From Haloarcula marismortui ATCC 43049 (GTDB lineage Archaea; Halobacteriota; Halobacteria; Halobacteriales; Haloarculaceae), in NCBI RefSeq assembly GCF_000011085.1, contig NC_006396.1, positions 124,001-188,000 on the forward strand: a DNA stretch of 64,000 nucleotides. The letters are read 5' to 3'. The position numbers were made by a program, and so were the translations under genes. Shown here in pieces: positions 1-64,000 of this stretch (its first letter is position 1; each line of letters begins with the position of its first letter). The notes under the pieces were generated by a model. It was not told the origin of the DNA. It worked only from the letters and a program-made list of their open reading frames with translations, and searched no databases.

Positions 1-239
1 CGCTGTTTCACCCACGCGCCTGGACTCGTCGACGGCGAGTCGACGAACGCGCTGTAGGTCCCGACGACCAGCGTCTCGTCGGCACCGTCGGCGCTCCCGG
101 TACTCGTCCCGGAGGCGGTTGACTCGTCCGTGTTCGACGCCCCGGTGCTCGATTCGTCGCTGCCGCCCAGCCCCGCACAGCCGGCAAACGAGACGGACAC
201 CGTCGCGCCGGCCGCTGTCAGGAAAGACCGTCTATCCAT
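1..239 (-). CDS. Thiamine-type ABC transporter substrate-binding lipoprotein, N-terminal part
   Basis: Only the first 79 codons are inside the window; the gene runs off the left edge. The start at 239 is followed by a Tat motif (RRSFL, residues 3-7), a short hydrophobic stretch and a lipobox with Cys21 (FAGC), then a Ser/Thr/Asp/Gly-rich linker typical of haloarchaeal lipoproteins. The mature domain opens with LVVGTYSAFVDSPSTSPG, which from family knowledge matches the first strand and ligand loop of haloarchaeal thiamine-binding (TbpA/ThiB-like) periplasmic proteins. The role would be capture of thiamine or a related compound outside the membrane for an ABC importer whose other genes would lie to the left. 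The substrate is inferred from this short segment only. Confidence 0.75.
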   Translation of the reverse strand, partial: MDRRSFLTAAGATVSVSFAGCAGLGGSDESSTGASNTDESTASGTSTGSADGADETLVVGTYSAFVDSPSTSPGAWVKQ

Positions 240-303
240 TACACCGTGGTCACACCCAGTGGTACTTAATCCCGCTGTTCCTGAATCCTGACGCCTCAGC
301 ACT

Positions 304-696
304 TCAAATGCCCGCAACAGCCGTTATTACCCCGCGGTACTGCAGGATGGTGACTGAGTTGTAGGCAACGACCGCGAGCGTCACCACGGCAAACAGGGCA
401 AGAAAGACCGTCGCGTTGCGCTCGGAGAGCAGTCGCCATCCGGCGACCAGCCACAGCATCGCCCCGAACTTCACCAGCCAGAGGCCAGCCAGCCCGAACT
501 CCGCAAGCATCGTGCTGACGACGGCGTTCCCCTCCTGCAGACCGACCGTGAGCCCGGTCATCGTCAGGAGGATATCTCCGACTGTTGCGACGAGGATGAC
601 GGTCCAGAGTACCGCATGGGTGTGCGATAGGTGGTGGTCCCGCCAGAGCGTCACCCGCTCACTGTCCGCCGCTGGGCCCTCTTTGCCGAGCATCAT
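304..696 (-). CDS. Small membrane protein with three TM segments (DUF5658-like)
   Basis: A 130-residue protein. A longer in-frame extension exists, but 696 is preferred because a TATTC element lies about 27 nt upstream and the upstream residues are not protein-like. After a short polar N-terminus there are three predicted membrane helices, at about residues 28-52, 68-88 and 93-117, separated by short polar loops. It resembles the small haloarchaeal DUF5658 proteins by length and helix layout; no catalytic motif is visible and the function is unknown. It diverges from the E1-alpha gene on the right and lies behind the thiamine-binding lipoprotein gene on the same strand. Confidence 0.7.
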   Translation of the reverse strand: MMLGKEGPAADSERVTLWRDHHLSHTHAVLWTVILVATVGDILLTMTGLTVGLQEGNAVVSTMLAEFGLAGLWLVKFGAMLWLVAGWRLLSERNATVFLALFAVVTLAVVAYNSVTILQYRGVITAVAGI

Positions 697-818
697 GGAT
701 ACGTTGGGCGGACACGGCATGAATACTCGGGTCAGGACGTCGGCGCGTGCTGGAGTGGCTCGACTGACCGGAGCCGAACACAGCTTTTTGACGGTCCTCT
801 CCGAGTGTAGGGTACGAA

Positions 819-1931
819 ATGACACAGGACGTTCTCAATCGGGCACCCGACGACCGTATACAGGCGCTCGATGCAGACGGTGAAATCGTCGACCCGGACC
901 TCATTCCGGACCTGTCCGACGAGGCGCTGGTGTCGATGTACCGCGATATGCGCTTTGCCCGCCGGTTCGACGAGCGGATGATAAGCCTCCAGCGACAGGG
1001 CCGACTCGGCACCTACTCGTCGCTGGCGGGTCAGGAGGGGTCACAGGTCGGGTCGACGTACGCGCTGGCCGACGAGGACACGATCTTCTATCAGTACCGG
1101 GAACACGGCGCACTTGTGGCTCGCGGGCTCCCCTGGGAGTACGTCCTCTACTGGATGGGTCACGAAGCGGGCAACGCCGCTCTTGGCGACGTGAACGTGT
1201 TCCCGCTGAACATCTCTATCGGCGCGCATCTCCCCCACGCTGTCGGCTGGTCGTGGGCAGCAAAAAAAAGGGGCGATGAGCGGGCTGGCGTCGTCCACTT
1301 CGGCGACGGGGCCACCAGCGAGGGAGACTTCCACGAGGCGATGAACTTCGCCGGCGTGTTCGAGACGCCGACGGTGTTCTTCTGCAACAACAACCAGTGG
1401 GCTATCTCTGTCCCCCGAGAGCGCCAGACCGCCAGTCAGACGCTGGCACAGAAGGCCGATGCCTACGGCTTCGACGGCGTGCAGGTCGACGGGATGGACC
1501 CCCTGGCGACCTACTCCGTCACCGAGGCCGCCAGAGAGCGGGCTGTGGGAGCAAACGGCGGCGAGCAGGAACCAATTTTCATCGAGGCTGTCCAGTACCG
1601 CTTCGGCGCGCACACGACCGCCGACGACCCGGACGTGTACCGGGACGACGCGGAGGTCGAAGAGTGGCGCGAACGCGACCCGCTGGACCGCATGGAGGCG
1701 TTCCTCAGAAACTGCAATCTGCTGGACGACGGAAAAATTGACGTGATGGACGACACCATCGACGAGCGCCTCGGCGAGATTATTGACAACGCTGAGTCCC
1801 ATGCGCCGGACCCGACGGACCTCTTTACCGACGTGTACGACGAATCGACATCGAACATTGATGAACAGCGGGAGTACTTCGAGGGCCTCCGCGAGCGCCA
1901 CGGCGACGACGCCCTGCTGGAGTCCGAGTAG
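819..1931 (+). CDS. Thiamine-diphosphate dehydrogenase E1 component, alpha subunit (pyruvate/2-oxoacid type)
   Basis: This is the alpha subunit of an E1 that decarboxylates a 2-oxoacid and passes the acyl group to lipoyl-E2. The 370 residues match the usual length. The ThDP/Mg2+ motif begins with GDGATSEGD at residues 162-170 and closes with the Asn pair at 190-191, the spacing expected of the GDG-X(24-28)-N(N) fold. The ATG at 819 follows a T-rich box at about 783. No beta subunit, E2 or E3 gene is adjacent: the next gene is an unrelated hypothetical. It is therefore either a stand-alone paralogue or it pairs with a beta subunit encoded elsewhere. Haloarchaea carry several such paralogues, so the exact oxoacid cannot be named. 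Confidence 0.88.
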   Translation: MTQDVLNRAPDDRIQALDADGEIVDPDLIPDLSDEALVSMYRDMRFARRFDERMISLQRQGRLGTYSSLAGQEGSQVGSTYALADEDTIFYQYREHGALVARGLPWEYVLYWMGHEAGNAALGDVNVFPLNISIGAHLPHAVGWSWAAKKRGDERAGVVHFGDGATSEGDFHEAMNFAGVFETPTVFFCNNNQWAISVPRERQTASQTLAQKADAYGFDGVQVDGMDPLATYSVTEAARERAVGANGGEQEPIFIEAVQYRFGAHTTADDPDVYRDDAEVEEWRERDPLDRMEAFLRNCNLLDDGKIDVMDDTIDERLGEIIDNAESHAPDPTDLFTDVYDESTSNIDEQREYFEGLRERHGDDALLESE

Positions 1932-1973
1932 CCGACCGAGCCTGTTATTGCCGTTCCGTCGCTTCCGTCTACT

Positions 1974-2696
1974 GTGACAGAGTGGCCACCGGTGGACCCT
2001 GCCGACGCAACGGCTGTTGCACAGCAGCGTGACGAACTGGTCGCGGCGGTCCGGGACCACGCCGGACAGGTCGCCTACCAGCTCGCCCGGCTGGAGGGCG
2101 GCGACTACGGGCAGGCAGACATCGAGACTGACCGCGGCGAGTGGACCGTCAAGTACGAGGGCGGCGATCTGGAGTATCTGCGGTTCTCGCCGTCGCGCGG
2201 CTCGGACACGTACGTTATCTCGACCAAACAGCCGCCAGAGCCGGAGCCGCTAGCGGCCGCGCTCGCCGACTACGACGCCTTCGTCGAGGGATTCAACGAC
2301 TACGTCGCGTCGCTCGACGGCGTGCTTGACGACGTGTCGACAGAGTTCCCGGAAATCGCAACAACCGATGGCGTCGTGGCCGAACGCGACCGTGTCCTCG
2401 GCCGCGTCCGCGAAATCTGTGACCAGATCGCGCGGGAACTCCAGCGTTACGAGGGCGGCGACTACGGGACCTTCACCAGCCGAATCGGCGGTACGCGCTG
2501 GGAACTCAAATGGGACACTGACGGGGCGTCGTACCTCCGGGTCGGCGGGAGCAACGGGCTCTATCTCCTCTCGCAGTACGAACCCCCTTCGGCAGCCGAC
2601 ATCCGCGAGTACGCCCCGCAGTTCGCGGATTTCGTCGACGCATACAACGACCACGTCGACGAACTGGAATCGGACCTCGGAACCGTCGAACTCTGA
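1974..2696 (+). CDS. Hypothetical protein built from two tandem copies of one domain
   Basis: A 240-residue acidic, soluble protein without signal or membrane segments. Start GTG at 1974 is chosen because TTATTG at about 1945 sits at leaderless-promoter distance and there is no closer alternative. Two repeats of roughly 110 residues are recognisable. Each has an amphipathic helix ending in an R-x-E-GGDYG signature (residues about 40-45 and 160-165), then a beta segment with E/R-W-x-x-K, a Y-L-R strand, and a closing helix with F-V-x-x-(F/Y)-N-D-(Y/H)-V. The duplication is old, since the copies share only key positions. I do not recognise a characterised family. The gene lies 42 bp after E1-alpha on the same strand. 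Confidence 0.75.
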   Translation: MTEWPPVDPADATAVAQQRDELVAAVRDHAGQVAYQLARLEGGDYGQADIETDRGEWTVKYEGGDLEYLRFSPSRGSDTYVISTKQPPEPEPLAAALADYDAFVEGFNDYVASLDGVLDDVSTEFPEIATTDGVVAERDRVLGRVREICDQIARELQRYEGGDYGTFTSRIGGTRWELKWDTDGASYLRVGGSNGLYLLSQYEPPSAADIREYAPQFADFVDAYNDHVDELESDLGTVEL

Positions 2697-2870
2697 GCCG
2701 ACGCAGTCTGTACTCTTTCTGGTAGCGGTCCGCCCGGTGAGCGTGTGGTCTGTCAATTCGGCCAGCGCTTCCATTTTCCCGTAATCGCAGTACAGCAGTC
2801 GAATTACTGCCGAATACCACCGAACAATATGTCGGCAGTGTTTTCAGGGGGCCTCACCCAAGCCGGAGGT

Positions 2871-4196
2871 ATGAGTTCGACCGAAACCGTCGATAGTTCG
2901 GCTGTGAGCAGCGGGACAATCAGTGATTACGTCGAAGCGATGGGACCGTCCTGGATTGCGGGCGCAATCGCCGCCGGCCCGGCAACGATAGCCAGCCTCG
3001 TCACTGCTGGGGGTGCGTTCGGCTACAGTCTCCTGTGGGTCGTCGTCCTCTCCGCAGGGGCGGGGGCGCTGGCGCAGTATCTCGCGATGCGGCTGGGACT
3101 GCTGACCGAGCGTGGCATTGTCGCCGTCGTCGAGGACCACCTCGGCGAAACGTGGGCGTGGCTACTGGTCGGGGACGCGGTACTCGCCGCCGGCGTGGCA
3201 CAGCTCGTCATCATGAAGACCGTCGCTACCGTTTCGGCGACGGTAACCGGTATCGACGCGCGCATCTGGGGCGTCGTCTGGGCGCTCATCCTCGCAGCAG
3301 GGCTGGCGGGCGGGGGCTATCGCTTCCTCGAACTGGCCGCGAAAATCCTCGTCCTGCTGGTCGTCGTCGCGTTCGTCGCCAGTCTGTTCGTCGTGCCCAT
3401 CGACGCCGGCGCGGCGGTGGCCGGACTGGTCCCCTCGGTCCCGTCCGGGAGCGCACTGGTCGCGGCCGGCATCCTCGGCGGCGCGGTCCACATCACGCTC
3501 ATCACGATGCATTCCTACACGATGCGGGCACGCGGCTGGACCCGCGAGGACTACGACCTCGCGACGGTCGACGTGGGGGCGTCGATGCTGGTGGCCTTTG
3601 GCATCTATAGCCTCGCCATCTTTCTGGTGACGGCGAGCGTACTCACCTCTGGCGACCTCACGACGGTCGGCGCTGCTGAGGCCCTCGGACCGCTAGTCGG
3701 CGACAGCGCCCGCTGGCTGTTCCTGCTCGGCCTCTGGGGTGCTGCCGTGTCGACGCTCGGAGGCAACACCATCGTCCCGCCGTTCCTGCTCGCCGACAAA
3801 CTCGGCTGGGGTACCACTATCGAGGATAACCGTTACCGCGGCCTGCTCGCCGCCGTTGCGCTGCTGTCTGCACCGGGCGCGTTCATCGGCGGGAACGTCC
3901 TCGGCCAACTCGTCCTCGTGCTCGCGCTCGGCACGGTCGGCACGCCGTTCGCCATCGCCCTTGTCCTCTATCTCCTGAACTCTGCTGCGGTTCCGGAGTC
4001 GAACTCGCTGCTCGCCAACGTCGGCGGGCTGGCGCTCATCGCTGTTTCGGGCGGGTTGGCCGCGAACTTCGTTGTCGAACAGCTCGGCGGGGGCGTCGGC
4101 CCACTTTCAGGGTTCGTGCTGGCGTTCGCTATCGCGCTCGGTCTCGCTATGGCTGGCCTCGGCGGGAAGTTCCTCCGGGAGGAACTCCTCGCGTGA
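2871..4196 (+). CDS. Nramp (SLC11)-family metal transporter, divergent
   Basis: A 441-residue protein with about eleven hydrophobic helices. It opens with GPSWIAGAIAAGPATIAS, which aligns with Nramp TM1. In canonical Mn2+/Fe2+ members the motif there is DPGN; here it is GPAT (residues 36-39). The TM6 motif that is usually MPH reads HIT in the stretch GGAVHITLITMHS. Membership is clear, but the usual metal ligands are missing, so the substrate may differ from the classical ones. ATG 2871 gives the typical N-terminus; ATG 2829 is an alternative. Its stop overlaps the start of the next gene in a GTGA junction, indicating coupled translation. Confidence 0.82.
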   Translation: MSSTETVDSSAVSSGTISDYVEAMGPSWIAGAIAAGPATIASLVTAGGAFGYSLLWVVVLSAGAGALAQYLAMRLGLLTERGIVAVVEDHLGETWAWLLVGDAVLAAGVAQLVIMKTVATVSATVTGIDARIWGVVWALILAAGLAGGGYRFLELAAKILVLLVVVAFVASLFVVPIDAGAAVAGLVPSVPSGSALVAAGILGGAVHITLITMHSYTMRARGWTREDYDLATVDVGASMLVAFGIYSLAIFLVTASVLTSGDLTTVGAAEALGPLVGDSARWLFLLGLWGAAVSTLGGNTIVPPFLLADKLGWGTTIEDNRYRGLLAAVALLSAPGAFIGGNVLGQLVLVLALGTVGTPFAIALVLYLLNSAAVPESNSLLANVGGLALIAVSGGLAANFVVEQLGGGVGPLSGFVLAFAIALGLAMAGLGGKFLREELLA

Positions 4197-4747
4197 CCGG
4201 TCTCCAGTTCCCGCTCTCGGGGTCGACGCTCGTCACTGGTCCCTCCAACGCCGGCAAGACGCGGACGACCGCGGCCGCCCTCAACGCCTGGCTTGACAGC
4301 GAGGGCACCGAGGGTGTTGTCGTCCTCGATTTCGCACCCGAACTCGAACGCGACGGGACAATTCTGGGCGGTCGCCTTGACCGCTTCACCACTGTGCCGG
4401 AGGCGGTCTGGCTCGGTCGCATTGACGCCAGTGCACCGCGGGCTGAGAGCGAGACGGCCGAGCAGGCGGTCGCGCTCGCCCGGGACAACGCTCGCCGTGC
4501 CGAGCAACAGCTGGACGCACTCCCGGAGACTCCCCGGGCGGTGTTCGTCAACGACGCGACGATTCCGTTCCAGCACGATTCCGTTGCGGTCAGCCGGCTC
4601 ACCGGATACTGTGAGAAGGCGGACGTAGCCGTCCTCAACGCCTTCGACAGCGACGAGCTGGGCGTCGATGACCCGGTGTCTCGGGCCGAGCGGGACGCGC
4701 TCGACCGACTCCGGCACTGGGCCGACCGGACCGTCGACCTGTCGTAG
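4193..4747 (+). CDS. P-loop NTPase-like protein coupled to the Nramp transporter gene
   Basis: A 184-residue cytoplasmic protein beginning at GTG 4193, four bases inside the end of the Nramp gene. Walker A is GPSNAGKT at residues 16-23. VVVLDF at about 42-47 could serve as a strand of the nucleotide fold, and AVFVNDATIPF at about 115-125 looks like a Walker B-type strand. No membrane segments and no DNA-binding motif are seen. The coupling suggests a partner or regulatory role for the transporter, but no Nramp-associated ATPase of this type is known to me. It could equally be a general small NTPase carried in the same transcript. Confidence 0.65.
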   Translation: MTGLQFPLSGSTLVTGPSNAGKTRTTAAALNAWLDSEGTEGVVVLDFAPELERDGTILGGRLDRFTTVPEAVWLGRIDASAPRAESETAEQAVALARDNARRAEQQLDALPETPRAVFVNDATIPFQHDSVAVSRLTGYCEKADVAVLNAFDSDELGVDDPVSRAERDALDRLRHWADRTVDLS

Positions 4748-4784
4748 TCACCGTCGGTCGCATCCCGGACGCGCCAGCGGCTCG

Positions 4785-5033
4785 CTACTGCCCGCCGCGT
4801 TTCCGGAACCAGACGCGCTCGCCGACCGGACTTTCGTCGTCGCCGATGTCTAGCCGACTGACGAACAGGTCCCGAATGGCCATGGTGACGACGAGCTCAG
4901 CTGGCTCACTGGACTCGTCTTCGACAGTGACGACACAGTGGCCATCGCGCTCCGCTATCTCGGTGATTGTGCCGACCGTCCAGCGGTCGCGGTGGTGTGA
5001 CGGTTCCCGTGCGTGAATGCGGTCGTGATTCAT
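4785..5033 (-). CDS. Small conserved haloarchaeal protein, function unknown
   Basis: An 82-residue acidic protein. The predicted content is mostly beta strand: WTVGTITEI, CVVTVEDE, ELVVTMAIRDLFVSRL, then a conserved-looking ending GERVWFRKRG. This pattern suggests a small barrel or sheet domain. There are no membrane helices, cysteines or obvious catalytic residues. It is convergent with the P-loop NTPase gene, from which it is separated by 37 bp, and lies just downstream of a 51-residue membrane protein on the same strand. I recall similar small proteins in other haloarchaea, but not a function. Confidence 0.6.
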   Translation of the reverse strand: MNHDRIHAREPSHHRDRWTVGTITEIAERDGHCVVTVEDESSEPAELVVTMAIRDLFVSRLDIGDDESPVGERVWFRKRGGQ

Positions 5034-5043
5034 CCGAGTTATT

Positions 5044-5199
5044 TCAGCGGTTCCACTCGTAGAACCACCACGCGCCGCCGAGCACTATCAGGCCGATTCC
5101 AAGCGTCGATGTCGCAGGTTCCGGGATGATGAACAGCACGAGTCCGATGAGTACCATCCCGACCGGCTCGAGCTCGTCGAGATACTGGATGATGTCCAT
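5044..5199 (-). CDS. 51-residue membrane microprotein
   Basis: A short frame from ATG 5199 to TGA 5044. It encodes a polar N-terminus of about ten residues, a hydrophobic helix (PVGMVLIGLVLFIIP), a short turn with EPATS, a second helix (LGIGLIVLGGAWWFY) and a short EWNR tail, so it should form a helical hairpin in the membrane. The frame is open over the whole length, has clean haloarchaeal third-position GC, and lies 10 bp before the next same-strand gene. Function is unknown. Confidence 0.6.
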   Translation of the reverse strand: MDIIQYLDELEPVGMVLIGLVLFIIPEPATSTLGIGLIVLGGAWWFYEWNR

Positions 5200-5272
5200 A
5201 CGTGCTGCTTCACCCGCTTGCGGTATAGAGGTTTGTCTGACTACTGACCGCGAACAGAGAGCAGCGACCGGG

Positions 5273-7189
5273 TCAGCGGAAGCGGAACGTTTCGAGGTTC
5301 TCCGGCGCGAAGGTCCGGATGTTCTGGTCGTGGTACAGCGACGAGGAGAGGTCCTGTGTCGCGGATTCGTCGCCGTGCACGCAGAGGATTTTCTCAGGTC
5401 GGGGGTTCATCGTCTTCACGAAGTTCTCTAGCCCTTGTCGGTCGGCGTGCCCGGAGAAGCCGTCGACCGTTTCGACGGTCATCTCCAGTGGGACCTTCTC
5501 GTTGCGTCCGCTGCCGCTGACAGGAACCTCGTCGATGCCGCGCTGGATTCGTTTGCCGAGTGTGCCCTCCGCCTGGTAGTCGACGAAGGTGAGCGTCGAA
5601 TCCGGGTCCGGGCCGAGTTGGTCGAGCCAGGACATAACCGGGCCGCCGGTGAGCATCCCGGACGTAGAGAGGATGATACAGGAATCGCCGTCGGCGATCT
5701 CTTCCCGTTCCTCGTCACCGCCGTCGATAGGATTGAACCGGTCAGCCAAGAACGGGTTCTTGTCTTCGTCGAAGATGCGATCCTGCAGGCCGTCGCGGAG
5801 ATACTCGGGGTAGGTCGTGTGAACGGCTGTCGCCTCCCAGATCATTCCATCAAGATGGACCGGCATCTCGGGGATGTCGCCGTTCCGCATCGCCTCTTCG
5901 AGGACGAGCATGAGTTCCTGGGACCGCCCCACGGCGAAGGTCGGAATGAGGACCTTCCCGTTGCGGTCGTAGGCGTTCTGGATGATCTGCTTGAGCTTTC
6001 GCTCCGAGTCTTCCTGGTCGGTCTGGTAGTCGTTGCGGCCGCCGTAGGTCGACTCCAGCACGAGCGTTTCGACCCGGGGGAAGTCGTTGACAGCGCCGTC
6101 GAACAGACGCGTGTCGTCGTAGTGGATATCGCCGGAGAAGGCGACGTTGTACAGCCCGTCGCCGACGTGGAAGTGACACACTGATGAGCCCAAAATGTGG
6201 CCGGCGTTGTGCAGTGTCAGCTTGATGTCGGGCGCGATGTCCGTCACGTCACCGTACTCCAGCGGGATGGTGTGTTTGATCGCCTCACGGACCATCTCGG
6301 AGTCGTACGGCGGGGTGCGGCCGTCGTCCGCGGCGGTGTCGAGGTGATCGAGTGTCAGGAGTCCCATCAGGTCCCGTGTCGGCTCAGTGCAGTAGATGGG
6401 GCCGTCGTAGCCGTACTCGAACAGGAGCGGGACCAGCGCTGAGTGGTCGAGATGTGCGTGGGTCAGGACGACGGCGTCGATGCCGTTGGTCCCGGCACCG
6501 AACGCCTCCGGAATGTCCAGATACGGCTGCTCGCCGTTGGCACCGGGCTTGTTACCGCAGTCAATGAGGATTCGCGTGTCCGGCGTCGAGAGGATGAACG
6601 CAGCGCGGCCGACCTCCCGACAGCAGCCCAGCGTCGTAATGCGGACGTACTCGTCGTCCGACATCGGCTCGCGGTGGATCTGCCGGCCGACGCGTTCGAG
6701 GATGTCACGGCGGTCCTCGCGCTCCTGTTTGAGGAAGTTCCGGACGTTCTCGACTGTCGAGGACTCGATGGGTGGCGTCCGAACGACCTCGGGTGTCCAC
6801 CCGACCTCCTGCGTGATCTCACGCAGGGTCGAGCCGCGTCGACCGATGACGACGCCGGGCTTCTGTGCCTGGACGACGACTTCACCGGTGTCAGCGTGGA
6901 AATTCAGGTCCATGACGCCGGCTTCCTCGGGGATGAGCTCCCGGATCGCCTCTTCGGCCTCGGCTGGCGGGGCCAGTACGTCCGGGTCCGGTCGGACCGT
7001 GATGCGTTTCCGGAGCTTCGATGCGAGCCGGCGAACGAGGTCGCTGTTCGCGGCGAACTCCTTCGGGTCACGCGTGTATATGACGAGTTCCGGTCCCTCG
7101 TACGTGACATCCGAGACGGAGATACGGCGCGGGACTTCCTCGTCGATCGTTGCCTTCACGTCTTCGAGTTGCTTGTCTACAGTGCTCAT
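5273..7189 (-). CDS. aCPSF1: aCPSF1, beta-CASP KH-domain ribonuclease / transcription termination factor
   Basis: A 638-residue member of the archaeal CPSF73-like family. Residues 1-70 and 71-145 form two KH-like RNA-binding modules (the GxxG-type loop is GVVIGRRGS at 112-120). From about 180 comes a metallo-beta-lactamase core with HAHLDH at 244-249 (zinc ligands), followed by a beta-CASP insertion and a closing SGHADR motif. From established work, aCPSF1 cleaves 3' ends at U-rich tracts and drives transcription termination across archaea. The start at 7189 matches the family N-terminus; a TTTATTAG-like element lies about 80-85 nt upstream, implying a leader. It stands alone on its strand. 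Confidence 0.95.
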   Translation of the reverse strand: MSTVDKQLEDVKATIDEEVPRRISVSDVTYEGPELVIYTRDPKEFAANSDLVRRLASKLRKRITVRPDPDVLAPPAEAEEAIRELIPEEAGVMDLNFHADTGEVVVQAQKPGVVIGRRGSTLREITQEVGWTPEVVRTPPIESSTVENVRNFLKQEREDRRDILERVGRQIHREPMSDDEYVRITTLGCCREVGRAAFILSTPDTRILIDCGNKPGANGEQPYLDIPEAFGAGTNGIDAVVLTHAHLDHSALVPLLFEYGYDGPIYCTEPTRDLMGLLTLDHLDTAADDGRTPPYDSEMVREAIKHTIPLEYGDVTDIAPDIKLTLHNAGHILGSSVCHFHVGDGLYNVAFSGDIHYDDTRLFDGAVNDFPRVETLVLESTYGGRNDYQTDQEDSERKLKQIIQNAYDRNGKVLIPTFAVGRSQELMLVLEEAMRNGDIPEMPVHLDGMIWEATAVHTTYPEYLRDGLQDRIFDEDKNPFLADRFNPIDGGDEEREEIADGDSCIILSTSGMLTGGPVMSWLDQLGPDPDSTLTFVDYQAEGTLGKRIQRGIDEVPVSGSGRNEKVPLEMTVETVDGFSGHADRQGLENFVKTMNPRPEKILCVHGDESATQDLSSSLYHDQNIRTFAPENLETFRFR

Positions 7190-7358
7190 AGCTCAAAACG
7201 GGTCATCCCGGTAGCGGGGCCGTCCACGGCTGGTGCGGGCCGACCTGGTGCCGCGGGATGTACGCTCTCTAATAAAGTCATCAGTTATCGGTGAGTTGCC
7301 TCCGGACGTGGAGAGATGTCCGGAAAACCGTCCTCTATTTCTCAGTATTCCCCTCGTG

Positions 7359-7367
7359 TTATAAAAG
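7359..7367 (+). promoter_or_regulatory. TATA-like box upstream of the 7455 gene
   Basis: TTATAAAAG is the clearest TATA element in this region, but it lies about 90 nt before the start codon at 7455. If used, the transcript would have a leader of about 60 nt, unlike the leaderless pattern of most genes here. Confidence 0.4.
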
Positions 7368-7454
7368 CCTTCGCAATACGGAGGTCGGAACTGTCCCGCA
7401 GTCGCCGCTCTGTGCGCCCACAAGCGGTAAGCGGCCTCCACGTGAGACCCCAGC

Positions 7455-7937
7455 ATGCGACTGACGCCTGAAACTGTCCACGAAGAGTACGACTGGGTGC
7501 AGGAGCGGGGCGACGACGTTGTCCCACTAGTAAACGAAACGCGAGCCTATCTGGGTTCGCAGTTCGGTGTTGACGTTGACACGCTCACAGACGACGCCTA
7601 CACGGCTGCTATCGACGAGGTGTTCGCCGACGGTGACCGGGCGGTCAACGTCGCCGCGCTGGTCCGTTTGCTCCGAGGACTGGACGTTACTGACGATTAC
7701 CCGGGTTTTGTCGTCGACGAACTCCTCGGCCGCGAGTTGGCGGCTATGATCGCCGGTGAGCAACCGCTCCGACTGCTTGCAGAGGCGACCTTCCACCTTG
7801 CGGACGTACGAACCCACGGCGATGACACAGCCACTGCGGGTGCTGACGATCTTGATGCTGCGCTCGCGGCTGGGGTCCAGACACGCGTCCCGGGTTGGCC
7901 GTGGCAACAGACTGAGAATCCGTTCGCTGTGGAGTGA
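7455..7937 (+). CDS. Hypothetical acidic protein
   Basis: A 160-residue soluble protein, mostly predicted helix and strongly acidic. The N-terminus (MRLTPETVHEEYDWVQERG) and the middle (ALVRLLRGLDVTDDYPGFVVDELLG) are regular, and the tail ends in WPWQQTENPF. There are no cysteines, membrane helices or recognised motif. It is divergently arranged to aCPSF1 across about 265 bp. Codon use is like its neighbours. I cannot assign a function. Confidence 0.65.
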   Translation: MRLTPETVHEEYDWVQERGDDVVPLVNETRAYLGSQFGVDVDTLTDDAYTAAIDEVFADGDRAVNVAALVRLLRGLDVTDDYPGFVVDELLGRELAAMIAGEQPLRLLAEATFHLADVRTHGDDTATAGADDLDAALAAGVQTRVPGWPWQQTENPFAVE

Positions 7938-8020
7938 AATCGGGTATACTGTTGCTGTATCTGTCTGTTATGCTTTCTGCCATTTAAATCTTAAATATAA
8001 CGAGTATTATGTTATTTTAG

Positions 8021-8032
8021 GGAGGAAATATG
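8021..8032 (+). promoter_or_regulatory. Strong Shine-Dalgarno before a short overlapping reading frame
   Basis: GGAGG at 8021-8025 is followed after 4 nt by ATG 8030, which opens a 29-codon frame ending at TAG 8119. That frame overlaps, out of register, the start of the zinc-ribbon gene at 8074. A strong SD is unusual in this mostly leaderless genome. Either the 29-codon frame is a leader peptide that couples translation to the zinc-ribbon start, or the site is coincidental. The DNA just upstream (7981-8018) is very AT-rich. Confidence 0.35.
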
Positions 8033-8073
8033 AACCAAGAATGGGATTGTGACTATACAGATAGTCCCAATGC

Positions 8074-8229
8074 ATGTTTGGTGAGCCGGTTCCGAGTCAG
8101 TGTCCAGAGTGCGGAGTAGTCGCTGTCCGGATACACAGGGTTGCACCGTCCTTTCACGAGCGCGGAGACGAGTGGAGCATCCGTGCCGAGTGCCGCGATT
8201 GTCACGATTACACCGAGTGGTTCGACTGA
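8074..8229 (+). CDS. Zinc-ribbon microprotein A, 51 residues
   Basis: ATG 8074 to TGA 8229. It has two Cys pairs, CPEC at residues 10-13 and CRDC at 40-43, spaced as a single zinc-binding ribbon, and it ends in D-Y-T-E-W-F-D. An in-frame TAG at 8062 fixes the start close to 8074. The protein is a clear paralogue of the gene at 8499: same length, same Cys spacing, a shared H-x-R-G-(D/E)-x-W core and the same DYxEW-hydrophobic-D ending. Haloarchaea encode many such small zinc-finger proteins, most of unknown role; some are reported to affect swarming or biofilms. No specific job can be assigned. Confidence 0.65.
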   Translation: MFGEPVPSQCPECGVVAVRIHRVAPSFHERGDEWSIRAECRDCHDYTEWFD

Positions 8230-8316
8230 CTGAAAGGGGGCCGTAAGCGTGGTGTTGCAGTCTACTGCAGCCTCTGGGTATTGCTGGAGCGGCCGTTCAC
8301 ATCCCTCTCCGTCTCC

Positions 8317-8484
8317 CTATTGGGTAGTTACCATTGTACTGACCATGTAGCCTCCGAGAACCGCAACTGGCCGGTTCTGTTCTACAGTCAGTGTTGACTG
8401 TGCTGTGAGTTGTACGCTGCCGGCCTGGGTGTAATTCAGGGGGAAAATAACATTACTGACAACTGAGAATTGTGTATTAGCCAA
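8317..8484 (-). other. Weak open frame without ATG/GTG start in the gap between the two zinc-ribbon genes
   Basis: Reading leftwards from a possible TTG at 8484 there are 55 codons up to TAG 8317 with Thr/Val-rich, beta-like content (for example SVQLTAQSTLTVEQ). No ATG or GTG start, SD or TATA box supports it. It may be a remnant of a longer surface-protein gene or chance. Apart from this, the 8230-8498 gap shows no feature. Confidence 0.15.
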
Positions 8485-8498
8485 GAGGAAACCAGACG

Positions 8499-8654
8499 AT
8501 GTCCAACTCCAAAATACCAGGACAGTGTCCGAAATGCGGCTCAGTGAACGTCAACGTCACCAAGGTGGCGCCGTTGAACCACGACCGCGGTGAGAGATGG
8601 GCGACCCGCGTGGAATGCGACGAGTGTCCGGACTACGTCGAATGGATGGATTAA
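8499..8654 (+). CDS. Zinc-ribbon microprotein B, 51 residues
   Basis: ATG 8499 to TAA 8654, with a GAGG element at 8485-8488. Cys pairs CPKC (residues 10-13) and CDEC (40-43) give the same ribbon as microprotein A at 8074, and the residues between (N-H-D-R-G-E-R-W) match A's F-H-E-R-G-D-E-W. The tail is DYVEWMD. The two genes are 269 bp apart on the same strand and look like a local duplication that has since diverged. Its stop is 6 bp from the convergent end of the iron-lipoprotein gene. Function unknown; metal, nucleic-acid or protein binding are all possible. Confidence 0.7.
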   Translation: MSNSKIPGQCPKCGSVNVNVTKVAPLNHDRGERWATRVECDECPDYVEWMD

Positions 8655-8660
8655 TCGCGG

Positions 8661-9719
8661 TTAGCCGCTGGCAAACGAGAACGAAGGCGCCGTCAGGAAC
8701 GCTGTCTCGTATCCCTCGTGACGAGACACCTGTGGCGGGGCGACGACGTCGACACTGACGGACGGCGCTTGCGCTGCTGTCTCGACGATTGCGCCGTAGT
8801 GATATCCGAGTTCGGGGTGGACCGCGGCGGTCAGCGCGTCTTCAAACAGCGTCTCGCTGTCGGCCTCTACGGTTCCGTCGAGGGACATCATCGGGAGGGG
8901 AACGCGGTTGTACGGTGTCCGAGCCGAGACGGCGAGGTACGACTCACCGTCGGCAAGGAACGCCGCGTCCTGCAGCCACGTAACGGCGTAGACGCCGTCA
9001 CTCCCTTTGTCCGTCCCGAGGACCGTTCCGGGCAGGGCCGACACTTCGGGGACCTGCGAGGTTGGCACCATATCCATGTTCATCAGGTCGACCGCCGCGC
9101 GTTCGCCCTGTGAGTCCGGGAACTCCTCAAAGGAGAGCTGGTCGCGCGTGTTCTGGGCGAAGTCGAATTCGACCGTCGCCTCGCCGGCCTCGTTGAATCG
9201 GCCTTCGAGGGCACCCAGCCGGCGCTCGCCCATCCCGTTGACGCGGACCGAGAGCTGATAGACGCCGTCGCCACCGAGTGTGTAGTTGTCGCCGTAGTGA
9301 AACCCCATGTTCTGGGAGATCATCGGCCACGGGGACTTGTCGGCGACTGTCTCGCCGTCGCGCTCGATTGTGATTGAGAGGCCGGCGGACACTGGGAGTA
9401 CCATTTCCGTTTCGGGGTCCCAGATAGTCGCCATCAGGTGGACGCTGTCCTCGCTCCGGATGTCGACCTTTTCGGCTGTCGTCCCGGTTACTGTCCAGAA
9501 CCGGTGGGGAAAGGAGTAGCTCAGTCCGACCATGTACTCGCCCGCCTGCGCTATGCCGGCCATCCCCATCCCCTCTGCGTGGGTTGGGCGGTACGTGGCG
9601 TCAGGGCGGTTCTCGACCAGCGGTGGAGCGCGTGTCGACTGGGAACTCAGCGAGCCACACCCCGCCAGGACCGTCGTGCCGGCGAGGCCGGCACTGGCGA
9701 GGAACTGTCGTCGATTCAT
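8661..9719 (-). CDS. Tat-exported lipoprotein, Fe2+-transport-protein-like (DUF7350-like)
   Basis: A 352-residue protein. It starts MNRRQFLASAG, a Tat motif, with lipobox LAGC (Cys21). The N-terminal domain after the linker resembles the P19/Tp34 Fe2+-transport fold: it is Met- and His-rich (HAEGMGMAGIAQAGEYMVGLSYSF is broken here only for length; see residues about 47-70), with later HYGDNYTLGG and HYGAIVE segments. In bacteria these proteins bind copper and iron and work with Ftr1-type or Efe systems. It is the last gene of a minus-strand run with a DyP-like protein and an HTH regulator, which supports an iron role. The start at 9719 is preferred over 9740 because it begins the Tat signal. 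Confidence 0.7.
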   Translation of the reverse strand: MNRRQFLASAGLAGTTVLAGCGSLSSQSTRAPPLVENRPDATYRPTHAEGMGMAGIAQAGEYMVGLSYSFPHRFWTVTGTTAEKVDIRSEDSVHLMATIWDPETEMVLPVSAGLSITIERDGETVADKSPWPMISQNMGFHYGDNYTLGGDGVYQLSVRVNGMGERRLGALEGRFNEAGEATVEFDFAQNTRDQLSFEEFPDSQGERAAVDLMNMDMVPTSQVPEVSALPGTVLGTDKGSDGVYAVTWLQDAAFLADGESYLAVSARTPYNRVPLPMMSLDGTVEADSETLFEDALTAAVHPELGYHYGAIVETAAQAPSVSVDVVAPPQVSRHEGYETAFLTAPSFSFASG

Positions 9720-9798
9720 AGACCGTCTTTGGGTCCTCATCTGAAAGACCGTTCTGGTACGGCGGCCGAAAGCAGGACTGCGTGGCTCCGCCTACCGC

Positions 9799-11162
9799 TC
9801 ACGTGTCCGGGTTCGCTCGGGGCAGGGAACGCAGCGAGCGTGGCGGAAGCAGGTAGTTCCCGCGTCGCGTGACCGTCATATACTGGAGGATACCGTTGTT
9901 CACTCGCTGCCCGACAGCGGAGTCGTTCGCGACATCGGTGCCGTTCATCGCCTGTTTTGTCGCGACGAAGTCGGCAATAGAACGCTGTAGCGAGAGGAAG
10001 TGCAATCCCGCTTCACCGCCGTCGGTCGAACTAAAGTCCCGGCGGAGGAGCGTCGGTGTTCCGTCTTCTCTGACGCGGGACATCTTCTGTGCGTGGCCGA
10101 CAACGCCCTCTCGCCGGCCGCTGTCGACCACGTCTTGTGGGCACTCACCGGCACCGTTGTCAGTGCCGAGGTTCTCGCCGACGCCTTCGACCTTGTCCTC
10201 GGCGGCGTGGGCCGGACAGAACATCTTCGAGACGCGCTGGTCTCGGGAGTCCTGTTCGTACCACTGCTGGAGTTGCAGCCGGATTTTCGAGAGGTGCTGG
10301 GTCGCGCCGCCGGCGAACGGCCCCGAATCGACCGTTACCCGGTCCTCGGAAGCCTGGTTCTCCTTGAACCCGGATTTGAATCCCATGAACAGCGGGGCCT
10401 CCTCGGGGACCGGTTCGGAGTCCGGAACCCCGTCGACGTCTTGATTCTCGGCGGGCAGACCGGCGCCGACGAATCCCGTCACAGCGGGGCCTCCTCGGGG
10501 ACCGGTTCGGAGTCCGGAACCCCGTCGACGTCTTGATTCTCGGCGGGCAGACCGGCGCCGACGAATCCCGTCCGGCGCTCCGCCTCGCGCAGGACACCCT
10601 CGAAGGTAGCGCTCATCTCGTGGTCGTTCACCGTGTCTCGGTTGCCTTTCAGCGCTTCCTCGGCGGCGATAACGGCCCGCTCGTCATCGCTCGCGAGGTG
10701 TAGCAGTGCGTCTGGTGTGTCGAGTTCTGGGTCCTCGAAGGGGGCAAGCGCCATTGGTTCGGGCAGGTCGACACCGGCTACGTCGGCCTCAAAGCGGTCG
10801 AAGTAGGCCGGACTGTATGCGAGCGTGAACAGCAGTCCCTCGTTGCTCCACTCGTAGGCCCGTTCGAGGTCTCGAAGCGCCGCTTCGACCTGCTCGCGGT
10901 CGGCATCGGTCGGCGGTCCGTCGCTGGCGTAGTCAAGCAATAGGAGGACGTGGTGTCGCGACAGTCGGTTGTTCCCCGCGTCGTCCGTCGCCAGCGACGC
11001 GTCCCAGGCGTGCTGACGCGCCGGGAGAGACGAGGGGTCGTCGGTTCCCTTGGGTACAGTTCCCGACCCGCGGTCGAGACAGGCAGCCAGCGCCGCGGTG
11101 CCGCCGATGGCCACGGCGCTCTTGGCGAACTCGCGTCGGGAAATCCCACGTTCAGTCATCAT
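9799..11162 (-). pseudogene. DyP-type peroxidase-like Tat lipoprotein, split by a 92-bp tandem duplication
   Basis: The 5' half (11162 to TGA 10479) encodes a Tat signal (SRREFAKS), a lipobox-like AAC and the N-terminal DyP-like half. The 3' half continues from GTG 10482 to 9799 in another frame and carries GVVGHAQKMSRVREDG with the likely haem-ligand His, then LLRRDF and GLHFLSLQ, typical of DyP C-termini. Removing one copy of the 92-bp repeat restores a single 423-residue frame. The usual GXXDG motif reads GFKSG, so the catalytic Asp is replaced. The stop and the downstream GTG overlap as GTGA, so two polypeptides by coupled translation are possible. The neighbourhood (iron lipoprotein, HTH regulator) recalls EfeB-type iron handling. 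A haloarchaeal DUF7405-type annotation is likely. Confidence 0.75.
10389..10572. repeat. Perfect 92-bp tandem direct duplication
   Basis: Positions 10389-10480 and 10481-10572 are identical over all 92 bases and directly adjacent; the flanking bases differ. As 92 is not a multiple of three, the duplication shifts the frame of the DyP-like gene. The lack of any mismatch points to a very recent event, or to an assembly or cloning artefact. Confidence 0.97.
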
Positions 11163-11236
11163 CGACGCTATGGGCTGCCCGTGCAATTGGATTGTGGTAC
11201 AGGACTCGAAAGCACCCGCTGCCCACGGAAACCGGG

Positions 11237-11740
11237 CTACTCGCTCTCGAACAGCCGGTCGAGTAGCCGGGTGAAGCGGCCCGACAGGCGGCTGGATACC
11301 GTGGGCTCAACTGCCGCGAGCAGTTCGACCGTCAGGTCCGGCCGGCAGAGCGCCAGCGTCACCCGGCCACTGTCTCGGCGCTTTTCCACGATGTCGTATT
11401 CGACCAGACCGCGCAGGTGGTGTTCGAGCGTACTCCGGGCGATATCAAGGTGGTCGGCTACCTCGTCGGGGCGAGCGGTTTCGCGCTCTATGAGCGTAAG
11501 GAGAATGTCTCTCGCCGTCTCGCGACGGAGGAAGGCGATTGCGTGGCGCTCCCATGAGTCAAATGACGACGTGTAGTAATGCGTGCGCCCGTTGACCGAC
11601 TCGCTGTGAACGCGGTCAAGCCGGGACAGGTGGTACTGGACCTGTCCCGTTGCGAGGTCCAGCGCCCGTGTTAATTCTCGGAAGTGGACGCCCGGATTCG
11701 ACTCGATATGCCGGTAAATCCGAACTCTGGTGTCGCTCAT
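11237..11740 (-). CDS. Transcription regulator with two winged-helix domains
   Basis: A 167-residue protein with two HTH modules: residues about 5-60 (RIYRHIESNPGVHFRELTRA, then a recognition segment TGQVQYHLSRLD) and about 80-140 (ILLTLIERETARPDEVADHL, then ARSTLEHHLRGL). This arrangement is common in haloarchaeal ArsR/MarR-like regulators. Its ATG overlaps the stop of the upstream membrane-protein gene by four bases (ATGA), so the two are translated together. It lies 74 bp before the DyP-like gene and probably controls this cluster, or responds with its membrane partner; that is inference. Confidence 0.8.
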   Translation of the reverse strand: MSDTRVRIYRHIESNPGVHFRELTRALDLATGQVQYHLSRLDRVHSESVNGRTHYYTSSFDSWERHAIAFLRRETARDILLTLIERETARPDEVADHLDIARSTLEHHLRGLVEYDIVEKRRDSGRVTLALCRPDLTVELLAAVEPTVSSRLSGRFTRLLDRLFESE

Positions 11741-12072
11741 AGTCCCTCCTCATCGAGGCGTTTCTCGACTGTCCGGGCGTAGTACACTGCGCCGAGGACG
11801 AGCACGACAAAGACGGTATCGAGCGCGTGTTCGAGGAGATGGTGGGTCGGTGCTGAAACCACTGAAAACCCAGATAGCAGCGCAATGAGTGGCCGGACGA
11901 ACAGCGCGGTGAGTGCGAGCGCAATCAGCAGATATGCACGCGTCCCGCGCTGTCGGTACGCGGCCAGGGCGAGCCCGCACAGGACTGCACCGGCCACGGC
12001 AGAGAGGACAACGACGGCGACGATGTCCCAGCTCTCGGCACCGGAATGCCCTCCAATACTGAGCAGGTTCAT
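11737..12072 (-). CDS. Three-TM membrane protein coupled to the HTH regulator
   Basis: A 111-residue protein starting at ATG 12072; the longer upstream extension lacks protein-like character. Hydrophobic helices occur at about residues 17-39, 46-68 and 82-100, followed by a charged tail (TVEKRLDEEGL). Small membrane protein plus HTH pairs with an ATGA overlap are common in haloarchaea (DUF7471-like), where the membrane protein may sense a signal or anchor the regulator. No ligand-binding residues are recognisable. It heads the minus-strand run that ends with the iron lipoprotein. Confidence 0.65.
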   Translation of the reverse strand: MNLLSIGGHSGAESWDIVAVVVLSAVAGAVLCGLALAAYRQRGTRAYLLIALALTALFVRPLIALLSGFSVVSAPTHHLLEHALDTVFVVLVLGAVYYARTVEKRLDEEGL

Positions 12073-12123
12073 CAGGCCGTCACTTCGCAACCACGGTGCC
12101 TCAGTCGTTCGGTTTTGCGCGAC

Positions 12124-12131
12124 TTTTTTAT
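12124..12131 (+). promoter_or_regulatory. TATA box of the 12154 gene
   Basis: TTTTTTAT lies 23-30 nt before ATG 12154, the usual distance for a leaderless haloarchaeal transcript. It supports the short start over the in-frame codon at 12046. Confidence 0.55.
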
Positions 12132-12153
12132 CGGACCGCTGAGACGTGGCGGT

Positions 12154-12876
12154 ATGGACTGCATCGGCTTCATCTGCGAGCCTGAACACCTGGTGTTTGG
12201 TGCCGTCGCAGAGCGGCTCTCCGCTCGGGGGTTTGACATCCAGTTTCTCCGCCCCGGAAACCCGGTGGCCAAAGCCGATATCGACGACCTATCTGCACTC
12301 GTCAATACAACGCTCGGGCCGGAGTCATTCAGCGCCCTTCGGTACGCCGACAGCGTTGGCGTTGAGACGTGGAACGGGTTCCTGCCGACGACGGCGCTTG
12401 CCTGCCGACTCGTCGCCCTGCACGGACTGGAGCAGGTCGGCTGTCAGGTGCCGACCGTCTGGTTCGAGAAGCCCGACTGCGATTACATCCCCCGCACTCG
12501 CTACTCTTGGGACGGTGTGCCGGTAAACAGTGACGAGGGTGATTTCTACCAGGCCTGTGTTCAGGAGGAGCCGGTGGAGTACAAGTACTTCGCCGTCAAC
12601 GACGGCCGCGAAACCCATCTGCGAGCGATTCAGGTCCGGTCGGAAGTGTCCGGGCTGGACCGTATCATCAGCGAGGAGACCGTCGAGGTGACGCTTGCGG
12701 CCCGCGTCCGGGAGTTGCTAGACCGCTTCGGCGCGCGGGCACTCTGCGTCGAGTTTGTCGAAAGCGAATCGGAGTTCTACGCACAGGGTGTCGACCCCGT
12801 GCCGGGATTCGCTGGGACAGGGATGGAACGCCGCGTCGCCGACTCCATCGCCTCCCTGACGACAATCGGTGCCTGA
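12154..12876 (+). CDS. ATP-grasp-like protein, degenerate, function unknown
   Basis: A 240-residue protein whose start is fixed by the TATA box 23-30 nt upstream. The order of elements recalls RimK/ATP-grasp proteins: an N-terminal Rossmann-like start (MDCIGFICEP, then FDIQFLRPG), a middle segment with GCQVPTVWFEKPD, strands VEYKYFAVNDG and ETHLRAIQVRSEVSG like the ATP-grasp lid and core, and ARALCVEFVESESEFYAQGVDPVPGF, which resembles the metal-binding strand with E and D plus the final N/D loop. The basic ATP-binding residues are poorly conserved, so it may be inactive or use another ligand. I rate the superfamily call as moderate. Confidence 0.5.
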   Translation: MDCIGFICEPEHLVFGAVAERLSARGFDIQFLRPGNPVAKADIDDLSALVNTTLGPESFSALRYADSVGVETWNGFLPTTALACRLVALHGLEQVGCQVPTVWFEKPDCDYIPRTRYSWDGVPVNSDEGDFYQACVQEEPVEYKYFAVNDGRETHLRAIQVRSEVSGLDRIISEETVEVTLAARVRELLDRFGARALCVEFVESESEFYAQGVDPVPGFAGTGMERRVADSIASLTTIGA

Positions 12877-12970
12877 GTCGGCGTCGTCAGGGACGCTCGA
12901 TAGTTCTGCATCTGGTACCAAGGCACAAGATTATACAGGCGTACCGACGTGGTGGTGACCGGAGCTTCAC

Positions 12971-13756
12971 ATGAGCACGTTCGTTCATCTCATCGCGGAT
13001 TACGGCCCGGCCGACCCGGCCTTCTCAGAAGTCGTCCATCGTCTCACTGCCGCTGACCCGACGATGACCGTTCAGTCGACCGAAGTCAAGCCATTCTCGA
13101 CGGTCGCCACTGGATTCTGGATCGCGCAACTCGGTGTCCACAATCCGACGTTCGACGACCTGCTGATTTACTCGAACACGGCACCACGAACGACAGAGTC
13201 GACGCCAGAGCGAGCCGACACCGGCGGGGCGCTCTGTTATCTCGAACTGGACAACGGCGTCCCCGTCGTCGCCGTCGATGCCGGCTACAACCTCTCGTTT
13301 ATTGCCGACCACGCCGCGACCTTCCGTGAGATCGAACTGCCGGCGGACACCGGTCAGTTCCGCTCGCGGGACGTGTTCCCGCGCCGCGTCGCCGAAATCG
13401 CAAACGGGAATCACTCATCTCTCGGGGCGGAGCGGTCACTCGACGACGTGCCGGCCCCGCCCGAGTCCGTGGTCTGTCACGTCGACGGCTACGGGAACGT
13501 CAAGACCTCGATCCGCCACTCAGCGTTCACACCGGAGAGCGACACAGTCACTGTCGAACTCAACGGCGAGTCCTGTGAGGCCGTCGTCAGGGACGCTGTG
13601 TCGAACGTTCCGGAAGGGTCCCTCGCTATCGTCCCGGGGTCAGCAGGCGGGGACGACCCGTATCAGGAACTGTTCCTTCGCGGCGGGTCCGCGGCGTCAA
13701 CTTTCGGCACTCCTGGGCCCGGAGATGCCCTCTCCATTCGGGCTGAACAGGCCTGA
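12971..13756 (+). CDS. DUF62-family (SAM hydroxide adenosyltransferase / fluorinase-like) protein, divergent
   Basis: A 261-residue protein. The N-terminal FVHLIADYGPADPAF matches the start of the DUF62 fold (hydrophobic-x-D-(F/Y)-G-x-x-D), and the C-terminal barrel has the VDGYGNVKTS strand and a final VPEGSLAIVPGSAG region. The signature loop VVDPGVG is absent (IYSNTAPR instead), and the usual F-H-G-R-D motif reads FRSRD, so two of the Asp-Arg-His residues assigned to water activation appear changed. SAM hydrolysis to adenosine and methionine is therefore doubtful here. It lies 94 bp after the ATP-grasp-like gene on the same strand. Confidence 0.75.
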   Translation: MSTFVHLIADYGPADPAFSEVVHRLTAADPTMTVQSTEVKPFSTVATGFWIAQLGVHNPTFDDLLIYSNTAPRTTESTPERADTGGALCYLELDNGVPVVAVDAGYNLSFIADHAATFREIELPADTGQFRSRDVFPRRVAEIANGNHSSLGAERSLDDVPAPPESVVCHVDGYGNVKTSIRHSAFTPESDTVTVELNGESCEAVVRDAVSNVPEGSLAIVPGSAGGDDPYQELFLRGGSAASTFGTPGPGDALSIRAEQA

Positions 13757-13847
13757 TACCGGCCCCGATACAACGGTCCTCGCGGCGCGGAGTGGGGCAT
13801 CGAACTGGGTCGGTCGGCGTGCCAGCGGCTCACCACCCTTCGGGGAG

Positions 13848-13855
13848 TTTATTAG
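13848..13855 (+). promoter_or_regulatory. TATA box of proS
   Basis: TTTATTAG is placed 24-31 nt before ATG 13879, indicating a leaderless transcript and supporting that start. Confidence 0.6.
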
Positions 13856-13878
13856 CGCCGTGGGCCACGACACACCTA

Positions 13879-15333
13879 ATGAGTGGCGAGCAGGAACTCG
13901 GCATCACCGAGAGCAAGGAGCATTCACCCGGCGAGTGGTACGCCGAGGTCGTCCAGAAGGCCGGCCTCGCGGACTACGCCCCTATGGGCGGGTTCATCGT
14001 TACGCGCCCACGCGGCTACGCTATCTGGGAGCGTATCCAGAACAACCTCGACGGCTGGTTCAAGGACACTGGCGTGCAGAACGCCTACTTCCCACTGTTT
14101 ATCCCCGAGAGCTATCTTGAGAAAGAGAAAGACGTTGTCGAAGGGTTCGACCCCGAGGTGGCGTGGGTAACCCACGGCGGCCACAATGAACTCGAAGAGC
14201 GTCTCGCGGTTCGGCCTACCAGCGAGTCCATCATCGCGCCGTTCATGGCACAGTGGACTCGATCGCACCGGGACCTCCCGATGCGACTGAACCAGTGGTG
14301 TTCGGTCGTCCGGTGGGAAGCAACGGAGACGAAGCCGTTCTTCCGCACCAAGGAGTTCCTCTGGCAGGAGGGTCACACCGCCCACGCCGACGAGGACGGC
14401 GCGTGGGAGGAGACGATGACTCGTCTGGACCAGTACGCTCGCCTCTACGAGGAGGTCATGGCGATGCCGCCGCTGAAGGGCCGCAAGCCCCCTCACGATA
14501 AATTCCCCGGCGCGCACACGACGACTACCATCGAGACGTTGATGCCCGACGGCAAGACCGTGCAGGCCGCCACCTCTCACTACCTCGGGACCTCCTTCGG
14601 CGAGGCGTTCGACATCACCTACGCCGACGCCGACGAAGAGGAGAACACGGCCCACACGACCTCGTGGGGACTGTCCTGGCGCGCGATGGGTGCGCTCATC
14701 ATGACCCACTCCGACGACCAGGGGCTCGTCCTTCCACCAGCGCTCGCCCCCGATCAGGTCGTCGTCGTCCCGATCTGGCAGGAGGACAACAAGGACGAGG
14801 TCATTGACTACGCCGCCGACCTCGCCGCCGAACTGGACGAGGCCGACGTCCGGGTCGAACTTGACGACCGCGAACACCGCAATCCCGGATTCAAGTACAA
14901 CGAACACGAACTCCACGGCGTTCCCCTCCGTGTCGAAATCGGCCCCCACGAGGTTGAGGACGGTGAGGCCACGCTGGTCCACCGGCCCGACGGCGAAACC
15001 GAGACGGTCGACCGCGACGGCATCGCCGACACCGTTACCGACCACCTCGACACCGTCCACGCCAAGCTATATGCCAGCGCTGAGGAGACGCTGGAAGGCG
15101 AAATCCGTGAGGCTGAGTCCCGCGAGGAAATCCTCGGCACTATCGGCCAGCACGGCGGCTACGTGAAATGTGGTTGGTGTGGCGACGAGGACTGCGAGGA
15201 GCCGATCAAGGACGCTATCGCGGCCGAAATCGTGATGGTGCCCCTTGACCGCGACGAGGAGCCGATCCACGAGGACTGCGCCATCTGTGGTGAGGACGCC
15301 GAGGAGACGGCTTACTTCGCCAAGAGCTACTGA
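13879..15333 (+). CDS. proS: Prolyl-tRNA synthetase
   Basis: Charges tRNA-Pro with proline in the cytoplasm. It is 484 residues long, the archaeal/eukaryal type without the bacterial editing insert. Class II motifs are visible: motif 1 region GYAIWERIQNNLDGWFKDTG, motif 2 with LNQWCSVVRWE and FFRTKEFLWQEGHTAH, then SWGLSWRAMGALIMTHSDDQGLVLPP for motif 3. The anticodon-binding domain follows, and a C-terminal zinc region CGWCGDEDCEEP plus CAICGED ends in AYFAKSY, as in archaeal ProRS. The start at 13879 is supported by its TATA box. Its last 30 bases and the stretch after the stop are duplicated 131 bp downstream. Confidence 0.97.
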   Translation: MSGEQELGITESKEHSPGEWYAEVVQKAGLADYAPMGGFIVTRPRGYAIWERIQNNLDGWFKDTGVQNAYFPLFIPESYLEKEKDVVEGFDPEVAWVTHGGHNELEERLAVRPTSESIIAPFMAQWTRSHRDLPMRLNQWCSVVRWEATETKPFFRTKEFLWQEGHTAHADEDGAWEETMTRLDQYARLYEEVMAMPPLKGRKPPHDKFPGAHTTTTIETLMPDGKTVQAATSHYLGTSFGEAFDITYADADEEENTAHTTSWGLSWRAMGALIMTHSDDQGLVLPPALAPDQVVVVPIWQEDNKDEVIDYAADLAAELDEADVRVELDDREHRNPGFKYNEHELHGVPLRVEIGPHEVEDGEATLVHRPDGETETVDRDGIADTVTDHLDTVHAKLYASAEETLEGEIREAESREEILGTIGQHGGYVKCGWCGDEDCEEPIKDAIAAEIVMVPLDRDEEPIHEDCAICGEDAEETAYFAKSY

Positions 15334-15484
15334 ACGGGCCCGAGCGGAGCGAGGGACCGAAGTTTTCGCCGACGTTTTGCGACGAGCGGTGCGAGCGTAT
15401 CACGAGCGCACCCGAGGAAGTAAAAGGTCGGAACGAGACGGCCTACTTCGCCAAGAGCTACTGAACGGGCCCGAGCGGAGCGAG
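15304..15484. repeat. 50-bp direct repeat pair copied from the 3' end of proS
   Basis: Positions 15304-15353 and 15435-15484 match at 49 of 50 bases (one T/C change). The repeat holds the last proS codons (ETAYFAKSY plus stop) and about 20 bases past the stop, including GAGCGGAGCGAG. The 81 bases between the copies contain no gene. The second copy is not in any full-length frame. It looks like a tail duplication left by gene or segment rearrangement. Confidence 0.9.
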
Positions 15485-15490
15485 TGGGCA

Positions 15491-16447
15491 TCAGGCGATC
15501 CGGTTCAGGAAGTCGTCGGCCTCGCGCTCGCCGCGTTCGAGCAGGTCCTCGATGAACCGCGGGTCACGGTCCACCTTCGAAGACGGAGTGTGCTTCCTGG
15601 CGAGTCGCAGGTGTCGGATCTCGACGTGTCTGTATTCGTCGGGGAGATAGCCAGCCCGTACCCAGTCGTTCACTGTTTCGATGAAGTCCAGTTCCTGATT
15701 CAGCGAGATGTTTCCGGACAGTTCCTGCCGGCGGTCGGTGATTTCCGCCAGCGAGGTCGGGACGCCGTCGTAGGTCTGTGGCTCGATCTGGATGACCCAG
15801 AGTTCGTCGGGCTTTGGCCGCTCGCTGGTCAGGAACTCCTTGACTGGCGGGTTCTGCGAGAACAGGCCGTCCCAGTGCCAGTGGTCGTTCATCTCGACGG
15901 CCTCGTACAGCAGCGGATACGCGGCGGACGCGAGCACCGTCTCCGGGGTAATGGCGTCGTCTGAGAAGGTTTCGAACTTGCCGCTGTTGAGGTCAACCGC
16001 ACCGATGGTCACGTGCGGCGGGGTCGCAGCCGCGAGCGAGTCGAAGTCGTCGAAGTCGATGTGTCGGTCGAGCAGGTCCAGATACCAATCTTGGCCGGCA
16101 TTGCCCGGCACTGCGTACGGCGAGACCTCCGGGATGGGGAACATGAGCTGTTGGAGGCGCGAGCGCCAAACGAGCGACTCATTGACTAGAAACTCGCCAG
16201 GGTCGGCCGCGGCGACGTCGCACCAGACATCATCCAGCATGTCGGCCGCGCGGTCAGGGCCGGCGCTGAGCAGGCCGTACCACGCGGTGACCGCACAGAG
16301 TGCGCCACCGGAGGTTCCGCTCAGTCCCACGAGTTCGTAATTAGCGTCGACAGCGGGTAGCAGTCGCTTCAGCGCGCCGGCGGTGAACGCGGTGTGGCTG
16401 CCGCCGCCCTGACAGGCGATAGCGACGCTGGGAGCATGACCAGACAT
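15491..16447 (-). CDS. Patatin-like phospholipase / lipid acyl hydrolase
   Basis: A 318-residue protein of the patatin/RssA type. An oxyanion loop GGGSHTAFTAG occupies residues 14-24, and the nucleophile elbow GTSGG at 44-48 gives catalytic Ser46. The partner Asp lies in HWHWDGLFSQNPP in the second half, the D-G part of the Ser-Asp dyad. Such enzymes hydrolyse acyl esters of lipids; archaeal ether lipids lack these bonds, so the substrate may be acylated proteins, storage lipids or other esters. No signal peptide is seen. It converges on proS and ends just past the duplicated proS tail. Confidence 0.9.
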   Translation of the reverse strand: MSGHAPSVAIACQGGGSHTAFTAGALKRLLPAVDANYELVGLSGTSGGALCAVTAWYGLLSAGPDRAADMLDDVWCDVAAADPGEFLVNESLVWRSRLQQLMFPIPEVSPYAVPGNAGQDWYLDLLDRHIDFDDFDSLAAATPPHVTIGAVDLNSGKFETFSDDAITPETVLASAAYPLLYEAVEMNDHWHWDGLFSQNPPVKEFLTSERPKPDELWVIQIEPQTYDGVPTSLAEITDRRQELSGNISLNQELDFIETVNDWVRAGYLPDEYRHVEIRHLRLARKHTPSSKVDRDPRFIEDLLERGEREADDFLNRIA

Positions 16448-16919
16448 AGTTTAATTCATATACGATGGGCTTGTATAGATAGATGCCGGCTGATACTGCC
16501 GTGAAGCATATTGCCACCGCTGAGGGAGTATGCGTTCTCACGAAGGTACAGCTAGCAGTATGAAGGAAGGATGGGGTCGGGGAGCGTGTGACATTTTCCT
16601 CCGTGCCCCCGATAATCACTGCTGTCCCTATGTATATAAATCGCCGTCAGACTACAGTCATACAAACGCCAAACGGCGAACAGATACCGTCGTAGGAAAT
16701 ACAGTTCTACAGACAGTTTACGACAGCAATGGAAGGCCGACAGCCCTGATGCAACCGACCAGTTGGAGTGGGATATCGGAGACAGGAGGCCAATAGTTGA
16801 AGGGGTGCATACATCGTGGCGAGCGCAGAATATTAAGACCTTATATATTTCTCAGCAGGTGAAATGGATAGATATCCGGAACCAACACGGTTATATCTCG
16901 GCCTATGTTATCGACTGTC
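16448..16919. other. Gene-poor AT-rich intergenic region
   Basis: About 470 bases between the lipase and CBS genes. TATA-like runs occur near 16631-16640 (TATGTATATAAAT) and 16841-16850 (CTTATATATT); the latter is about 70 nt before the CBS start. The few frames of moderate length have unusual, non-haloarchaeal composition and no homologue I recognise. An unmapped small RNA or two promoters are possible; nothing is proven. Confidence 0.4.
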
Positions 16920-17333
16920 ATGGACGACGTGTTTGTCGGACGAATTATGTCATCGCCTGTCACCACTGTTGCCGCCGACGCGAACGCGAAAGCGGTCGCC
17001 AAGCGGATGCTTGACGAGAACATCAGTTCTGTTGTTGTCGTCGACGCTGACGGAGCGTTGCTGGGGATTCTCACCTCCACGGACTTCGTCGAAATCGCCG
17101 CAAAGGGTGGCGATACGGCGGGGTTAGACGTGTCCGAATTCATGACGACGGATCTGGTTACAGTGACGGCAAACGACCCGGTTGAGGCGGCCGCAAGCGT
17201 GATGTTGGACCACAGTGTCCACCACCTTCCTGTCGTTGATGAGACGGAAGGAGTCGTCGGAATGTTAACGACAACTGACATGACGGCCTACGTTTCTGGT
17301 ATCGAGCAGTCATCTGCACCCGTGCTCGGCTGA
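16920..17333 (+). CDS. Protein with a CBS-domain pair
   Basis: A 137-residue stand-alone Bateman module. CBS1 covers about residues 7-62 (VGRIMSSPVTTVAADANAK, then ISSVVVVDADGALLGILTSTDF) and CBS2 about 75-130 (VSEFMTTDLVTVTANDP, then VHHLPVVDETEGVVGMLTTTDM). Such proteins bind adenine nucleotides or SAM and regulate partners. The start ATG 16920 is preferred; ATG 16905 is an alternative. It lies just upstream of the glutamate synthase gene, in the same direction, but a separate promoter and a 154-bp gap argue for independent transcripts. Confidence 0.85.
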   Translation: MDDVFVGRIMSSPVTTVAADANAKAVAKRMLDENISSVVVVDADGALLGILTSTDFVEIAAKGGDTAGLDVSEFMTTDLVTVTANDPVEAAASVMLDHSVHHLPVVDETEGVVGMLTTTDMTAYVSGIEQSSAPVLG

Positions 17334-17413
17334 ACACCAAGTGAACCGCCGGCCTGCAGACGACTTCTTATAAATGATGATACAGTTCGAACAATCGTTA
17401 TAAATATATATTC

Positions 17414-17449
17414 CCTAATGTGGGGTTAAACAACACTAATACCATTAGG
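17414..17449. promoter_or_regulatory. Candidate operator: CCTAATG/CATTAGG inverted repeat before gltB
   Basis: CCTAATG (17414-17420) and its exact reverse complement CATTAGG (17443-17449) flank 22 bases, placed just upstream of the TATA box at 17456. Two more TATA-like elements occur at about 17370 and 17397. The geometry fits a dimeric regulator site. Nitrogen control is a guess from the target gene. Confidence 0.4.
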
Positions 17450-17455
17450 ATTACC

Positions 17456-17464
17456 CTCTTATAG
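17456..17464 (+). promoter_or_regulatory. TATA box of gltB
   Basis: CTCTTATAG lies 24-32 nt before ATG 17488, so the transcript is probably leaderless and 17488 is a better start than GTG 17479. Confidence 0.6.
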
Positions 17465-17487
17465 TTGCATCCCCAGTCGTGAAACAC

Positions 17488-20400
17488 ATGGTTGAGCGAC
17501 AGACAGGTCTCTCTGCAGGCGACGCCGGGCTTGCAGATCCCACGGACGAACGGTCGAACTGTGGTGTCGGAGTCGTCATGGACCTCGACGGCCAGAGCGA
17601 CCACTGGGTTGTATCGGACGGACTCGAACTCCTCGACAACCTCGAACATCGAGGGACGACAGGAGCAGAGCAAGATACGGGCGACGGAGCAGGCATCATG
17701 CTCCAGATTCCACACGAGTTTTTCGCTGCCGAAGTCGACGCCGACCTGCCACCCGCTGGCGAGTACGCCGTCGGCACGCTCTTTCTCCCGCAAGACGACG
17801 AGGTCGCCGAGAGTCTGAAAGACCTCGTCGAGACGGAACTCGCCGCTGAGGGCCTCGATGTCCTCGACTGGCGCGACGTTCCCACGGACAACAGCGATCT
17901 TGGCGCGACGGCGCTCGAATCCGAGCCCGACATCGTTCAGTTCTTCGTTACCTCCGCAACGGGCAAAACCGGGGACGCCTTCGAGAACCAGCTATACATC
18001 GGCCGCCGGGCGCTCGAAAACACAGTCGAGGAAAAAAAGCCGCCGGGCCACGAACGATTCTACGTCGTCTCGCTTGCAACCGATGTCGTGGTGTACAAGG
18101 GCCTGCTCAAGGCCGAACAACTCGAAGACTACTACCCTGACCTCGAAGACGAGCAGATGCAGTCGACGTTCGCGATGGTCCACGCCCGATTCTCGACGAA
18201 CACGTTGGGCGCGTGGCACCTCGCCCATCCGTATCGTCGCGTCATCCACAACGGCGAGTTCAACACGATTCAGGGGAACATCAACTGGATGCGCGCTCGG
18301 GAAACCGACATCCAGAGCGACGAGTTCGAGGGCGATCTGGAGAAGATCAAGCCCATCATCGACGACCCCGAGCAGTCAGACACCGCGAGCGTCGACAACG
18401 CGCTCGAACTGCTCCTGCAGGGTGGCCGCGACCTCCCCCACGCCCTCCGGATGCTCATCCCCGAGGCCTGGCGCGGCGAGATGAACGACGTGACTGGCGA
18501 CCGGCGTGATTTCTATGACTACCACGCTTCGCTGGTCGAACCCTGGGACGGCCCGGCCCTCGTCGCAGCCACCGACGGCGACCGTATTGGCGCTGTGCTG
18601 GACCGGAACGGGCTGCGCCCGTGCCGCTACGATGTGCTTGAGGACAACACGCTCGTGATGTCCTCCGAAGCCGGTGCGCTCGAACACGACGCCAGCGAAA
18701 TCAAGGAACGCGGGCGCCTCCAGCCCGGCCAGTGTTTCCTCGCTGACCCCGAAGAGGGTCGCGTCATCCCCGACGAGGAAGTGTTCGACGACATCGCCGA
18801 CGACAAGTACGGTGAGTGGGTCGCCGAAGAACAGGTCGACATCGACGAGGTTGCCAACCGCGAAGACAACGCACCCCGGGACCCTGCGGATGCACTCCGG
18901 AGCCAGCAGGCCATGTACGGCTACACGTACGACGAGGTCGACCACCTCATTGAGCCGATGGCCGAGAAGGGGAAAGACCCCGTCGGCTCTATGGGCGATG
19001 ACACGCCACTGTCGGTTCTCTCGCAGTTCAACCGCCCGCTGTTCACCTACTTCAAGCAGCTGTTCGCTCAGGTGACGAACCCGCCGCTTGACTACATCCG
19101 CGAGGAACTCGTTACCTCACTGGAGTCCCGGCTGGGCCATCAGCGTAACATCCTCGACGAGAGCCAGGGCCACGCCCGCCAGCTCGTGCTTGACTCGCCA
19201 ATCCTCACTGACGAGGAGACGCAGTCGATCAAGGACCTGAACGCCAACGGCATGTCCACGAAGGTCATCGATATCACCTACAAAGAGGGCGGCGACCTTC
19301 GCCAGGCCGTCGAAGACGTGCGGGCCGAAGCCGACGCCGCAGCACGGGAACACGACATTCTCGTGCTCTCGGACCGTGCGGCCAGCGAAGGCCGCGTGCC
19401 GATTCCGAGCCTCCTTGCCGTCGGTGGCATCCACCACCATCTCGTCCGCAACGGTCTCCGCAACCACGTCGGGCTCGTCGTCGAGTCCGGTGACCCGCGT
19501 GCGGTCCATCACTTCGCGACGCTCATCGGCTACGGAGCCGGCGCGGTCAACCCGTACCTGGCCTACCAGACCATCGAGGACCTGGTGGCCGGACCGGACG
19601 GCGCGGACCTGGCTGATGCCATCGATGCCTACATCACTGCCGTTGAGGACGGCCTGCTGAAGACGATGGCCAAGATGGGTATCTCCACGGTCGAGTCCTA
19701 TCAGGGTGCCCAGATCTTCGAGGCCGTCGGCCTCTCCTCGGACTTCATCGCCGAGTACTTCGAAGGGACGACCTGCCGGACCGACGGTATCGGTATCGAG
19801 GAAATCGAGGACGACCTCACCCAGCGCCATGATGTCGCCTGGAGCGAGGAAGAGCCCGATATGCCGCGACAGGGCGAGTACGAGTTCCGCTCGAACGGCA
19901 TCCACCACCAGTGGAACCCCAACACGGTCGGCAAGATCCAGCAAGCCGTCCGGATGGGCGACTACGATACGTACAAAGAGTTCGCCGAACTGGTCAACGA
20001 CCAGAACGAGGAACTCCAGACGCTGCGTGGCCTACTCGAATTCGACTCCGACCGCGAGTCCATCCCCATCGAGGACGTCGAGCCGGTCGACGACATTGTC
20101 GAGCGCTTCGAGACCGCGGCGATGTCGCTCGGGTCGCTATCGCCCGAGATGCACGAGAACAACGCCATCGCAATGAACCGGCTCGGGGCCAACGCCAACA
20201 CCGGCGAAGGCGGCGAACCGCCCGAACGGTTCGACACCGAGAAGGAGTGTACGACCAAGCAGGTCGCTTCTGGCCGCTTTGGCGTTACCTCCGACTACCT
20301 CGCGTCGGCTGACGAACTCCAGATCAAGATGGCACAGGGCTCCAAGCCCGGTGAGGGTGGCCACCTGCCCGGCAAGAAGGTCAACGAGATGATTGCCCAC

Positions 20401-22035
20401 GTGCGGTACGCGACGCCGGGCGTCGGCCTCATTTCGCCGCCGCCGCTGCACGATATCTACTCCATCGAGGACCTGAAGCAACTCATCCACGACCTCAAGG
20501 CCTCAAACCCCGAGGCTGACATCAACGTTAAGCTGGTCTCCGAAGACGGTATCGGGACCATCGCGGCTGGCGTCGCCAAGGCCAACGCCGACGTAGTCCA
20601 CATCTCGGGCCACGACGGCGGGACCGGTGCGTCGCCGAAGACCTCAATCAAGAACGCTGGCCTCCCGTGGGAGCTCGGTGTTTCAGAAGCCAATCAGATG
20701 CTCCGGGCCACCGGCCTGCGCTCGCGCATCAAGGTGACCACCGACGGCGGCATGAAGACCGGCCGTGACGTGGCCGTCGCCGCCCTGCTCGGTGCCGAGG
20801 GGTACACCTTCGGGACCGCCTCGATGGTCACCTCGGGCTGTGTGATGGCTCGGCAGTGCCACGAAAACACCTGTCCGGTCGGCATCGCCACGCAGAACGA
20901 GAACCTCCGCGAGCGCTTCCCCGGCGAGCCACAGCACGTCATCAACTACATGACGTTCGTGGCTCAGGAACTGCGCGAGATCATGGCCGAACTCGGCTTC
21001 GAGACTATCGACGAGATGATCGGCCGACCGAGCGTACTCAAGCAGCGCGACGACGTGAGCCAGCCCAAGGCCCAGAAGCTCGACCTCTCGGGCGTCATCG
21101 CTGAGCCGGCCGACAACGACGGCCGCTACAAGCAGCGCGAGCAGACCCACGAGGTCGACGAACAACTCGACTGGGACCTCATCGACGCCGCCGAGGACGC
21201 CATCTACAGCGGCGACCCGGTCGCTATCGACACCGATATCACCAACGTCGACCGTGCGGTCGGGGCGACGCTCTCGAACCGCATCTCCCGCGAGCACGCA
21301 AGTGACGGCCTCGCGGACGACACTATCCGGGTCGACTTCGACGGCACGGCCGGCCAGTCCTTCGGCGCGTTCCTCGCACAGGGCGTGACGATGGAACTGA
21401 CTGGGACGGCCAACGACTACGTCGGCAAGGGGCTCTCCGGTGGGAAGCTCATCGTGAACACGCCGGATCAGGCACCCTTCGATCCGTCGGAGAACATCGT
21501 CATCGGCAACGTCGCGCTGTACGGCGCGACGCAGGGCGAGGCCTACGTCAACGGCATGGCCGGCGAGCGCTTCGCCGTCCGAAACTCCGGGGTCAAAGGC
21601 GTCGTCGAGGGTGTCGGTGACCACGGCTGTGAGTACATGACCGGTGGCGCTATCGTCGTGCTGGGCGAGACGGGCAAGAACTTCGCGGCCGGGATGTCCG
21701 GCGGCGTCGCGTACGTCTACGACCCCGACGGCGAGTTCGCAGCGAAGGCAAACACCGGCATGGTGTCCCTGGCCGATACGCTCGAAGGCAAGGACCGCCA
21801 GATGATTACTCGACTCGTCGAAAACCACGCCGCCTACACCGACTCCGACCGAGCGGCGGAGTTGCTTGACGACTGGGACGCCGAAGTTGAGAACTTCACG
21901 AAGGTGATGCCCGACGCTTACGCTGAGGTCATCGCCGACCGCGAGCGCGACGACGTGCGCAACGAGCCGCCGGCCAAGGCCGCGGCGAGCGCCGAAGCCG
22001 CCGAGGCTGACTTCGCCGCCTCGACAGACGACTGA
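17488..22035 (+). CDS. gltB: Glutamate synthase large subunit (GOGAT alpha)
   Basis: Transfers the amide of glutamine to 2-oxoglutarate to give two glutamates. It has 1515 residues, the full family length. The N-terminal Ntn-hydrolase amidotransferase begins at Cys25 (SNCGVGVVMD) after a 24-residue propeptide that must be removed. The central domain follows, then the FMN barrel (HISGHDGGTGASPKTS), a [3Fe-4S] cluster motif CVMARQCHENTC (cysteines at 1118, 1124, 1129) and a C-terminal GxGxG beta-helix (MSGGVAYVYD). No small subunit (gltD) is adjacent, so electrons may come from ferredoxin or a distant partner. The start is set by the TATA box at 17456. Confidence 0.96.
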   Translation: MVERQTGLSAGDAGLADPTDERSNCGVGVVMDLDGQSDHWVVSDGLELLDNLEHRGTTGAEQDTGDGAGIMLQIPHEFFAAEVDADLPPAGEYAVGTLFLPQDDEVAESLKDLVETELAAEGLDVLDWRDVPTDNSDLGATALESEPDIVQFFVTSATGKTGDAFENQLYIGRRALENTVEEKKPPGHERFYVVSLATDVVVYKGLLKAEQLEDYYPDLEDEQMQSTFAMVHARFSTNTLGAWHLAHPYRRVIHNGEFNTIQGNINWMRARETDIQSDEFEGDLEKIKPIIDDPEQSDTASVDNALELLLQGGRDLPHALRMLIPEAWRGEMNDVTGDRRDFYDYHASLVEPWDGPALVAATDGDRIGAVLDRNGLRPCRYDVLEDNTLVMSSEAGALEHDASEIKERGRLQPGQCFLADPEEGRVIPDEEVFDDIADDKYGEWVAEEQVDIDEVANREDNAPRDPADALRSQQAMYGYTYDEVDHLIEPMAEKGKDPVGSMGDDTPLSVLSQFNRPLFTYFKQLFAQVTNPPLDYIREELVTSLESRLGHQRNILDESQGHARQLVLDSPILTDEETQSIKDLNANGMSTKVIDITYKEGGDLRQAVEDVRAEADAAAREHDILVLSDRAASEGRVPIPSLLAVGGIHHHLVRNGLRNHVGLVVESGDPRAVHHFATLIGYGAGAVNPYLAYQTIEDLVAGPDGADLADAIDAYITAVEDGLLKTMAKMGISTVESYQGAQIFEAVGLSSDFIAEYFEGTTCRTDGIGIEEIEDDLTQRHDVAWSEEEPDMPRQGEYEFRSNGIHHQWNPNTVGKIQQAVRMGDYDTYKEFAELVNDQNEELQTLRGLLEFDSDRESIPIEDVEPVDDIVERFETAAMSLGSLSPEMHENNAIAMNRLGANANTGEGGEPPERFDTEKECTTKQVASGRFGVTSDYLASADELQIKMAQGSKPGEGGHLPGKKVNEMIAHVRYATPGVGLISPPPLHDIYSIEDLKQLIHDLKASNPEADINVKLVSEDGIGTIAAGVAKANADVVHISGHDGGTGASPKTSIKNAGLPWELGVSEANQMLRATGLRSRIKVTTDGGMKTGRDVAVAALLGAEGYTFGTASMVTSGCVMARQCHENTCPVGIATQNENLRERFPGEPQHVINYMTFVAQELREIMAELGFETIDEMIGRPSVLKQRDDVSQPKAQKLDLSGVIAEPADNDGRYKQREQTHEVDEQLDWDLIDAAEDAIYSGDPVAIDTDITNVDRAVGATLSNRISREHASDGLADDTIRVDFDGTAGQSFGAFLAQGVTMELTGTANDYVGKGLSGGKLIVNTPDQAPFDPSENIVIGNVALYGATQGEAYVNGMAGERFAVRNSGVKGVVEGVGDHGCEYMTGGAIVVLGETGKNFAAGMSGGVAYVYDPDGEFAAKANTGMVSLADTLEGKDRQMITRLVENHAAYTDSDRAAELLDDWDAEVENFTKVMPDAYAEVIADRERDDVRNEPPAKAAASAEAAEADFAASTDD

Positions 22036-22081
22036 AGCGCCACTGTTCGACGTTTTGTCTGTCGTCAAGGGCGCTGTTTTT
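22036..22081 (+). terminator. Candidate gltB terminator: short stem plus T-tract
   Basis: AGCGCC (22036-22041) can pair with GGCGCT (22070-22075), followed by five T residues (22077-22081). Archaeal termination depends mainly on the U-tract with aCPSF1, so the stem may be incidental. Confidence 0.35.
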
Positions 22082-22215
22082 CCGCCACAATCGAGCCGCG
22101 TTCTGTGGTCGTAATGTGACACCGTGACAATCAATCGCTGGTCCTATAGCTGTCGGGCCAAAGTGCTGGACATGGTCCCCGTACAACCACCCGTCGTATC
22201 GCATCGGAGCACAGC

Positions 22216-23187
22216 ATGAGTGACATCCCCGGTCCTGACCCCGATTCCGGGTCGGACATCGATATCGATGTCGGCCGTGGCCTCCGCATTGCCGTCAGCG
22301 TCGTTGTCGCCCTCGCTGTCGCAACGGCGCTGTTCGGTGGCTATCATCAGGTCCCCGAAGGCCACGTCGGCGTCCAGAAATCGTTCGGCGCGGTAACCGG
22401 CGATCAACTCCAGCCGGGCGCACACATCATCGTGCCAGTCAAGGACTCGGTTCAGGACGTGGAAATCCGACCCCGGACCTACACCATGGCCAACACTGAG
22501 GGCGAAGGCGACAGACCGTCACAAGCCGATGCGGTGACCGTTCAGACCATCAATGGGACGACGGTCGACATCGACATCACCGTCCGGTACAAGATCGAAG
22601 AAACAGACGCGTCGGGATTCGTCACCGAATGGCGGACCGTCGGCCAGGCGGAGGAGCGACTTATTCGACCGTCTGTCCGGTCGCAACTCCGGAATGAGGC
22701 CGCAGGTATCCAGACGAGCGAGATATACACCAACGACGGCCGCGAGCGACTCGGCGCGGCGGCACAGCAGAAACTCGAATCCGCGTTCGAGGGCGAAGCG
22801 CTCGTCCTCGAAGAAGTACAGGTTCGTACCGTTGACCTCCCGGACTCGTACGATCAGGCGCTCAACGACAAGGAAATCGCAAAGCAACGCGTCGAAGAGA
22901 AGAAATTCGAGATTCAACAGGCCGAACGCGACAAGGAACGGCAGGAGATTCAGGCCGAAGCCGACGCCCGAGTTATCGAGATTCGCGGTGAGGCGCTTCG
23001 GGAGAACCCGGTCGTGCTGAAACAGCAGTACGTCCAGAGCATCGACGATTCGGATAAGGTCATCCTGGCGACTGACGACGAAGGAACACCCATCATCCTG
23101 CAGACTGGCCGGAGCAGGGGCGGGAACACGTCAAGCGCCGATACAGGGTTCTCGACGAACGTGACGAACGCGACGGCCGGCAACTGA
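22216..23187 (+). CDS. SPFH/Band 7 (prohibitin-like) membrane protein
   Basis: A 323-residue protein. A short acidic N-terminus (PDPDSGSDIDIDVG) precedes one transmembrane helix at about residues 22-42, then the Band 7 domain: VPEGHVGVQKSFGAV, LQPGAHIIVPVKDSVQ, VQTINGTTVDIDITVRYKIEE. A long coiled-coil region rich in E/K/Q follows (about 215-270, NDKEIAKQRVEEKKFEIQ). The tail after about 290 is Gly/Ser/Thr-rich and probably disordered. SPFH proteins form large ring or cage assemblies on membranes and act in proteostasis or lipid organisation. No NfeD partner gene is adjacent. A T6 tract at 23216-23221 may end the transcript. Confidence 0.92.
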   Translation: MSDIPGPDPDSGSDIDIDVGRGLRIAVSVVVALAVATALFGGYHQVPEGHVGVQKSFGAVTGDQLQPGAHIIVPVKDSVQDVEIRPRTYTMANTEGEGDRPSQADAVTVQTINGTTVDIDITVRYKIEETDASGFVTEWRTVGQAEERLIRPSVRSQLRNEAAGIQTSEIYTNDGRERLGAAAQQKLESAFEGEALVLEEVQVRTVDLPDSYDQALNDKEIAKQRVEEKKFEIQQAERDKERQEIQAEADARVIEIRGEALRENPVVLKQQYVQSIDDSDKVILATDDEGTPIILQTGRSRGGNTSSADTGFSTNVTNATAGN

Positions 23188-23350
23188 CCACAGACGCGAG
23201 GGCGCACCTCATTCGTTTTTTAGCCGTGCTGTTCTCTGGAGAGGGTCGGTCGTCATGCCTCTCCAGCAAACACTCGGTGTCGACTGTCAGACCGCGGCAG
23301 ACGCTGGCGGTGAGCCACACTGTTTTGCTGGTCCCGTCCGAGAACGGCGT

Positions 23351-24334
23351 ATGGACAGTGTCCTCGTCATCGGCGGCGGTCGGTTCATCGGTCGGCACAC
23401 AGTCACCGAGTTCCGCGACGCAGGCTACGACGTGACAATGCTCACCCGCGGACGGCGTCAGAATCCGTTCACGAACGCTGAGGTTGCCCACATCGAAGGT
23501 GACCGACGTGAGCGGGACACACTCGAAACTGCTCGCGAGCGGGTCAACCCGGACGTAGTCGTCGACTGCGTGGCGTACTTTCCGGAGGATGTCCGAGTGG
23601 CGACCGACGTGTTTGCCGATGTCGGCGCGTACGTGTATATCTCAAGCGGCGCGGCCTACGGGGCTGAACGGACGCCCAAGCGGGAGGGGGAGACGCCGCT
23701 TGCAGGCTGTACTGCCGAGCAGGCCACAACTGACAGCGCGGAGACCTACGGGCCACGGAAGGCCGAAGGCGACCGCGAAGTGTTCGCTGCCGCGGAGGAC
23801 GGCGTACAGGCGATGAGCGTCCGGCCGACCGTCGTGTACGGTCCCTACGACTACACCGAGCGGTTCGCCTACTGGGTCGACCGCGTGGCCGAATACGACC
23901 GGGTCGTCGTTCCCAGCGACGGCCTCAGCCTGTGGCAGATGGCCTACGTCGAGGACGTGGCGAGTGCGCTCCGTCTCGTCGCGGAGCGAGGGACGGCTGG
24001 CGAGGCCTACAACGTCGGCGACGAGCACGCGCCGACGCTCCGGGAGTGGGTCGACCTGCTTGCCAGAGTGCACGAGACGGATGTCGAGACCATCGGCGTC
24101 GGCGAGCGCGAACTCAGGGCGGCGGGGCTTGCCCCCGACGATTTCCCCATCTACCGCGACTCACCGCATCTGCTGTCGACGGCAAAGCTCCGAGGTCTGG
24201 GCTGGTCGTCGACGCCCCACGAAACGGCATTGGCGGTGACCGTCGCCGAACATCTGGAGAACGACCGAACCGGCCGTGAGTTCGGACCTGACCGTGACAC
24301 GGAAGCAGCGCTTATTGACCGCCTAACCGAGTGA
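23351..24334 (+). CDS. NAD-dependent epimerase/dehydratase family protein (atypical SDR)
   Basis: A 327-residue Rossmann-fold protein. It opens MDSVLVIGGGRFIGRHTV, the NAD(P)-binding glycine motif, then has DVVVDCVAYFPEDV and YVYISSGAAYG. The extended-SDR active site seems to be replaced: no clear YxxxK is seen at the usual place, although ETYGPRKAEGDREV offers Y and K four residues apart, as in Y-G-P-R-K. It resembles CSP41-like and sugar-nucleotide epimerase relatives. ATG 23351 is chosen because the fold starts there; an upstream ATG at 23255 would add 32 residues without known counterpart. It converges on the TrmB regulator with 3 bp between stops. Confidence 0.85.
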   Translation: MDSVLVIGGGRFIGRHTVTEFRDAGYDVTMLTRGRRQNPFTNAEVAHIEGDRRERDTLETARERVNPDVVVDCVAYFPEDVRVATDVFADVGAYVYISSGAAYGAERTPKREGETPLAGCTAEQATTDSAETYGPRKAEGDREVFAAAEDGVQAMSVRPTVVYGPYDYTERFAYWVDRVAEYDRVVVPSDGLSLWQMAYVEDVASALRLVAERGTAGEAYNVGDEHAPTLREWVDLLARVHETDVETIGVGERELRAAGLAPDDFPIYRDSPHLLSTAKLRGLGWSSTPHETALAVTVAEHLENDRTGREFGPDRDTEAALIDRLTE

Positions 24335-24337
24335 CAA

Positions 24338-25408
24338 CTACGCCCGGCGGAGCGTCGTGTGCTTGACCTCGTAGTCCTCTAAGAACGCACCGTATCCGCC
24401 GACGGTGATGCGGCTGTCTCCGGTATCGACGACCAGCGAATTCTCGAACCCGAAATCGCTGTTGTGGGGCGCAACGAGGTTCTGTCGGACATCAACCACC
24501 TCACCGGATATCACTTCGAAGTCGTCGTCGGAGCCCGTCGGCCGTGCGTACAGGTCGGCGACGACGGACTCACCAGCCCGGAGCGCAAGCGTGGTCGTGA
24601 ACACGACGGGGCGGAACATATCGTACCGAGCCGGGAGTGACGGGGGTCGCGAAACGAGGACCTCCTCGCCTATCGGCCAGTAATTGCCCAGGTAGGAACC
24701 AACCAACACTGCTGCGACAGCCTCTTGCGTAAACGTGATCGCGTTCGTCTCGTCGTGGTCCCAGCTGAGCATCGTCGACGGAGAGACGAACCCGCGCTGC
24801 TGGTCCGTCGCAAGCAACGAAGGCGCGCCGTCGAGGCCGATTCGGACGGCGTTGGCGATCTCCTTCAGGTCCAACTCCATCGTCGCCCGGTCGTAACTCG
24901 ACAGTGTCAGGAGCACGAGGATGCCCCGCTCCCGGGCACGGCGGAGCGGGTCGCGGATATCGGGGAGTCGTCGGGCCGGGATCTGAAGGATAACCTCGCA
25001 GTCGGCCGCTTCGATGTGTTGCTCCAGCCGTTTGACGATGGTCGGTCGGGACTTGACCACCTCGAAGGTGTTATTCTCGGCCGCGGTGTCCTCGTATCGG
25101 GTCTGTACTGCCGCCTCCAGTGTGTCCAGTTCGCGTTTTAGCGCGCTGAAAGCCTCCGACGGGGGTGTCGCGCGAATGACCGTCGGCGTCCGATGGTCGT
25201 CGACGCTGACGAAGCCGTCCACGGCCAGCGAATCACAGATGTCGTACACGTAGCTTTTGGAGACCCCCGCCGTTTCGGCCACCGTTCGGGCTGTTGCCGG
25301 TCCCTTTTCGACCACAGCGAGGTACGTTTCCGCCTCTGTCTCGGAGAGGCCATACTGCTGGAGTCGGTCCCGAACGGGCGCGCTGGGTTGGCGTGTGGAG
25401 TCAGGCAT
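24338..25408 (-). CDS. TrmB-family transcription regulator
   Basis: A 356-residue protein. Residues about 15-75 form the TrmB winged helix (LQQYGLSETEAETYLAVVEKG, broken here at 20 by a helix turn; recognition part VSKSYVYDICDSL). A coiled linker follows (about 90-110), then the TrmB ligand-binding domain of PLD-like fold (VILQIPARRLPDIRDPLRRA) and a C-terminal beta domain ending in GGYGAFLEDYEVKH. Family members bind sugars and repress or activate sugar uptake and catabolic genes. It lies 183 bp downstream of the exported GH3 glucosidase on the same strand, which is its most likely target. Confidence 0.9.
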   Translation of the reverse strand: MPDSTRQPSAPVRDRLQQYGLSETEAETYLAVVEKGPATARTVAETAGVSKSYVYDICDSLAVDGFVSVDDHRTPTVIRATPPSEAFSALKRELDTLEAAVQTRYEDTAAENNTFEVVKSRPTIVKRLEQHIEAADCEVILQIPARRLPDIRDPLRRARERGILVLLTLSSYDRATMELDLKEIANAVRIGLDGAPSLLATDQQRGFVSPSTMLSWDHDETNAITFTQEAVAAVLVGSYLGNYWPIGEEVLVSRPPSLPARYDMFRPVVFTTTLALRAGESVVADLYARPTGSDDDFEVISGEVVDVRQNLVAPHNSDFGFENSLVVDTGDSRITVGGYGAFLEDYEVKHTTLRRA

Positions 25409-25591
25409 GGATGTCCTGCTGAAACCGTGCTGGCTGATTCTCTGTCACTGGATCGCTGTTTCAGCTAATCTAATCGAACATACATAATGATTGGTGGGTG
25501 TGGGAGCGGGCCGGCATGTGTCTGTGCGTAGTGGGTATTCGGGGTCCGGTGCGCCGGCGGGAACACCCCGGCGTAGGTTGCGGGACCTGTC

Positions 25592-28156
25592 TCAGGATCT
25601 CCCACGAACCTCGTCGAGCAAGTCAACGACGTCTTCCATGGTGGGGTCGCGGCTGGTGTTGTTGCCGTTACCATTGTTCCCATTATTGCCCCGACCGGGG
25701 GTACTCCCTGACCCGTCCGGGAGGCCCGGAACGGGGTCGGGATCGGTGATGCTCGCCGTGTTCTGGACCGTGAGCGTGGCCGTCGGGCCGTCTTGGCCGA
25801 CAGTAAGTTCGTACTCACCGGCTTCGACGACCTTCGGGCCAAGTCCGAGCACGTCACCGGGAACGACCTCCAGCGCCGTCAGGTCGACAGTCACGTCGAC
25901 TGTGGTCAACTCGCCGGGGCCCAGCGAGACGCGCTCGTAACCGAGCAGCCGGCGTCTCGGCTGGAGCACTGAGCCATAGGACTGGGTGTTAAACACCTCG
26001 ACGATGTGCTCGCCGGCCATCCGGCCGGTGTTTGTCACCTCGACGCTGACGGTCACCTCGGACTGGTTCGCCGGGTTGCCGACAGTGGGCTGAGTGACCG
26101 AGACGCTCCCGTACTCGAAGTCGGTGTAGGAGAGCCCGTGGCCGTACTCGTAGATTGCGGTGTTATCTGTCCCGCCTGTCGATGTTGGGTCGTAACGGGT
26201 GTACTGCACGGGTGTGGTACCAACGTTCTCTGGCCAGCTGAACGGGAGCTTCCCGGAGGGATTGTACTCGCCGACCAGCGTCTCGGCGATAGCGACCCCG
26301 CCGTCGCTGCCGGGCTGGCCGGCAAACAGGAGGGCGTCAAGCTGGCTAAACGTTTCTGGAGACCCCCGTGGCGAACCGGCAAGCATGACGCCGATGATCG
26401 GCGCCGAATCGTCGGTGGACTCGACGACGGTGTCGAGAAGCGCCTGCTGGGACTCGTCGAGCACCAGTTCGTCCCGGTCACCGAACCCTTCGTTGTGGGT
26501 TCCCTCGCCGAGCACGACGACGACGACATCGGATTCAGGTCCAGCCGACTCGACCCGTGACCGCTGCTCGGCGGTAAAGTCGAAGTTGCCGTTCTCGTCG
26601 CTCTGCTGGTTCCCGCCGTCGCCCTCGCCGGCCCACCAGGTGGTGTTCTCGTACGAGGTGGGAACGTGCGTGAGACTGCCGACGCGAGCGCGGAGTTCCG
26701 CTTCGAGGAGGTTCTGGCGCGGGAACGGGCCGCCGGCGCTGGCCCCCTGCCAGCCGAGCGTCCAGCCGCCGTGTTGCATCAGCGCGCGGGTGTTGTTGCC
26801 GTTGCTGTCGACGCCGGGGCCTGTCAGCAGGACGCTCTCGTCGCCGGATAGCGGGAGCGTGTCATCAGTATTTTTCAGGAGGACCATCGACTCCTTTGCC
26901 ATCGTCTCGGCGGTCTCCTGTGCGCCGCCGAGCACGGTCTCGATGCGGGACTCGTCGACTGTCGGCTGCTCGAACAGGCCGAGGTCGGCCTTTAGTTCGA
27001 GGATCCGCCGGACTGCCTCGTCGATGCGCTCCATCGGAATCGCACCGTCTTCAACGAGGCTGACCACGGTGTCGATGAACTGAACCGGGCCCGGCGCGTC
27101 ACCGCCGTTACCGATCATGTACATGTCGACGCCGGCGTTGATCGCCATCTCGGTCGCCGTCTCGAAGTCGGGTGCGTAGTCGTGGTTCGTGATCATCCGG
27201 TTCAGGTCGTCCCAGTCTGAGATGACCATTCCCTCATAGCCGTAGGTGTCCCGAAGTAGCGTCGTCAACAGCCAGTGAGAGGCGTGGGCCGGAACCCCGT
27301 TTATCGACCCGCTGTTGACCATTACCGTCCCGGGTTCGGATTTCAGTGCCTCCCGGTACGGCGGGAGGATGTTCGTCCGGAGGTCACGCAGCGACGTCGA
27401 GGCCGGTGCGCGGTCGTTGCCGTTGTTCGGGATCGAGTAGGCCGCGAAGTGTTTGACACACGCCGTCAGCCGGTCGTCGTCCTCAAGCGCCCGTGCTCGC
27501 ACCCGCGAGACATCCGCTTCGAGTTTCGGGTCCTCGCTGATGCCCTCGAAGAAACGGCCCCAGCGGGGGTCCCGCTGTAGATCAGTCGTTGGCGCGAAGG
27601 TCCAGTGTGCGCCCATCGACGCCGTCGCGTCGCTCGTGTGCCGTTCGGCCGCCTCGATCAAGCTCAGGTCGCGCGTCGCACCCATGTTCAGCCGTTGGGG
27701 GAACACCGTTGCCCCTGCCAGCAGGCCGTTCCCGTGTGTCGCGTCGACGCCGTAAAGGAATGGGATGTCGTGGTCGGCGTTTTCCAGGTTGTACTCCTGT
27801 AGGGCATTGATTCCCTGAACCACGGTCTCGCCGTCGAAGCTCGGCGGTTCGGCCCCACCTGAGAGGATCGACCCGACGCCGAGTTCGCTGAAATACTCGC
27901 CGACCGTGTCAACCCCGAAGCTGTCGGGGACGTTCGATTCCTCGGGTTCCGCCTCGAAGGAGCTAATCGCGACCTGCGTCATCTGGGCCGCTTTCTGCTC
28001 CAGTGTGAGGTCGCCGACGAGCGAATCGACGTCCGGTTGCGCCGCGGCGGTTCCAACACCTGCGCCGGTGGCAGCCGCTGCCGTGGCCACGCCGGTCGCT
28101 TTCAGAAACGTCCGCCGAGACGCTTGCATGCCGTCATCAGTCGTGTCATGTGCCAT
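25592..28156 (-). CDS. Tat-exported GH3 beta-glucosidase / beta-glycosidase
   Basis: An 854-residue glycoside hydrolase family 3 enzyme. A Tat signal (ASRRTFLKA, residues 12-20) and AAAQ cleavage region precede the (beta/alpha)8 domain, with VKHF (234-237) and the nucleophile Asp314 in VISDWDDL. The second alpha/beta domain has GEGTHNEGFGDRDEL with the likely acid/base Glu, and a fibronectin-III-like domain (RMAGEHIVEVF) follows. After about 800 comes a Gly/Asn-rich linker (RGNNGNNGNGNN) and a short helical tail MEDVVDLLDEVRG. It hydrolyses beta-linked oligosaccharides outside the cell. The start at 28156 is preferred over the upstream codon. Regulation by the TrmB gene behind it is likely. 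Confidence 0.93.
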   Translation of the reverse strand: MAHDTTDDGMQASRRTFLKATGVATAAAATGAGVGTAAAQPDVDSLVGDLTLEQKAAQMTQVAISSFEAEPEESNVPDSFGVDTVGEYFSELGVGSILSGGAEPPSFDGETVVQGINALQEYNLENADHDIPFLYGVDATHGNGLLAGATVFPQRLNMGATRDLSLIEAAERHTSDATASMGAHWTFAPTTDLQRDPRWGRFFEGISEDPKLEADVSRVRARALEDDDRLTACVKHFAAYSIPNNGNDRAPASTSLRDLRTNILPPYREALKSEPGTVMVNSGSINGVPAHASHWLLTTLLRDTYGYEGMVISDWDDLNRMITNHDYAPDFETATEMAINAGVDMYMIGNGGDAPGPVQFIDTVVSLVEDGAIPMERIDEAVRRILELKADLGLFEQPTVDESRIETVLGGAQETAETMAKESMVLLKNTDDTLPLSGDESVLLTGPGVDSNGNNTRALMQHGGWTLGWQGASAGGPFPRQNLLEAELRARVGSLTHVPTSYENTTWWAGEGDGGNQQSDENGNFDFTAEQRSRVESAGPESDVVVVVLGEGTHNEGFGDRDELVLDESQQALLDTVVESTDDSAPIIGVMLAGSPRGSPETFSQLDALLFAGQPGSDGGVAIAETLVGEYNPSGKLPFSWPENVGTTPVQYTRYDPTSTGGTDNTAIYEYGHGLSYTDFEYGSVSVTQPTVGNPANQSEVTVSVEVTNTGRMAGEHIVEVFNTQSYGSVLQPRRRLLGYERVSLGPGELTTVDVTVDLTALEVVPGDVLGLGPKVVEAGEYELTVGQDGPTATLTVQNTASITDPDPVPGLPDGSGSTPGRGNNGNNGNGNNTSRDPTMEDVVDLLDEVRGRS

Positions 28157-28307
28157 GACAGGCGCACCCAACCGTGGATGTTAATAATTGTTTTTGGAAA
28201 ACTGGTGTGTAATCTTTGTCAAAAGATTTGCCGCCGGTTCGGTTTCGGCGCCCTGACTGATGCTGCGCACCTAAACTGTTTTCACGCGTGCCCGGAGACA
28301 GGCAACC

Positions 28308-29366
28308 ATGTTCGAGAAACGCACCTGGATTCGCCTCCCCCGGAACGTCGTGGTCGGGCACGGAGTCCTCGGGCAGACGATAGAGGCCGTCAGCGAACTC
28401 CACCTGACTGGCCGGCCGCTGGTCGTCTCCAGTCCGACGCCGCACGATGTCGCTGGCAAGCAGGTCGTCGCACAGTTCGAGGACGAGGGGTACGACCCAT
28501 CCGAGATCGTCATCGAAGAAGCCAGTTTCGACGCCGTCCAGCAGGTCATCGACCACGCGAGCGACATCGACGCGGGCTTCCTGCTTGGTGTCGGCGGTGG
28601 GAAAGCTATCGACATCACGAAGATGGCGGCCGACGACCTGGGACTGGGCTTCGTCTCGGTCCCGACGGCCGCGAGCCACGACGGCATCGTCTCCGGCCGC
28701 GGCTCTGTCCCCGAAGGTGATACGCGCCACAGCGTCGCTGCCGAACCACCACTGGCCGTCATCGCCGACACCGAGGTGCTGGCGGAGGCCCCCTGGCGGC
28801 TGACCACTGCTGGCTGTGCCGACATCATCTCGAACTACACTGCGGTTCGGGACTGGCAGCTCGCCCATCGCCTGAAGAACGTCCACTACTCGGAGTACGC
28901 CGGCGCGCTCTCCCAGATGACCGCCGAGATGCTCGTCGAGAGCGCTGACTCGATAAAGCAGGGGCTCGAGGAGTCATCCTGGATTGTCGTGAAAGCGCTC
29001 GTCTCCTCCGGCGTCGCGATGTCCATCGCTGACTCCTCCCGGCCGGCGAGCGGCGCAGAACACCTGTTTTCCCACCAGCTGGACCGGCTCGTCCCCGACG
29101 GCGCGCTCCACGGCCATCAGGTCGGTGTCGGCTCGATAATGACCGAGTACCTCCACAGCGGCCAGAAAGGCAAGTGGCGAGACGCCAGAGACGCGCTGGC
29201 GGCCATCGGCGCGCCGACGACGGCAGACGAACTCGGCATCGACGACGAGACGGTGATCGAAGCGCTGACCACGGCCCATCAGATCCGCGACCGCTACACG
29301 GTGCTCGGGGACGGAATGAGTGAAGAAGCGGCCATCGAAGCGGCGACGGTCACCGGCGTTATCTAA
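28308..29366 (+). CDS. egsA: sn-Glycerol-1-phosphate dehydrogenase
   Basis: Makes sn-glycerol-1-phosphate from dihydroxyacetone phosphate with NAD(P)H, the step that sets the stereochemistry of archaeal ether lipids. The 352 residues are the family length. Nucleotide-binding GVGGGKAID covers residues 94-102. Zinc ligands of the iron-ADH-like fold are expected at Asp172 (TTAGCADIIS), His252 (GAEHLFSH) and His270 (LHGHQVG). The ATG at 28308 follows about 150 bp shared with the divergent GH3 gene. The 3' end overlaps the convergent Nudix-like gene by four bases. Confidence 0.96.
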   Translation: MFEKRTWIRLPRNVVVGHGVLGQTIEAVSELHLTGRPLVVSSPTPHDVAGKQVVAQFEDEGYDPSEIVIEEASFDAVQQVIDHASDIDAGFLLGVGGGKAIDITKMAADDLGLGFVSVPTAASHDGIVSGRGSVPEGDTRHSVAAEPPLAVIADTEVLAEAPWRLTTAGCADIISNYTAVRDWQLAHRLKNVHYSEYAGALSQMTAEMLVESADSIKQGLEESSWIVVKALVSSGVAMSIADSSRPASGAEHLFSHQLDRLVPDGALHGHQVGVGSIMTEYLHSGQKGKWRDARDALAAIGAPTTADELGIDDETVIEALTTAHQIRDRYTVLGDGMSEEAAIEAATVTGVI

Positions 29367-29878
29367 ACCAGTTCCGCCACCGCGATATCGCCCGCGTCGT
29401 CCCACCGGATCGACGCTTCAGCCTCGCCGGTCGTCTCAGCGCCACTGCTTTCGGCCGCGGTGCTTTTGATCTCCGCGTCGAACACGATACTGAGCCGGTA
29501 CACCGTCTCGGCGTCCGGGTCCGCCTCGTTTCGCACGCCACAGATGGTCGCTCGAACCGCGTCCCGAATCGTACACGCGACGCCGGCCGTTTCGGTGACG
29601 ACCCGCTCGACCGCTGTCGCCGGCCGCTCGGCCCCCTGTGTCTGGCCTTGCGGGATCTCCCAGGACCCGTCAGCGTCGCTCAGCAACACGTCGCCCGACT
29701 CGTTGTGGACGAACGCGTGCACGTCGACCTGCCCCTCCCGTGAGCGCTCGACAGCACGCTGGTACGCCTCCGAGCCCACCGAAAAGGTGGTCTGGTCCAC
29801 CGGCGTCGAGCCGAACTCCTGTTCGAGCCGGGCGAGACGCTCTTGCACCCGTGCTCGCGAGCGCTCGGCTATCTCCAT
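29363..29878 (-). CDS. Nudix-fold protein with a degenerate Nudix box
   Basis: A 171-residue protein. The N-terminal third (residues 1-50) is a charged helix region; a Nudix-like domain follows, with VDVHAFVHNESGDVLLSD and WEIPQGQTQGAE. The Nudix box GX5EX7REUXEEXGU is incomplete: the RE-U-x-EE part reads RVVTETAG, so two of the three catalytic Glu positions are changed. The fold is recognisable, but hydrolysis of nucleoside-diphosphate compounds is uncertain. Start 29878 is supported by TTTATTA at 29903-29909. The end overlaps the convergent egsA stop. Confidence 0.7.
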   Translation of the reverse strand: MEIAERSRARVQERLARLEQEFGSTPVDQTTFSVGSEAYQRAVERSREGQVDVHAFVHNESGDVLLSDADGSWEIPQGQTQGAERPATAVERVVTETAGVACTIRDAVRATICGVRNEADPDAETVYRLSIVFDAEIKSTAAESSGAETTGEAEASIRWDDAGDIAVAELV

Positions 29879-29900
29879 ACGAAACGGTGCTTCGGCAGCA

Positions 29901-29910
29901 TAATAAATCC
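29901..29910 (-). promoter_or_regulatory. TATA box of the Nudix-like gene
   Basis: On the minus strand GGATTTATTA lies 23-32 nt before ATG 29878, indicating a leaderless transcript and excluding the longer start at 29926, which would lie upstream of the box. Confidence 0.6.
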
Positions 29911-29998
29911 GCCTGAACACTCTCATGGTTTGAAACTACCCGGTGCACCGGTGACAACACGCGTACAGTGGACCCGCGACAACGTTAGTATGACTCGC

Positions 29999-31837
29999 TC
30001 AGACGTGGTCGTCGAGGAATTCGACGACAGCGGTGTACGCCTCAATGCGGTTCTCCCGCTTGCTGATGCCGTGTCCCTCGTCATCGAAAACGAGTTTCTC
30101 CACGGGAACTCCCTGTTCGGCCGCTTGCTCGGCGATTTGCTCGGCCTCGCCGACCGGGACACGCGGGTCGTTGGCCCCGTGGAGGACGAACAGCGGCGCG
30201 TTGATTCGGTCGACGTTGTTGATCGGCGAGATGGATTCGAGGAACTCGCGGTCCGTATCAAGAGACCCGTACTCGGCCTCGCGGAGTTCCCGCCGCCAGT
30301 CACCGGTGTTCTCCAGAAACGTCACGAAGTTGGCGATGCCGACTACGTCGACGCCGGCCGCCCAGAGGTCCGGGTACTCAGTCAGTGCCGCAAGCACCAT
30401 GAAGCCGCCGTAAGACCCACCCATCGCCACGATTCGGTCGGGATCGACAGCCGGGTGATTGTGGAGCCAGTCGACGCCGGCCCGCAGGTCCTTTACCGAG
30501 TCCATCCGCTTTTCCACGTCGTCGAGGTGCGTGTAGGCCTTCCCGTAGCCGGTCGACCCGCGGACGTTGGGCTCGAAGACGGCGTAGCCCCGCGAGAGGA
30601 AGTACTGGGTCAGGCCCGAGAACGACGGTCGGCGCTGACTCTCCGGGCCGCCGTGGATATCGACGATGACGGGCGTGTCGCCGTCAGCACCGGCCCCGTC
30701 AGCTGCACCGTCCGGCGGCGAGAACAGCGCCGGAATCTCCCGCCCGTCGAAGGAGTCGAACCGGACGACCTCAGGCTCGATGAGCGTCTCCTGCGGGATG
30801 CCGGCCGTCGAGGCGGCCGTCCACTGCTCGCTTTCGCCGGTCTCAGTCTCGACGACGAACACGTTGGTGTTGACCGTCCGCCCGGTAACGCTGACGGCGA
30901 ACCGTTCGGCATCGGGTCCCCACGAAACGCCCCCGGCCAGCCCGCCCGGCAGGTCCGGCGTCGGGAACGTCTCAATGGTTGTCGGCCCTGTCAGTTCGCC
31001 GACGGTGAGTTCGTTGTAGCCGTCGATGTTGCGCGAGTACACGAGACGGCCACTGTCCTTGTCAAGCGCGACGCCGTCGATGTTCCACTGGTCGTCCGAG
31101 CGGACGATGTCGAGGTCGCCCTCAAGCGAAAGGCGGGCAAGTTCGAGCGTGTCGCTTTCGGCGTCGGTGACGAGATACACCGCCTCGCCCTCCGGTCCCC
31201 ACGACGCGCTCGTGTAGCGGACCTTCCCCTCGTGTGGCGTGAGATGGCTGCGGTTCCCGCTGTCGATGTCAAGCACGTAGATGTCCTGGTCGAAACTGGA
31301 GTGGGCCTCGCTGACCAGCAGGCGCTCGCCGTCGGGCGAAAAGCCGCCGACGGAGAACCAGCCGTCGCCCTCCCAGACCAGTTCCGCGTCGTCGCCGGTC
31401 GCGTCGCGGTCCTGTACGTAGATGTCGAAGACGGCCTCGTCGCGGCGGTTCGACGCGAACGCGAACCGCTCACCATCGGGCGACCAGCCGCCCCAGCGGT
31501 GTTTCGCGTCGGGCATCCCAGTGAGTTCGTGGATGTGCCCGTCCGCGTCGAGCCGGTATAGCTGCGCCCGCTCGTTGCCGCCCTCGTCCATGCCGAAGAC
31601 GAGTTCCTGGCGTTCGGGCGAGAAGTCGACGAAGCTCACAGTGTCGTCGTAGAACGTCAACTGTTCGGGCCAGCCGTGGGGTTCGGGAAGCGACCAGAGC
31701 TGGGCAACGCCGGTCGTGTTCATCAGGAAAGCGAGCGTCCCGTCCGGCGCGAACGAGCTGCCGTAGGCGCTCCGGACGTTGAGATAGCGCGAAAGGTCGT
31801 ACGCGGTCACAACGGGAGGGAGGGCAGGCACGGGCAA
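29999..31837 (-). CDS. S9 family (prolyl oligopeptidase-type) serine peptidase
   Basis: A 612-residue enzyme without a signal peptide. Residues about 20-350 form a beta-propeller of WD40/TolB-like blades with repeated W-S-P-D-G-E-R motifs (for example GGWSPDGERFAF). The alpha/beta hydrolase domain follows, with GGSYGGF (nucleophile Ser475), Asp557 (GANDPRVP) and His589 (DDEGHGIS) as the catalytic triad, and HGGPESQRRPSF for the oxyanion region. It probably degrades oligopeptides in the cytoplasm (acylaminoacyl-peptidase or prolyl-oligopeptidase-like). It is divergent from the glycosyltransferase gene, 52 bp away, so the promoters face each other. Confidence 0.94.
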   Translation of the reverse strand: MPVPALPPVVTAYDLSRYLNVRSAYGSSFAPDGTLAFLMNTTGVAQLWSLPEPHGWPEQLTFYDDTVSFVDFSPERQELVFGMDEGGNERAQLYRLDADGHIHELTGMPDAKHRWGGWSPDGERFAFASNRRDEAVFDIYVQDRDATGDDAELVWEGDGWFSVGGFSPDGERLLVSEAHSSFDQDIYVLDIDSGNRSHLTPHEGKVRYTSASWGPEGEAVYLVTDAESDTLELARLSLEGDLDIVRSDDQWNIDGVALDKDSGRLVYSRNIDGYNELTVGELTGPTTIETFPTPDLPGGLAGGVSWGPDAERFAVSVTGRTVNTNVFVVETETGESEQWTAASTAGIPQETLIEPEVVRFDSFDGREIPALFSPPDGAADGAGADGDTPVIVDIHGGPESQRRPSFSGLTQYFLSRGYAVFEPNVRGSTGYGKAYTHLDDVEKRMDSVKDLRAGVDWLHNHPAVDPDRIVAMGGSYGGFMVLAALTEYPDLWAAGVDVVGIANFVTFLENTGDWRRELREAEYGSLDTDREFLESISPINNVDRINAPLFVLHGANDPRVPVGEAEQIAEQAAEQGVPVEKLVFDDEGHGISKRENRIEAYTAVVEFLDDHV

Positions 31838-31889
31838 AACCTTTTGTTACAAACGGGGGCTTTTTGAGCGGCCACGTCGTCGCCCCTGT

Positions 31890-32948
31890 ATGCGTGTCGC
31901 GGTCGTCGCCATGGAGACGAGTCAGTACCGGGACACAGTGGGCCGGACCCGGCTGGAGCGGGTGGCTACCGAACTCGCCGCTGCCGGCCACGACGTGACC
32001 GTGTTCTGTTCGCAGTGGTGGCCGGGGTTCGACAATCAGCGCGAGCGTGACGGCATCACGTACCGCGCCGTTACCGTCTCGCCGACTGTCCCTTCCTTCT
32101 GTGTCCGCCTCCCGGTCATGTTGGCACGATACCGCCCGGATGTCGTTCACGTTCACCCGACGCCAGCGTCAGTCGCGCTCGCGGCCAAGACCGGTGCAAC
32201 GCTTTCGCGTGCGCCGCTTCTCACGGAGTGGTTCGGGGACGAGAATGTGCCCGAAAACCGCCGGGCTGGCCTTGCACTCCAGGCGTCCGACTGTCTCATC
32301 ACCCCCTCCGAACTCGTCCGCACGCGGGTCCGCGAACGGGGGGCGACCGCGGACCAGACTGCGATACTCCCACAGAGCATCGACATGGACCTCGTCAGTG
32401 AAGTCGATGCTGGCGAGGAAATTGACGTGGTGTACGCCCACCGACTGGACGGCAGTGCGAACGTCGAATCGCTACTGCTGGGTCTGGCGGAGCTCAGGCA
32501 GAAGGGCTGGTCGGCGACGATCATCGGGGATGGGCCGGAACGAGCGCACTACGAACAGGAGGCGGCCGACCTCCGTATCGACGACCGCGTGACCTTCGCT
32601 GGCGCGTGCGACACTGAAGAGCGCGTCTCGATTTATAAGGGTGCGCACGTGTTTGTCCAGACAGCGTTCCGGGAGTGCTTCGCCACAGATCTCCTCTGGG
32701 CGATGGCCTGTGGCTGTATCGGCATCGTGGAGTACCAGGCCGAGTCGTCTGCTCACGAACTCATCGAGCAGCGCGACCGTGCGTTCCGAGTGACGAACCC
32801 GCAGGAAATCGCCGACAAAATCACCGAATCGGCCGGCTTCGAACGCCGGACCGTCGACGAGTCCTGCGCCGAGTTCGACCACGCGCAGGTCCGGGCGAGG
32901 TACGAGGACCTTTACGAGAAGCAAATTGAGGATGCCGGTCTTTTCTAA
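31890..32948 (+). CDS. GT4-type glycosyltransferase
   Basis: A 352-residue GT-B protein. The N-terminal domain begins MRVAVVAMETSQYRDTVGRT and has LAAAGHDVTVFCSQWWPGF and DVVHVHPTPAS. The C-terminal donor domain has AHRLDGSANVESLLLGLAEL, ATIIGDGPERAHYEQEA and the E-x7-E-like segment FRECFATDLLWAMACGC, in which the first Glu is conserved. It would transfer a sugar from a nucleotide or lipid-linked donor, for glycolipid or surface glycan synthesis. No other glycan genes adjoin it. The acceptor is unknown. Confidence 0.88.
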   Translation: MRVAVVAMETSQYRDTVGRTRLERVATELAAAGHDVTVFCSQWWPGFDNQRERDGITYRAVTVSPTVPSFCVRLPVMLARYRPDVVHVHPTPASVALAAKTGATLSRAPLLTEWFGDENVPENRRAGLALQASDCLITPSELVRTRVRERGATADQTAILPQSIDMDLVSEVDAGEEIDVVYAHRLDGSANVESLLLGLAELRQKGWSATIIGDGPERAHYEQEAADLRIDDRVTFAGACDTEERVSIYKGAHVFVQTAFRECFATDLLWAMACGCIGIVEYQAESSAHELIEQRDRAFRVTNPQEIADKITESAGFERRTVDESCAEFDHAQVRARYEDLYEKQIEDAGLF

Positions 32949-32996
32949 TCGGCACGGGGCTCAGACGCGGTGAGGACGGGGACAAATCGCCGCCCG

Positions 32997-34736
32997 TCAG
33001 TACGGGATGACGCGGAACCCTTCTGGAAGCACCAGTCCGAACACGAGGAACAGCACGGCCGCGATACCCGCCGCCATGAGGGCGTAAGGTGCCTGGCTCC
33101 TGACGTGGACCATGTGGTCGCTCCCGCTCGTTGAGGAGGCCAAGACGGTCGTGTCGCTGATTGGCGAGGTGTGGTCACCGAAGATGCCGCCGCTGAACAC
33201 CGCGCCGAGGACCAGCGGGAGGTTCGCGCCCGTCGAGAACGCCAGCGGGATGGCGATGGGGAACATGATGCCGTAGGTCGACCACGATGACCCGTCGGAG
33301 AAACTGACGAAGGAAGTCACGAGGAAGACGCCCACCGGAATGATGAACGCCGGCACGCCGCCAAAGACGTTCGTCACGAACGACGAAACACCCAGTATCG
33401 TCACTGCGTTCTGGATGGAACTGGCGAACATCAGGATGACGGCCGCAAGGAGGATGCCCTTGAAGCCGACCATCATCGCATCAGTCGCGTCGTCGTTCGA
33501 CGGGATGTCGCCCTTCCAGCGATACAGCAGGAAGCCGACGATGAGCGCGGAGAACGAGGCCAGACCGAGCTGGACGCCGCCGATGTTGAACGCCCAGGGA
33601 CCGCTTGGCGGCGTGATTAGCTGCCAGCTGCCGAGCTGGAGCAGCGTGGCCCCCATCCCTTCCTTCCCCTTGACGTAGATGACGGGGCTGGCCCGCCAGA
33701 ACATCGCGCCGAGGCCGACGACAATCATCGTGAGGATCGGCCAGGCGAAGTTCCGCCAGTCCGGCGTGGCAGTTTCGGATACCTCGTATTCGTCCATCTC
33801 AGCGGAAATCATCGGGTCGGCGTCGTCGCCGACGACCTTCCCCTCGTTTCTCGCTCGGGACTCCTCGGTCCCCATCCCGTAGATGTTTGGCACGACTTGC
33901 CACGCGACGAGGCCGGCGAGGCCGAGCGCGATCCACGAATAGAAGCCAGTAAACAGCGTGTTGAAAAACAGCGGCCAGACGGCCCCGGTCGCCGCGGTAA
34001 CTTGCTCGCCGCCGGTGTTCACGAAGTTTGTCATCCCGGACGGCAGCGTCCCCTGCTGCTGTGCCTCGACGAGGCCGCCCCCGATGAAGCCGACCATCGC
34101 CGCCCCCCACGTCGAGTAGAACGCGAGCCGGGAGGCCGGCGACCCCGCTGAGTCGACGTAATAGGCCAGCTTGGCCCGCGAGACGTCGAACTTGTCGGTC
34201 AGCGGCCGCATCATCGAACCGACCACGAGGCAGTTGAAGTAGTCGTCAATGTGGATTGCGATACCGGCCAGGAACGCGGCCTTCTCGGCGTCTGCGGCGG
34301 ACTCGGCCCGCGCCACCAGGGCCTCCAGCACGCCCTGTATCGCACCGGCTCGAATCATCAGTCCGATCAGCCCACCGATGGCAAAGATGGCGAGCAGGAC
34401 GTTCTTGACGTACCACTCCCCGAACAGCGGGGCCGTGGCGATTATTTCCGGAACGAGCTTCAGTCCGAAGATACCGCCAAGTACGATGCCACCGACGCCG
34501 ACCGTCCAGGGACTCCCGTCCTCGGCCTGTGGCTGGACGGTCGCCACCTCACCGCCAGCGGTGATCAGGTCCGATGGGACCCCCACTGCCTGTGGGTGTA
34601 ATGCGCCCACAAGGACGCCTGTGATGACGATGCCCACGAACAGCCCGATAAGCGCGTCTCGGGTGTACCAGGCGAGACCGATGGCGACGAGCGCTGGAAC
34701 GATCGACCACGGTCCAGCCGCGATTCCCTCAACCAT
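32997..34736 (-). CDS. nhaC: NhaC-family Na+/H+ antiporter
   Basis: A 579-residue, roughly twelve-helix transporter of the NhaC/ion-transporter superfamily. Typical segments are FLAGIAIHIDDYFNCLVVG (near residue 150-170), YVDSAGSPASRLAFYSTWGA, SFSDGSSWSTYGIMFPIA, and near the end GGIFGDHTSPISDTTVLASS, with conserved Asp and Ser/Thr residues. It should exchange Na+ (or an organic substrate) for H+ at the membrane, which fits a high-salt life style. Start 34736 is set by a TATA box at 34759-34766; much longer upstream extensions in the same frame would run through the promoter and into the XPB gene's 5' end and are rejected. Confidence 0.92.
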   Translation of the reverse strand: MVEGIAAGPWSIVPALVAIGLAWYTRDALIGLFVGIVITGVLVGALHPQAVGVPSDLITAGGEVATVQPQAEDGSPWTVGVGGIVLGGIFGLKLVPEIIATAPLFGEWYVKNVLLAIFAIGGLIGLMIRAGAIQGVLEALVARAESAADAEKAAFLAGIAIHIDDYFNCLVVGSMMRPLTDKFDVSRAKLAYYVDSAGSPASRLAFYSTWGAAMVGFIGGGLVEAQQQGTLPSGMTNFVNTGGEQVTAATGAVWPLFFNTLFTGFYSWIALGLAGLVAWQVVPNIYGMGTEESRARNEGKVVGDDADPMISAEMDEYEVSETATPDWRNFAWPILTMIVVGLGAMFWRASPVIYVKGKEGMGATLLQLGSWQLITPPSGPWAFNIGGVQLGLASFSALIVGFLLYRWKGDIPSNDDATDAMMVGFKGILLAAVILMFASSIQNAVTILGVSSFVTNVFGGVPAFIIPVGVFLVTSFVSFSDGSSWSTYGIMFPIAIPLAFSTGANLPLVLGAVFSGGIFGDHTSPISDTTVLASSTSGSDHMVHVRSQAPYALMAAGIAAVLFLVFGLVLPEGFRVIPY

Positions 34737-34758
34737 GCCGGCAGGTCTAGGTGGCGCT

Positions 34759-34766
34759 ATATTAAG
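34759..34766 (-). promoter_or_regulatory. TATA box of the NhaC gene
   Basis: TTAATATA on the minus strand, 23-30 nt before ATG 34736, fixes the start and indicates a leaderless transcript. Confidence 0.6.
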
Positions 34767-34838
34767 GTATGTATTCACACCCGCGTCAGGGACGGTCCAG
34801 ACGAAACCCGTTTGAGCGTCGGTCCCCTCCATTCGGTA

Positions 34839-36704
34839 GTGACAGACGAGGAGCCAGCCGACCGAGACGACGACTCTGACTCCACCCCGGAACTCGAACT
34901 CGACGCCGTCTACGACGCCATCGACGCCGTCGGCCGTCCGCATCTGACGGCGACGGAGTTCTCTCGCAAAACGGATCTGACGCCCGACGAGGCACGGGCG
35001 GCACTGGAGCGTCTCGCCGACGACGGCGACATCGAGCGTCAGGACGTGTCCGAGGTCGAGTCCGTGTGGTATCCGACAGATATTGCCGAGGTGACCGACC
35101 GCGAGCGTGTGGTCCTGTTTCCCGACCGCCGGGAAGTCGTCGTCGAACATCCCGACCAGTTCACGCGAGCACAGCTCTCGCAGTTCGCCCGCCTGCAAGA
35201 CACCAACCGCTCGGGCGGCTACGTGTACGAACTCCGCGAGGAGGATATCTGGGCCGCGCCCCACGAGTCCTTAGACGACCTTCTGACGACGATGCGGGAC
35301 GTGCTGGGCGAGCGCTCGCCTCACCTCGAAGAATGGGTGACGAGCCAGTGGGAACGAGCCCGGAAGTTCCGCCTGAAGACTCACGAAGACGGGTACGTCG
35401 TACTCGAAGCTGAAAGCGACGACCTGATGGGCAATGTCGCACGCCCGAAACTTGACGACGACCACCTCCGAGCCCCCATCTCGGACTCGGAGTCGTGGGT
35501 CAACGAGGACGCGACCGCCGAAATCAAGCGCACGCTGTACGAGGCAGGCTATCCGGTCCGGGACGACCGTGATCTTGAAACGGGCGACGCCATCGAGATG
35601 GATTTGCGCCTGCGCCTGCGAGACTACCAGCAGGACTGGGTGGAGCGGTTCACCGAACAGGGCTCGGGCGTGTTCGTCGGCCCGCCCGGGTCGGGCAAGA
35701 CCGTCGCCGCGATGGGTGCGATGGCCGCCATCGGCGGCGAGACGCTGATTCTCGTCCCCTCGCGCGAACTTGCGACACAGTGGCGCGACGAACTGGTCCG
35801 ACACACCTCCCTGACCGACGACGATATCGGCGAGTACCACGGTGGTGAAAAGGAGATACGCGCCGTCACTATCGCCACCTATCGAACCGCCGGAATGGAC
35901 CGCCACCGGAAGCTGTTCGACCAGCGCAAGTGGGGCCTCATCGTCTTCGACGAGGTCCACCACGTCCCCTCGCCGATTCACCGCCGGAGCGCGGACCTCC
36001 AGACCAAACACCGGTTGGGATTGACCGCCACGCCGACCAGAGAGAGCGACGACGAGGAGGAGATATTCACGCTCATCGGTCCGCCAATCGGGACGGACTG
36101 GGGCAAACTGTTCGACGAGGGCTACGTCGCCGAACCGGAGGTCGAGATCCGTCTCGTGCCGTGGGGGGACGAAACCGAACAGTCCGAGTACAGTTCCACG
36201 TCGGGCCACGACCGCCGACAGGCCGCCGCCAGCAACACCGGAAAAATCGACGAGATACGCTACGCGCTGGCCGAGAACCCGGCCGCGAAGGCGCTAGTGT
36301 TCATCGAGTACCTCGACCAGGGTGAGGCTATTAGTGAGGCCATCGATGCGCCGTTTATCAGCGGCGAGACGCCACACGCCCGCCGGGAGAAGCTGTTTGA
36401 CGAGTTCCGCCGCGGCGAACTGACCACGCTGGTCGTCTCCCGCGTCGGCGACGAGGGTATCGACCTGCCGGACGCCGAACTCGCGCTCGTCGCTTCCGGA
36501 CTGGGTGGGTCCCGTAGACAGGGCGCACAGCGGGCCGGGCGGACGATGCGCCCCGCTGGTGACGCCCGGATGGTCATTCTCGCGACGCGAGGGACGACCG
36601 AGGAGGACTTCGTCCGTCGCCAGATGCGCCACCTCGCTTCGAAGGGCATCCGCGTGACCGAGACGGAGGCCGAGGCCGTCGAGCCACCGGCAAAGACGGA
36701 GTGA
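34839..36704 (+). CDS. XPB/Rad25-like superfamily 2 DNA helicase
   Basis: A 621-residue helicase. An N-terminal winged-helix-like part and damage-recognition-like region precede the SF2 core. Walker A is GPPGSGKT (residues 281-288), Walker B is DEVHH (371-375), motif III LGLTATPTRESDD, motif IV-V VSRVGDEGIDLPDA, and motif VI QRAGRTMRP. In archaea such proteins act in DNA opening during repair, often with the nuclease Bax1; no bax1 gene is adjacent. Start GTG 34839 is preferred; TTG 34812 would add nine residues. It diverges from the NhaC gene. Confidence 0.93.
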   Translation: MTDEEPADRDDDSDSTPELELDAVYDAIDAVGRPHLTATEFSRKTDLTPDEARAALERLADDGDIERQDVSEVESVWYPTDIAEVTDRERVVLFPDRREVVVEHPDQFTRAQLSQFARLQDTNRSGGYVYELREEDIWAAPHESLDDLLTTMRDVLGERSPHLEEWVTSQWERARKFRLKTHEDGYVVLEAESDDLMGNVARPKLDDDHLRAPISDSESWVNEDATAEIKRTLYEAGYPVRDDRDLETGDAIEMDLRLRLRDYQQDWVERFTEQGSGVFVGPPGSGKTVAAMGAMAAIGGETLILVPSRELATQWRDELVRHTSLTDDDIGEYHGGEKEIRAVTIATYRTAGMDRHRKLFDQRKWGLIVFDEVHHVPSPIHRRSADLQTKHRLGLTATPTRESDDEEEIFTLIGPPIGTDWGKLFDEGYVAEPEVEIRLVPWGDETEQSEYSSTSGHDRRQAAASNTGKIDEIRYALAENPAAKALVFIEYLDQGEAISEAIDAPFISGETPHARREKLFDEFRRGELTTLVVSRVGDEGIDLPDAELALVASGLGGSRRQGAQRAGRTMRPAGDARMVILATRGTTEEDFVRRQMRHLASKGIRVTETEAEAVEPPAKTE

Positions 36705-36716
36705 GCAGGGATAGGG

Positions 36717-37325
36717 CTACGCTCGCGCCCGGAAAAACGCGAACACCCCACCGAGTTCGTCGTCGACGGTCTCGACGTCGGTGACGGAGAAGCCGGCCTC
36801 GGCCAGTAGCTCGCGATTGCGCTTGCGGCCGTGGAAGCTCCAGGCCATCTCGGTCCCGGTCTCCAGCCAGTCCTCGTTGTTGCCTTCCCATTGTTCGTTG
36901 CCCAGCGCGGTCAGTAGCCGACCGCCCGGTTCGAGCACGCGCTCGAACTCGGCGAAGACGGCGGCGTGTTCCGCTCGCGGGACGTGGATGACCGCGTGCA
37001 GTGAGACGATCGCATCGAACGTGTCTGCTGGGAACGGCAGCGCTGCCAGATCTCCCTGACAGAGCCGCGGTCCGGGGACCCGCTTGCGCGCCGTTCGTAG
37101 CTGCTCGCGAGAGATATCCAGCCCCGTGACAGTGTGGTTGGCTGCGAGAACGTCCATCGCGGGCGTCCCAGCGCCACAGCCGGCATCGAGGACCCGACTC
37201 TCGGCGGGCAGACGGTCCGCGAGGGCCGCGACCAGACCGCGCTCGCGACCCTCGCCGTCACGCTCGGCCGCGTAGGTTGCGGCGATATCGTCATAGCCCT
37301 CACGGACGATGTCGCGTCGGTTCAT
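36717..37325 (-). CDS. Class I SAM-dependent methyltransferase
   Basis: A 202-residue protein of the UbiE/COQ5-like group. SAM-binding motif I is VLDAGCGAGTPAMDV (about residues 45-59), the acidic loop is VTGLDISREQL, motif II is DTFDAIVSLHAVIHV, and post-motif is LEPGGRLLTALGNEQW. The C-terminal part (LLAEAGFSVTDVETVDDE) forms the closing sheet. The methyl acceptor is unknown. Start ATG 37325 begins MNRRDIVREGYDDIAATYA, typical for the family. It is convergent with the XPB gene, 12 bp apart. Confidence 0.9.
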   Translation of the reverse strand: MNRRDIVREGYDDIAATYAAERDGEGRERGLVAALADRLPAESRVLDAGCGAGTPAMDVLAANHTVTGLDISREQLRTARKRVPGPRLCQGDLAALPFPADTFDAIVSLHAVIHVPRAEHAAVFAEFERVLEPGGRLLTALGNEQWEGNNEDWLETGTEMAWSFHGRKRNRELLAEAGFSVTDVETVDDELGGVFAFFRARA

Positions 37326-37426
37326 ACGCGGTGCTCTCGACAGTCCGGAATAGCTCTTTGGGTGGTGTGTGAGCGGGTACAACCCGGTTCCACCCCTCTG
37401 ATTATGTGGCTGGCTGGCGCTCGAAG

Positions 37427-38920
37427 TTACGCTGTATCTGTGTCGAGTCGACGTGCGGTCTCGGCCACGTCCTGAATCTTCTCTGTCTGTCTTTCGTTCG
37501 TCGCCGCGAGGTCGTCGAGCTGTGCCGACATATCGTCGATGCCGCTCGACAGTTCGTCGACCATGCTGGCGACCTCTTCTGTCGACGCCGCCTGGTCGTC
37601 GGTCGCCGCAGAGACCTCCTGAATGCCCTGTGACGCCTCGTTGACCGCCGAGACGATCTCTTCGAGCCGTTCGGCTGCCGTCTCGACCTGGTCGATGCCC
37701 TCAGTCACCTGCTCGGTCACGGTTTCGAGGCTTTCGACGGCGTCGACGGTCTCGTCCTGAATCTCCGTGACGGTGTCCTCGATCTGGTTCGCGTGTTCCT
37801 GTGAATCCCCGGCGAGCGTCTTGATTTCGTCGGCGACGACAGCAAACCCATCGCCAGCCTCTCCGGCGCGTGCGGCCTCGATGGAGGCGTTCAGCGCGAG
37901 CATATTGGTCTGGTCAGCGATGTCGTTTATCACTTCGACAATGTCATCGATTTCGTCGGCCTGCTCTCGGAGGCCGGCGATGTCTGTGGAAACCGTATCG
38001 ACGGCGTCGTCGACATCGTTCATCATGGTCGCGGCCTGCTGTGCGGCTTCGTTCCCGCGTTCAGCCTTTTGTTCGGCCGATGTGCTGGTACTCGCCACCT
38101 CCTCCGCGGTCGAGGCAATCTCCTCGATTGTCGCGCTCATATCCGCAACCTCGCCCGCCACTTCGTCCATCGACTCGGATTGGGTTTCGGCCGTCATGGT
38201 AATCTGCTTGTTCGTCTGTGCGACCTCCTCGGCTGAGGCGCTCAGTTCGTCGATTGGCTCCTGTAGTCCGCTTTCGACTTCCTGCATCAGCGTTTGCTGG
38301 TCATCGATTGCCGATTCCAGACGCTGGCTGTACGAGTCGATGTAGGTGTCCATCGCGACCTGCTGGTCAAGATTCAGGAGTTTGAATACGGAGAGCGCCC
38401 GCGACTGCATTTCTTCGAGGGCCTCGTCCCGGGCAGCGTCGCCTGATTGCAGGTCTTCGACGATTGTCCGCAGGAAGTGTTCGAAATAGATGCTGTAGGC
38501 CCCAAGATATATTTTCGGGCCGAGGTCGAGCATATCGTGAATCTTCCCGATACGGGCCCGGTTCTCGAAGTACTGTTTGTCGTAGGTCCCGGCGACTAGG
38601 TCGCGGAGGTACTGCGTCTGTGTGTTTTTGAGCTGGTCGACTGACTTGGTTGACCGCCCAAAAATCTCGACAGTCTCGTCGAATGACTGCAGATGATCGT
38701 AGAAGTCGTCGACGACAGCTTCGGCTCGGGCGTTCGTCTCGTCTGCCATCGCGGTGAGATTGTCGACGTCCGACCCGTCAAATCCAGTGAATTCCTTCCG
38801 CCAGCGTATCTCTCCGGCGTCCAGCCCGATACGGTCGGTGAGCGTCACACCGTCGACGCCTGCCCTGTCAGATTCAGTGATACGCGCTCGTGGGCCTGTA
38901 CGCTCGTGCTGAGATGCCAT
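37427..38920 (-). CDS. hemAT: HemAT globin-coupled chemotaxis (aerotaxis) transducer
   Basis: A 497-residue soluble transducer. Residues about 30-190 are a globin-coupled sensor domain; His128 in the helix [11 protein letters not shown] is the likely proximal haem ligand, with [12 protein letters not shown] after it. A long coiled coil follows, and the methyl-accepting signalling hairpin tip is [20 protein letters not shown], with methylation-type Q/E pairs on both sides. No membrane helices are present. From work on Halobacterium, HemAT binds O2 and signals through CheA to the archaellum. The start at 38920 has a TATA box at 38946-38951 and an inverted repeat just upstream. Confidence 0.95.
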
Positions 38921-38945
38921 GGCGAAAGGTCAACAGACATAGGGG

Positions 38946-38951
38946 TTATAT
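38946..38951 (-). promoter_or_regulatory. TATA box of hemAT
   Basis: ATATAA on the minus strand, 26-31 nt before ATG 38920, in the leaderless position. Confidence 0.6.
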
Positions 38952-38963
38952 GTTCGCCCCTAA

Positions 38964-38979
38964 TTCTCACCATTGAGAA
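38964..38979. promoter_or_regulatory. Candidate operator: TTCTCA-N4-TGAGAA upstream of hemAT
   Basis: A perfect 6-bp inverted repeat with a 4-base spacer lies 12-34 bases upstream of the hemAT TATA box on the minus strand, where archaeal activators or repressors commonly bind. The regulator is unknown. Confidence 0.45.
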
Positions 38980-39057
38980 ATATAAACAGAAGGGCTAAAA
39001 ATTTGGGGTCGGCAGTCACGTCCGGCGATTATCCGGCCGCCTGTTCAGCAGTCAGAA

Positions 39058-41502
39058 TCAGTCCTCGAATTTCTGTGGATCACGGGCTGCCTCGGCGACG
39101 CGAACAGCAGCAACGTTCTCCGGGACGTCGTGGACGCGAACGATGTCGGCCCCCCGTTCGGCCGCCAGCGTCGTCCCGGCGATGGTCGCCTCCAGACAGT
39201 CGCCCGCTTCTTGCCCGACCAGCCCGAACAGCGACTTGTGGGAGTGCCCAACCAGAATCGGGCAGCCGAGTGCCTCGAATTCCGGGAGGCGGTCGAGCAG
39301 TTTGAAATCTTCCGTGGGCGATTTCCCGAAGCCGACGCCGGGGTCGACGATAATCTGGTCGCGGTCGAGCCCGGCCTTTTCGGCGAGCAGAATGCGCTCG
39401 GTCAGCTGGTCGATGCAGTCCTCGACCACGTCGTCGTAGTGGATGTCGCTGTCCGGGTCGACTGGTGTCTCGATGGAGTGCATCACAACCACCGGCACGT
39501 CGTACTCGGCGGCGACGAGGCGCATCTCGGGGTCTTCGAGGCCGGACACGTCGTTCAGGATGTCCGCGCCGGCGTCGAGTGCCGCTCGCGCGACAGGGGC
39601 CTTCCGCGTGTCGACGGAGATGGCGACATCTAGCTCCGAAAGCCGCTCGATAACCGGGACGACGCGGTCAATTTCCTCCTCGACCGGGACTGGTTCGGCA
39701 CCGGGTCGAGTCGACTCCCCGCCGATATCTAGGATGTCCGCACCGGCCTCAACCATCCGCTCGGCGCGGGCGACGGCATCCTCGACGGCATTGTACTCGC
39801 CGCCGTCGTGGAAGGAGTCCGGAGTGATATTGCAGATACCCATGACGGCCGTCCCGTCGTCCCAGGGATACGCTGCCGACGTGTCGGGCTCGGACTGTTG
39901 GATGGACAGCGCCCCCCGCAGTTCGTCGGCGAACGACGCGAGCCCGTAGGGCTGGCCGTCCAGCTTCTCCGCGAGGCGCTTGTACTGGGCCATCGTCGCC
40001 ATCATGACCACGTCGAGGGTTTCCTCGCCCTGTCCGTCCAGCCCAGAGACGGCACATTCCCCACCCAGCGACAGCAGTTCCTCCTTGAGGTACTGAGCCT
40101 GTCGCGGCTGGACACGGGTACGCAGGACGCGGTGGACGCCCTTGCCTCGCATCCGCCAGGCCCCGGTATCGGTAATATGGGCGCTCTCGATGGTTTCCCG
40201 AGCCTCGGCCAGCGAATCCACCTGTTTGGGGACTAGCGACCGTGACCAATTAGTCCGGGCCTCCCGCACGGCGTACAGCGACCCCACCACGAGGACCGCG
40301 TCGCCGGAATCCGCGGCGTCGAGTGCGATATCGAGCGCCCCTGCAACGTCGCTGCGCGTCTCGACCGTGGCATCGGTCGCGTTCTCCACCGCGGCCGCAA
40401 CGACGTGGTGGGACTCCGCCCGGTCGACGTTGGGTTGGCAAGCGACAACGTGGTCCGGGTCCGGCAGCGCCGCGGCGATGCGCTCGTGGTCCTTGTCGAC
40501 CATCGCACCGATGACGACGTGGAGGTTGTCGTAGTCGAACGAGGATAGCGTCTCCGCGGTGCGCTCGATGCTTCCGGGGTTATGAGCCCCATCGAGGACG
40601 ACCAGCGGCGACTCGTTCATCACCTCGAACCGACCGGGCCAGTGGGCGTTTCGCAGGCCGCGTTCGAGGTCCGTCTGTGAGATGTCCGCGACTTGCTGGC
40701 ACAGCGTGGCTGCGATTCCGGCGTTCTGTGCCTGATGTGCGCCCAGCAGCGGGAGGTAAGTATCGACGCGCCAGCCGGAACCGTCGACTGAGACTGCCCC
40801 TTCCAGCCCTTCACGACCGTCGTACGTGGCCGTCACGTCGGCATCGTCGCCCTCGCCGACAGTCACAACGTCGTCGGCGACCTCGCGGACGGCGGCCAGC
40901 GCGTCGCCAGTCGTCCCAGCCACCAGTGGGGCGTCCTCTGGGGCGACGTGGGCCTTGTCGTACGCGATTTCTTCGACGGTGTCGCCGAGGATGTGGGTGT
41001 GTTCGAGCGTCACGGACGTGACAGCGCTGGCGACCGGGTCGACCACGCTCGTGGCGTCGTATCGGCCGCCGATACCGACTTCCAGCACTGCGATGTCGAT
41101 GTCCTGACGGTCGAACTCCCACAGTGCCAGCGCGGTCATCGTCTCGAAGAAGGTGGGCGAGTCGTTGGCCGCGGCCTGTTCGGTCATGTCCGCTCTGACC
41201 GACTCGACGAACTCGACGAGGGCGGCTTCGGAGAGCTTCCGGCCGTTGATACGGATTCGCTCACGCACGTCGTCGAGATGTGGGGACGTGTACAGTCCGA
41301 CATCGAGGCCGGCTTCCCGTAGCGTTCGTTCGACCATCCGCGCGGTAGACCCCTTTCCGTTGGACCCCGCAATCTGGATGCAGCGAAGCCCCTCCTGTGG
41401 GTCACCGAGCGACGATAGCAGGTCCTGCGTGGCATCAGTACCGGCTCGCGGGGCGAACCGGCGCAACTCGAAGAGGAAGTTCGCGGCCTCGTGGAACTCC
41501 AT
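39058..41502 (-). CDS. folCP: Fused dihydrofolate/folylpolyglutamate synthase and dihydropteroate synthase (FolC-FolP)
   Basis: An 814-residue fusion. The FolC part (about 1-425) has the Mur-ligase-type P-loop IAGSNGKGST (44-53), LGAHQAQNAGIA and LDGAHNPGS. The middle (about 430-545) carries RMRGKGVHRVLRTRVQPRQA and belongs to the archaeal DHPS N-terminal extension. The FolP part (from Met554) has both signatures, MGICNITPDSFHDGG and DIGGESTRPGAEPV, plus GVGFGKSPTEDFKLL. The protein joins pterin to p-aminobenzoate and then adds glutamate. A folC-folP fusion is established for haloarchaea such as Haloferax volcanii. Start 41502 begins the conserved MEFHEAANFLF. Confidence 0.94.
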   Translation of the reverse strand: MEFHEAANFLFELRRFAPRAGTDATQDLLSSLGDPQEGLRCIQIAGSNGKGSTARMVERTLREAGLDVGLYTSPHLDDVRERIRINGRKLSEAALVEFVESVRADMTEQAAANDSPTFFETMTALALWEFDRQDIDIAVLEVGIGGRYDATSVVDPVASAVTSVTLEHTHILGDTVEEIAYDKAHVAPEDAPLVAGTTGDALAAVREVADDVVTVGEGDDADVTATYDGREGLEGAVSVDGSGWRVDTYLPLLGAHQAQNAGIAATLCQQVADISQTDLERGLRNAHWPGRFEVMNESPLVVLDGAHNPGSIERTAETLSSFDYDNLHVVIGAMVDKDHERIAAALPDPDHVVACQPNVDRAESHHVVAAAVENATDATVETRSDVAGALDIALDAADSGDAVLVVGSLYAVREARTNWSRSLVPKQVDSLAEARETIESAHITDTGAWRMRGKGVHRVLRTRVQPRQAQYLKEELLSLGGECAVSGLDGQGEETLDVVMMATMAQYKRLAEKLDGQPYGLASFADELRGALSIQQSEPDTSAAYPWDDGTAVMGICNITPDSFHDGGEYNAVEDAVARAERMVEAGADILDIGGESTRPGAEPVPVEEEIDRVVPVIERLSELDVAISVDTRKAPVARAALDAGADILNDVSGLEDPEMRLVAAEYDVPVVVMHSIETPVDPDSDIHYDDVVEDCIDQLTERILLAEKAGLDRDQIIVDPGVGFGKSPTEDFKLLDRLPEFEALGCPILVGHSHKSLFGLVGQEAGDCLEATIAGTTLAAERGADIVRVHDVPENVAAVRVAEAARDPQKFED

Positions 41503-41616
41503 GGTCGGGCTATCGGAGCCGCTCGCTTTAGCCTGTCGGACTGGCACGTGTCTCCGGCGTGAAGACGCCCCGAACAGCCCGCCAGCCGTCGGCCTTCGCT
41601 GTCCTGCGAGCGACAA

Positions 41617-42333
41617 TTACGCCTGTTCGTTCCGGTCGCGCGTGGCCCACCGACCGAGCGCGCTCGACAGAATCAGGAACGCGGCCCCAAGCAGCGGTGC
41701 CGGGTCGATCTTCGCTTCCGGCCGTTCATCGGTGTCTGTCTCATCGTGCTCCGGTTTCTCTCGCTCCAGCGTCTCCGCTCCCATCTCAGACCCGGTGACG
41801 CCAGCCGGCTCGGTCTCTCTCCCGTGGTCCTGCTGTCGATGCCCGGACTCAGTTTGTGGCATCTCTGCGGCCAGCGTTGTCTCTTTGGTCTCCGGGGTTT
41901 GCGTGTCCTCGGCCTCTTCTACCGCTGCTGTCGGCTCGAACTCCGTTTCGGTTGGCGATGGCGTGTCAACGGCTGACTCGGCCGGTGATGCCGTCGCATC
42001 CGGGCCTTCCGTGTCCCATTCCGACGCATATTCGTCAGCACTACCAACATCGGTTTCGTCAGCGTTGCGGCGACGGTACCACCAGAGGCCGACCGTAGCC
42101 CCGCCGAGCGCGATGAGGGACAGCCCCGTGCCGAGCAGCCCCCACTGTCGCCACAGCGACCCGAGGCGGTCCGTGAGACTGGGGCCGGAATCCTCGGCCT
42201 CATCCGGCTCTGCTGGTCCCGGTGATGGGACAGCAGTGGCGTCGTCGACAACAGCGACGCCGGGAACAGCGTCAAGCACCGAGGCGACGGCGTCCCGTTC
42301 CACCTCGACTTCAAGAAACGTAGGTGCGTCCAT
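41617..42333 (-). CDS. Acidic protein with two TM helices and a low-complexity linker
   Basis: A 238-residue protein. Residues 1-40 look like a small alpha/beta piece (FLEVEVERDAVASVLDAVPG). A first membrane helix lies at about 63-83 (LGTGLSLIALGGATVGLWWY), then a disordered stretch of some 120 residues rich in E, T, P and D, and a second helix at about 213-228 (LLGAAFLILSSALG) before a charged tail. No catalytic motif is seen. It lies between folCP and the SHOCT protein on the same strand, and its role is unknown. Confidence 0.65.
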   Translation of the reverse strand: MDAPTFLEVEVERDAVASVLDAVPGVAVVDDATAVPSPGPAEPDEAEDSGPSLTDRLGSLWRQWGLLGTGLSLIALGGATVGLWWYRRRNADETDVGSADEYASEWDTEGPDATASPAESAVDTPSPTETEFEPTAAVEEAEDTQTPETKETTLAAEMPQTESGHRQQDHGRETEPAGVTGSEMGAETLEREKPEHDETDTDERPEAKIDPAPLLGAAFLILSSALGRWATRDRNEQA

Positions 42334-42375
42334 ACCTGACCTGTCGTCGGGCGACCATGTAAAACCCGCTCAGTG

Positions 42376-42912
42376 CTATTCCCGGGCCGGCTCGTATTCG
42401 GTGTCGGTCGCCGTGGGCCGCGACAGGTCAGTCGCGATGTCGTCATCCAGCAGTTCCGTCTCCGTCCTCTCGCCCTCGCCGAGAAGCGCCTGCAGTTCCC
42501 GCTCGTATTCGGCCTCGGAGAGTTCCCCTTCGACGTACCGGCGCGTCAGCGCCTCGTGTCGCTCCTCAACCGTCGGCTCCGGTGGCGCGAACACATCGGA
42601 GAGCCCAAGCGACGCCAGCGGTGGAATAATCGATTCTAGACGGCCGAGACCACCAGCGACGCGCTGGCTCTTCGGAACCGACGCCCGCCGGGCCAGCGCA
42701 CGGACCAGCGCGACCGACAAAACGATATCGACGCCCACGAGCAACAATGTGCCAAGCAGGAACGTGGCAAACGTCTGGACAACCGCGCCGCCACCGAGAA
42801 GCGCCCCGAGTGTTGCCACGACACCAACGATCCCAATCCCGACGGTCCCCAGTGTCGTCAGAACGACGGCGGCAAACAGAAGCAGTAGCCGGTTATCTTT
42901 CACCCAGTTCAC
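42376..42912 (-). CDS. Two-TM membrane protein with a SHOCT-like motif
   Basis: A 178-residue protein. Two long hydrophobic segments occur at about residues 8-40 and 45-72. A conserved-looking helix-turn (EERHEALTRRYVEGELSEAE, residues about 117-136) then matches the short C-terminal SHOCT domain, where the G-E-L/I-x-x-E-(E/Y)-(Y/F) pattern is diagnostic. An acidic disordered tail follows. SHOCT proteins are widespread and their role is unclear, perhaps in oligomerisation. It sits 36 bp behind the FNT transporter gene on the same strand and could be cotranscribed. Confidence 0.75.
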   Translation of the reverse strand: MNWVKDNRLLLLFAAVVLTTLGTVGIGIVGVVATLGALLGGGAVVQTFATFLLGTLLLVGVDIVLSVALVRALARRASVPKSQRVAGGLGRLESIIPPLASLGLSDVFAPPEPTVEERHEALTRRYVEGELSEAEYERELQALLGEGERTETELLDDDIATDLSRPTATDTEYEPARE

Positions 42913-42948
42913 ACCAACGATAGCCGGAGGGCGTTAAAATGGTTTGTG

Positions 42949-43935
42949 TCAGCGCTCGTTCTCTCGTGACTCCGGATCGGTTCTGGGAACTTCGTCAGTT
43001 GCCGGGACGTATGAGCGGCCGGAGGCGGACCATCCGCCCCAGATCCACTCTCGGAGAGTGAGCTGGCGCTTGGGTCCTTCGTCCCGCGCCGTTTCGAGTC
43101 GCCGTTCAGTCGTATGGAAGTAGTTGACGACGGTCACGAGGACGACGCCACCGACGGAGTTGCCGAGGAGTACCGGCAGAACGAACTGCCAGAGGCCGAC
43201 AGACAGCGCCAGTTCGCCGATGAACACCAGATAGAACATCTCCGTCGCAGAGACGACGACGTGGTAGAGGTTTCCGAACGGAATCGCCAGAAACGAGATG
43301 TATATCAACACGAGCCGCGAGATGCTGTCCCGCAGCGAGTAATCGACCCAGACGACGCCGGCGACGATGAGGCCGGCGAACACTGCCTTCGAGAACAGCG
43401 TTATCTGGGATGTCTCGATAGCTTTCTGCGCGAACCCGGCGGCAGCCGCCGCCGCGTCGGCGGAGAGAACGTTGGTCGTCGCCAGCGCGAGCGCGCCGAG
43501 CATCCCGCCGAAGAGGTTCGAAATCAGGACGACGACCCAGATACGGAGCAGCGACGGGATGCTCGCCAGCCGTTCGAGGACGAGCGCGACCGGTGGGAGT
43601 GTATTCTCCGTGTAGAGCTGATAATCCCCGAGAATGATGAAGACAAACCCGAGTGGATACAGGAGCGCGCTCAATATCGGGTCGCCGCCGGTCTTCGCGT
43701 ACAATGACGCGTACAGCATGAACGTCACTGTGATAGCGAACCCGCCCGCGACGCCGGCGAAGAACATCTCGCGGGTCCCAACTGTTACCTCCTCGTCTGC
43801 CGCGACAATGATGCGCTGGAATATCTCGTCGGCGGAGAACCGGTCCCGGATGACACTCCCACCCGCCGGCGCACCGCTTCGAGAGACGTCCACAGCGTCG
43901 CGGACAGCCTCCTCCCTGTCTTCATTATCTGCCAT
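42949..43935 (-). CDS. Formate/nitrite transporter (FNT) family channel
   Basis: A 328-residue membrane protein with six or more helices in the aquaporin-like FNT fold. An N-terminal soluble part (about 1-55, DEIFQRIIVAADEEVTVGTR) precedes FFAGVAGGFAITVTFMLYA, PLGFVFIILGDYQLYTENT and ISNLFGGMLGALALATTNV, typical FNT helix pairs. FGNLYHVVVSATEMFYL holds a likely pore histidine, and LLGNSVGGVVLVTVVNYF closes the fold. It resembles the YfdC-like branch rather than FocA or NirC, so the anion carried is uncertain. Downstream same-strand genes are two small membrane proteins. Confidence 0.9.
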   Translation of the reverse strand: MADNEDREEAVRDAVDVSRSGAPAGGSVIRDRFSADEIFQRIIVAADEEVTVGTREMFFAGVAGGFAITVTFMLYASLYAKTGGDPILSALLYPLGFVFIILGDYQLYTENTLPPVALVLERLASIPSLLRIWVVVLISNLFGGMLGALALATTNVLSADAAAAAAGFAQKAIETSQITLFSKAVFAGLIVAGVVWVDYSLRDSISRLVLIYISFLAIPFGNLYHVVVSATEMFYLVFIGELALSVGLWQFVLPVLLGNSVGGVVLVTVVNYFHTTERRLETARDEGPKRQLTLREWIWGGWSASGRSYVPATDEVPRTDPESRENER

Positions 43936-44088
43936 CGGTCGCTGATTCAGTATCCGGTATCAAACCTCTTTCGTTGCCGATAGTCAGCCCGGCAACGCCC
44001 CGGAAAAAGTCCGCCATCAGTCGTGACGGAACCACCCATAGACTCGCTGCACTCGTCTATCGAGGTTCGGACACCCCCTCGTTACTGC

Positions 44089-45669
44089 TCAGTCGTGTCT
44101 GAACGACCGCTGACCGGTGAACACCATCGCGATGTCGTGTTCGTCCGCGGCCTCGATGACGCTCTCGTCGTTCTTCGAGCCGCCGGGCTGGATGACCGCT
44201 TCGATACCGGCGTCAGCGGCCTCCTCGATACCGTCCGGGAACGGGAAGAAGGCGTCCGAGGCCATCACAGCGCCCTCGGCGTCTTTCCCTTCTGCGTGCT
44301 CGTCGGCCTTCATCGCGGCCAGTCGGACGGCGTCGACCCGGGACACTTGCCCCATGCCGATGCCGACCGTTTCCGTCCCGTCAGCGAAGAGAATGCCGTT
44401 GGACTTGACGTGTTTGAGCGTGTGCCAGGCGAACAGCATCGACTCGATCTGCTCGTCGGTCGGCTCGCGCTCGGTGACGACTTCAAGATCGTCGACTGAG
44501 AGGTGCTGGGTGTCCCGCTCCTGAACGAGTCGGCCCCCAACGAGGGGCTTTTCGGTCAGGTTGTCGGTGACCTCGAAGTTCTCGTTCACATCGAGAACGC
44601 GGAGATTGTCCTTCTCGAACAGCACGTCGAGCGCGGCGTCGGTGTAACCGGGCGCGACGACGACCTCCTTGAAGGAGTCGATGATCTGCTCGGCGGTGGC
44701 GGCGTCACACTCGCGGTTCAGCGCGACGATGCCGCCGAAGGCGCTCATCGGGTCCGTCGACAGCGCCTTCTCGTAGGCGTCGGCCACGGAGTCGGCGGTC
44801 GCACAGCCCGCAGGATTGGTATGCTTGATGACCGCGGCGGCTGGCTCCTCGAACTCCTTGATGAGATTTAGCGCGCCGTCGGCGTCGTTGTAGTTGTTGT
44901 ACGACAGCGCCTTCGCGCCCTCGTTCAGCTGGTCGGCGTGGACGACGCTGGCCTCCGAGACGGTCGTGTCAGTGTACAGCGCGGCGTTCTGATGGGGGTT
45001 CTCCCCATAGCGCAGACTCGATGCGAGGTCATCCGAGACGATGCGGCGGGCAGGGAAGTCTCCGCCCTCGTCGCCCTCTACTGAGACCGTCCCTTCATCC
45101 CAGTCGATGGTGACGCGGTCCTCGGCGAACCACTCGATGACGCGCGGGTAGGCGGTGAACTCGCCTTCATAGAGCACGCGCTCTTTGAGACTGTCCTCGT
45201 CGTCATCTTCGAAGACGGGAATCGGTTCCTGCGTGACGATGGGGCCGCCGTCGACGCTTTCATCAAGGACGTGGACGGTACAGCCCGTCACCTTCACGCC
45301 GGCGTCGAGGACCTGCTCGTGGGCGTTCGCCCCGGTGAAATTCGGCAGGAGACTCGGATGGACGTTCAACGCGGTCGGTGTCCCTTCGAGGAACGTCTCG
45401 CTGAGGACGCGCATATAGCCGTCCAGCGTGACAAGGTCGAAGTCGTACTCCGAAAGGGCGTCGAGAACGCGCTCCTCGTGGGACTCGCGCGATTCGTCCG
45501 CGTCGCGCTCGACGACTTCGGTCGGGATGCCGCGTTCGGCGGCTGCTTCGAGTACCGGCGCATCTGCGTCGTTAGTCAGAACGACGGCGAACTCCGCCCC
45601 GCCCGGGGCGCGGTCCGCGATGTTCATGAGATTTCGGCCGCGGTTACTGGCCATACCGGCGAGTTTCAT
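44089..45669 (-). CDS. purNH: Fused GAR transformylase (PurN) and AICAR transformylase (PurH C-domain)
   Basis: A 526-residue fusion catalysing two formyl-transfer steps of purine synthesis. Residues about 1-200 are PurN: the catalytic Asn102, His104 and Asp140 sit in [10 protein letters not shown] and DESVDGGPI, numbering close to E. coli PurN. From about 205 on it is the AICAR transformylase of PurH ([27 protein letters not shown] with the catalytic Lys-His, and the closing [15 protein letters not shown]). The IMP cyclohydrolase domain of bacterial PurH is absent; archaea use PurO for that step. Start 45669 is preferred because the fold begins there. Confidence 0.92.
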
Positions 45670-45814
45670 GTGGGACTGACCGACCGGACCGTGCAAAGTT
45701 GTTGCGAAACCCCCGGCTGGACTGTTGTGTGCGACCACGCCACATTAGCTATGTCTGTATTCTCGGCGTGTACCGGTTCGGTGCGCATTTGTAGCCCGCC
45801 GCCAACTCGCCCGT

Positions 45815-46369
45815 ATGGCGAAGCTACGGTGTCAGCGCGCGGGTGCGGTCGCCGCCGTCGGTGGTGTCGTCTGGGTTGGCTGGGCCGTGGTGCTGTCCGC
45901 GACCGGTCAGACCGAAATGAGTACCTCCATCCTCGCCGGAACCGCCCTCTCCGCACTCGGTGTCGTAGCCGGTCACTATGCCATTGAGGATTTCTACGGC
46001 GCACGGATGAAGCGGCCAGGGACCATCGGTGCGTGGGCCGGCGGCCTCGGCGGCCTCGTTTTCGCCATCGGACAACTGGTCCGCCTCCTCTCCGGTGGTG
46101 GCGAGGCGGTCATCGCGGTCGGCGTACTCGTGCTGGTCAGCGGGTCGTTACTGGTCACCGTCGGTCTCGTCAGGACGCGCATCCAGCCGCCGTGGCTGGG
46201 CGTGTTGCTTGGCCTCGGGACTATCGCGTTCCTCGGGTTCGAAGTCCAGCCAGCGGCGGCAACCGTCTACGGCCTCGCGTGGGTCGCACTTGGACAGGAC
46301 CTCTATCGCTTTGACCCACCGGATGGCCGCTTTGGCGATGCCGACGGCGACTACGGCTGGCTGAGTTGA
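45815..46369 (+). CDS. Six-helix membrane protein, function unknown
   Basis: A 184-residue protein with about six hydrophobic stretches (about residues 9-29, 39-57, 70-92, 99-120, 126-145, 147-163), small Gly/Ala-rich loops and an acidic tail (RFDPPDGRFGDADGDYG). No transport or enzyme motif is recognisable. It is divergent from purNH across 145 bp and stands alone on its strand; the next plus-strand gene is 246 bp away with its own AT-rich promoter region. Confidence 0.65.
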   Translation: MAKLRCQRAGAVAAVGGVVWVGWAVVLSATGQTEMSTSILAGTALSALGVVAGHYAIEDFYGARMKRPGTIGAWAGGLGGLVFAIGQLVRLLSGGGEAVIAVGVLVLVSGSLLVTVGLVRTRIQPPWLGVLLGLGTIAFLGFEVQPAAATVYGLAWVALGQDLYRFDPPDGRFGDADGDYGWLS

Positions 46370-46615
46370 GGATTGGCCGCTAGCGGGACCACCTTTTCAC
46401 TCTCTGTCGAAGGTATTTCGATGTGGACGAAAATATGGCTACTTGATATGTGTCATCGGCTTCGACAGCAGCGGCAGTTATTTAAAATTATTCTAGACTT
46501 AGATTGACGCAGCCGAGTAACCACAATATCAGGGGTTCGGACCGCCTCACTCGCGAAGATATGTAGCTCAAAAACCATAATATTCATTAGTAAGATATTC
46601 TATGTTAATAGTGTA

Positions 46616-47683
46616 ATGCAAGCAGTACTACTAGAAGAGTTTCAGGAGCCGCTAACAGTACAAGAAGTCGAACGCCCCGAACCGGAGCCGGACGGTGCCG
46701 TCGCCGAGGTCATCGGCTGTGGTATCTGTCGGTCCGACTGGCACTGCTGGCAGGGGGACTGGGACTGGTTCGGGTACCGGCCTGACCCGCCACACGTCCT
46801 CGGTCACGAGCCGACAGGCCGGATTGTCTCTGTCGGCGAAGACGTCGAAAACATCGAGGAGGGACAGGAGGTCGCCATTCCGTTCAACTTCGCCTGCGGG
46901 AACTGCGACCTCTGTCGAAACGGGCGGGAAAACATCTGCGAGAACCACATCGGTCTCGGGTTCATGAATCAGGCACCCGGCGCGTTCGCCGAGGAGGTCC
47001 ACATTCCCAACGCCGACCTCAATGCCGTTCCGCTCCCGGACGACATCGATGCGGAGTCAGCCGCCGGCATGGGCTGTCGGTTCATGACTTCCTTCCACGC
47101 GATGGCCCACCGGGCACCGGTCAGTGCTGGTGACGACGTCGTCATCCACGGCTGTGGTGGCATCGGGCTCTCGGCGGTCCATATCGCGAACGCTCTTGGC
47201 GGCAACGTCATCGGCGTCGACCTGATGGACGAGAAACTGGACCGCGCCGAAGAGCTTGGCGCTGTCGCCACCGTCAACGCACAGGAGGTCGACGACCCCG
47301 CAAAGGCGGTCAGGGACATCACTGACGGCGGGGCCGACGTATCCGCAGACGCCCTCGGTATCGCAACGACCTGCCAGAACGCCGTAAACTCGCTCCGCAA
47401 GGGAGGAACGCACGTCCAGATCGGACTGACCACCAGCGAGGAGGCGGGGATGGTGTCGCTCCCGACCGACGAGTTCGTCGCCAAAGAAATCGATTTCAAG
47501 GGGTCACTCGGGCTCCAGCCGTCGCGGTACAGCGAAATGCTGGACATGGTGGAATCGAGCAAACTCGACCCGACGGCGCTGGTCGAGGACACGGTCGACA
47601 TCCACCAGGTGCCCGACGAACTGGCCGCGATGAGTGACTACAACACGGTCGGTATCCCGGTCTGCAACGAGTTCAGCAATTAA
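46616..47683 (+). CDS. Zinc-dependent medium-chain alcohol dehydrogenase
   Basis: A 355-residue MDR enzyme. Catalytic zinc ligands are Cys38 (GCGIC), His64-Glu65 (LGHEPTG) and probably Cys154 (GMGCRF); structural zinc cysteines are 94, 97, 100 and 108 (CGNCDLCRNGRENIC). The NAD(P) loop is GCGGIG (179-184), followed by VDLMDEKL. The GDWDWFGY insert near residue 50 suggests a particular substrate group, such as a polyol or aldehyde, which I cannot name. A long AT-rich stretch (about 46465-46615) precedes the start. A T6 tract follows the stop at 47695-47700. Confidence 0.93.
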   Translation: MQAVLLEEFQEPLTVQEVERPEPEPDGAVAEVIGCGICRSDWHCWQGDWDWFGYRPDPPHVLGHEPTGRIVSVGEDVENIEEGQEVAIPFNFACGNCDLCRNGRENICENHIGLGFMNQAPGAFAEEVHIPNADLNAVPLPDDIDAESAAGMGCRFMTSFHAMAHRAPVSAGDDVVIHGCGGIGLSAVHIANALGGNVIGVDLMDEKLDRAEELGAVATVNAQEVDDPAKAVRDITDGGADVSADALGIATTCQNAVNSLRKGGTHVQIGLTTSEEAGMVSLPTDEFVAKEIDFKGSLGLQPSRYSEMLDMVESSKLDPTALVEDTVDIHQVPDELAAMSDYNTVGIPVCNEFSN

Positions 47684-47694
47684 CGACGCGCCTC

Positions 47695-47700
47695 TTTTTT
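47695..47700 (+). terminator. U-tract after the alcohol dehydrogenase gene
   Basis: Six T residues follow the stop codon after 11 bases, at the position expected for aCPSF1/U-tract-dependent termination. Confidence 0.4.
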
Positions 47701-47813
47701 ACCGAACCCCCGTTTCTGCCCCGTTCCACCGTCACGCCACGCGTCGCAACTGCACCGCGTCGCGGTTGCGGGAGAACGACACGCTTTTTCGCGCCTCCCG
47801 CGCACACTCGGGT

Positions 47814-49196
47814 ATGACCGAGAGAGGGCCACTGGCCGCTGTTTCGCCGCTCGACGGCCGATACGCCCGCTACACCGAACCGCTCGTCCCGTACGCCAGC
47901 GAGCGGGCGCTGATGCGCGCCCGCGTCGAAGTCGAAGTCGAGTATCTCATCGCACTTGCCGACCTCGACGCCACACCATTGTCAATCGACGATGGTCAGC
48001 GCGCGACACTCCGGGCGCTGTACGAGGAGTTCGACGACGAGGACGCGAGCGTCGTCAAGCAACTCGAAACTGAGGGGTACGGGGAGTATTCGGCGACCAA
48101 TCACGACGTGAAAGCCATCGAGTACTTCATCCGACTGGGTATGCCCGACGACCTCGATGCCGCCAACTGGATTCACTTCGGGCTGACCAGCGAGGACGTG
48201 AACAACCTCGCCCAGCGGCTGCTGGTCAAGCCCGCCGCTCAGGAGGTGCTGATTCCCGAACTCCGCGAGATTCGGGATACGCTGGTGGAGATGGCCCACA
48301 CCTACGCTGACGTGCCGATGCTGGCTCGCACACACGGCCAGCCTGCGACGCCGACGACGTTCGGCAAGGAGATGGCGGTCTACGCCTCGCGGCTGGGGCA
48401 GGCCATCGGTCGTGTGGAGCGTGCTGCTGAGGGCCTCTCCGGAAAGCTCGCCGGTGCGTCGGGAACCTACGCGGCCCACGTCGCCGCCTACCCTGACGTG
48501 GACTGGCCGACGTTCGCAGAGTCCTTCGTCGGCGGCCTCGGACTGGAACACGAACCGCTGACGACACAGGTCAACCCCTGTGACGACCTCGCGGTCCTGT
48601 TCGACGCGCTCCGGGGCGCGAACAACATCTTGCTTGACCTCGACCTCGACGTGTGGCTGTACGTCTCGGACCGCTATCTCGGGCAGGAGGCCGTCGAGGG
48701 CGAGACTGGGTCCTCGACGATGCCTCACAAGGTCAACCCCATCGACTTCGAGAACAGCGAGGGGAACCTCTCGAAAGCGAACTCAGACCTTCGCTTCCTC
48801 GGCGACTACGTCACAAACTCCCGGCTCCAGCGGGACCTCTCTGACTCGACGGTCAAGCGCAACATCGGGGCCGCCTTCGCTCACTGCCTCATCGGCTACA
48901 GCAAGTGCCAGAACGGGCTGGCGAAGGTCGTCCCCAACGAGCAGGTAATGGCCGACGACCTGGCTGGGACGCCAGAGATCATCGGCGAAGCCGTCCAGAC
49001 GATTCTTCGCCGCGAAGGGTACGCTGACGCCTACGAACAGGTGAAGAAGGCGACGCGGGGCCGCGAGGTTACTATCGAGGACTTCCACGATATGTTCGCC
49101 GACCTCGACGTGAGCGACGAGGTGCGGGCCGAACTGGAAGCGCTGACGCCGACCGATTACACGGGCATCGCGGAGCAGCAGGCCGACGACAGCTGA
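47814..49196 (+). CDS. purB: Adenylosuccinate lyase
   Basis: Catalyses two fumarate-releasing steps in purine synthesis (SAICAR to AICAR, adenylosuccinate to AMP). It is 460 residues long, the usual length. The N-terminal MTERGPLAAVSPLDGRYARY is typical; TSEDVNNLAQRL, ARTHGQPATPTTFGKE and the fumarase/lyase signature GSSTMPHKVNP (in ETGSSTMPHKVNPIDFENSE) are all intact, including the flexible Ser-loop and catalytic His. ATG 47814 is preceded by a CTTTTTCG box about 28 nt upstream. Together with purNH 2.1 kb away it supplies consecutive reactions, although the two are on opposite strands. Confidence 0.96.
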   Translation: MTERGPLAAVSPLDGRYARYTEPLVPYASERALMRARVEVEVEYLIALADLDATPLSIDDGQRATLRALYEEFDDEDASVVKQLETEGYGEYSATNHDVKAIEYFIRLGMPDDLDAANWIHFGLTSEDVNNLAQRLLVKPAAQEVLIPELREIRDTLVEMAHTYADVPMLARTHGQPATPTTFGKEMAVYASRLGQAIGRVERAAEGLSGKLAGASGTYAAHVAAYPDVDWPTFAESFVGGLGLEHEPLTTQVNPCDDLAVLFDALRGANNILLDLDLDVWLYVSDRYLGQEAVEGETGSSTMPHKVNPIDFENSEGNLSKANSDLRFLGDYVTNSRLQRDLSDSTVKRNIGAAFAHCLIGYSKCQNGLAKVVPNEQVMADDLAGTPEIIGEAVQTILRREGYADAYEQVKKATRGREVTIEDFHDMFADLDVSDEVRAELEALTPTDYTGIAEQQADDS

Positions 49197-49289
49197 GGAG
49201 CGCTGTCTGGCCGCCACCGTTTTCGGGTCGACACGTCCCCCCGCGGTAAACGCAACTATCACGAGTGTGGCCGCCTTCATTGGCAATAG

Positions 49290-50597
49290 ATGGTCTTCGG
49301 CACTGACACGCGGGTTCTGACGCTCGCGTTCGCCCGGATGGCGGACGCGCTGGGGAACTCGTTTCTCATCATCGTTCTCCCCCTGTACATCGCCAGCGGA
49401 CAGGTGTCGCTCGCCGGTATTGCCGGCCAGCAGATACTCGGGTTCACGCTTCAGACGGAGACGCTGATCGGACTGGTGCTCTCCCTGTTCGGTCTGCTGA
49501 ACAGTTTTGGCCAGCCGTTTACCGGGCGACTCTCAGACCGGACCGGCAAGCGCCGGGTTTTCGTCCTTACCGGACTGGTACTGTTCGCTATCGGGAGCGC
49601 GGCGTACCCGTTCCTCTCTTCGTACTGGGCAGTCCTCGCTGCGCGGGCGTTTCAGGGCCTTGGCGCAGCCTTTACGATTCCAGCGACGGTCGCGCTGGTC
49701 AACGACTACGCCGCGAGTGACGCCGAGCGGGGCGGGAACTTCGGCGTGTTCAACACCTTCCGGCTCATCGGCTTCGGCTTCGGGCCGATAATCGCTGGCG
49801 TCGTCATCACCGGCGGACTCGCCGCGAACGACGTGGTGACCTACCGGATCGCCGGGACCGCGATATCCGGCTTCACCGCCGCCTTCGCTATCGCCGTGTT
49901 GGGCGCTGTTGTGAGCCTTGCCCTCGTGTGGGCGCTGATTCAGGACCCGCCGTTCGAGGCAGAGGCCGGAAAAGACCTCTCGATAGCGATTCTGGACCGG
50001 GACGGCGAGGGGCTGGATTCGGTGTTCGTCCTCGGTGTCGGCACGTTCATGATGGCGTCCACCATCGCGCTGTTTGCCACGCTCGAAGGCCCGGTTCGAA
50101 TGCGGCTGAATGAGTCGACCCTGTTTTTCAGCGTCCAGTTCGCCGCCGTCGTCATCGCGAACGTCGTCTTTCAGGTGCCCATCGGGCGGGCGAGCGACCG
50201 GCTCGGACGCCGGCCGTTCATCGTCGCCGGGTTCGTCATCCTCGTCCCGTCGGTGTTCGCACAGGGAATCGTAACAGGTCCGTGGCTCATGCTCCTGGCA
50301 CGGTTCGTTCAGGGCATCGCCGTTGCGCTGGTGTTTGCCCCGTCGCTCGCTCTTGCCGGTGATCTGGCCGGTGCCCGCGGGTCCGGAACGACGCTGTCTG
50401 TCCTGACGATGGCGTTCGGCCTCGGCGTCGCTATTGGGCCGCTGGCGTCGGGCCTGCTGTACAACTTTGGGTCGTTCAGTACGCCCTTCACCGCGGGTGC
50501 CGCGCTCGCGTTCGTTGGACTTGTCCTGACGTACACGCAGGTCGAGGAGACGCTAGACCTCGGGCAGGAGTCGGACCAGCCGGCACCGCAGGACTGA
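49290..50597 (+). CDS. Major facilitator superfamily transporter
   Basis: A 435-residue protein with twelve predicted helices. The MFS motif A appears in the first half as GRLSDRTGKRRVFV (loop 2-3) and again in the second half as GRASDRLGRRPFIV (loop 8-9). Segments such as ARAFQGLGAAFTIPATVALV (motif B/C-like) resemble drug:H+ antiporters. The central loop (EAEAGKDLSIAILDRDGEG) is short and acidic. The substrate is unknown. It lies 93 bp after purB on the same strand; a functional link is not implied. Confidence 0.92.
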   Translation: MVFGTDTRVLTLAFARMADALGNSFLIIVLPLYIASGQVSLAGIAGQQILGFTLQTETLIGLVLSLFGLLNSFGQPFTGRLSDRTGKRRVFVLTGLVLFAIGSAAYPFLSSYWAVLAARAFQGLGAAFTIPATVALVNDYAASDAERGGNFGVFNTFRLIGFGFGPIIAGVVITGGLAANDVVTYRIAGTAISGFTAAFAIAVLGAVVSLALVWALIQDPPFEAEAGKDLSIAILDRDGEGLDSVFVLGVGTFMMASTIALFATLEGPVRMRLNESTLFFSVQFAAVVIANVVFQVPIGRASDRLGRRPFIVAGFVILVPSVFAQGIVTGPWLMLLARFVQGIAVALVFAPSLALAGDLAGARGSGTTLSVLTMAFGLGVAIGPLASGLLYNFGSFSTPFTAGAALAFVGLVLTYTQVEETLDLGQESDQPAPQD

Positions 50598-50689
50598 GAC
50601 CGAGGACTGCGACCGACTGCTCAGCCGGCCGTCAGCCACGAAGACCGCTAACCGGAACGATTAGGATGTACGATTCCATATAATGTGGT

Positions 50690-51334
50690 ATGTTCACAGA
50701 CCGCTCGGATGCGGCGCAACAGCTTGTAGCCGCGCTGCGCCAGCGGGATGTCGTCGGCGATGTCGTTGTCACGCTCGCACCGAACGGCGTCCCGGTCGGC
50801 AACGTGGTCGCTGACGCGACCGGACTTCCAATGGATGTCATCGTCATACAACGTATACGCGCGCCAAACCACCCTGAGTTGACTATTGGGGCCGTCGCGC
50901 CGGGCGGCTTCTCGTGGATTAACAGCCCGATGATGCGGTTCCTCGACGTGAACTGGGAGTACGTGCAGGAGGCGAAGACGCACGCGAGCGACACTGTTGA
51001 GTCACGAGCGGTCAACTACGGCGAGACGTGGGGGCCGCTTGACGTGGCCAGCAAACGGGTTCTGCTGGTCGATGATGGGATTCCGACGGGGGCGGCGATG
51101 CGTGTCGCAATTCAGCGTCTGCGAAAGGCAGGTGCGAACGAGGTTATCGCCGCTGCCCCCGTCGCACCGCCGGACGTGCTCGATGAGGTGCGGCGGTGGG
51201 CCGACGACGTCGTCGTCCCGCTAAAACCGGCGGCGTTTCAGGCGACTTCGGACTACTACGAGGAGTTCGACAGCGTGACAGACGAAGACGCAACCACGGC
51301 GCTCTCTGACCTCGTTCAGCGGCGGTCGGCGTAG
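50690..51334 (+). CDS. Phosphoribosyltransferase-family protein
   Basis: A 214-residue PRTase-fold protein. The PRPP-binding loop is VLLVDDGIPTGAAM (about residues 122-135), with the acidic pair before the small-residue loop. An N-terminal dimer part DVVVTLAPNGVPVGNVVADA and MDVIVIQRIRAPNHPELTIGA, with AVAPGG, match the comF/PRTase-like type often annotated simply as phosphoribosyltransferase in haloarchaea. A C-terminal segment has VVVPLKPAAFQATSDYYEEF, common in this subfamily. It could salvage a base or act as a regulator. Start ATG 50690. Confidence 0.88.
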   Translation: MFTDRSDAAQQLVAALRQRDVVGDVVVTLAPNGVPVGNVVADATGLPMDVIVIQRIRAPNHPELTIGAVAPGGFSWINSPMMRFLDVNWEYVQEAKTHASDTVESRAVNYGETWGPLDVASKRVLLVDDGIPTGAAMRVAIQRLRKAGANEVIAAAPVAPPDVLDEVRRWADDVVVPLKPAAFQATSDYYEEFDSVTDEDATTALSDLVQRRSA

Positions 51335-51359
51335 GCCAGTCCGTCGGCGAGGCCGTGGC

Positions 51360-52487
51360 TTAGACCAGCCGTTCGACTGTCTCTCGCACAGCTCGTGCGG
51401 CGGTTCGAACTTCCGAGAGCCGGACGTACTCGCGTTTCGAGTGCGCGACAGCACCTGTTTCGTCGCTCAGGTCGCCGGGGCCGAACACCACAGTCGGCCC
51501 GTTGTTTGCGAAATACGAAGCTTCTGTCGCGGCCCCGAACTGCCGGACCCCGCCGCCGCTAGCTTCCTGCAGTGTGCGGACCAGTTCGGCGTCGGTGTCG
51601 GTTGCAAACGCCTCGGGAAACGGCGTATCCGGGCGGATGAGGTCCACGGTGAGGCCCATCGATTCCGGGAGCCACTGTTCGAGGTGGGCCTGCAGGTCCG
51701 CACAGAATGACTCGCTGGTCTCCGGCGGGACGCTCCGCCGGTCGAACGTGATAGTGCATTCGGCTGGGACCTGATTGGTCGCCTCGCCGCCCTCCACCAT
51801 CGACGGGGTGAGAATGGGGTAACCAAGCGTTTCGTGTTCGCCCGGCCCTTTCTTTTCCTCGTAACTCTCCATCGCCTGCAGTATCGGCGCGGCGGCTCGA
51901 ATCGCGTTGTGGCCGCTGCCGGGGTCGGCGGCGTGGGCACTCTCGCCGTGGATGGTGACCGTCCCCTCGAACTGGCCGCGGGCGGCCGTACACACATCGA
52001 GGCCAGTCGGCTCGCCGACGATGTAGCCGTCGGCGTCGATGGTGTCAGCGAGGTGTGCGCCGCCGGTCTGTGTCGTCTCCTCGTCGGTAGAAATCGCCAG
52101 TGTGACCCGGCCGTCGTCGGGCGTCACGGTGAGGAACGCATCGAGGAGCGCCGCGAGCGGCCCTTTCGCGTCGCAGGCTCCGCGGCCACAGACGATATCG
52201 CCGTCCCCGTCACCGCCAGTGCCGTCGATAGTCTCGTCTGGCCCCGGCGGCTCTGTCCGCCGCTCGTAGGGCAGATGCGGCGGCACGGTGTCGATGTGCG
52301 TATTGAGCAGGATATGCGTTCCGTCCTCGTCGCCCCGCGAGACGACGACGTTCCCGAGGTCGTCTATCTCCGGGTACTCGCCGGCGTCTTCCAGCGTGTC
52401 GACCAGCAGCGAGCGCATGTCGTCGACGTGCTCGTCTGACCGCGTTTCGACGGCCCGCCGGTGGAACGATGGGATGTCGAACGCCAT
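51360..52487 (-). CDS. dapE: M20-family deacylase, probable succinyl-diaminopimelate desuccinylase
   Basis: A 375-residue dizinc hydrolase. Metal and catalytic residues appear in LLNTHIDTVPP (His and the Asp two residues on), GRGACDAKGPLAA (bridging Asp), STDEETTQTGG (catalytic Glu-Glu), VGEPTG (Glu) and AVAHSKREYV near the C-terminus (His). The dimerisation domain lies in the middle. Its ATG overlaps the lysA stop (TAATG), so it is translated with lysA, which supports N-succinyl-LL-diaminopimelate as substrate. ArgE or related activities are alternatives by sequence alone. Confidence 0.88.
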   Translation of the reverse strand: MAFDIPSFHRRAVETRSDEHVDDMRSLLVDTLEDAGEYPEIDDLGNVVVSRGDEDGTHILLNTHIDTVPPHLPYERRTEPPGPDETIDGTGGDGDGDIVCGRGACDAKGPLAALLDAFLTVTPDDGRVTLAISTDEETTQTGGAHLADTIDADGYIVGEPTGLDVCTAARGQFEGTVTIHGESAHAADPGSGHNAIRAAAPILQAMESYEEKKGPGEHETLGYPILTPSMVEGGEATNQVPAECTITFDRRSVPPETSESFCADLQAHLEQWLPESMGLTVDLIRPDTPFPEAFATDTDAELVRTLQEASGGGVRQFGAATEASYFANNGPTVVFGPGDLSDETGAVAHSKREYVRLSEVRTAARAVRETVERLV

Positions 52488-53722
52488 TACCGTTCCATGC
52501 GGGTCACGTCCGCCAGCGTCTCGCGTTCCCGCACGACTCGCGTCTCGCCGCCCTCGAAGGCAACTTCTGCCGGCCGTGGCTGGGAGTGGAACTGGTTCGC
52601 CAGTTCGTAGCCGTACGCACCGGCGTTGCCGATTGCCAGCAGGTCAGTTCGCTCGGGTCGAGCGAGCGGTCGGTCAGTGCAGAACACGTCGGCGCTCGTA
52701 CAGCAGGGGCCGCCGACCGACACCGGTTCGGCCTCCCGCTCCGGAGCGGTGACGTTCCGGATCGGGTGGTAGGAGCCGAACATTGCCGGTCGGATGAGTG
52801 TTGCCAGCGAGGCGTCGACGCCGACGACGGTCGCCGCCGGCGTCTCCTTGACCGTGTTGACCTCCGTGAGGATGCACTCGGCGTCGGCGACAACGTACCG
52901 GCCGGGTTCGAGTTTGACCTGCGCGTCGAGGTCCCCGACCGCCTCGCGGACCTTCTCGCCGACAATCTCCATGTCCAGTGGCTCGACGTCTTCTCGGTAC
53001 GGCACGCCAAAGCCGCCGCCGAAGTCGACGAAGTCCAGTTCCGCGCCGTCGGCGATGACCTCTCGGCCCATGTCGGCGACCTTTCCGATGGCCCGACAGT
53101 GGTCGTCGAGGTCGTCGTGAAGGACGCCGCTGCCGGCGTGGGCGTGCAGGCCGACGAGGTCGAACCGCTCGCGCACGTCGGCCGCGACCTCGGGCACCTC
53201 GTCGTAGGGAATGCCGAACTTAGCGTCTTTCCCCGTCGCGACCTTCTCGTGGTGGCCCGTCCCGATACCGGGATTGATGCGGATGGCGACCCGGCCGTTG
53301 TAGCCCCGCTCTTCGAGGCGGTCGAAGGTGTCCCGCGCGCCCCCCGTAATCGTCAGCCCGGGGTGCTCTGCCGCCAGTTCGACGGCACGGTCGAGGTCGC
53401 GGTCCGGCGGATTGACGGCCGTGTACTGGAGCGTGTTCGGGTCTGCGCCGGCGTCGATAGCCCGCTGGAGTTCCCCCCAGGCGGCACACTCGATGTCAGC
53501 GCCTGTCTCAAGCAGTTTCGACAGGACGGCCTGACCGGTGTGGGCCTTCGCGGCGTACATGACGTGGGCGTCGGGAAACGCCGCGGCGAACCGCTCGTAG
53601 TTCTCGGCGACGCGGTCGAGGTCAACGACGTACAGCGGCGTGCCGTGCTCGGCAGCTACCGCCTCCAGACGCTCGTGGTCCCAGTCCGCGAGGCGGCGGA
53701 CCGGCGGCGAGTCGTGGCTCAT
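52487..53722 (-). CDS. lysA: Diaminopimelate decarboxylase
   Basis: Converts meso-diaminopimelate to lysine with PLP. The 411 residues show the alanine-racemase-like barrel with the PLP Lys59 in VMYAAKAHTG, the phosphate-binding FVDFGGGFGVPYR, LEPGRYVVADA, and the second domain with SVGGPCCTSADVFC, where Cys comes from the partner subunit. The final GAYGYELANQF contributes the conserved Tyr. The start at 53722 is preferred over 53791 because the family N-terminus begins there. It is joined to dapE by a TAATG overlap, and there is no dapF between them. Confidence 0.95.
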   Translation of the reverse strand: MSHDSPPVRRLADWDHERLEAVAAEHGTPLYVVDLDRVAENYERFAAAFPDAHVMYAAKAHTGQAVLSKLLETGADIECAAWGELQRAIDAGADPNTLQYTAVNPPDRDLDRAVELAAEHPGLTITGGARDTFDRLEERGYNGRVAIRINPGIGTGHHEKVATGKDAKFGIPYDEVPEVAADVRERFDLVGLHAHAGSGVLHDDLDDHCRAIGKVADMGREVIADGAELDFVDFGGGFGVPYREDVEPLDMEIVGEKVREAVGDLDAQVKLEPGRYVVADAECILTEVNTVKETPAATVVGVDASLATLIRPAMFGSYHPIRNVTAPEREAEPVSVGGPCCTSADVFCTDRPLARPERTDLLAIGNAGAYGYELANQFHSQPRPAEVAFEGGETRVVRERETLADVTRMER

Positions 53723-53926
53723 TGGGGAAACCACGGTGTCGGCGGCTAACAAGGGTTCCGTTTCGATACACGCAGCGCCCCAACTGGCCATCTCGCTATT
53801 GGCTGACGCCTAGCTGGGGCCGGCGCTGCACGCAACAATCGTCTGTCGGGACTCAACGACACGTCGGTACGTGCGCCATGTACTTCGATTCACGCAAACA
53901 GTACTGTTGCCGGACGCTATCCCCGG

Positions 53927-54406
53927 TCACTCTGTGCGTTCTGCCGACTGCCCTCGAACGTGTACGACACCGTCGTTTGTCACATCGATGCGGAGTGGCA
54001 CCTGCACCGTGTCCTGCTGAATCGCCCCATCGACGGCGTCATCGATGAGTTGCAACAGATTCGAGGAGCCGTAATTGACCTCCACACCGGCCTCATCACA
54101 GGCGGCATACACCGTCGGTGGAATATCGTAGATATCGGTCCCGGCCTCGATGTCAACACAAACGGGTGCGGTCAGGGTGTTTGCGAAGGCGACCGTCTGG
54201 CGTGCTTTTTCGACGTTTTCTCTCGCATTGCGCTCGATACTTGAAATATTCGCACGTGACGTGCCGAGCAACTCCCCGATATCACTCTGACGAATATCAT
54301 GTTCGCGGAGCGCAAGCACCTCCGCCTGACGACGCGTTAGCACGCTCTCGTCCGCATCAAAGCCGACAGCAGCGAGCAGTTCGTCCGGGTCGATTCGCTC
54401 ATCCAT
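53927..54406 (-). CDS. Tfx-family DNA-binding regulator
   Basis: A 159-residue archaeal regulator. An HTH lies at about residues 20-55: LTRRQAEVLALREHDIRQSD followed by IGELLGTSRANISSIERNAR, typical of Tfx, a proposed activator of the methanogen fmd operon. A C-terminal ligand-like domain follows (APVCVDIEAGTDIYDIPPTV, then IDDAVDGAIQQDTVQVPLRI), possibly sensing a small molecule or metal. The start at 54406 (MDERIDPDEL) fits the domain, while longer extensions do not. It lies between lysA and the aldehyde dehydrogenase pair on the same strand. Confidence 0.85.
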   Translation of the reverse strand: MDERIDPDELLAAVGFDADESVLTRRQAEVLALREHDIRQSDIGELLGTSRANISSIERNARENVEKARQTVAFANTLTAPVCVDIEAGTDIYDIPPTVYAACDEAGVEVNYGSSNLLQLIDDAVDGAIQQDTVQVPLRIDVTNDGVVHVRGQSAERTE

Positions 54407-54527
54407 AGCCACAGGTCGGTAGCTGGACTGAAAACAACGTTGTTGCCAGCCGCGAGCGGCCATCCAAGGCCGTACTAAGTAAGGTGGACTGACCCTGAGC
54501 GACAGCACAGACTGCTGACTGCCGAGT

Positions 54528-54899
54528 TCACTGTTCGGTAACGGACACAGCGCCTGGCGACTGCCAGCGGGTCACGTCGCCGCTTGGGTGGCGTGCCATG
54601 ACAATCGATTCGGCGTCGTGTGACCGGGCGAACCGCTTTACGACGGCAGCTTCGGCGAAGTCATCCGGAGCGTCGATGTACACCCGTCTGGTCAGCCCAT
54701 CCGTGTGCAGTGACACCCACCCCGCCAGTGCCAGTTCGGTTTTGGGGTCCAGTGTTCCCTCAGCAGCGTCGGGCACCACCGCCCGGTACAGTCGCTCGTG
54801 CATCCCTGACGGGACGATGTATTTCGTCCCGTCGGGGGCGATGGACACGTTGGTGGCCTCGATCTGTCCGGGCGGGACTTGCGGGAACGGGACGGTCAC
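54528..54899 (-). CDS. Hypothetical protein coupled to the aldehyde dehydrogenase gene
   Basis: A 123-residue protein starting at GTG 54899, one base after the aldehyde dehydrogenase stop, so translation is likely coupled. The content suggests a small beta-rich domain: ATNVSIAPDGTKYIVPSGMH, ERLYRAVVPDA, LALAGWVSLHTDGLTRRVYI and a final VMARHPSGDVTRWQSPGAVS. No cysteines or metal motifs are seen, unlike DUF779 proteins often found next to aldehyde dehydrogenases. The role may be to modulate or protect the dehydrogenase, but this is inference. Confidence 0.6.
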   Translation of the reverse strand: MTVPFPQVPPGQIEATNVSIAPDGTKYIVPSGMHERLYRAVVPDAAEGTLDPKTELALAGWVSLHTDGLTRRVYIDAPDDFAEAAVVKRFARSHDAESIVMARHPSGDVTRWQSPGAVSVTEQ

Positions 54900-54900
54900 A

Positions 54901-56427
54901 TCAATCGAGTGAGATATTCACCGTCTTCGTCTGCGTGTAGTGGTCGATTGTCTCCTGCCCGATCTCTCGACCGATTCCCGACTGTTTGTATCCGCCGAAC
55001 GGCTGGCCTGCCGGGAAGTCGTTGTAGGTGTTGACCCAGATGTTCCCCGCCTCGATGTCTTTTGCACACTGGTGTGCCTTCGAGAGGTCTTCTGTGAGGA
55101 CTCCTGCTGCGAGGCCGTAGTCGACATCGTTAGCCAGTTCGATCATCTCATCGTACTCGCTCCAGCTGAATACTTCCTGAACCGGGCCGAATATTTCCTC
55201 CTGGACTGCTTTGCTGTCGTGGTCAATCTCGTCAATGAGCGTCGGCGCGACGAAGCACCCATCCGAAAGGGCCTCGTCGTCCGGCTGACTTCCCCCAGTG
55301 ACGAAGGCTGCCCCCTCTCGTTCTGCCTCCTCGATGTAGCCCAGCGTCCGCTCGACCTGCTCCGCGGTCACTTTCGGGCCGAGGTCTGTCGACTCCAGCA
55401 GTGGGTCGTCAACAGTCAGGTCCTCAGCTGCAGCCGCAAGCTCATCCAGGAACTCGTCTTTGATATCTTCGTGCACGAACAACCGTGACCCGGCACAGCA
55501 GCACTCACCAGTATTAAAGAAGATCGACGTAATCGTCGTCTGGACAGCCTGTTCCAGGTCTGCATCAGGGAACACAACGAGCGGACTTTTTCCGCCCAGC
55601 TCCAGCGTCACGTCGGTGATGCTTTCGGCGGCGCTTTGCATTACTTTACTCCCGATTTCTGTCGATCCAGTGAATGCTAGTTTCCGGATGTCAGGGTGTT
55701 TCGAGAGTGGCTCTCCTGCTTCCGGGCCGAACCCGGTGACGACGTTAACGACGCCGTCAGGAATCACGTCCTCCGTGATTTCCATCAGTTTGAGAATACT
55801 CAGCGGCGTCTCCTCAGCGGGCTTCAGTACGACCGTGTTCCCGGCCGACAACGCCGGCGCGAGCTTCCAGGCCGCCATCAGGAGCGGGAAGTTCCACGGG
55901 ATTATCTGTCCGACAACCCCGTACGGCTCCCGGAGTGTCTGGACGTGGCGGCTATCGTCGGTTTCAATAGTCCGTCCCTCGCCCGACCGGGCGAGACCTG
56001 CGAAATACCGGAAGTGGTCGATAACGAGGTCAATATCGATCCGAGCCTCGGTAATCGGTTTCCCGTTATCTAAACTTTCGAGCTTTGCGAACTCCTCGCT
56101 TCGCTCCGCAATGGCGTCTGCGATACCGTCCAGCATCGCCTGACGTTCGCCTGTGGATAGCTCGCTATACGTCTCATCGTATGCGTTCCACGCGGCCGCA
56201 ACCGCGCTATCAATATCCTCGGCTGTGCCGGCTTGCACTTCTGCAAGCGTTTCACCGGTTGTCGGGTCTATTGTTTCGAATGTCTCCCCGCCGCTGCTCT
56301 GGACCCATTCGCCACCGATGTACAACTCCCGCCGATCCGGCAGCACCTCGTTTGCCGCCTGTTCGTGCCGCTTCTTTATCGCTGACTTCCGCTCTGTGGC
56401 GCTTTGTTGCTTGCTGTCACTAGACAT
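54901..56427 (-). CDS. NAD(P)-dependent aldehyde dehydrogenase
   Basis: A 508-residue ALDH superfamily enzyme. The cofactor loop is FTGSTEIGSKVM, the catalytic Glu lies in VTLELGGKSP and the nucleophile Cys in NTGECCCAGSRLF. The closing EIFGPVQEVFSW and NDFPAGQPFGGYKQSG are typical. The N-terminal 30 residues are charged (TERKSAIKKRHEQAA). It resembles betaine/aliphatic aldehyde dehydrogenases and would oxidise an aldehyde to the acid; the aldehyde is not deducible. Its start (56427) is downstream of a TTTAAGTG box near 56460. It is followed by the small gene at 54899. Confidence 0.94.
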   Translation of the reverse strand: MSSDSKQQSATERKSAIKKRHEQAANEVLPDRRELYIGGEWVQSSGGETFETIDPTTGETLAEVQAGTAEDIDSAVAAAWNAYDETYSELSTGERQAMLDGIADAIAERSEEFAKLESLDNGKPITEARIDIDLVIDHFRYFAGLARSGEGRTIETDDSRHVQTLREPYGVVGQIIPWNFPLLMAAWKLAPALSAGNTVVLKPAEETPLSILKLMEITEDVIPDGVVNVVTGFGPEAGEPLSKHPDIRKLAFTGSTEIGSKVMQSAAESITDVTLELGGKSPLVVFPDADLEQAVQTTITSIFFNTGECCCAGSRLFVHEDIKDEFLDELAAAAEDLTVDDPLLESTDLGPKVTAEQVERTLGYIEEAEREGAAFVTGGSQPDDEALSDGCFVAPTLIDEIDHDSKAVQEEIFGPVQEVFSWSEYDEMIELANDVDYGLAAGVLTEDLSKAHQCAKDIEAGNIWVNTYNDFPAGQPFGGYKQSGIGREIGQETIDHYTQTKTVNISLD

Positions 56428-56522
56428 ATCTACGACCAATATTCCATGCCGTTAACACTTAAATCTGCATGGTGGTGTAGTCAGTAGCAATTACAAAATG
56501 CCGGCTTTTAGAAGGAGTGAAA

Positions 56523-56765
56523 CTAGTATTGGTTTCGTTCTGCCAAACACAGTCCTAAATTACAATCGACCTGTCGCCCGGGATACCGCCGAAGAACGTC
56601 GTCGGGAACCACTGTCGACCTATCCCCAAATGTCGGATAGGCAATACAGAAATACTCGCCCGGGTCCAGCCCCAGCAGCCGATGCCCACGTTCTGAGTTC
56701 CGGTGCTTCGCGCGCTTCCGCCACACTTTGAGTGTGGCTCCTGTCCTCGTCGTTTCCAGCGTCAT
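56523..56765 (-). pseudogene. Possible gene remnant: short basic protein
   Basis: An 80-codon frame from ATG 56765 (an in-frame start at 56837 adds 24). The protein is rich in Arg and Lys, unlike normal haloarchaeal proteins, and its codons include many rare AT-ending ones (TTA, AGG, TAT, TGT). The first 20 residues (MTLETTRTGATLKVWRKRAK) loosely recall small plasmid- or virus-type haloarchaeal proteins. I cannot decide between a small acquired gene, a decayed fragment and chance. Confidence 0.3.
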
Positions 56766-56881
56766 CTCCTCCACTGGCGACGACACCGCCGCGTTTCGAA
56801 CCGACCGCTTGGATCGGACGGGTACAGCCCGATTCACACTCCTTGGGTAGTATTCTCGTTGCCCGATAATATCAACCTATA

Positions 56882-56889
56882 TTTATTAT
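56882..56889 (+). promoter_or_regulatory. TATA box of the bactofilin-like gene
   Basis: TTTATTAT lies 23-30 nt before ATG 56912, within an AT-rich run, and fits a leaderless transcript. Confidence 0.6.
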
Positions 56890-56911
56890 CTTTCCAATAT
56901 AATTGGACCGT

Positions 56912-58033
56912 ATGTCTTCCAGACTTTCAAGCGGTGGCATCCGGGTCGCGACGCTCGCGGTCGTCTCGCTCGTTTTGCTCTCAGCTGTGACTGGTACCGT
57001 CGCCGCGCAGTCGTATCAGGGAGCAAGTGGAACGATAGTCATCGGACCTGACGAGACGTACGACAGTGTCGAGGGGGTCGCCGGAACGGTCATCGTCCGC
57101 GGGACGGTGACCGGCGACATCGCAACCGCAGCGGGAACCGTCCACGTCACCGAGACCGGCGAGGTGGGCGGCAACATCGAAGCTGCAGCGGGGACCGTCC
57201 GCATCGACGGCACCGTCGGCGGCGACGTGAGCGTCGCCGGCGGCACAGTCGAGATCGGTGAGACGGCACAGATCGACGGGAACCTCGATGTGGGCGCGAG
57301 CTACCTCGCGCTTCGCGGGACAGTCGACGGGACCGTCCAAGCCGGCGCGGAGGAGTTTGTCCTCGGGCCGACGGCGTCGGTCGGCGGCGATGTCCGCTAC
57401 GACGCCGCGACGTTCACCCGCGCCCCCGAGGCCGCGGTCGGTGGAAGTGTGGTCCGGGACGAAAGCATCGGCGCCAGCGCCGGTCCGGAGTTCGGTGAGT
57501 TCGCGCTGCCGTCGTGGTTCGGCGTCGTCTACGGCCTGTTCGTGAACCTCCTGCTGGGCGCGATCCTACTGGCTATCTTCCCGTCGTTCTCGGCGCGCGT
57601 CGCCGGCCACGTCGCGGAGCGCCCGGCCAAGTCCGGCGGCGTCGGCCTGCTGGCACTCGTCGCCGTTCCCGTCGTCCTCGTTGTCCTCCTGTTCACCATC
57701 GTCGGCATCCCGCTCTCGCTCGTCGGTGCCGTCGCCTTCGGGGTCGCGGCGTGGGTCGCGGTCGTCTACGGCCAGTTCGCCATCGGGTCGTGGGCGCTCT
57801 CGCTCGCTGACCGGGAAAACCGCTGGCTCGCGCTCGTCGTCGGCCTCGTCGGCTTCGCTCTCCTCGGCGCGATTCCAGTCCTTGGCGGCCTGCTCGAACT
57901 GGTCGCGTTCCTGCTCGGCCTCGGTGCCCTGGCGCTCACACTCCGAGAGTCATACCGAAACCGCGGCGCGGAGCCATCTGGAGGCCGGCAAACGACGCTT
58001 GATGAGAGCGCCGGCGACACCGCCGCGGCGTGA
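56912..58033 (+). CDS. Exported bactofilin-like beta-solenoid protein with a C-terminal membrane domain
   Basis: A 373-residue protein. A Sec signal (VATLAVVSLVLLSAVTGTVA, residues about 12-31) is followed by right-handed beta-helix rungs with G-T-V and G-D/N-I/V repeats (GTVIVRGTVTGDI, GTVHVTETGEVGGNI, GTVRIDGTVGGDV, GTVEIGETAQIDGNL), the pattern of bactofilins. After about 190 there are four to five membrane helices (LPSWFGVVYGLFVNLLLGAI and on) and a disordered tail. Classical bactofilins are cytosolic filaments; here the solenoid should be outside, perhaps bearing on cell shape or surface structure. The start is set by the TATA box. Confidence 0.82.
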   Translation: MSSRLSSGGIRVATLAVVSLVLLSAVTGTVAAQSYQGASGTIVIGPDETYDSVEGVAGTVIVRGTVTGDIATAAGTVHVTETGEVGGNIEAAAGTVRIDGTVGGDVSVAGGTVEIGETAQIDGNLDVGASYLALRGTVDGTVQAGAEEFVLGPTASVGGDVRYDAATFTRAPEAAVGGSVVRDESIGASAGPEFGEFALPSWFGVVYGLFVNLLLGAILLAIFPSFSARVAGHVAERPAKSGGVGLLALVAVPVVLVVLLFTIVGIPLSLVGAVAFGVAAWVAVVYGQFAIGSWALSLADRENRWLALVVGLVGFALLGAIPVLGGLLELVAFLLGLGALALTLRESYRNRGAEPSGGRQTTLDESAGDTAAA

Positions 58034-58061
58034 ACGACGGCTGACGGAGTTGCGACGACGG

Positions 58062-58589
58062 TCACGCCTCGCTCGCCACGCTGTCGGGAGCCCTGCGACC
58101 CCTGGCCGCGGCGTAGGTCCAGCCGAGGAGCAGCCCGTAGGCGAGGTGGGCGACGCCGACCGACGCCACGACGAGGACGCTCCCGAGCATACCTGGCAGC
58201 GGGACCAGCGGCTCCGGGAACGACTGGACCCCCAGCGCACTCATCGAGACTGGGAGCAAGAACCCTGTCGAGAGCAGACCAATCGCGGCTGCGAAAACCA
58301 CGCCGGCCGCGACGCTCTCCCCGACGGACTCGATCTGGCTGTGAAACACCGGCCGGGAAACGACGAACGCGAACAGCAGGCCGGCGAGGGTGCTGTTCAA
58401 CAGGTGGACGACCCATCCGCCGACCACGGTCGGCCAGCCGTACAGCGCCCCGATAAACGGCATGAGGTTCGCTCCGGCGTGGAACACGACGCCCATGCCG
58501 ACGCCAGCGACCAGCCCGCTCACACCGCCAGCGACCCATCTGTACTTCGTCACCGCAGAGAGGCGAGAGACGGTATGTCTCTGGCTCAT
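58062..58589 (-). CDS. Small polytopic membrane protein (DUF6789-like)
   Basis: A 175-residue protein with about four or five helices: VAGGVSGLVAGVGMGVVFHA, LYGWPTVVGGWVVHLLNSTL, SVAAGVVFAAAIGLLSTGF, and MLGSVLVVASVGVAHLAYGL near the C-terminus. Two His residues in helices and a GANLMPFIGALYG loop are noticeable. It resembles DUF6789-type proteins; the assignment is from memory. The ATG at 58589 follows an in-frame region that is unlikely to be coding. It converges on the bactofilin-like gene and may be unrelated to it. Confidence 0.65.
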   Translation of the reverse strand: MSQRHTVSRLSAVTKYRWVAGGVSGLVAGVGMGVVFHAGANLMPFIGALYGWPTVVGGWVVHLLNSTLAGLLFAFVVSRPVFHSQIESVGESVAAGVVFAAAIGLLSTGFLLPVSMSALGVQSFPEPLVPLPGMLGSVLVVASVGVAHLAYGLLLGWTYAAARGRRAPDSVASEA

Positions 58590-58790
58590 GCGACATGGTT
58601 TGTAGTATGGTAACAAATATACAGACGATTGTTCACGCCGCGGTAACGAGTGCTTGTTCGCGCGGCCATAGCAACACATCCGATGCCCACCGTCACCCGG
58701 AGACGATACTTCACGGCTCACGACGGTTGCTCTGTCGAGAGCCGCGGTTCGCGTACCCCTCGCTGCTCCACGGCTCCCCCGCCGTTCCGC

Positions 58791-58819
58791 CGAGGTTCTT
58801 CGCTTCGCTCAGAACCTCG
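58791..58819. repeat. 9-bp inverted repeat with 11-nt loop
   Basis: CGAGGTTCT (58791-58799) pairs perfectly with AGAACCTCG (58811-58819). It lies about 55 bases downstream of the dapD stop, in a stretch with further short palindromes such as GGCGC-TC-GCGCC near 58858-58869. It may act as a 3' hairpin or RNA-processing signal. Confidence 0.55.
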
Positions 58820-58872
58820 CTACTCGCGGGTCACTCCGTTCCCCGCTCGTTGTTCCAGGCGCTCGCGCCTCG

Positions 58873-59703
58873 CTACTCCCGAAGCGCGTCTTCTCTCTCT
58901 GTCGCTTCCAGCGTCTCCTCCTCCACATCGGTCGCCACGACAGCAGGCTTGTACGCCCCGCCGGGGATCAGGTCGTTCTCACCGACCGAGGAGTCGACGA
59001 AGCGCTGGAACGCGCGCCGCTCTGGCGGCAGTTCGCCGTACAGTACTTCATCCTCGACGAGGTCGTACACCGGAATCCGGGGTGTCAGGAGCGTGTTCTC
59101 GCCGACAATAGACCCTTCGCCGACGACGAACCCGCTGGTGACACGGCAGCCAGCGCCCAGCGACACCTCGTCCTCGACGATAACCGGCGCGTTTTCGACC
59201 GGTTCGAGCACGCCGCCGATAAGCGTATTTGCGCCGAGTTTGACGTTCTCGCCGATCTGTGCGCAGGAGCCGACGGTATCACAGGAGTCGACGAGCGTGC
59301 CGTCGCCGACGTACGCCCCGATGTTGACGAAGGAGGGCGACATCATGATACAGTCCTCGCCGAGGTACGCGCCCCGGCGGATGGTCGTCCCGTCCGGCGT
59401 GTTGCGAGTCCCGCGCTCGCCGAGGTCCGCGGTCTCTCGCAGCGGGAGTACATCGTGGTAGTCAACGCCGCCGTACTCGCGAGCGACGGTCTCGCGGAGG
59501 CCGAAGTTCAGCAGAATCCCCTGTTTGACCCAGGCGTTTGCCTCCCACTCGCCGCCGGACTTCTCCGCGGCACGGACCTCGCCGGCCTCCAGCGCCGCGA
59601 GGAACTCCGCAAGTACGTCGAGATGGTCGTCAGTCGCGTCGGTCGCTGAGAGGCCGTCCTGTTTCCGCTCCCAGAGGGCTTCGACATCTGCTTGCAAACT
59701 CAT
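58873..59703 (-). CDS. dapD: Tetrahydrodipicolinate N-succinyltransferase
   Basis: Adds succinyl to tetrahydrodipicolinate in the lysine/DAP pathway. It has 276 residues, the family length. The N-terminal helical part (LQADVEALWERKQDGLSATD) precedes a left-handed beta-helix of hexapeptide repeats (FVNIGAYVGDGTLVDSCDTV, GSCAQIGENVKLGANTLIGG, VIVEDEVSLGAGCRVTSGFV) and a C-terminal domain. The start at 59703 is preferred over the longer in-frame start at 59802. The flanks are not DAP genes here: a GH97 gene lies upstream on the opposite strand, while dapB starts further up on the same strand. Confidence 0.95.
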   Translation of the reverse strand: MSLQADVEALWERKQDGLSATDATDDHLDVLAEFLAALEAGEVRAAEKSGGEWEANAWVKQGILLNFGLRETVAREYGGVDYHDVLPLRETADLGERGTRNTPDGTTIRRGAYLGEDCIMMSPSFVNIGAYVGDGTLVDSCDTVGSCAQIGENVKLGANTLIGGVLEPVENAPVIVEDEVSLGAGCRVTSGFVVGEGSIVGENTLLTPRIPVYDLVEDEVLYGELPPERRAFQRFVDSSVGENDLIPGGAYKPAVVATDVEEETLEATEREDALRE

Positions 59704-59855
59704 GACCAACCATCTCTCATGGACGCTATTACTTATCGTGGTTTTCGACCGCAGTCCGCGCCCGGCACATCTCTGTCTCTGGGCCGTGCTGGCAGCCGGC
59801 AATTTTCGGCACGCTAAACTCGCCGACGGGGGGTGTCAACTGACCCAGAAAAAAG

Positions 59856-59863
59856 TTTATTAT
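59856..59863 (+). promoter_or_regulatory. TATA box of the GH97 gene
   Basis: TTTATTAT lies 25-32 nt before ATG 59888. It sits in a strongly AT-rich stretch next to the 5' end of dapD on the other strand. Confidence 0.65.
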
Positions 59864-59887
59864 GATTATTGTAAATTTACAACGCGG

Positions 59888-62800
59888 ATGACTGACGGCG
59901 ATTGGCACGACCGTTCGGTGAATCGACGAGACTTCCTCAGTGGCATCTCAGGGCTGGTAGCGGCAGCAGCCTACTCCATGGAGGTTCCCGAAGGAATCGC
60001 TGCGCAGGTGACCTCTGGCGACAACTCCGACGTTCAGAGCGTGGCGTCTCCGGATGGCGCAATCGAGGTGACCGTCGACGTGTCCACGGGCGTCCCACAG
60101 TACGACGTGGCGTTCGGCGGGACGACGTACATCGACCTGTCTCCCATCGGGTTCGAGTTCGCGAACCAGGCGGCGTTTGGCACGGCCGTCAGCGGGTCCG
60201 GACCGGACATCACCGTCACGGGCAGCGAGAGCGGCACCAAGACGGAGACGTGGGAGCCCGAATGGGGTGACTTCGAAACGGTATCAGAGGACTACAACTT
60301 CCTCCGGCTGGGGCTGGAGGAAACGGCGAGTCCCGGCCGCTCGGCGAACATCGAGGTGCGGGTGTTCAACGACGGGCTTGGCTTCCGGGTCGCATTCGAC
60401 AGCGACTTCGGCGATTTCACCATTAGCTCCGAGACGACGGAGTTCAACTTCAGCGGCGACTACACGGCCTGGTGGATTGAGAACGAGTACGTGAATCCGC
60501 GCTTCGAACAGGAGTACACCGAGAGTTCGCTGAGTGCCATCCCGGCCGGTGACAAGGTCATCGAGACGGACGACGGCACCAGTCCCAACAACAACGTCAA
60601 GCGGGCCGGCGCACACACGCCGGTGACGATGCAGGCCGGCGACGGCACGTATCTCAGCGTGCACGAGTCGAACCTCGAGGACTACGCGACGATGGCGCTT
60701 GCCGCACAGTCCGACAGCGGGAGCAAAGAGATGGCCGTCGACCTGGCCCCGCTGCCGGACGGCAACAAGGTGTCGGCGTCGGCCCCACACGTCACGCCGT
60801 GGCGAACCGTCCAACTCGGGACCTCGCCGAGCGACCTCGTCGAATCACAGCTGGTTCCGCTGCTCGCTGACCCACTGGACGGGAGCGTGTTCCCGACGAA
60901 CTCCGACGGCACTGTCGACACAAGTTGGCTGGAGAACGGCCGCAAGTACACCGGCATCTGGTGGACGATGATTGCCGGAAGCGCCAACTGGGAGTACAAG
61001 AGCGACAGCGAAATCGAGAACAACGGCAACAACCCCGCAGAGTACATCCACGGGGCCCGGACCGAGCGGATGAAACGCTACATGGCCTTCTCCAGTGAAC
61101 ACGGCATAGACAGCGTGCTCGCGGAGGGCTGGAATAAGGGGTGGAGCAGCTACGGGGCCAACAAGGACGGGACCGACCTGGAGATGGGCGTGACCGAGTC
61201 CTACCCGGACTTCGACGTGCCCGAGGTCACCAGCTACGGGGCCAGCCTCTCGAACCCCGTCGAGATGACGATGCACGACGAGACGTCGGGGAACCTCGTC
61301 AACTACGAGGACGAAATCCAGAACGACGGCATCTTCAGTGGCTACGAGAACGAGGGGATTCGCTCAATCAAGAACGGGTACGTCAACGACCCCGGGCTGT
61401 ACGGTGATTCGAGCGACTCAACGACGGTGAGCCACAACCAGCACTGCCAGCGTTCTGTCAACCACCACCGACTCGTTATCCAGGAAGCCGCTTCGAACCG
61501 GCAGATGCTGGAGATTCACGAGGGTATCAAACCAACCGGGGAAATCAGGACGTACCCCAACGTCGCCGCTCGCGAGGTCGTCAAGGCCCAAGAGTACGAC
61601 GGGTTCGGCTCGCTGGGGTCGAACGTCGGCCGCGACCACCACGTTCTCCTGCCGTTCACGCGGATGCTCGCCGGGCCGACGAGCTACCAGCCCGGCATCT
61701 TCGACATCACGTTCAACGACAGCGAGGGCGACCAGATTCAGACCACGCGCGCCAAACAGCTCGCGATGTACCCGAACTATCTGGGCGGTATCCAGATGGC
61801 TGCCGACCGGATGGAAGCTTACGTCGACGAGTCCTTCGAGGTCGGGGAGTTCGTCCAGGCACCCTCGGGCACCCTCAACGGCATGATTACGGCCGACAGA
61901 TGGCGCAACGCCTTCGGCGCGCACTACGTCCCGGTCGACCCGAACCGGGAGCCCGACGGCGCGACGGTCCGGTTCACGGTAAAAAACGTCCCCAGCGCCG
62001 GGACCTACGACCTCCATCTGCGCTACGCGGCCGATCAGGAAGACAACTCGACAGCGGTTCAGGACAACGGCAGTCCCGAGGCGACGCTCGTCGTTAACGG
62101 CACAGAACAGACGCTCGCGCCGTCGTTCACGAGCTACTGGGACACCTGGGATATCCACACAGTGTCTGTTGACCTCGACGCGGGCACGAACCGTATCGGC
62201 ATCAAGCTCGGGTCGAACGATGTCGGCGGTTTCAACCTCAACACCGTTGGGGTCACCGACCAGGGCGCTGGCGCACCGTTCCCGGCCGCCTACAGCAACT
62301 TCAGCGACAGCGTCGCAGCGGCCGAAAACTACGACACCGAGCCGGAGTTCGACTACATCGAGAACGTCCCCGTGAGCTGGGACGAAACGGTCGCCGTCGA
62401 CGGCCAGATTGGCGATTACATCGTGACGGCGAAACGGAGCGGCGACGAGTGGTACCTCGGGGCGATGACCGACGGCACCGCCCGCGACCTGACTGTCTCA
62501 CTCGATTTCCTGTCGAGTCAGTCCGACGGCTGGACGGTCACCGAGTACGCTGACGCCGCCGAGGCCGACGTGGACAACAACCCGACCGCAGTCGTTATCA
62601 GCGACTACAACGTCTCGGCTGGCGACAGCGTCAGCATCTCCATGGGCGCGGGCGGCGGGACCGCCATGCGCATCCTCCCGTCCGACGGCAGCGACGGAAA
62701 CGACATCGTCTCCGGTGAGGCGTATGTCCTCCGGAACCGCAACAGCGGCAAGGCGCTAGATGTCGAGTTCGCCTCGACCAGTGACGGCGCGAACGTCCAT

Positions 62801-63136
62801 CAGTACGAGTACAGCGGTGGCGACAATCAGCAGTGGGTCGTCACCGACCTCGGAAACGGCTACTACAAACTGGAAGCGGTCCACAGCGGCAAGGCGCTGG
62901 ATGTCGATGCCGCCTCGACCAGCGACGGCGCGAACGTCCAGCAGTACGCCTATGCCGGCGGTGAGAACCAGCAGTGGGCTATCGAGGAGAACGCCGACGG
63001 AAGCTACCGACTGTTGGCCCGCCACAGCGGCAAAGCGCTGGATGTTGAAGCCGCCTCGACCAGCGACGGCGCGAATGTCCAGCAGTACAGCTACGTTGGC
63101 GGCGACAACCAGAAGTGGACCTTCGAGCAACTGTAG
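59888..63136 (+). CDS. Tat-exported GH97 alpha-glucosidase with CBM-like and ricin-type lectin domains
   Basis: A 1082-residue secreted enzyme. A Tat signal (VNRRDFLSG, residues 11-19) precedes a GH97 N-terminal beta-sandwich (about 45-330) and the catalytic barrel (about 340-650). Glu545 in IHEGIKPTG, Glu563 in AAREVVK and Glu569 in KAQEYD match the calcium/catalytic glutamates of inverting GH97 enzymes such as SusB. A beta-sandwich CBM-like insert (about 665-790, STYDLHLRYAA-type) precedes a GH97 C-terminal strand region and a beta-trefoil (about 943-1082) with three QxW-type repeats, each SGKALDV...QQW/QKW. It would degrade alpha-glucans outside the cell. The start is set by the TATA box. 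Confidence 0.92.
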   Translation: MTDGDWHDRSVNRRDFLSGISGLVAAAAYSMEVPEGIAAQVTSGDNSDVQSVASPDGAIEVTVDVSTGVPQYDVAFGGTTYIDLSPIGFEFANQAAFGTAVSGSGPDITVTGSESGTKTETWEPEWGDFETVSEDYNFLRLGLEETASPGRSANIEVRVFNDGLGFRVAFDSDFGDFTISSETTEFNFSGDYTAWWIENEYVNPRFEQEYTESSLSAIPAGDKVIETDDGTSPNNNVKRAGAHTPVTMQAGDGTYLSVHESNLEDYATMALAAQSDSGSKEMAVDLAPLPDGNKVSASAPHVTPWRTVQLGTSPSDLVESQLVPLLADPLDGSVFPTNSDGTVDTSWLENGRKYTGIWWTMIAGSANWEYKSDSEIENNGNNPAEYIHGARTERMKRYMAFSSEHGIDSVLAEGWNKGWSSYGANKDGTDLEMGVTESYPDFDVPEVTSYGASLSNPVEMTMHDETSGNLVNYEDEIQNDGIFSGYENEGIRSIKNGYVNDPGLYGDSSDSTTVSHNQHCQRSVNHHRLVIQEAASNRQMLEIHEGIKPTGEIRTYPNVAAREVVKAQEYDGFGSLGSNVGRDHHVLLPFTRMLAGPTSYQPGIFDITFNDSEGDQIQTTRAKQLAMYPNYLGGIQMAADRMEAYVDESFEVGEFVQAPSGTLNGMITADRWRNAFGAHYVPVDPNREPDGATVRFTVKNVPSAGTYDLHLRYAADQEDNSTAVQDNGSPEATLVVNGTEQTLAPSFTSYWDTWDIHTVSVDLDAGTNRIGIKLGSNDVGGFNLNTVGVTDQGAGAPFPAAYSNFSDSVAAAENYDTEPEFDYIENVPVSWDETVAVDGQIGDYIVTAKRSGDEWYLGAMTDGTARDLTVSLDFLSSQSDGWTVTEYADAAEADVDNNPTAVVISDYNVSAGDSVSISMGAGGGTAMRILPSDGSDGNDIVSGEAYVLRNRNSGKALDVEFASTSDGANVHQYEYSGGDNQQWVVTDLGNGYYKLEAVHSGKALDVDAASTSDGANVQQYAYAGGENQQWAIEENADGSYRLLARHSGKALDVEAASTSDGANVQQYSYVGGDNQKWTFEQL

Positions 63137-63291
63137 GCCACGCAGCGTCGCCCTACCGGCAATAATCTTCGCTGCTTGCAGTTTCGTTTCGGTGCGATGA
63201 CCCGGAAGACGTGCGGCGAAACCGGGTCGCGGGTGAATTCGTCCGTTTCAGCCAGTATCTTGCCTCTCAGGTCTGCCAGCGGCGTGTTGCC

Positions 63292-63423
63292 TCAGTCTGA
63301 CCCGTGTCCCGGAATGTAACCACACTCGGGGCACATGCTGATTTGGGGTGCCGCGGCTTCGAAGGAGGCCGCACAGTGGGGACAATCGGACGCGGGGAGT
63401 TGGACAGATTGCTTTGTTGCCAT
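63292..63423 (-). CDS. 43-residue zinc-ribbon microprotein
   Basis: ATG 63423 to TGA 63292. Two Cys pairs, CPHC (residues 14-17) and CPEC (about 31-34), form a zinc ribbon; the end is GYIPGHGSD. A CTTATA-type box about 24-32 nt upstream supports this start and a leaderless transcript. It lies 93 bp downstream of dapB on the same strand. CPxCG-type small proteins are numerous in haloarchaea, and the function is unknown. It is not closely similar to the two zinc ribbons at 8074 and 8499. Confidence 0.75.
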   Translation of the reverse strand: MATKQSVQLPASDCPHCAASFEAAAPQISMCPECGYIPGHGSD

Positions 63424-63516
63424 ACAGATTCGTTGCGCAGAGAGACGTATAAGGCTGATTCTAATATTGGCCGAAGTATACAAGGACGTATAATCAGGTA
63501 TGTATCTCTCGCGGTT

Positions 63517-64000
63517 CTACGCGTCGACCACGTCGCCGAACTCGTACCATCCGCTGTCGCGGCCGACGAGCCACGTCGCGGCGTCGAGTGCGCCGGCGGC
63601 GAACACGCCGCGGTCCTCGGCTCGGTGGGAGAGCGAGAGGACTTCGTCATTGCCGGCCAGTACGAGTTCGTGCTCCCCGCGAACGTCGCCGGCCCGGCGA
63701 GCGAACACGCCGATTTCGTCGTCTTCACGCGGGGCGTGCCCTTCGCGGCCGTACACTGGTTCCACGTCGCGCTCTTCCTGAATTACGTCGAGGATGCTGC
63801 TGGCCGTTCCCGACGGGGCGTCGACTTTGCGGTTGTGGTGAGTCTCCATGAGTTCGAGGTCGTAGTCGTCGAGCGTGCCGACGGCCTCGCTGATGAGACG
63901 CTGGAGGACCTGAATCCCCTGTGAGAAATTCGTGGCTTTCAGCAGCGGAATCTCCTCGCTGGCGTCTTGCAGGCGGGCCAGCCCGTCCTCGTCGAAGCCG
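63517..64000 (-). CDS. dapB: 4-Hydroxy-tetrahydrodipicolinate reductase, C-terminal part
   Basis: The gene enters from the right edge; 161 codons are visible. The diagnostic active-site motif METHHNRKVDAPSGTA (catalytic His-His and Lys) is complete, preceded by IPLLKATNFSQGIQVLQRLI (the FSxGxN-like ligand loop) and followed by GEHELVLAGNDEVLSLSHRA and DRGVFAAGALDAATWLVGR, the tetramer and substrate strands. It reduces hydroxy-tetrahydrodipicolinate with NAD(P)H in the lysine pathway. Stop TAG is at 63517. dapD would normally be expected next on this strand, but a zinc-ribbon gene and the opposing GH97 gene come between them. Confidence 0.94.
   Translation of the reverse strand, partial: GFDEDGLARLQDASEEIPLLKATNFSQGIQVLQRLISEAVGTLDDYDLELMETHHNRKVDAPSGTASSILDVIQEERDVEPVYGREGHAPREDDEIGVFARRAGDVRGEHELVLAGNDEVLSLSHRAEDRGVFAAGALDAATWLVGRDSGWYEFGDVVDA

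Follow-up and report, generated by a model that had tools for sequence, protein, structure and literature searches.

The DUF7405 gene in the 64,000-nucleotide stretch of Haloarcula marismortui ATCC 43049 DNA analyzed here (the window; chromosome I, positions 124001-188000) is split in two at a perfect 92-bp tandem duplication, and this is probably a recent, one-off, accidental frameshifting event in an otherwise intact gene. That is the likeliest of the explanations considered; an assembly artefact is its main rival, fission into two chains is possible, and a regulated switch is unlikely. The features concerned are listed in Table 1.

Tandem Repeats Finder reported positions 10389-10572 of the window as period 92, 2.0 copies, 100% match, and no indels. 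Direct comparison likewise gave two identical, directly abutting 92-mers, with 0 bases of homology beyond the unit at either side, confirming the perfect duplication described in an earlier, sequence-only reading of this DNA. Because 92 mod 3 = 2, the frame of the minus-strand gene shifts and the N-terminal ORF stops at 10481-10479, so the disruption of the reading frame that had been proposed holds; when one copy was removed in silico, translation gave 422 amino acids plus a stop, i.e., the predicted 423-codon frame, with 0 internal stops. The likelihood of an exact 92-bp tandem match arising somewhere in the chromosome by chance is ~10^-47. Each copy contains on its minus strand TCGACGG, the motif reported for 4mC methylation in H. 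marismortui (PMC6606915), which is probably a coincidence.

Table 1. Features of the split DUF7405 gene and its surroundings, in window coordinates
Feature	Coordinates	Strand	Content or basis
N-terminal ORF, 226 aa	10479..11159	-	Tat signal and lipobox (SRREFAK..LAAC), DUF7405 N-terminal domain and linker
C-terminal ORF, 227 aa	9799..10482	-	Linker and C-terminal domain (DUF7405 positions 132-347; Dyp_perox_C)
92-bp unit, copy A (gene-wise downstream copy)	10389..10480	-	Tandem Repeats Finder, direct comparison
92-bp unit, copy B (gene-wise upstream copy), identical to A	10481..10572	-	Tandem Repeats Finder, direct comparison
GTGA made by the duplication: TGA stop (10481-10479) overlapping GTG start (10482-10480)	10479..10482	-	Sequence
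AGGAGG, matching the Shine-Dalgarno consensus at all 6 nt, upstream of the GTG at a spacing of 7 nt	10490..10495	-	
Gene next downstream, encoding a Tat lipoprotein that has DUF7350 and weakly matches Iron_transport	8661..9716	-	Pfam profiles
Upstream neighbour, two-HTH regulator: HVO_0163-type N-terminal HTH and ArsR-like HTH	11237..11740	-	

Exact tandem repeats of period 15-2000 were sought over 2.864 Mb of the 3.13-Mb chromosome I. The remaining exact repeats in the scanned sequence had periods of 15, 15, 18, 24, 24, 27, 33, and 42, all divisible by 3; the 92-bp repeat is thus the longest and the sole one out of frame. With a single such event per 2.86 Mb scanned, a genome-wide habit of these duplications was ruled out, and the uniqueness of the repeat over the scanned 2.864 Mb also makes a general habit of the assembly unlikely. 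Elsewhere in the window (62737-63118), Tandem Repeats Finder detected a 141-bp unit in 2.7 copies with 77% match, the consensus of which resembles repeated lectin-type modules with QQW motifs, and which would be an old in-frame protein repeat.

The N-terminal ORF matches positions 2-162 of the DUF7405 profile (PF24152), and together with the C-terminal ORF it accounts for the whole model, which the intact H. vallismortis orthologue matches continuously (positions 2-347, 7.7e-167). The C-terminal ORF also matches Dyp_perox_C at 26.9 bits against a cut-off of 20; Dyp_perox_N had no match at E <= 0.001 anywhere in the H. marismortui genome. A search for PDB relatives by sequence alone gave spurious matches only. 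The AlphaFold2 model of the H. vallismortis orthologue (95.6% identical, mean pLDDT 81.7) was matched by Foldseek to DyPs at E of 3e-14 to 1e-12 and a TM-score of ~0.7 by target length. Within the SRREFAK...LAAC segment, Cys27 is invariant among 34 aligned orthologues and Arg8 and Arg9 are each present in at least 90%. As modeled, the restored gene product is a Tat-lipobox DUF7405 protein with a predicted two-domain DyP-peroxidase fold, and its earlier designation as a DyP-like Tat lipoprotein is borne out by the DUF7405 and Dyp_perox_C profiles, the Foldseek hits, and the conserved RR motif and lipobox Cys.

DyPs carry a GXXDG motif that includes the catalytic Asp. The presumed equivalent of that Asp is Ser232, which is invariant across the 34 orthologues; the presumed correspondence rests on residue 228 being the first of the Dyp_perox_C match rather than on a structural alignment. 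Residues 228-233 at locus L003 (the 3413-4675 protein), like the orthologues in alignment A1, have this invariant Ser in GFKSG or a similar sequence. DUF7405 proteins are alike to DyP-type peroxidases such as DtpB, DypB, and B. subtilis DyP in overall fold and in the Dyp_perox_C match, but differ in having GFKSG (or GFxS) at the presumed GXXDG position, in being ~15% identical, in giving no Dyp_perox_N match, and in being anchored by a lipobox. The family may consist of DyP-like proteins in which peroxidase chemistry is altered or absent.

The gene had also been called iron-related. In favor of this, its downstream neighbour has a Pfam Iron_transport match near the cut-off, and a DUF7350 homologue lies inside the fetched flanks at 59/71 orthologue loci; against it, no FTR1 permease was found in the H. 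marismortui genome, ruling out a complete EfeUOB-type iron system. From this gene context, an iron-related role is no more than plausible. Two more intact DUF7405 genes are present in the genome (L104, G000:C6:70714-71748; L105, G000:C8:1179216-1180199). L104 likewise lies next to a DUF7350 gene, which shares 48% identity with the one in the window, so the pair is present in duplicate on different replicons.

All 32 genus genomes searched (H. marismortui counted) matched the region. In the alignment of orthologues from other Haloarcula genomes, 28/28 have a single copy and are gap-free across the 92-bp unit, and ~70 further haloarchaeal loci are also single-copy; apart from H. marismortui, no copy-number variation of the unit was found in either set. 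Every orthologue examined outside H. marismortui has one copy. The 71 orthologue loci are collinear through the region except for two, one being cut by a contig end and the other a differently lesioned locus from a MAG. The latter orthologue (QS_5_70_17, L030:3496-4648) has a frame change and residues missing between ~152 and 201, which may stem from faulty sequencing or assembly of the MAG. Adjacent, overlapping partial DUF7405 matches occurred only in H. marismortui among the 117 genomes sampled in the order. The 28 indel-free congeners and the lack of a second adjacent split in those 117 genomes rule out recurrent instability of the site. Because the orthologues are single-copy, no other split was seen in 117 genomes, and the repeat is unique on the scanned chromosome, the duplication is, as judged by these comparisons, young and strain- or species-specific. 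Two further strains, 'H. californiae' ATCC 33799 and 'H. sinaiiensis' ATCC 33800, are assigned to H. marismortui in PMC12189638.

The zero divergence between the copies sets their age at no more than ~13-54% of the time since the split from the nearest congener, a range that depends on the number of sites taken as free to vary and that ignores gene conversion. Together with the absence of the duplication from relatives, this agrees with the very recent origin originally proposed. The nearest congener orthologue differs at 6.9% of sites, with dS of 0.24 and dN/dS of 0.10; the values for the two halves of the gene are similar, at 0.09 and 0.12. These estimates show purifying selection on the ancestral gene, and their similarity in both halves argues that the gene was functional until recently. 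Relaxed selection following an old break was not seen (dN/dS 0.10). Lineage-specific non-synonymous changes numbered 8 vs. 2 with one outgroup and 6 vs. 5 with another.

No in-register microhomology exists at the junction. Slippage usually leaves flanking microhomology, whereas a mis-join would not. We infer that template switching or (blunt) repair joining during replication produced the copy, and that a template-switch deletion of the same type could remove one copy exactly, making the event reversible in principle. Slippage on the direct repeat GGGATTC, present at both ends 93 bp apart, was rejected as it predicts an in-frame 93-bp copy and the actual junction bypasses GGGATTC; a strong hairpin as trigger was rejected because the DNA of the unit folds no better than shuffles (z of -0.3 and +0.2). 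CGGG and CCCG near the unit ends are able to pair, as do the same-strand complementary sequences described in PMC4169377, but this is unremarkable at the prevailing G+C. Most simply, the exported full-length protein would no longer be made, and the duplication probably abolishes it; the event would be an accident rather than an evolved switch, the loss being buffered by the two intact DUF7405 paralogues. Counting against this reading are the absent flanking microhomology and the nature of the junction, where a GTGA with its Shine-Dalgarno motif falls at a domain boundary, which is uncommon for a chance break.

A blunt junction is also fitted by an unmerged contig overlap, and an artefact of the Sanger-era genome, in which contigs with overlapping ends were joined and a 92-bp overlap left unmerged, is therefore retained as unlikely but of real weight. 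The exact identity of the copies, the zero homology at their ends, the uniqueness of the repeat in the scanned part of the genome, and its location in a gene under purifying selection and free of other lesions are all as this explanation would have it. On the other hand, 92 bp easily fits within one Sanger read, and the same strain has been resequenced (PacBio assembly CP039132): PMC6606915 reports that PacBio sequencing of ATCC 43049 differed from the reference mainly by 1-nt indels in G/C runs and a few IS indels, and the paper, which gives no itemised list, does not mention a 92-bp difference at this locus. Although the locus is not itemised, this silence leans towards a real duplication.

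If the duplication is real, its junction allows a second reading, for which two features missing from the sequence-only reading are relevant: the GTGA overlap with its Shine-Dalgarno motif, and a cut at a domain boundary. The two ORFs are co-directed, and the GTG at 10482-10480 is the earliest start in the open frame of the C-terminal ORF. In the AlphaFold2 model of the H. vallismortis orthologue, the cut falls in a low-confidence interdomain linker (unit residues ~197-226), leaving one domain per half. The C-half could thus be translated through termination-reinitiation and both halves could be made, the export signal being on the first half only. Functional fission, in which the ribosome stops at TGA and restarts at GTG, and separate N- and C-domain chains may reassemble and leave via Tat, is possible but improbable. 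Besides the -4 overlap with AGGAGG at a spacing of 7, the modeled assignment of one domain to each half, and the freedom of both halves from any other lesion, it gains from what is known of such pairs: in Haloferax volcanii, neighbouring genes are most often spaced by a -4 overlap (ATGA or GTGA; PMC10666635), Shine-Dalgarno motifs in haloarchaea serve mainly such reinitiation, and 13 of the 14 gene pairs tried in H. volcanii and E. coli proved to be coupled (PMC6728339). The H. volcanii reinitiation pairs (PMC6728339, PMC10666635) are alike in being co-directed with a -4 nt overlap and an upstream Shine-Dalgarno motif; however, they are established pairs, whereas the H. marismortui overlap was made by duplication within one gene and is known from sequence alone. 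Furthermore, the C-half has no Tat signal and its co-export would need hitch-hiking, a 30-residue linker segment is duplicated in both halves, and the duplication is too young for selection to show. Nor is the overlap by itself rare. When 184,990 frame-shifting duplications of 20-300 bp were enumerated in the DUF7405 gene, 18% gave a 4-nt overlap, 2.0% gave a start within 30 nt with a Shine-Dalgarno match of at least 4 nt, and 0.034% combined a 4-nt overlap with a match of 6 nt, this last figure being post hoc and a curiosity rather than a test. A coupled pair divided where the two domains meet, with products that reassemble and are exported together and with reversal by copy loss, is more doubtful still.

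Least probable of all is phase variation, in which the DyP-like lipoprotein would be switched by gaining or losing a 92-bp copy. Its precedents are bacterial. Spontaneous tandem duplications within ORFs phase-vary in pneumococcal cap3A, cap8E, and tts (Waite et al. 2001, 2003, cited in PMC4243769); there too, a duplication disrupts a surface-related gene and is precisely revertible, but laboratory work showed both the reversion and the switching, whereas the present duplication is known here from a single archaeal reference sequence. The tandem repeats of the PenA beta-lactamase (PMC4169377) are similarly de novo, short, coding-region duplications that are potentially reversible; under selection they alter the substrate spectrum, and they lie between direct repeats or complementary sequences on the same strand, in contrast to the frame-breaking H. 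marismortui duplication, which lacks an in-register direct repeat at its flanks. Tandem repeats of ~100 bp are often lost precisely, and 101-bp repeats in E. coli tetA, close to ours in length and a model for RecA-free template-switch loss, disappear frequently whether or not RecA is present, albeit from an engineered, bacterial, plasmid-borne deletion reporter (PMC8378479). By this analogy, the recA-like recombination suggested for reversal at the locus would not be required. Precise loss in E. coli and the pneumococcal reversions make an OFF-to-ON route plausible here. A switch also needs ON-to-OFF change at an appreciable rate, for which flanking repeats, indel history, and relatives give no support: the site has neither a record of indels nor a flanking direct repeat to promote re-duplication, and a second genome with the repeat was not found among 28 congeners and 117 genomes of the order. 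The proposal of a simple on/off switch is thus not upheld by the genomes examined. Haloarchaea are moreover polyploid (PMC5626843), so that mixed alleles could occur within one cell, and polyploidy and possible gene conversion would hamper clean switching.

For users of this widely used reference genome, the finding is a caution: one of its DUF7405 genes is in two pieces owing to a duplication shared with no examined relative. If real, the duplication would be a clean natural substrate with which to measure tandem-repeat loss in a polyploid archaeon. If both halves are made and work, the locus would show how a single step can yield two overlapping genes with coupled translation, and true fission would make it a new natural example of one gene becoming two and of how an overlapping pair is born.
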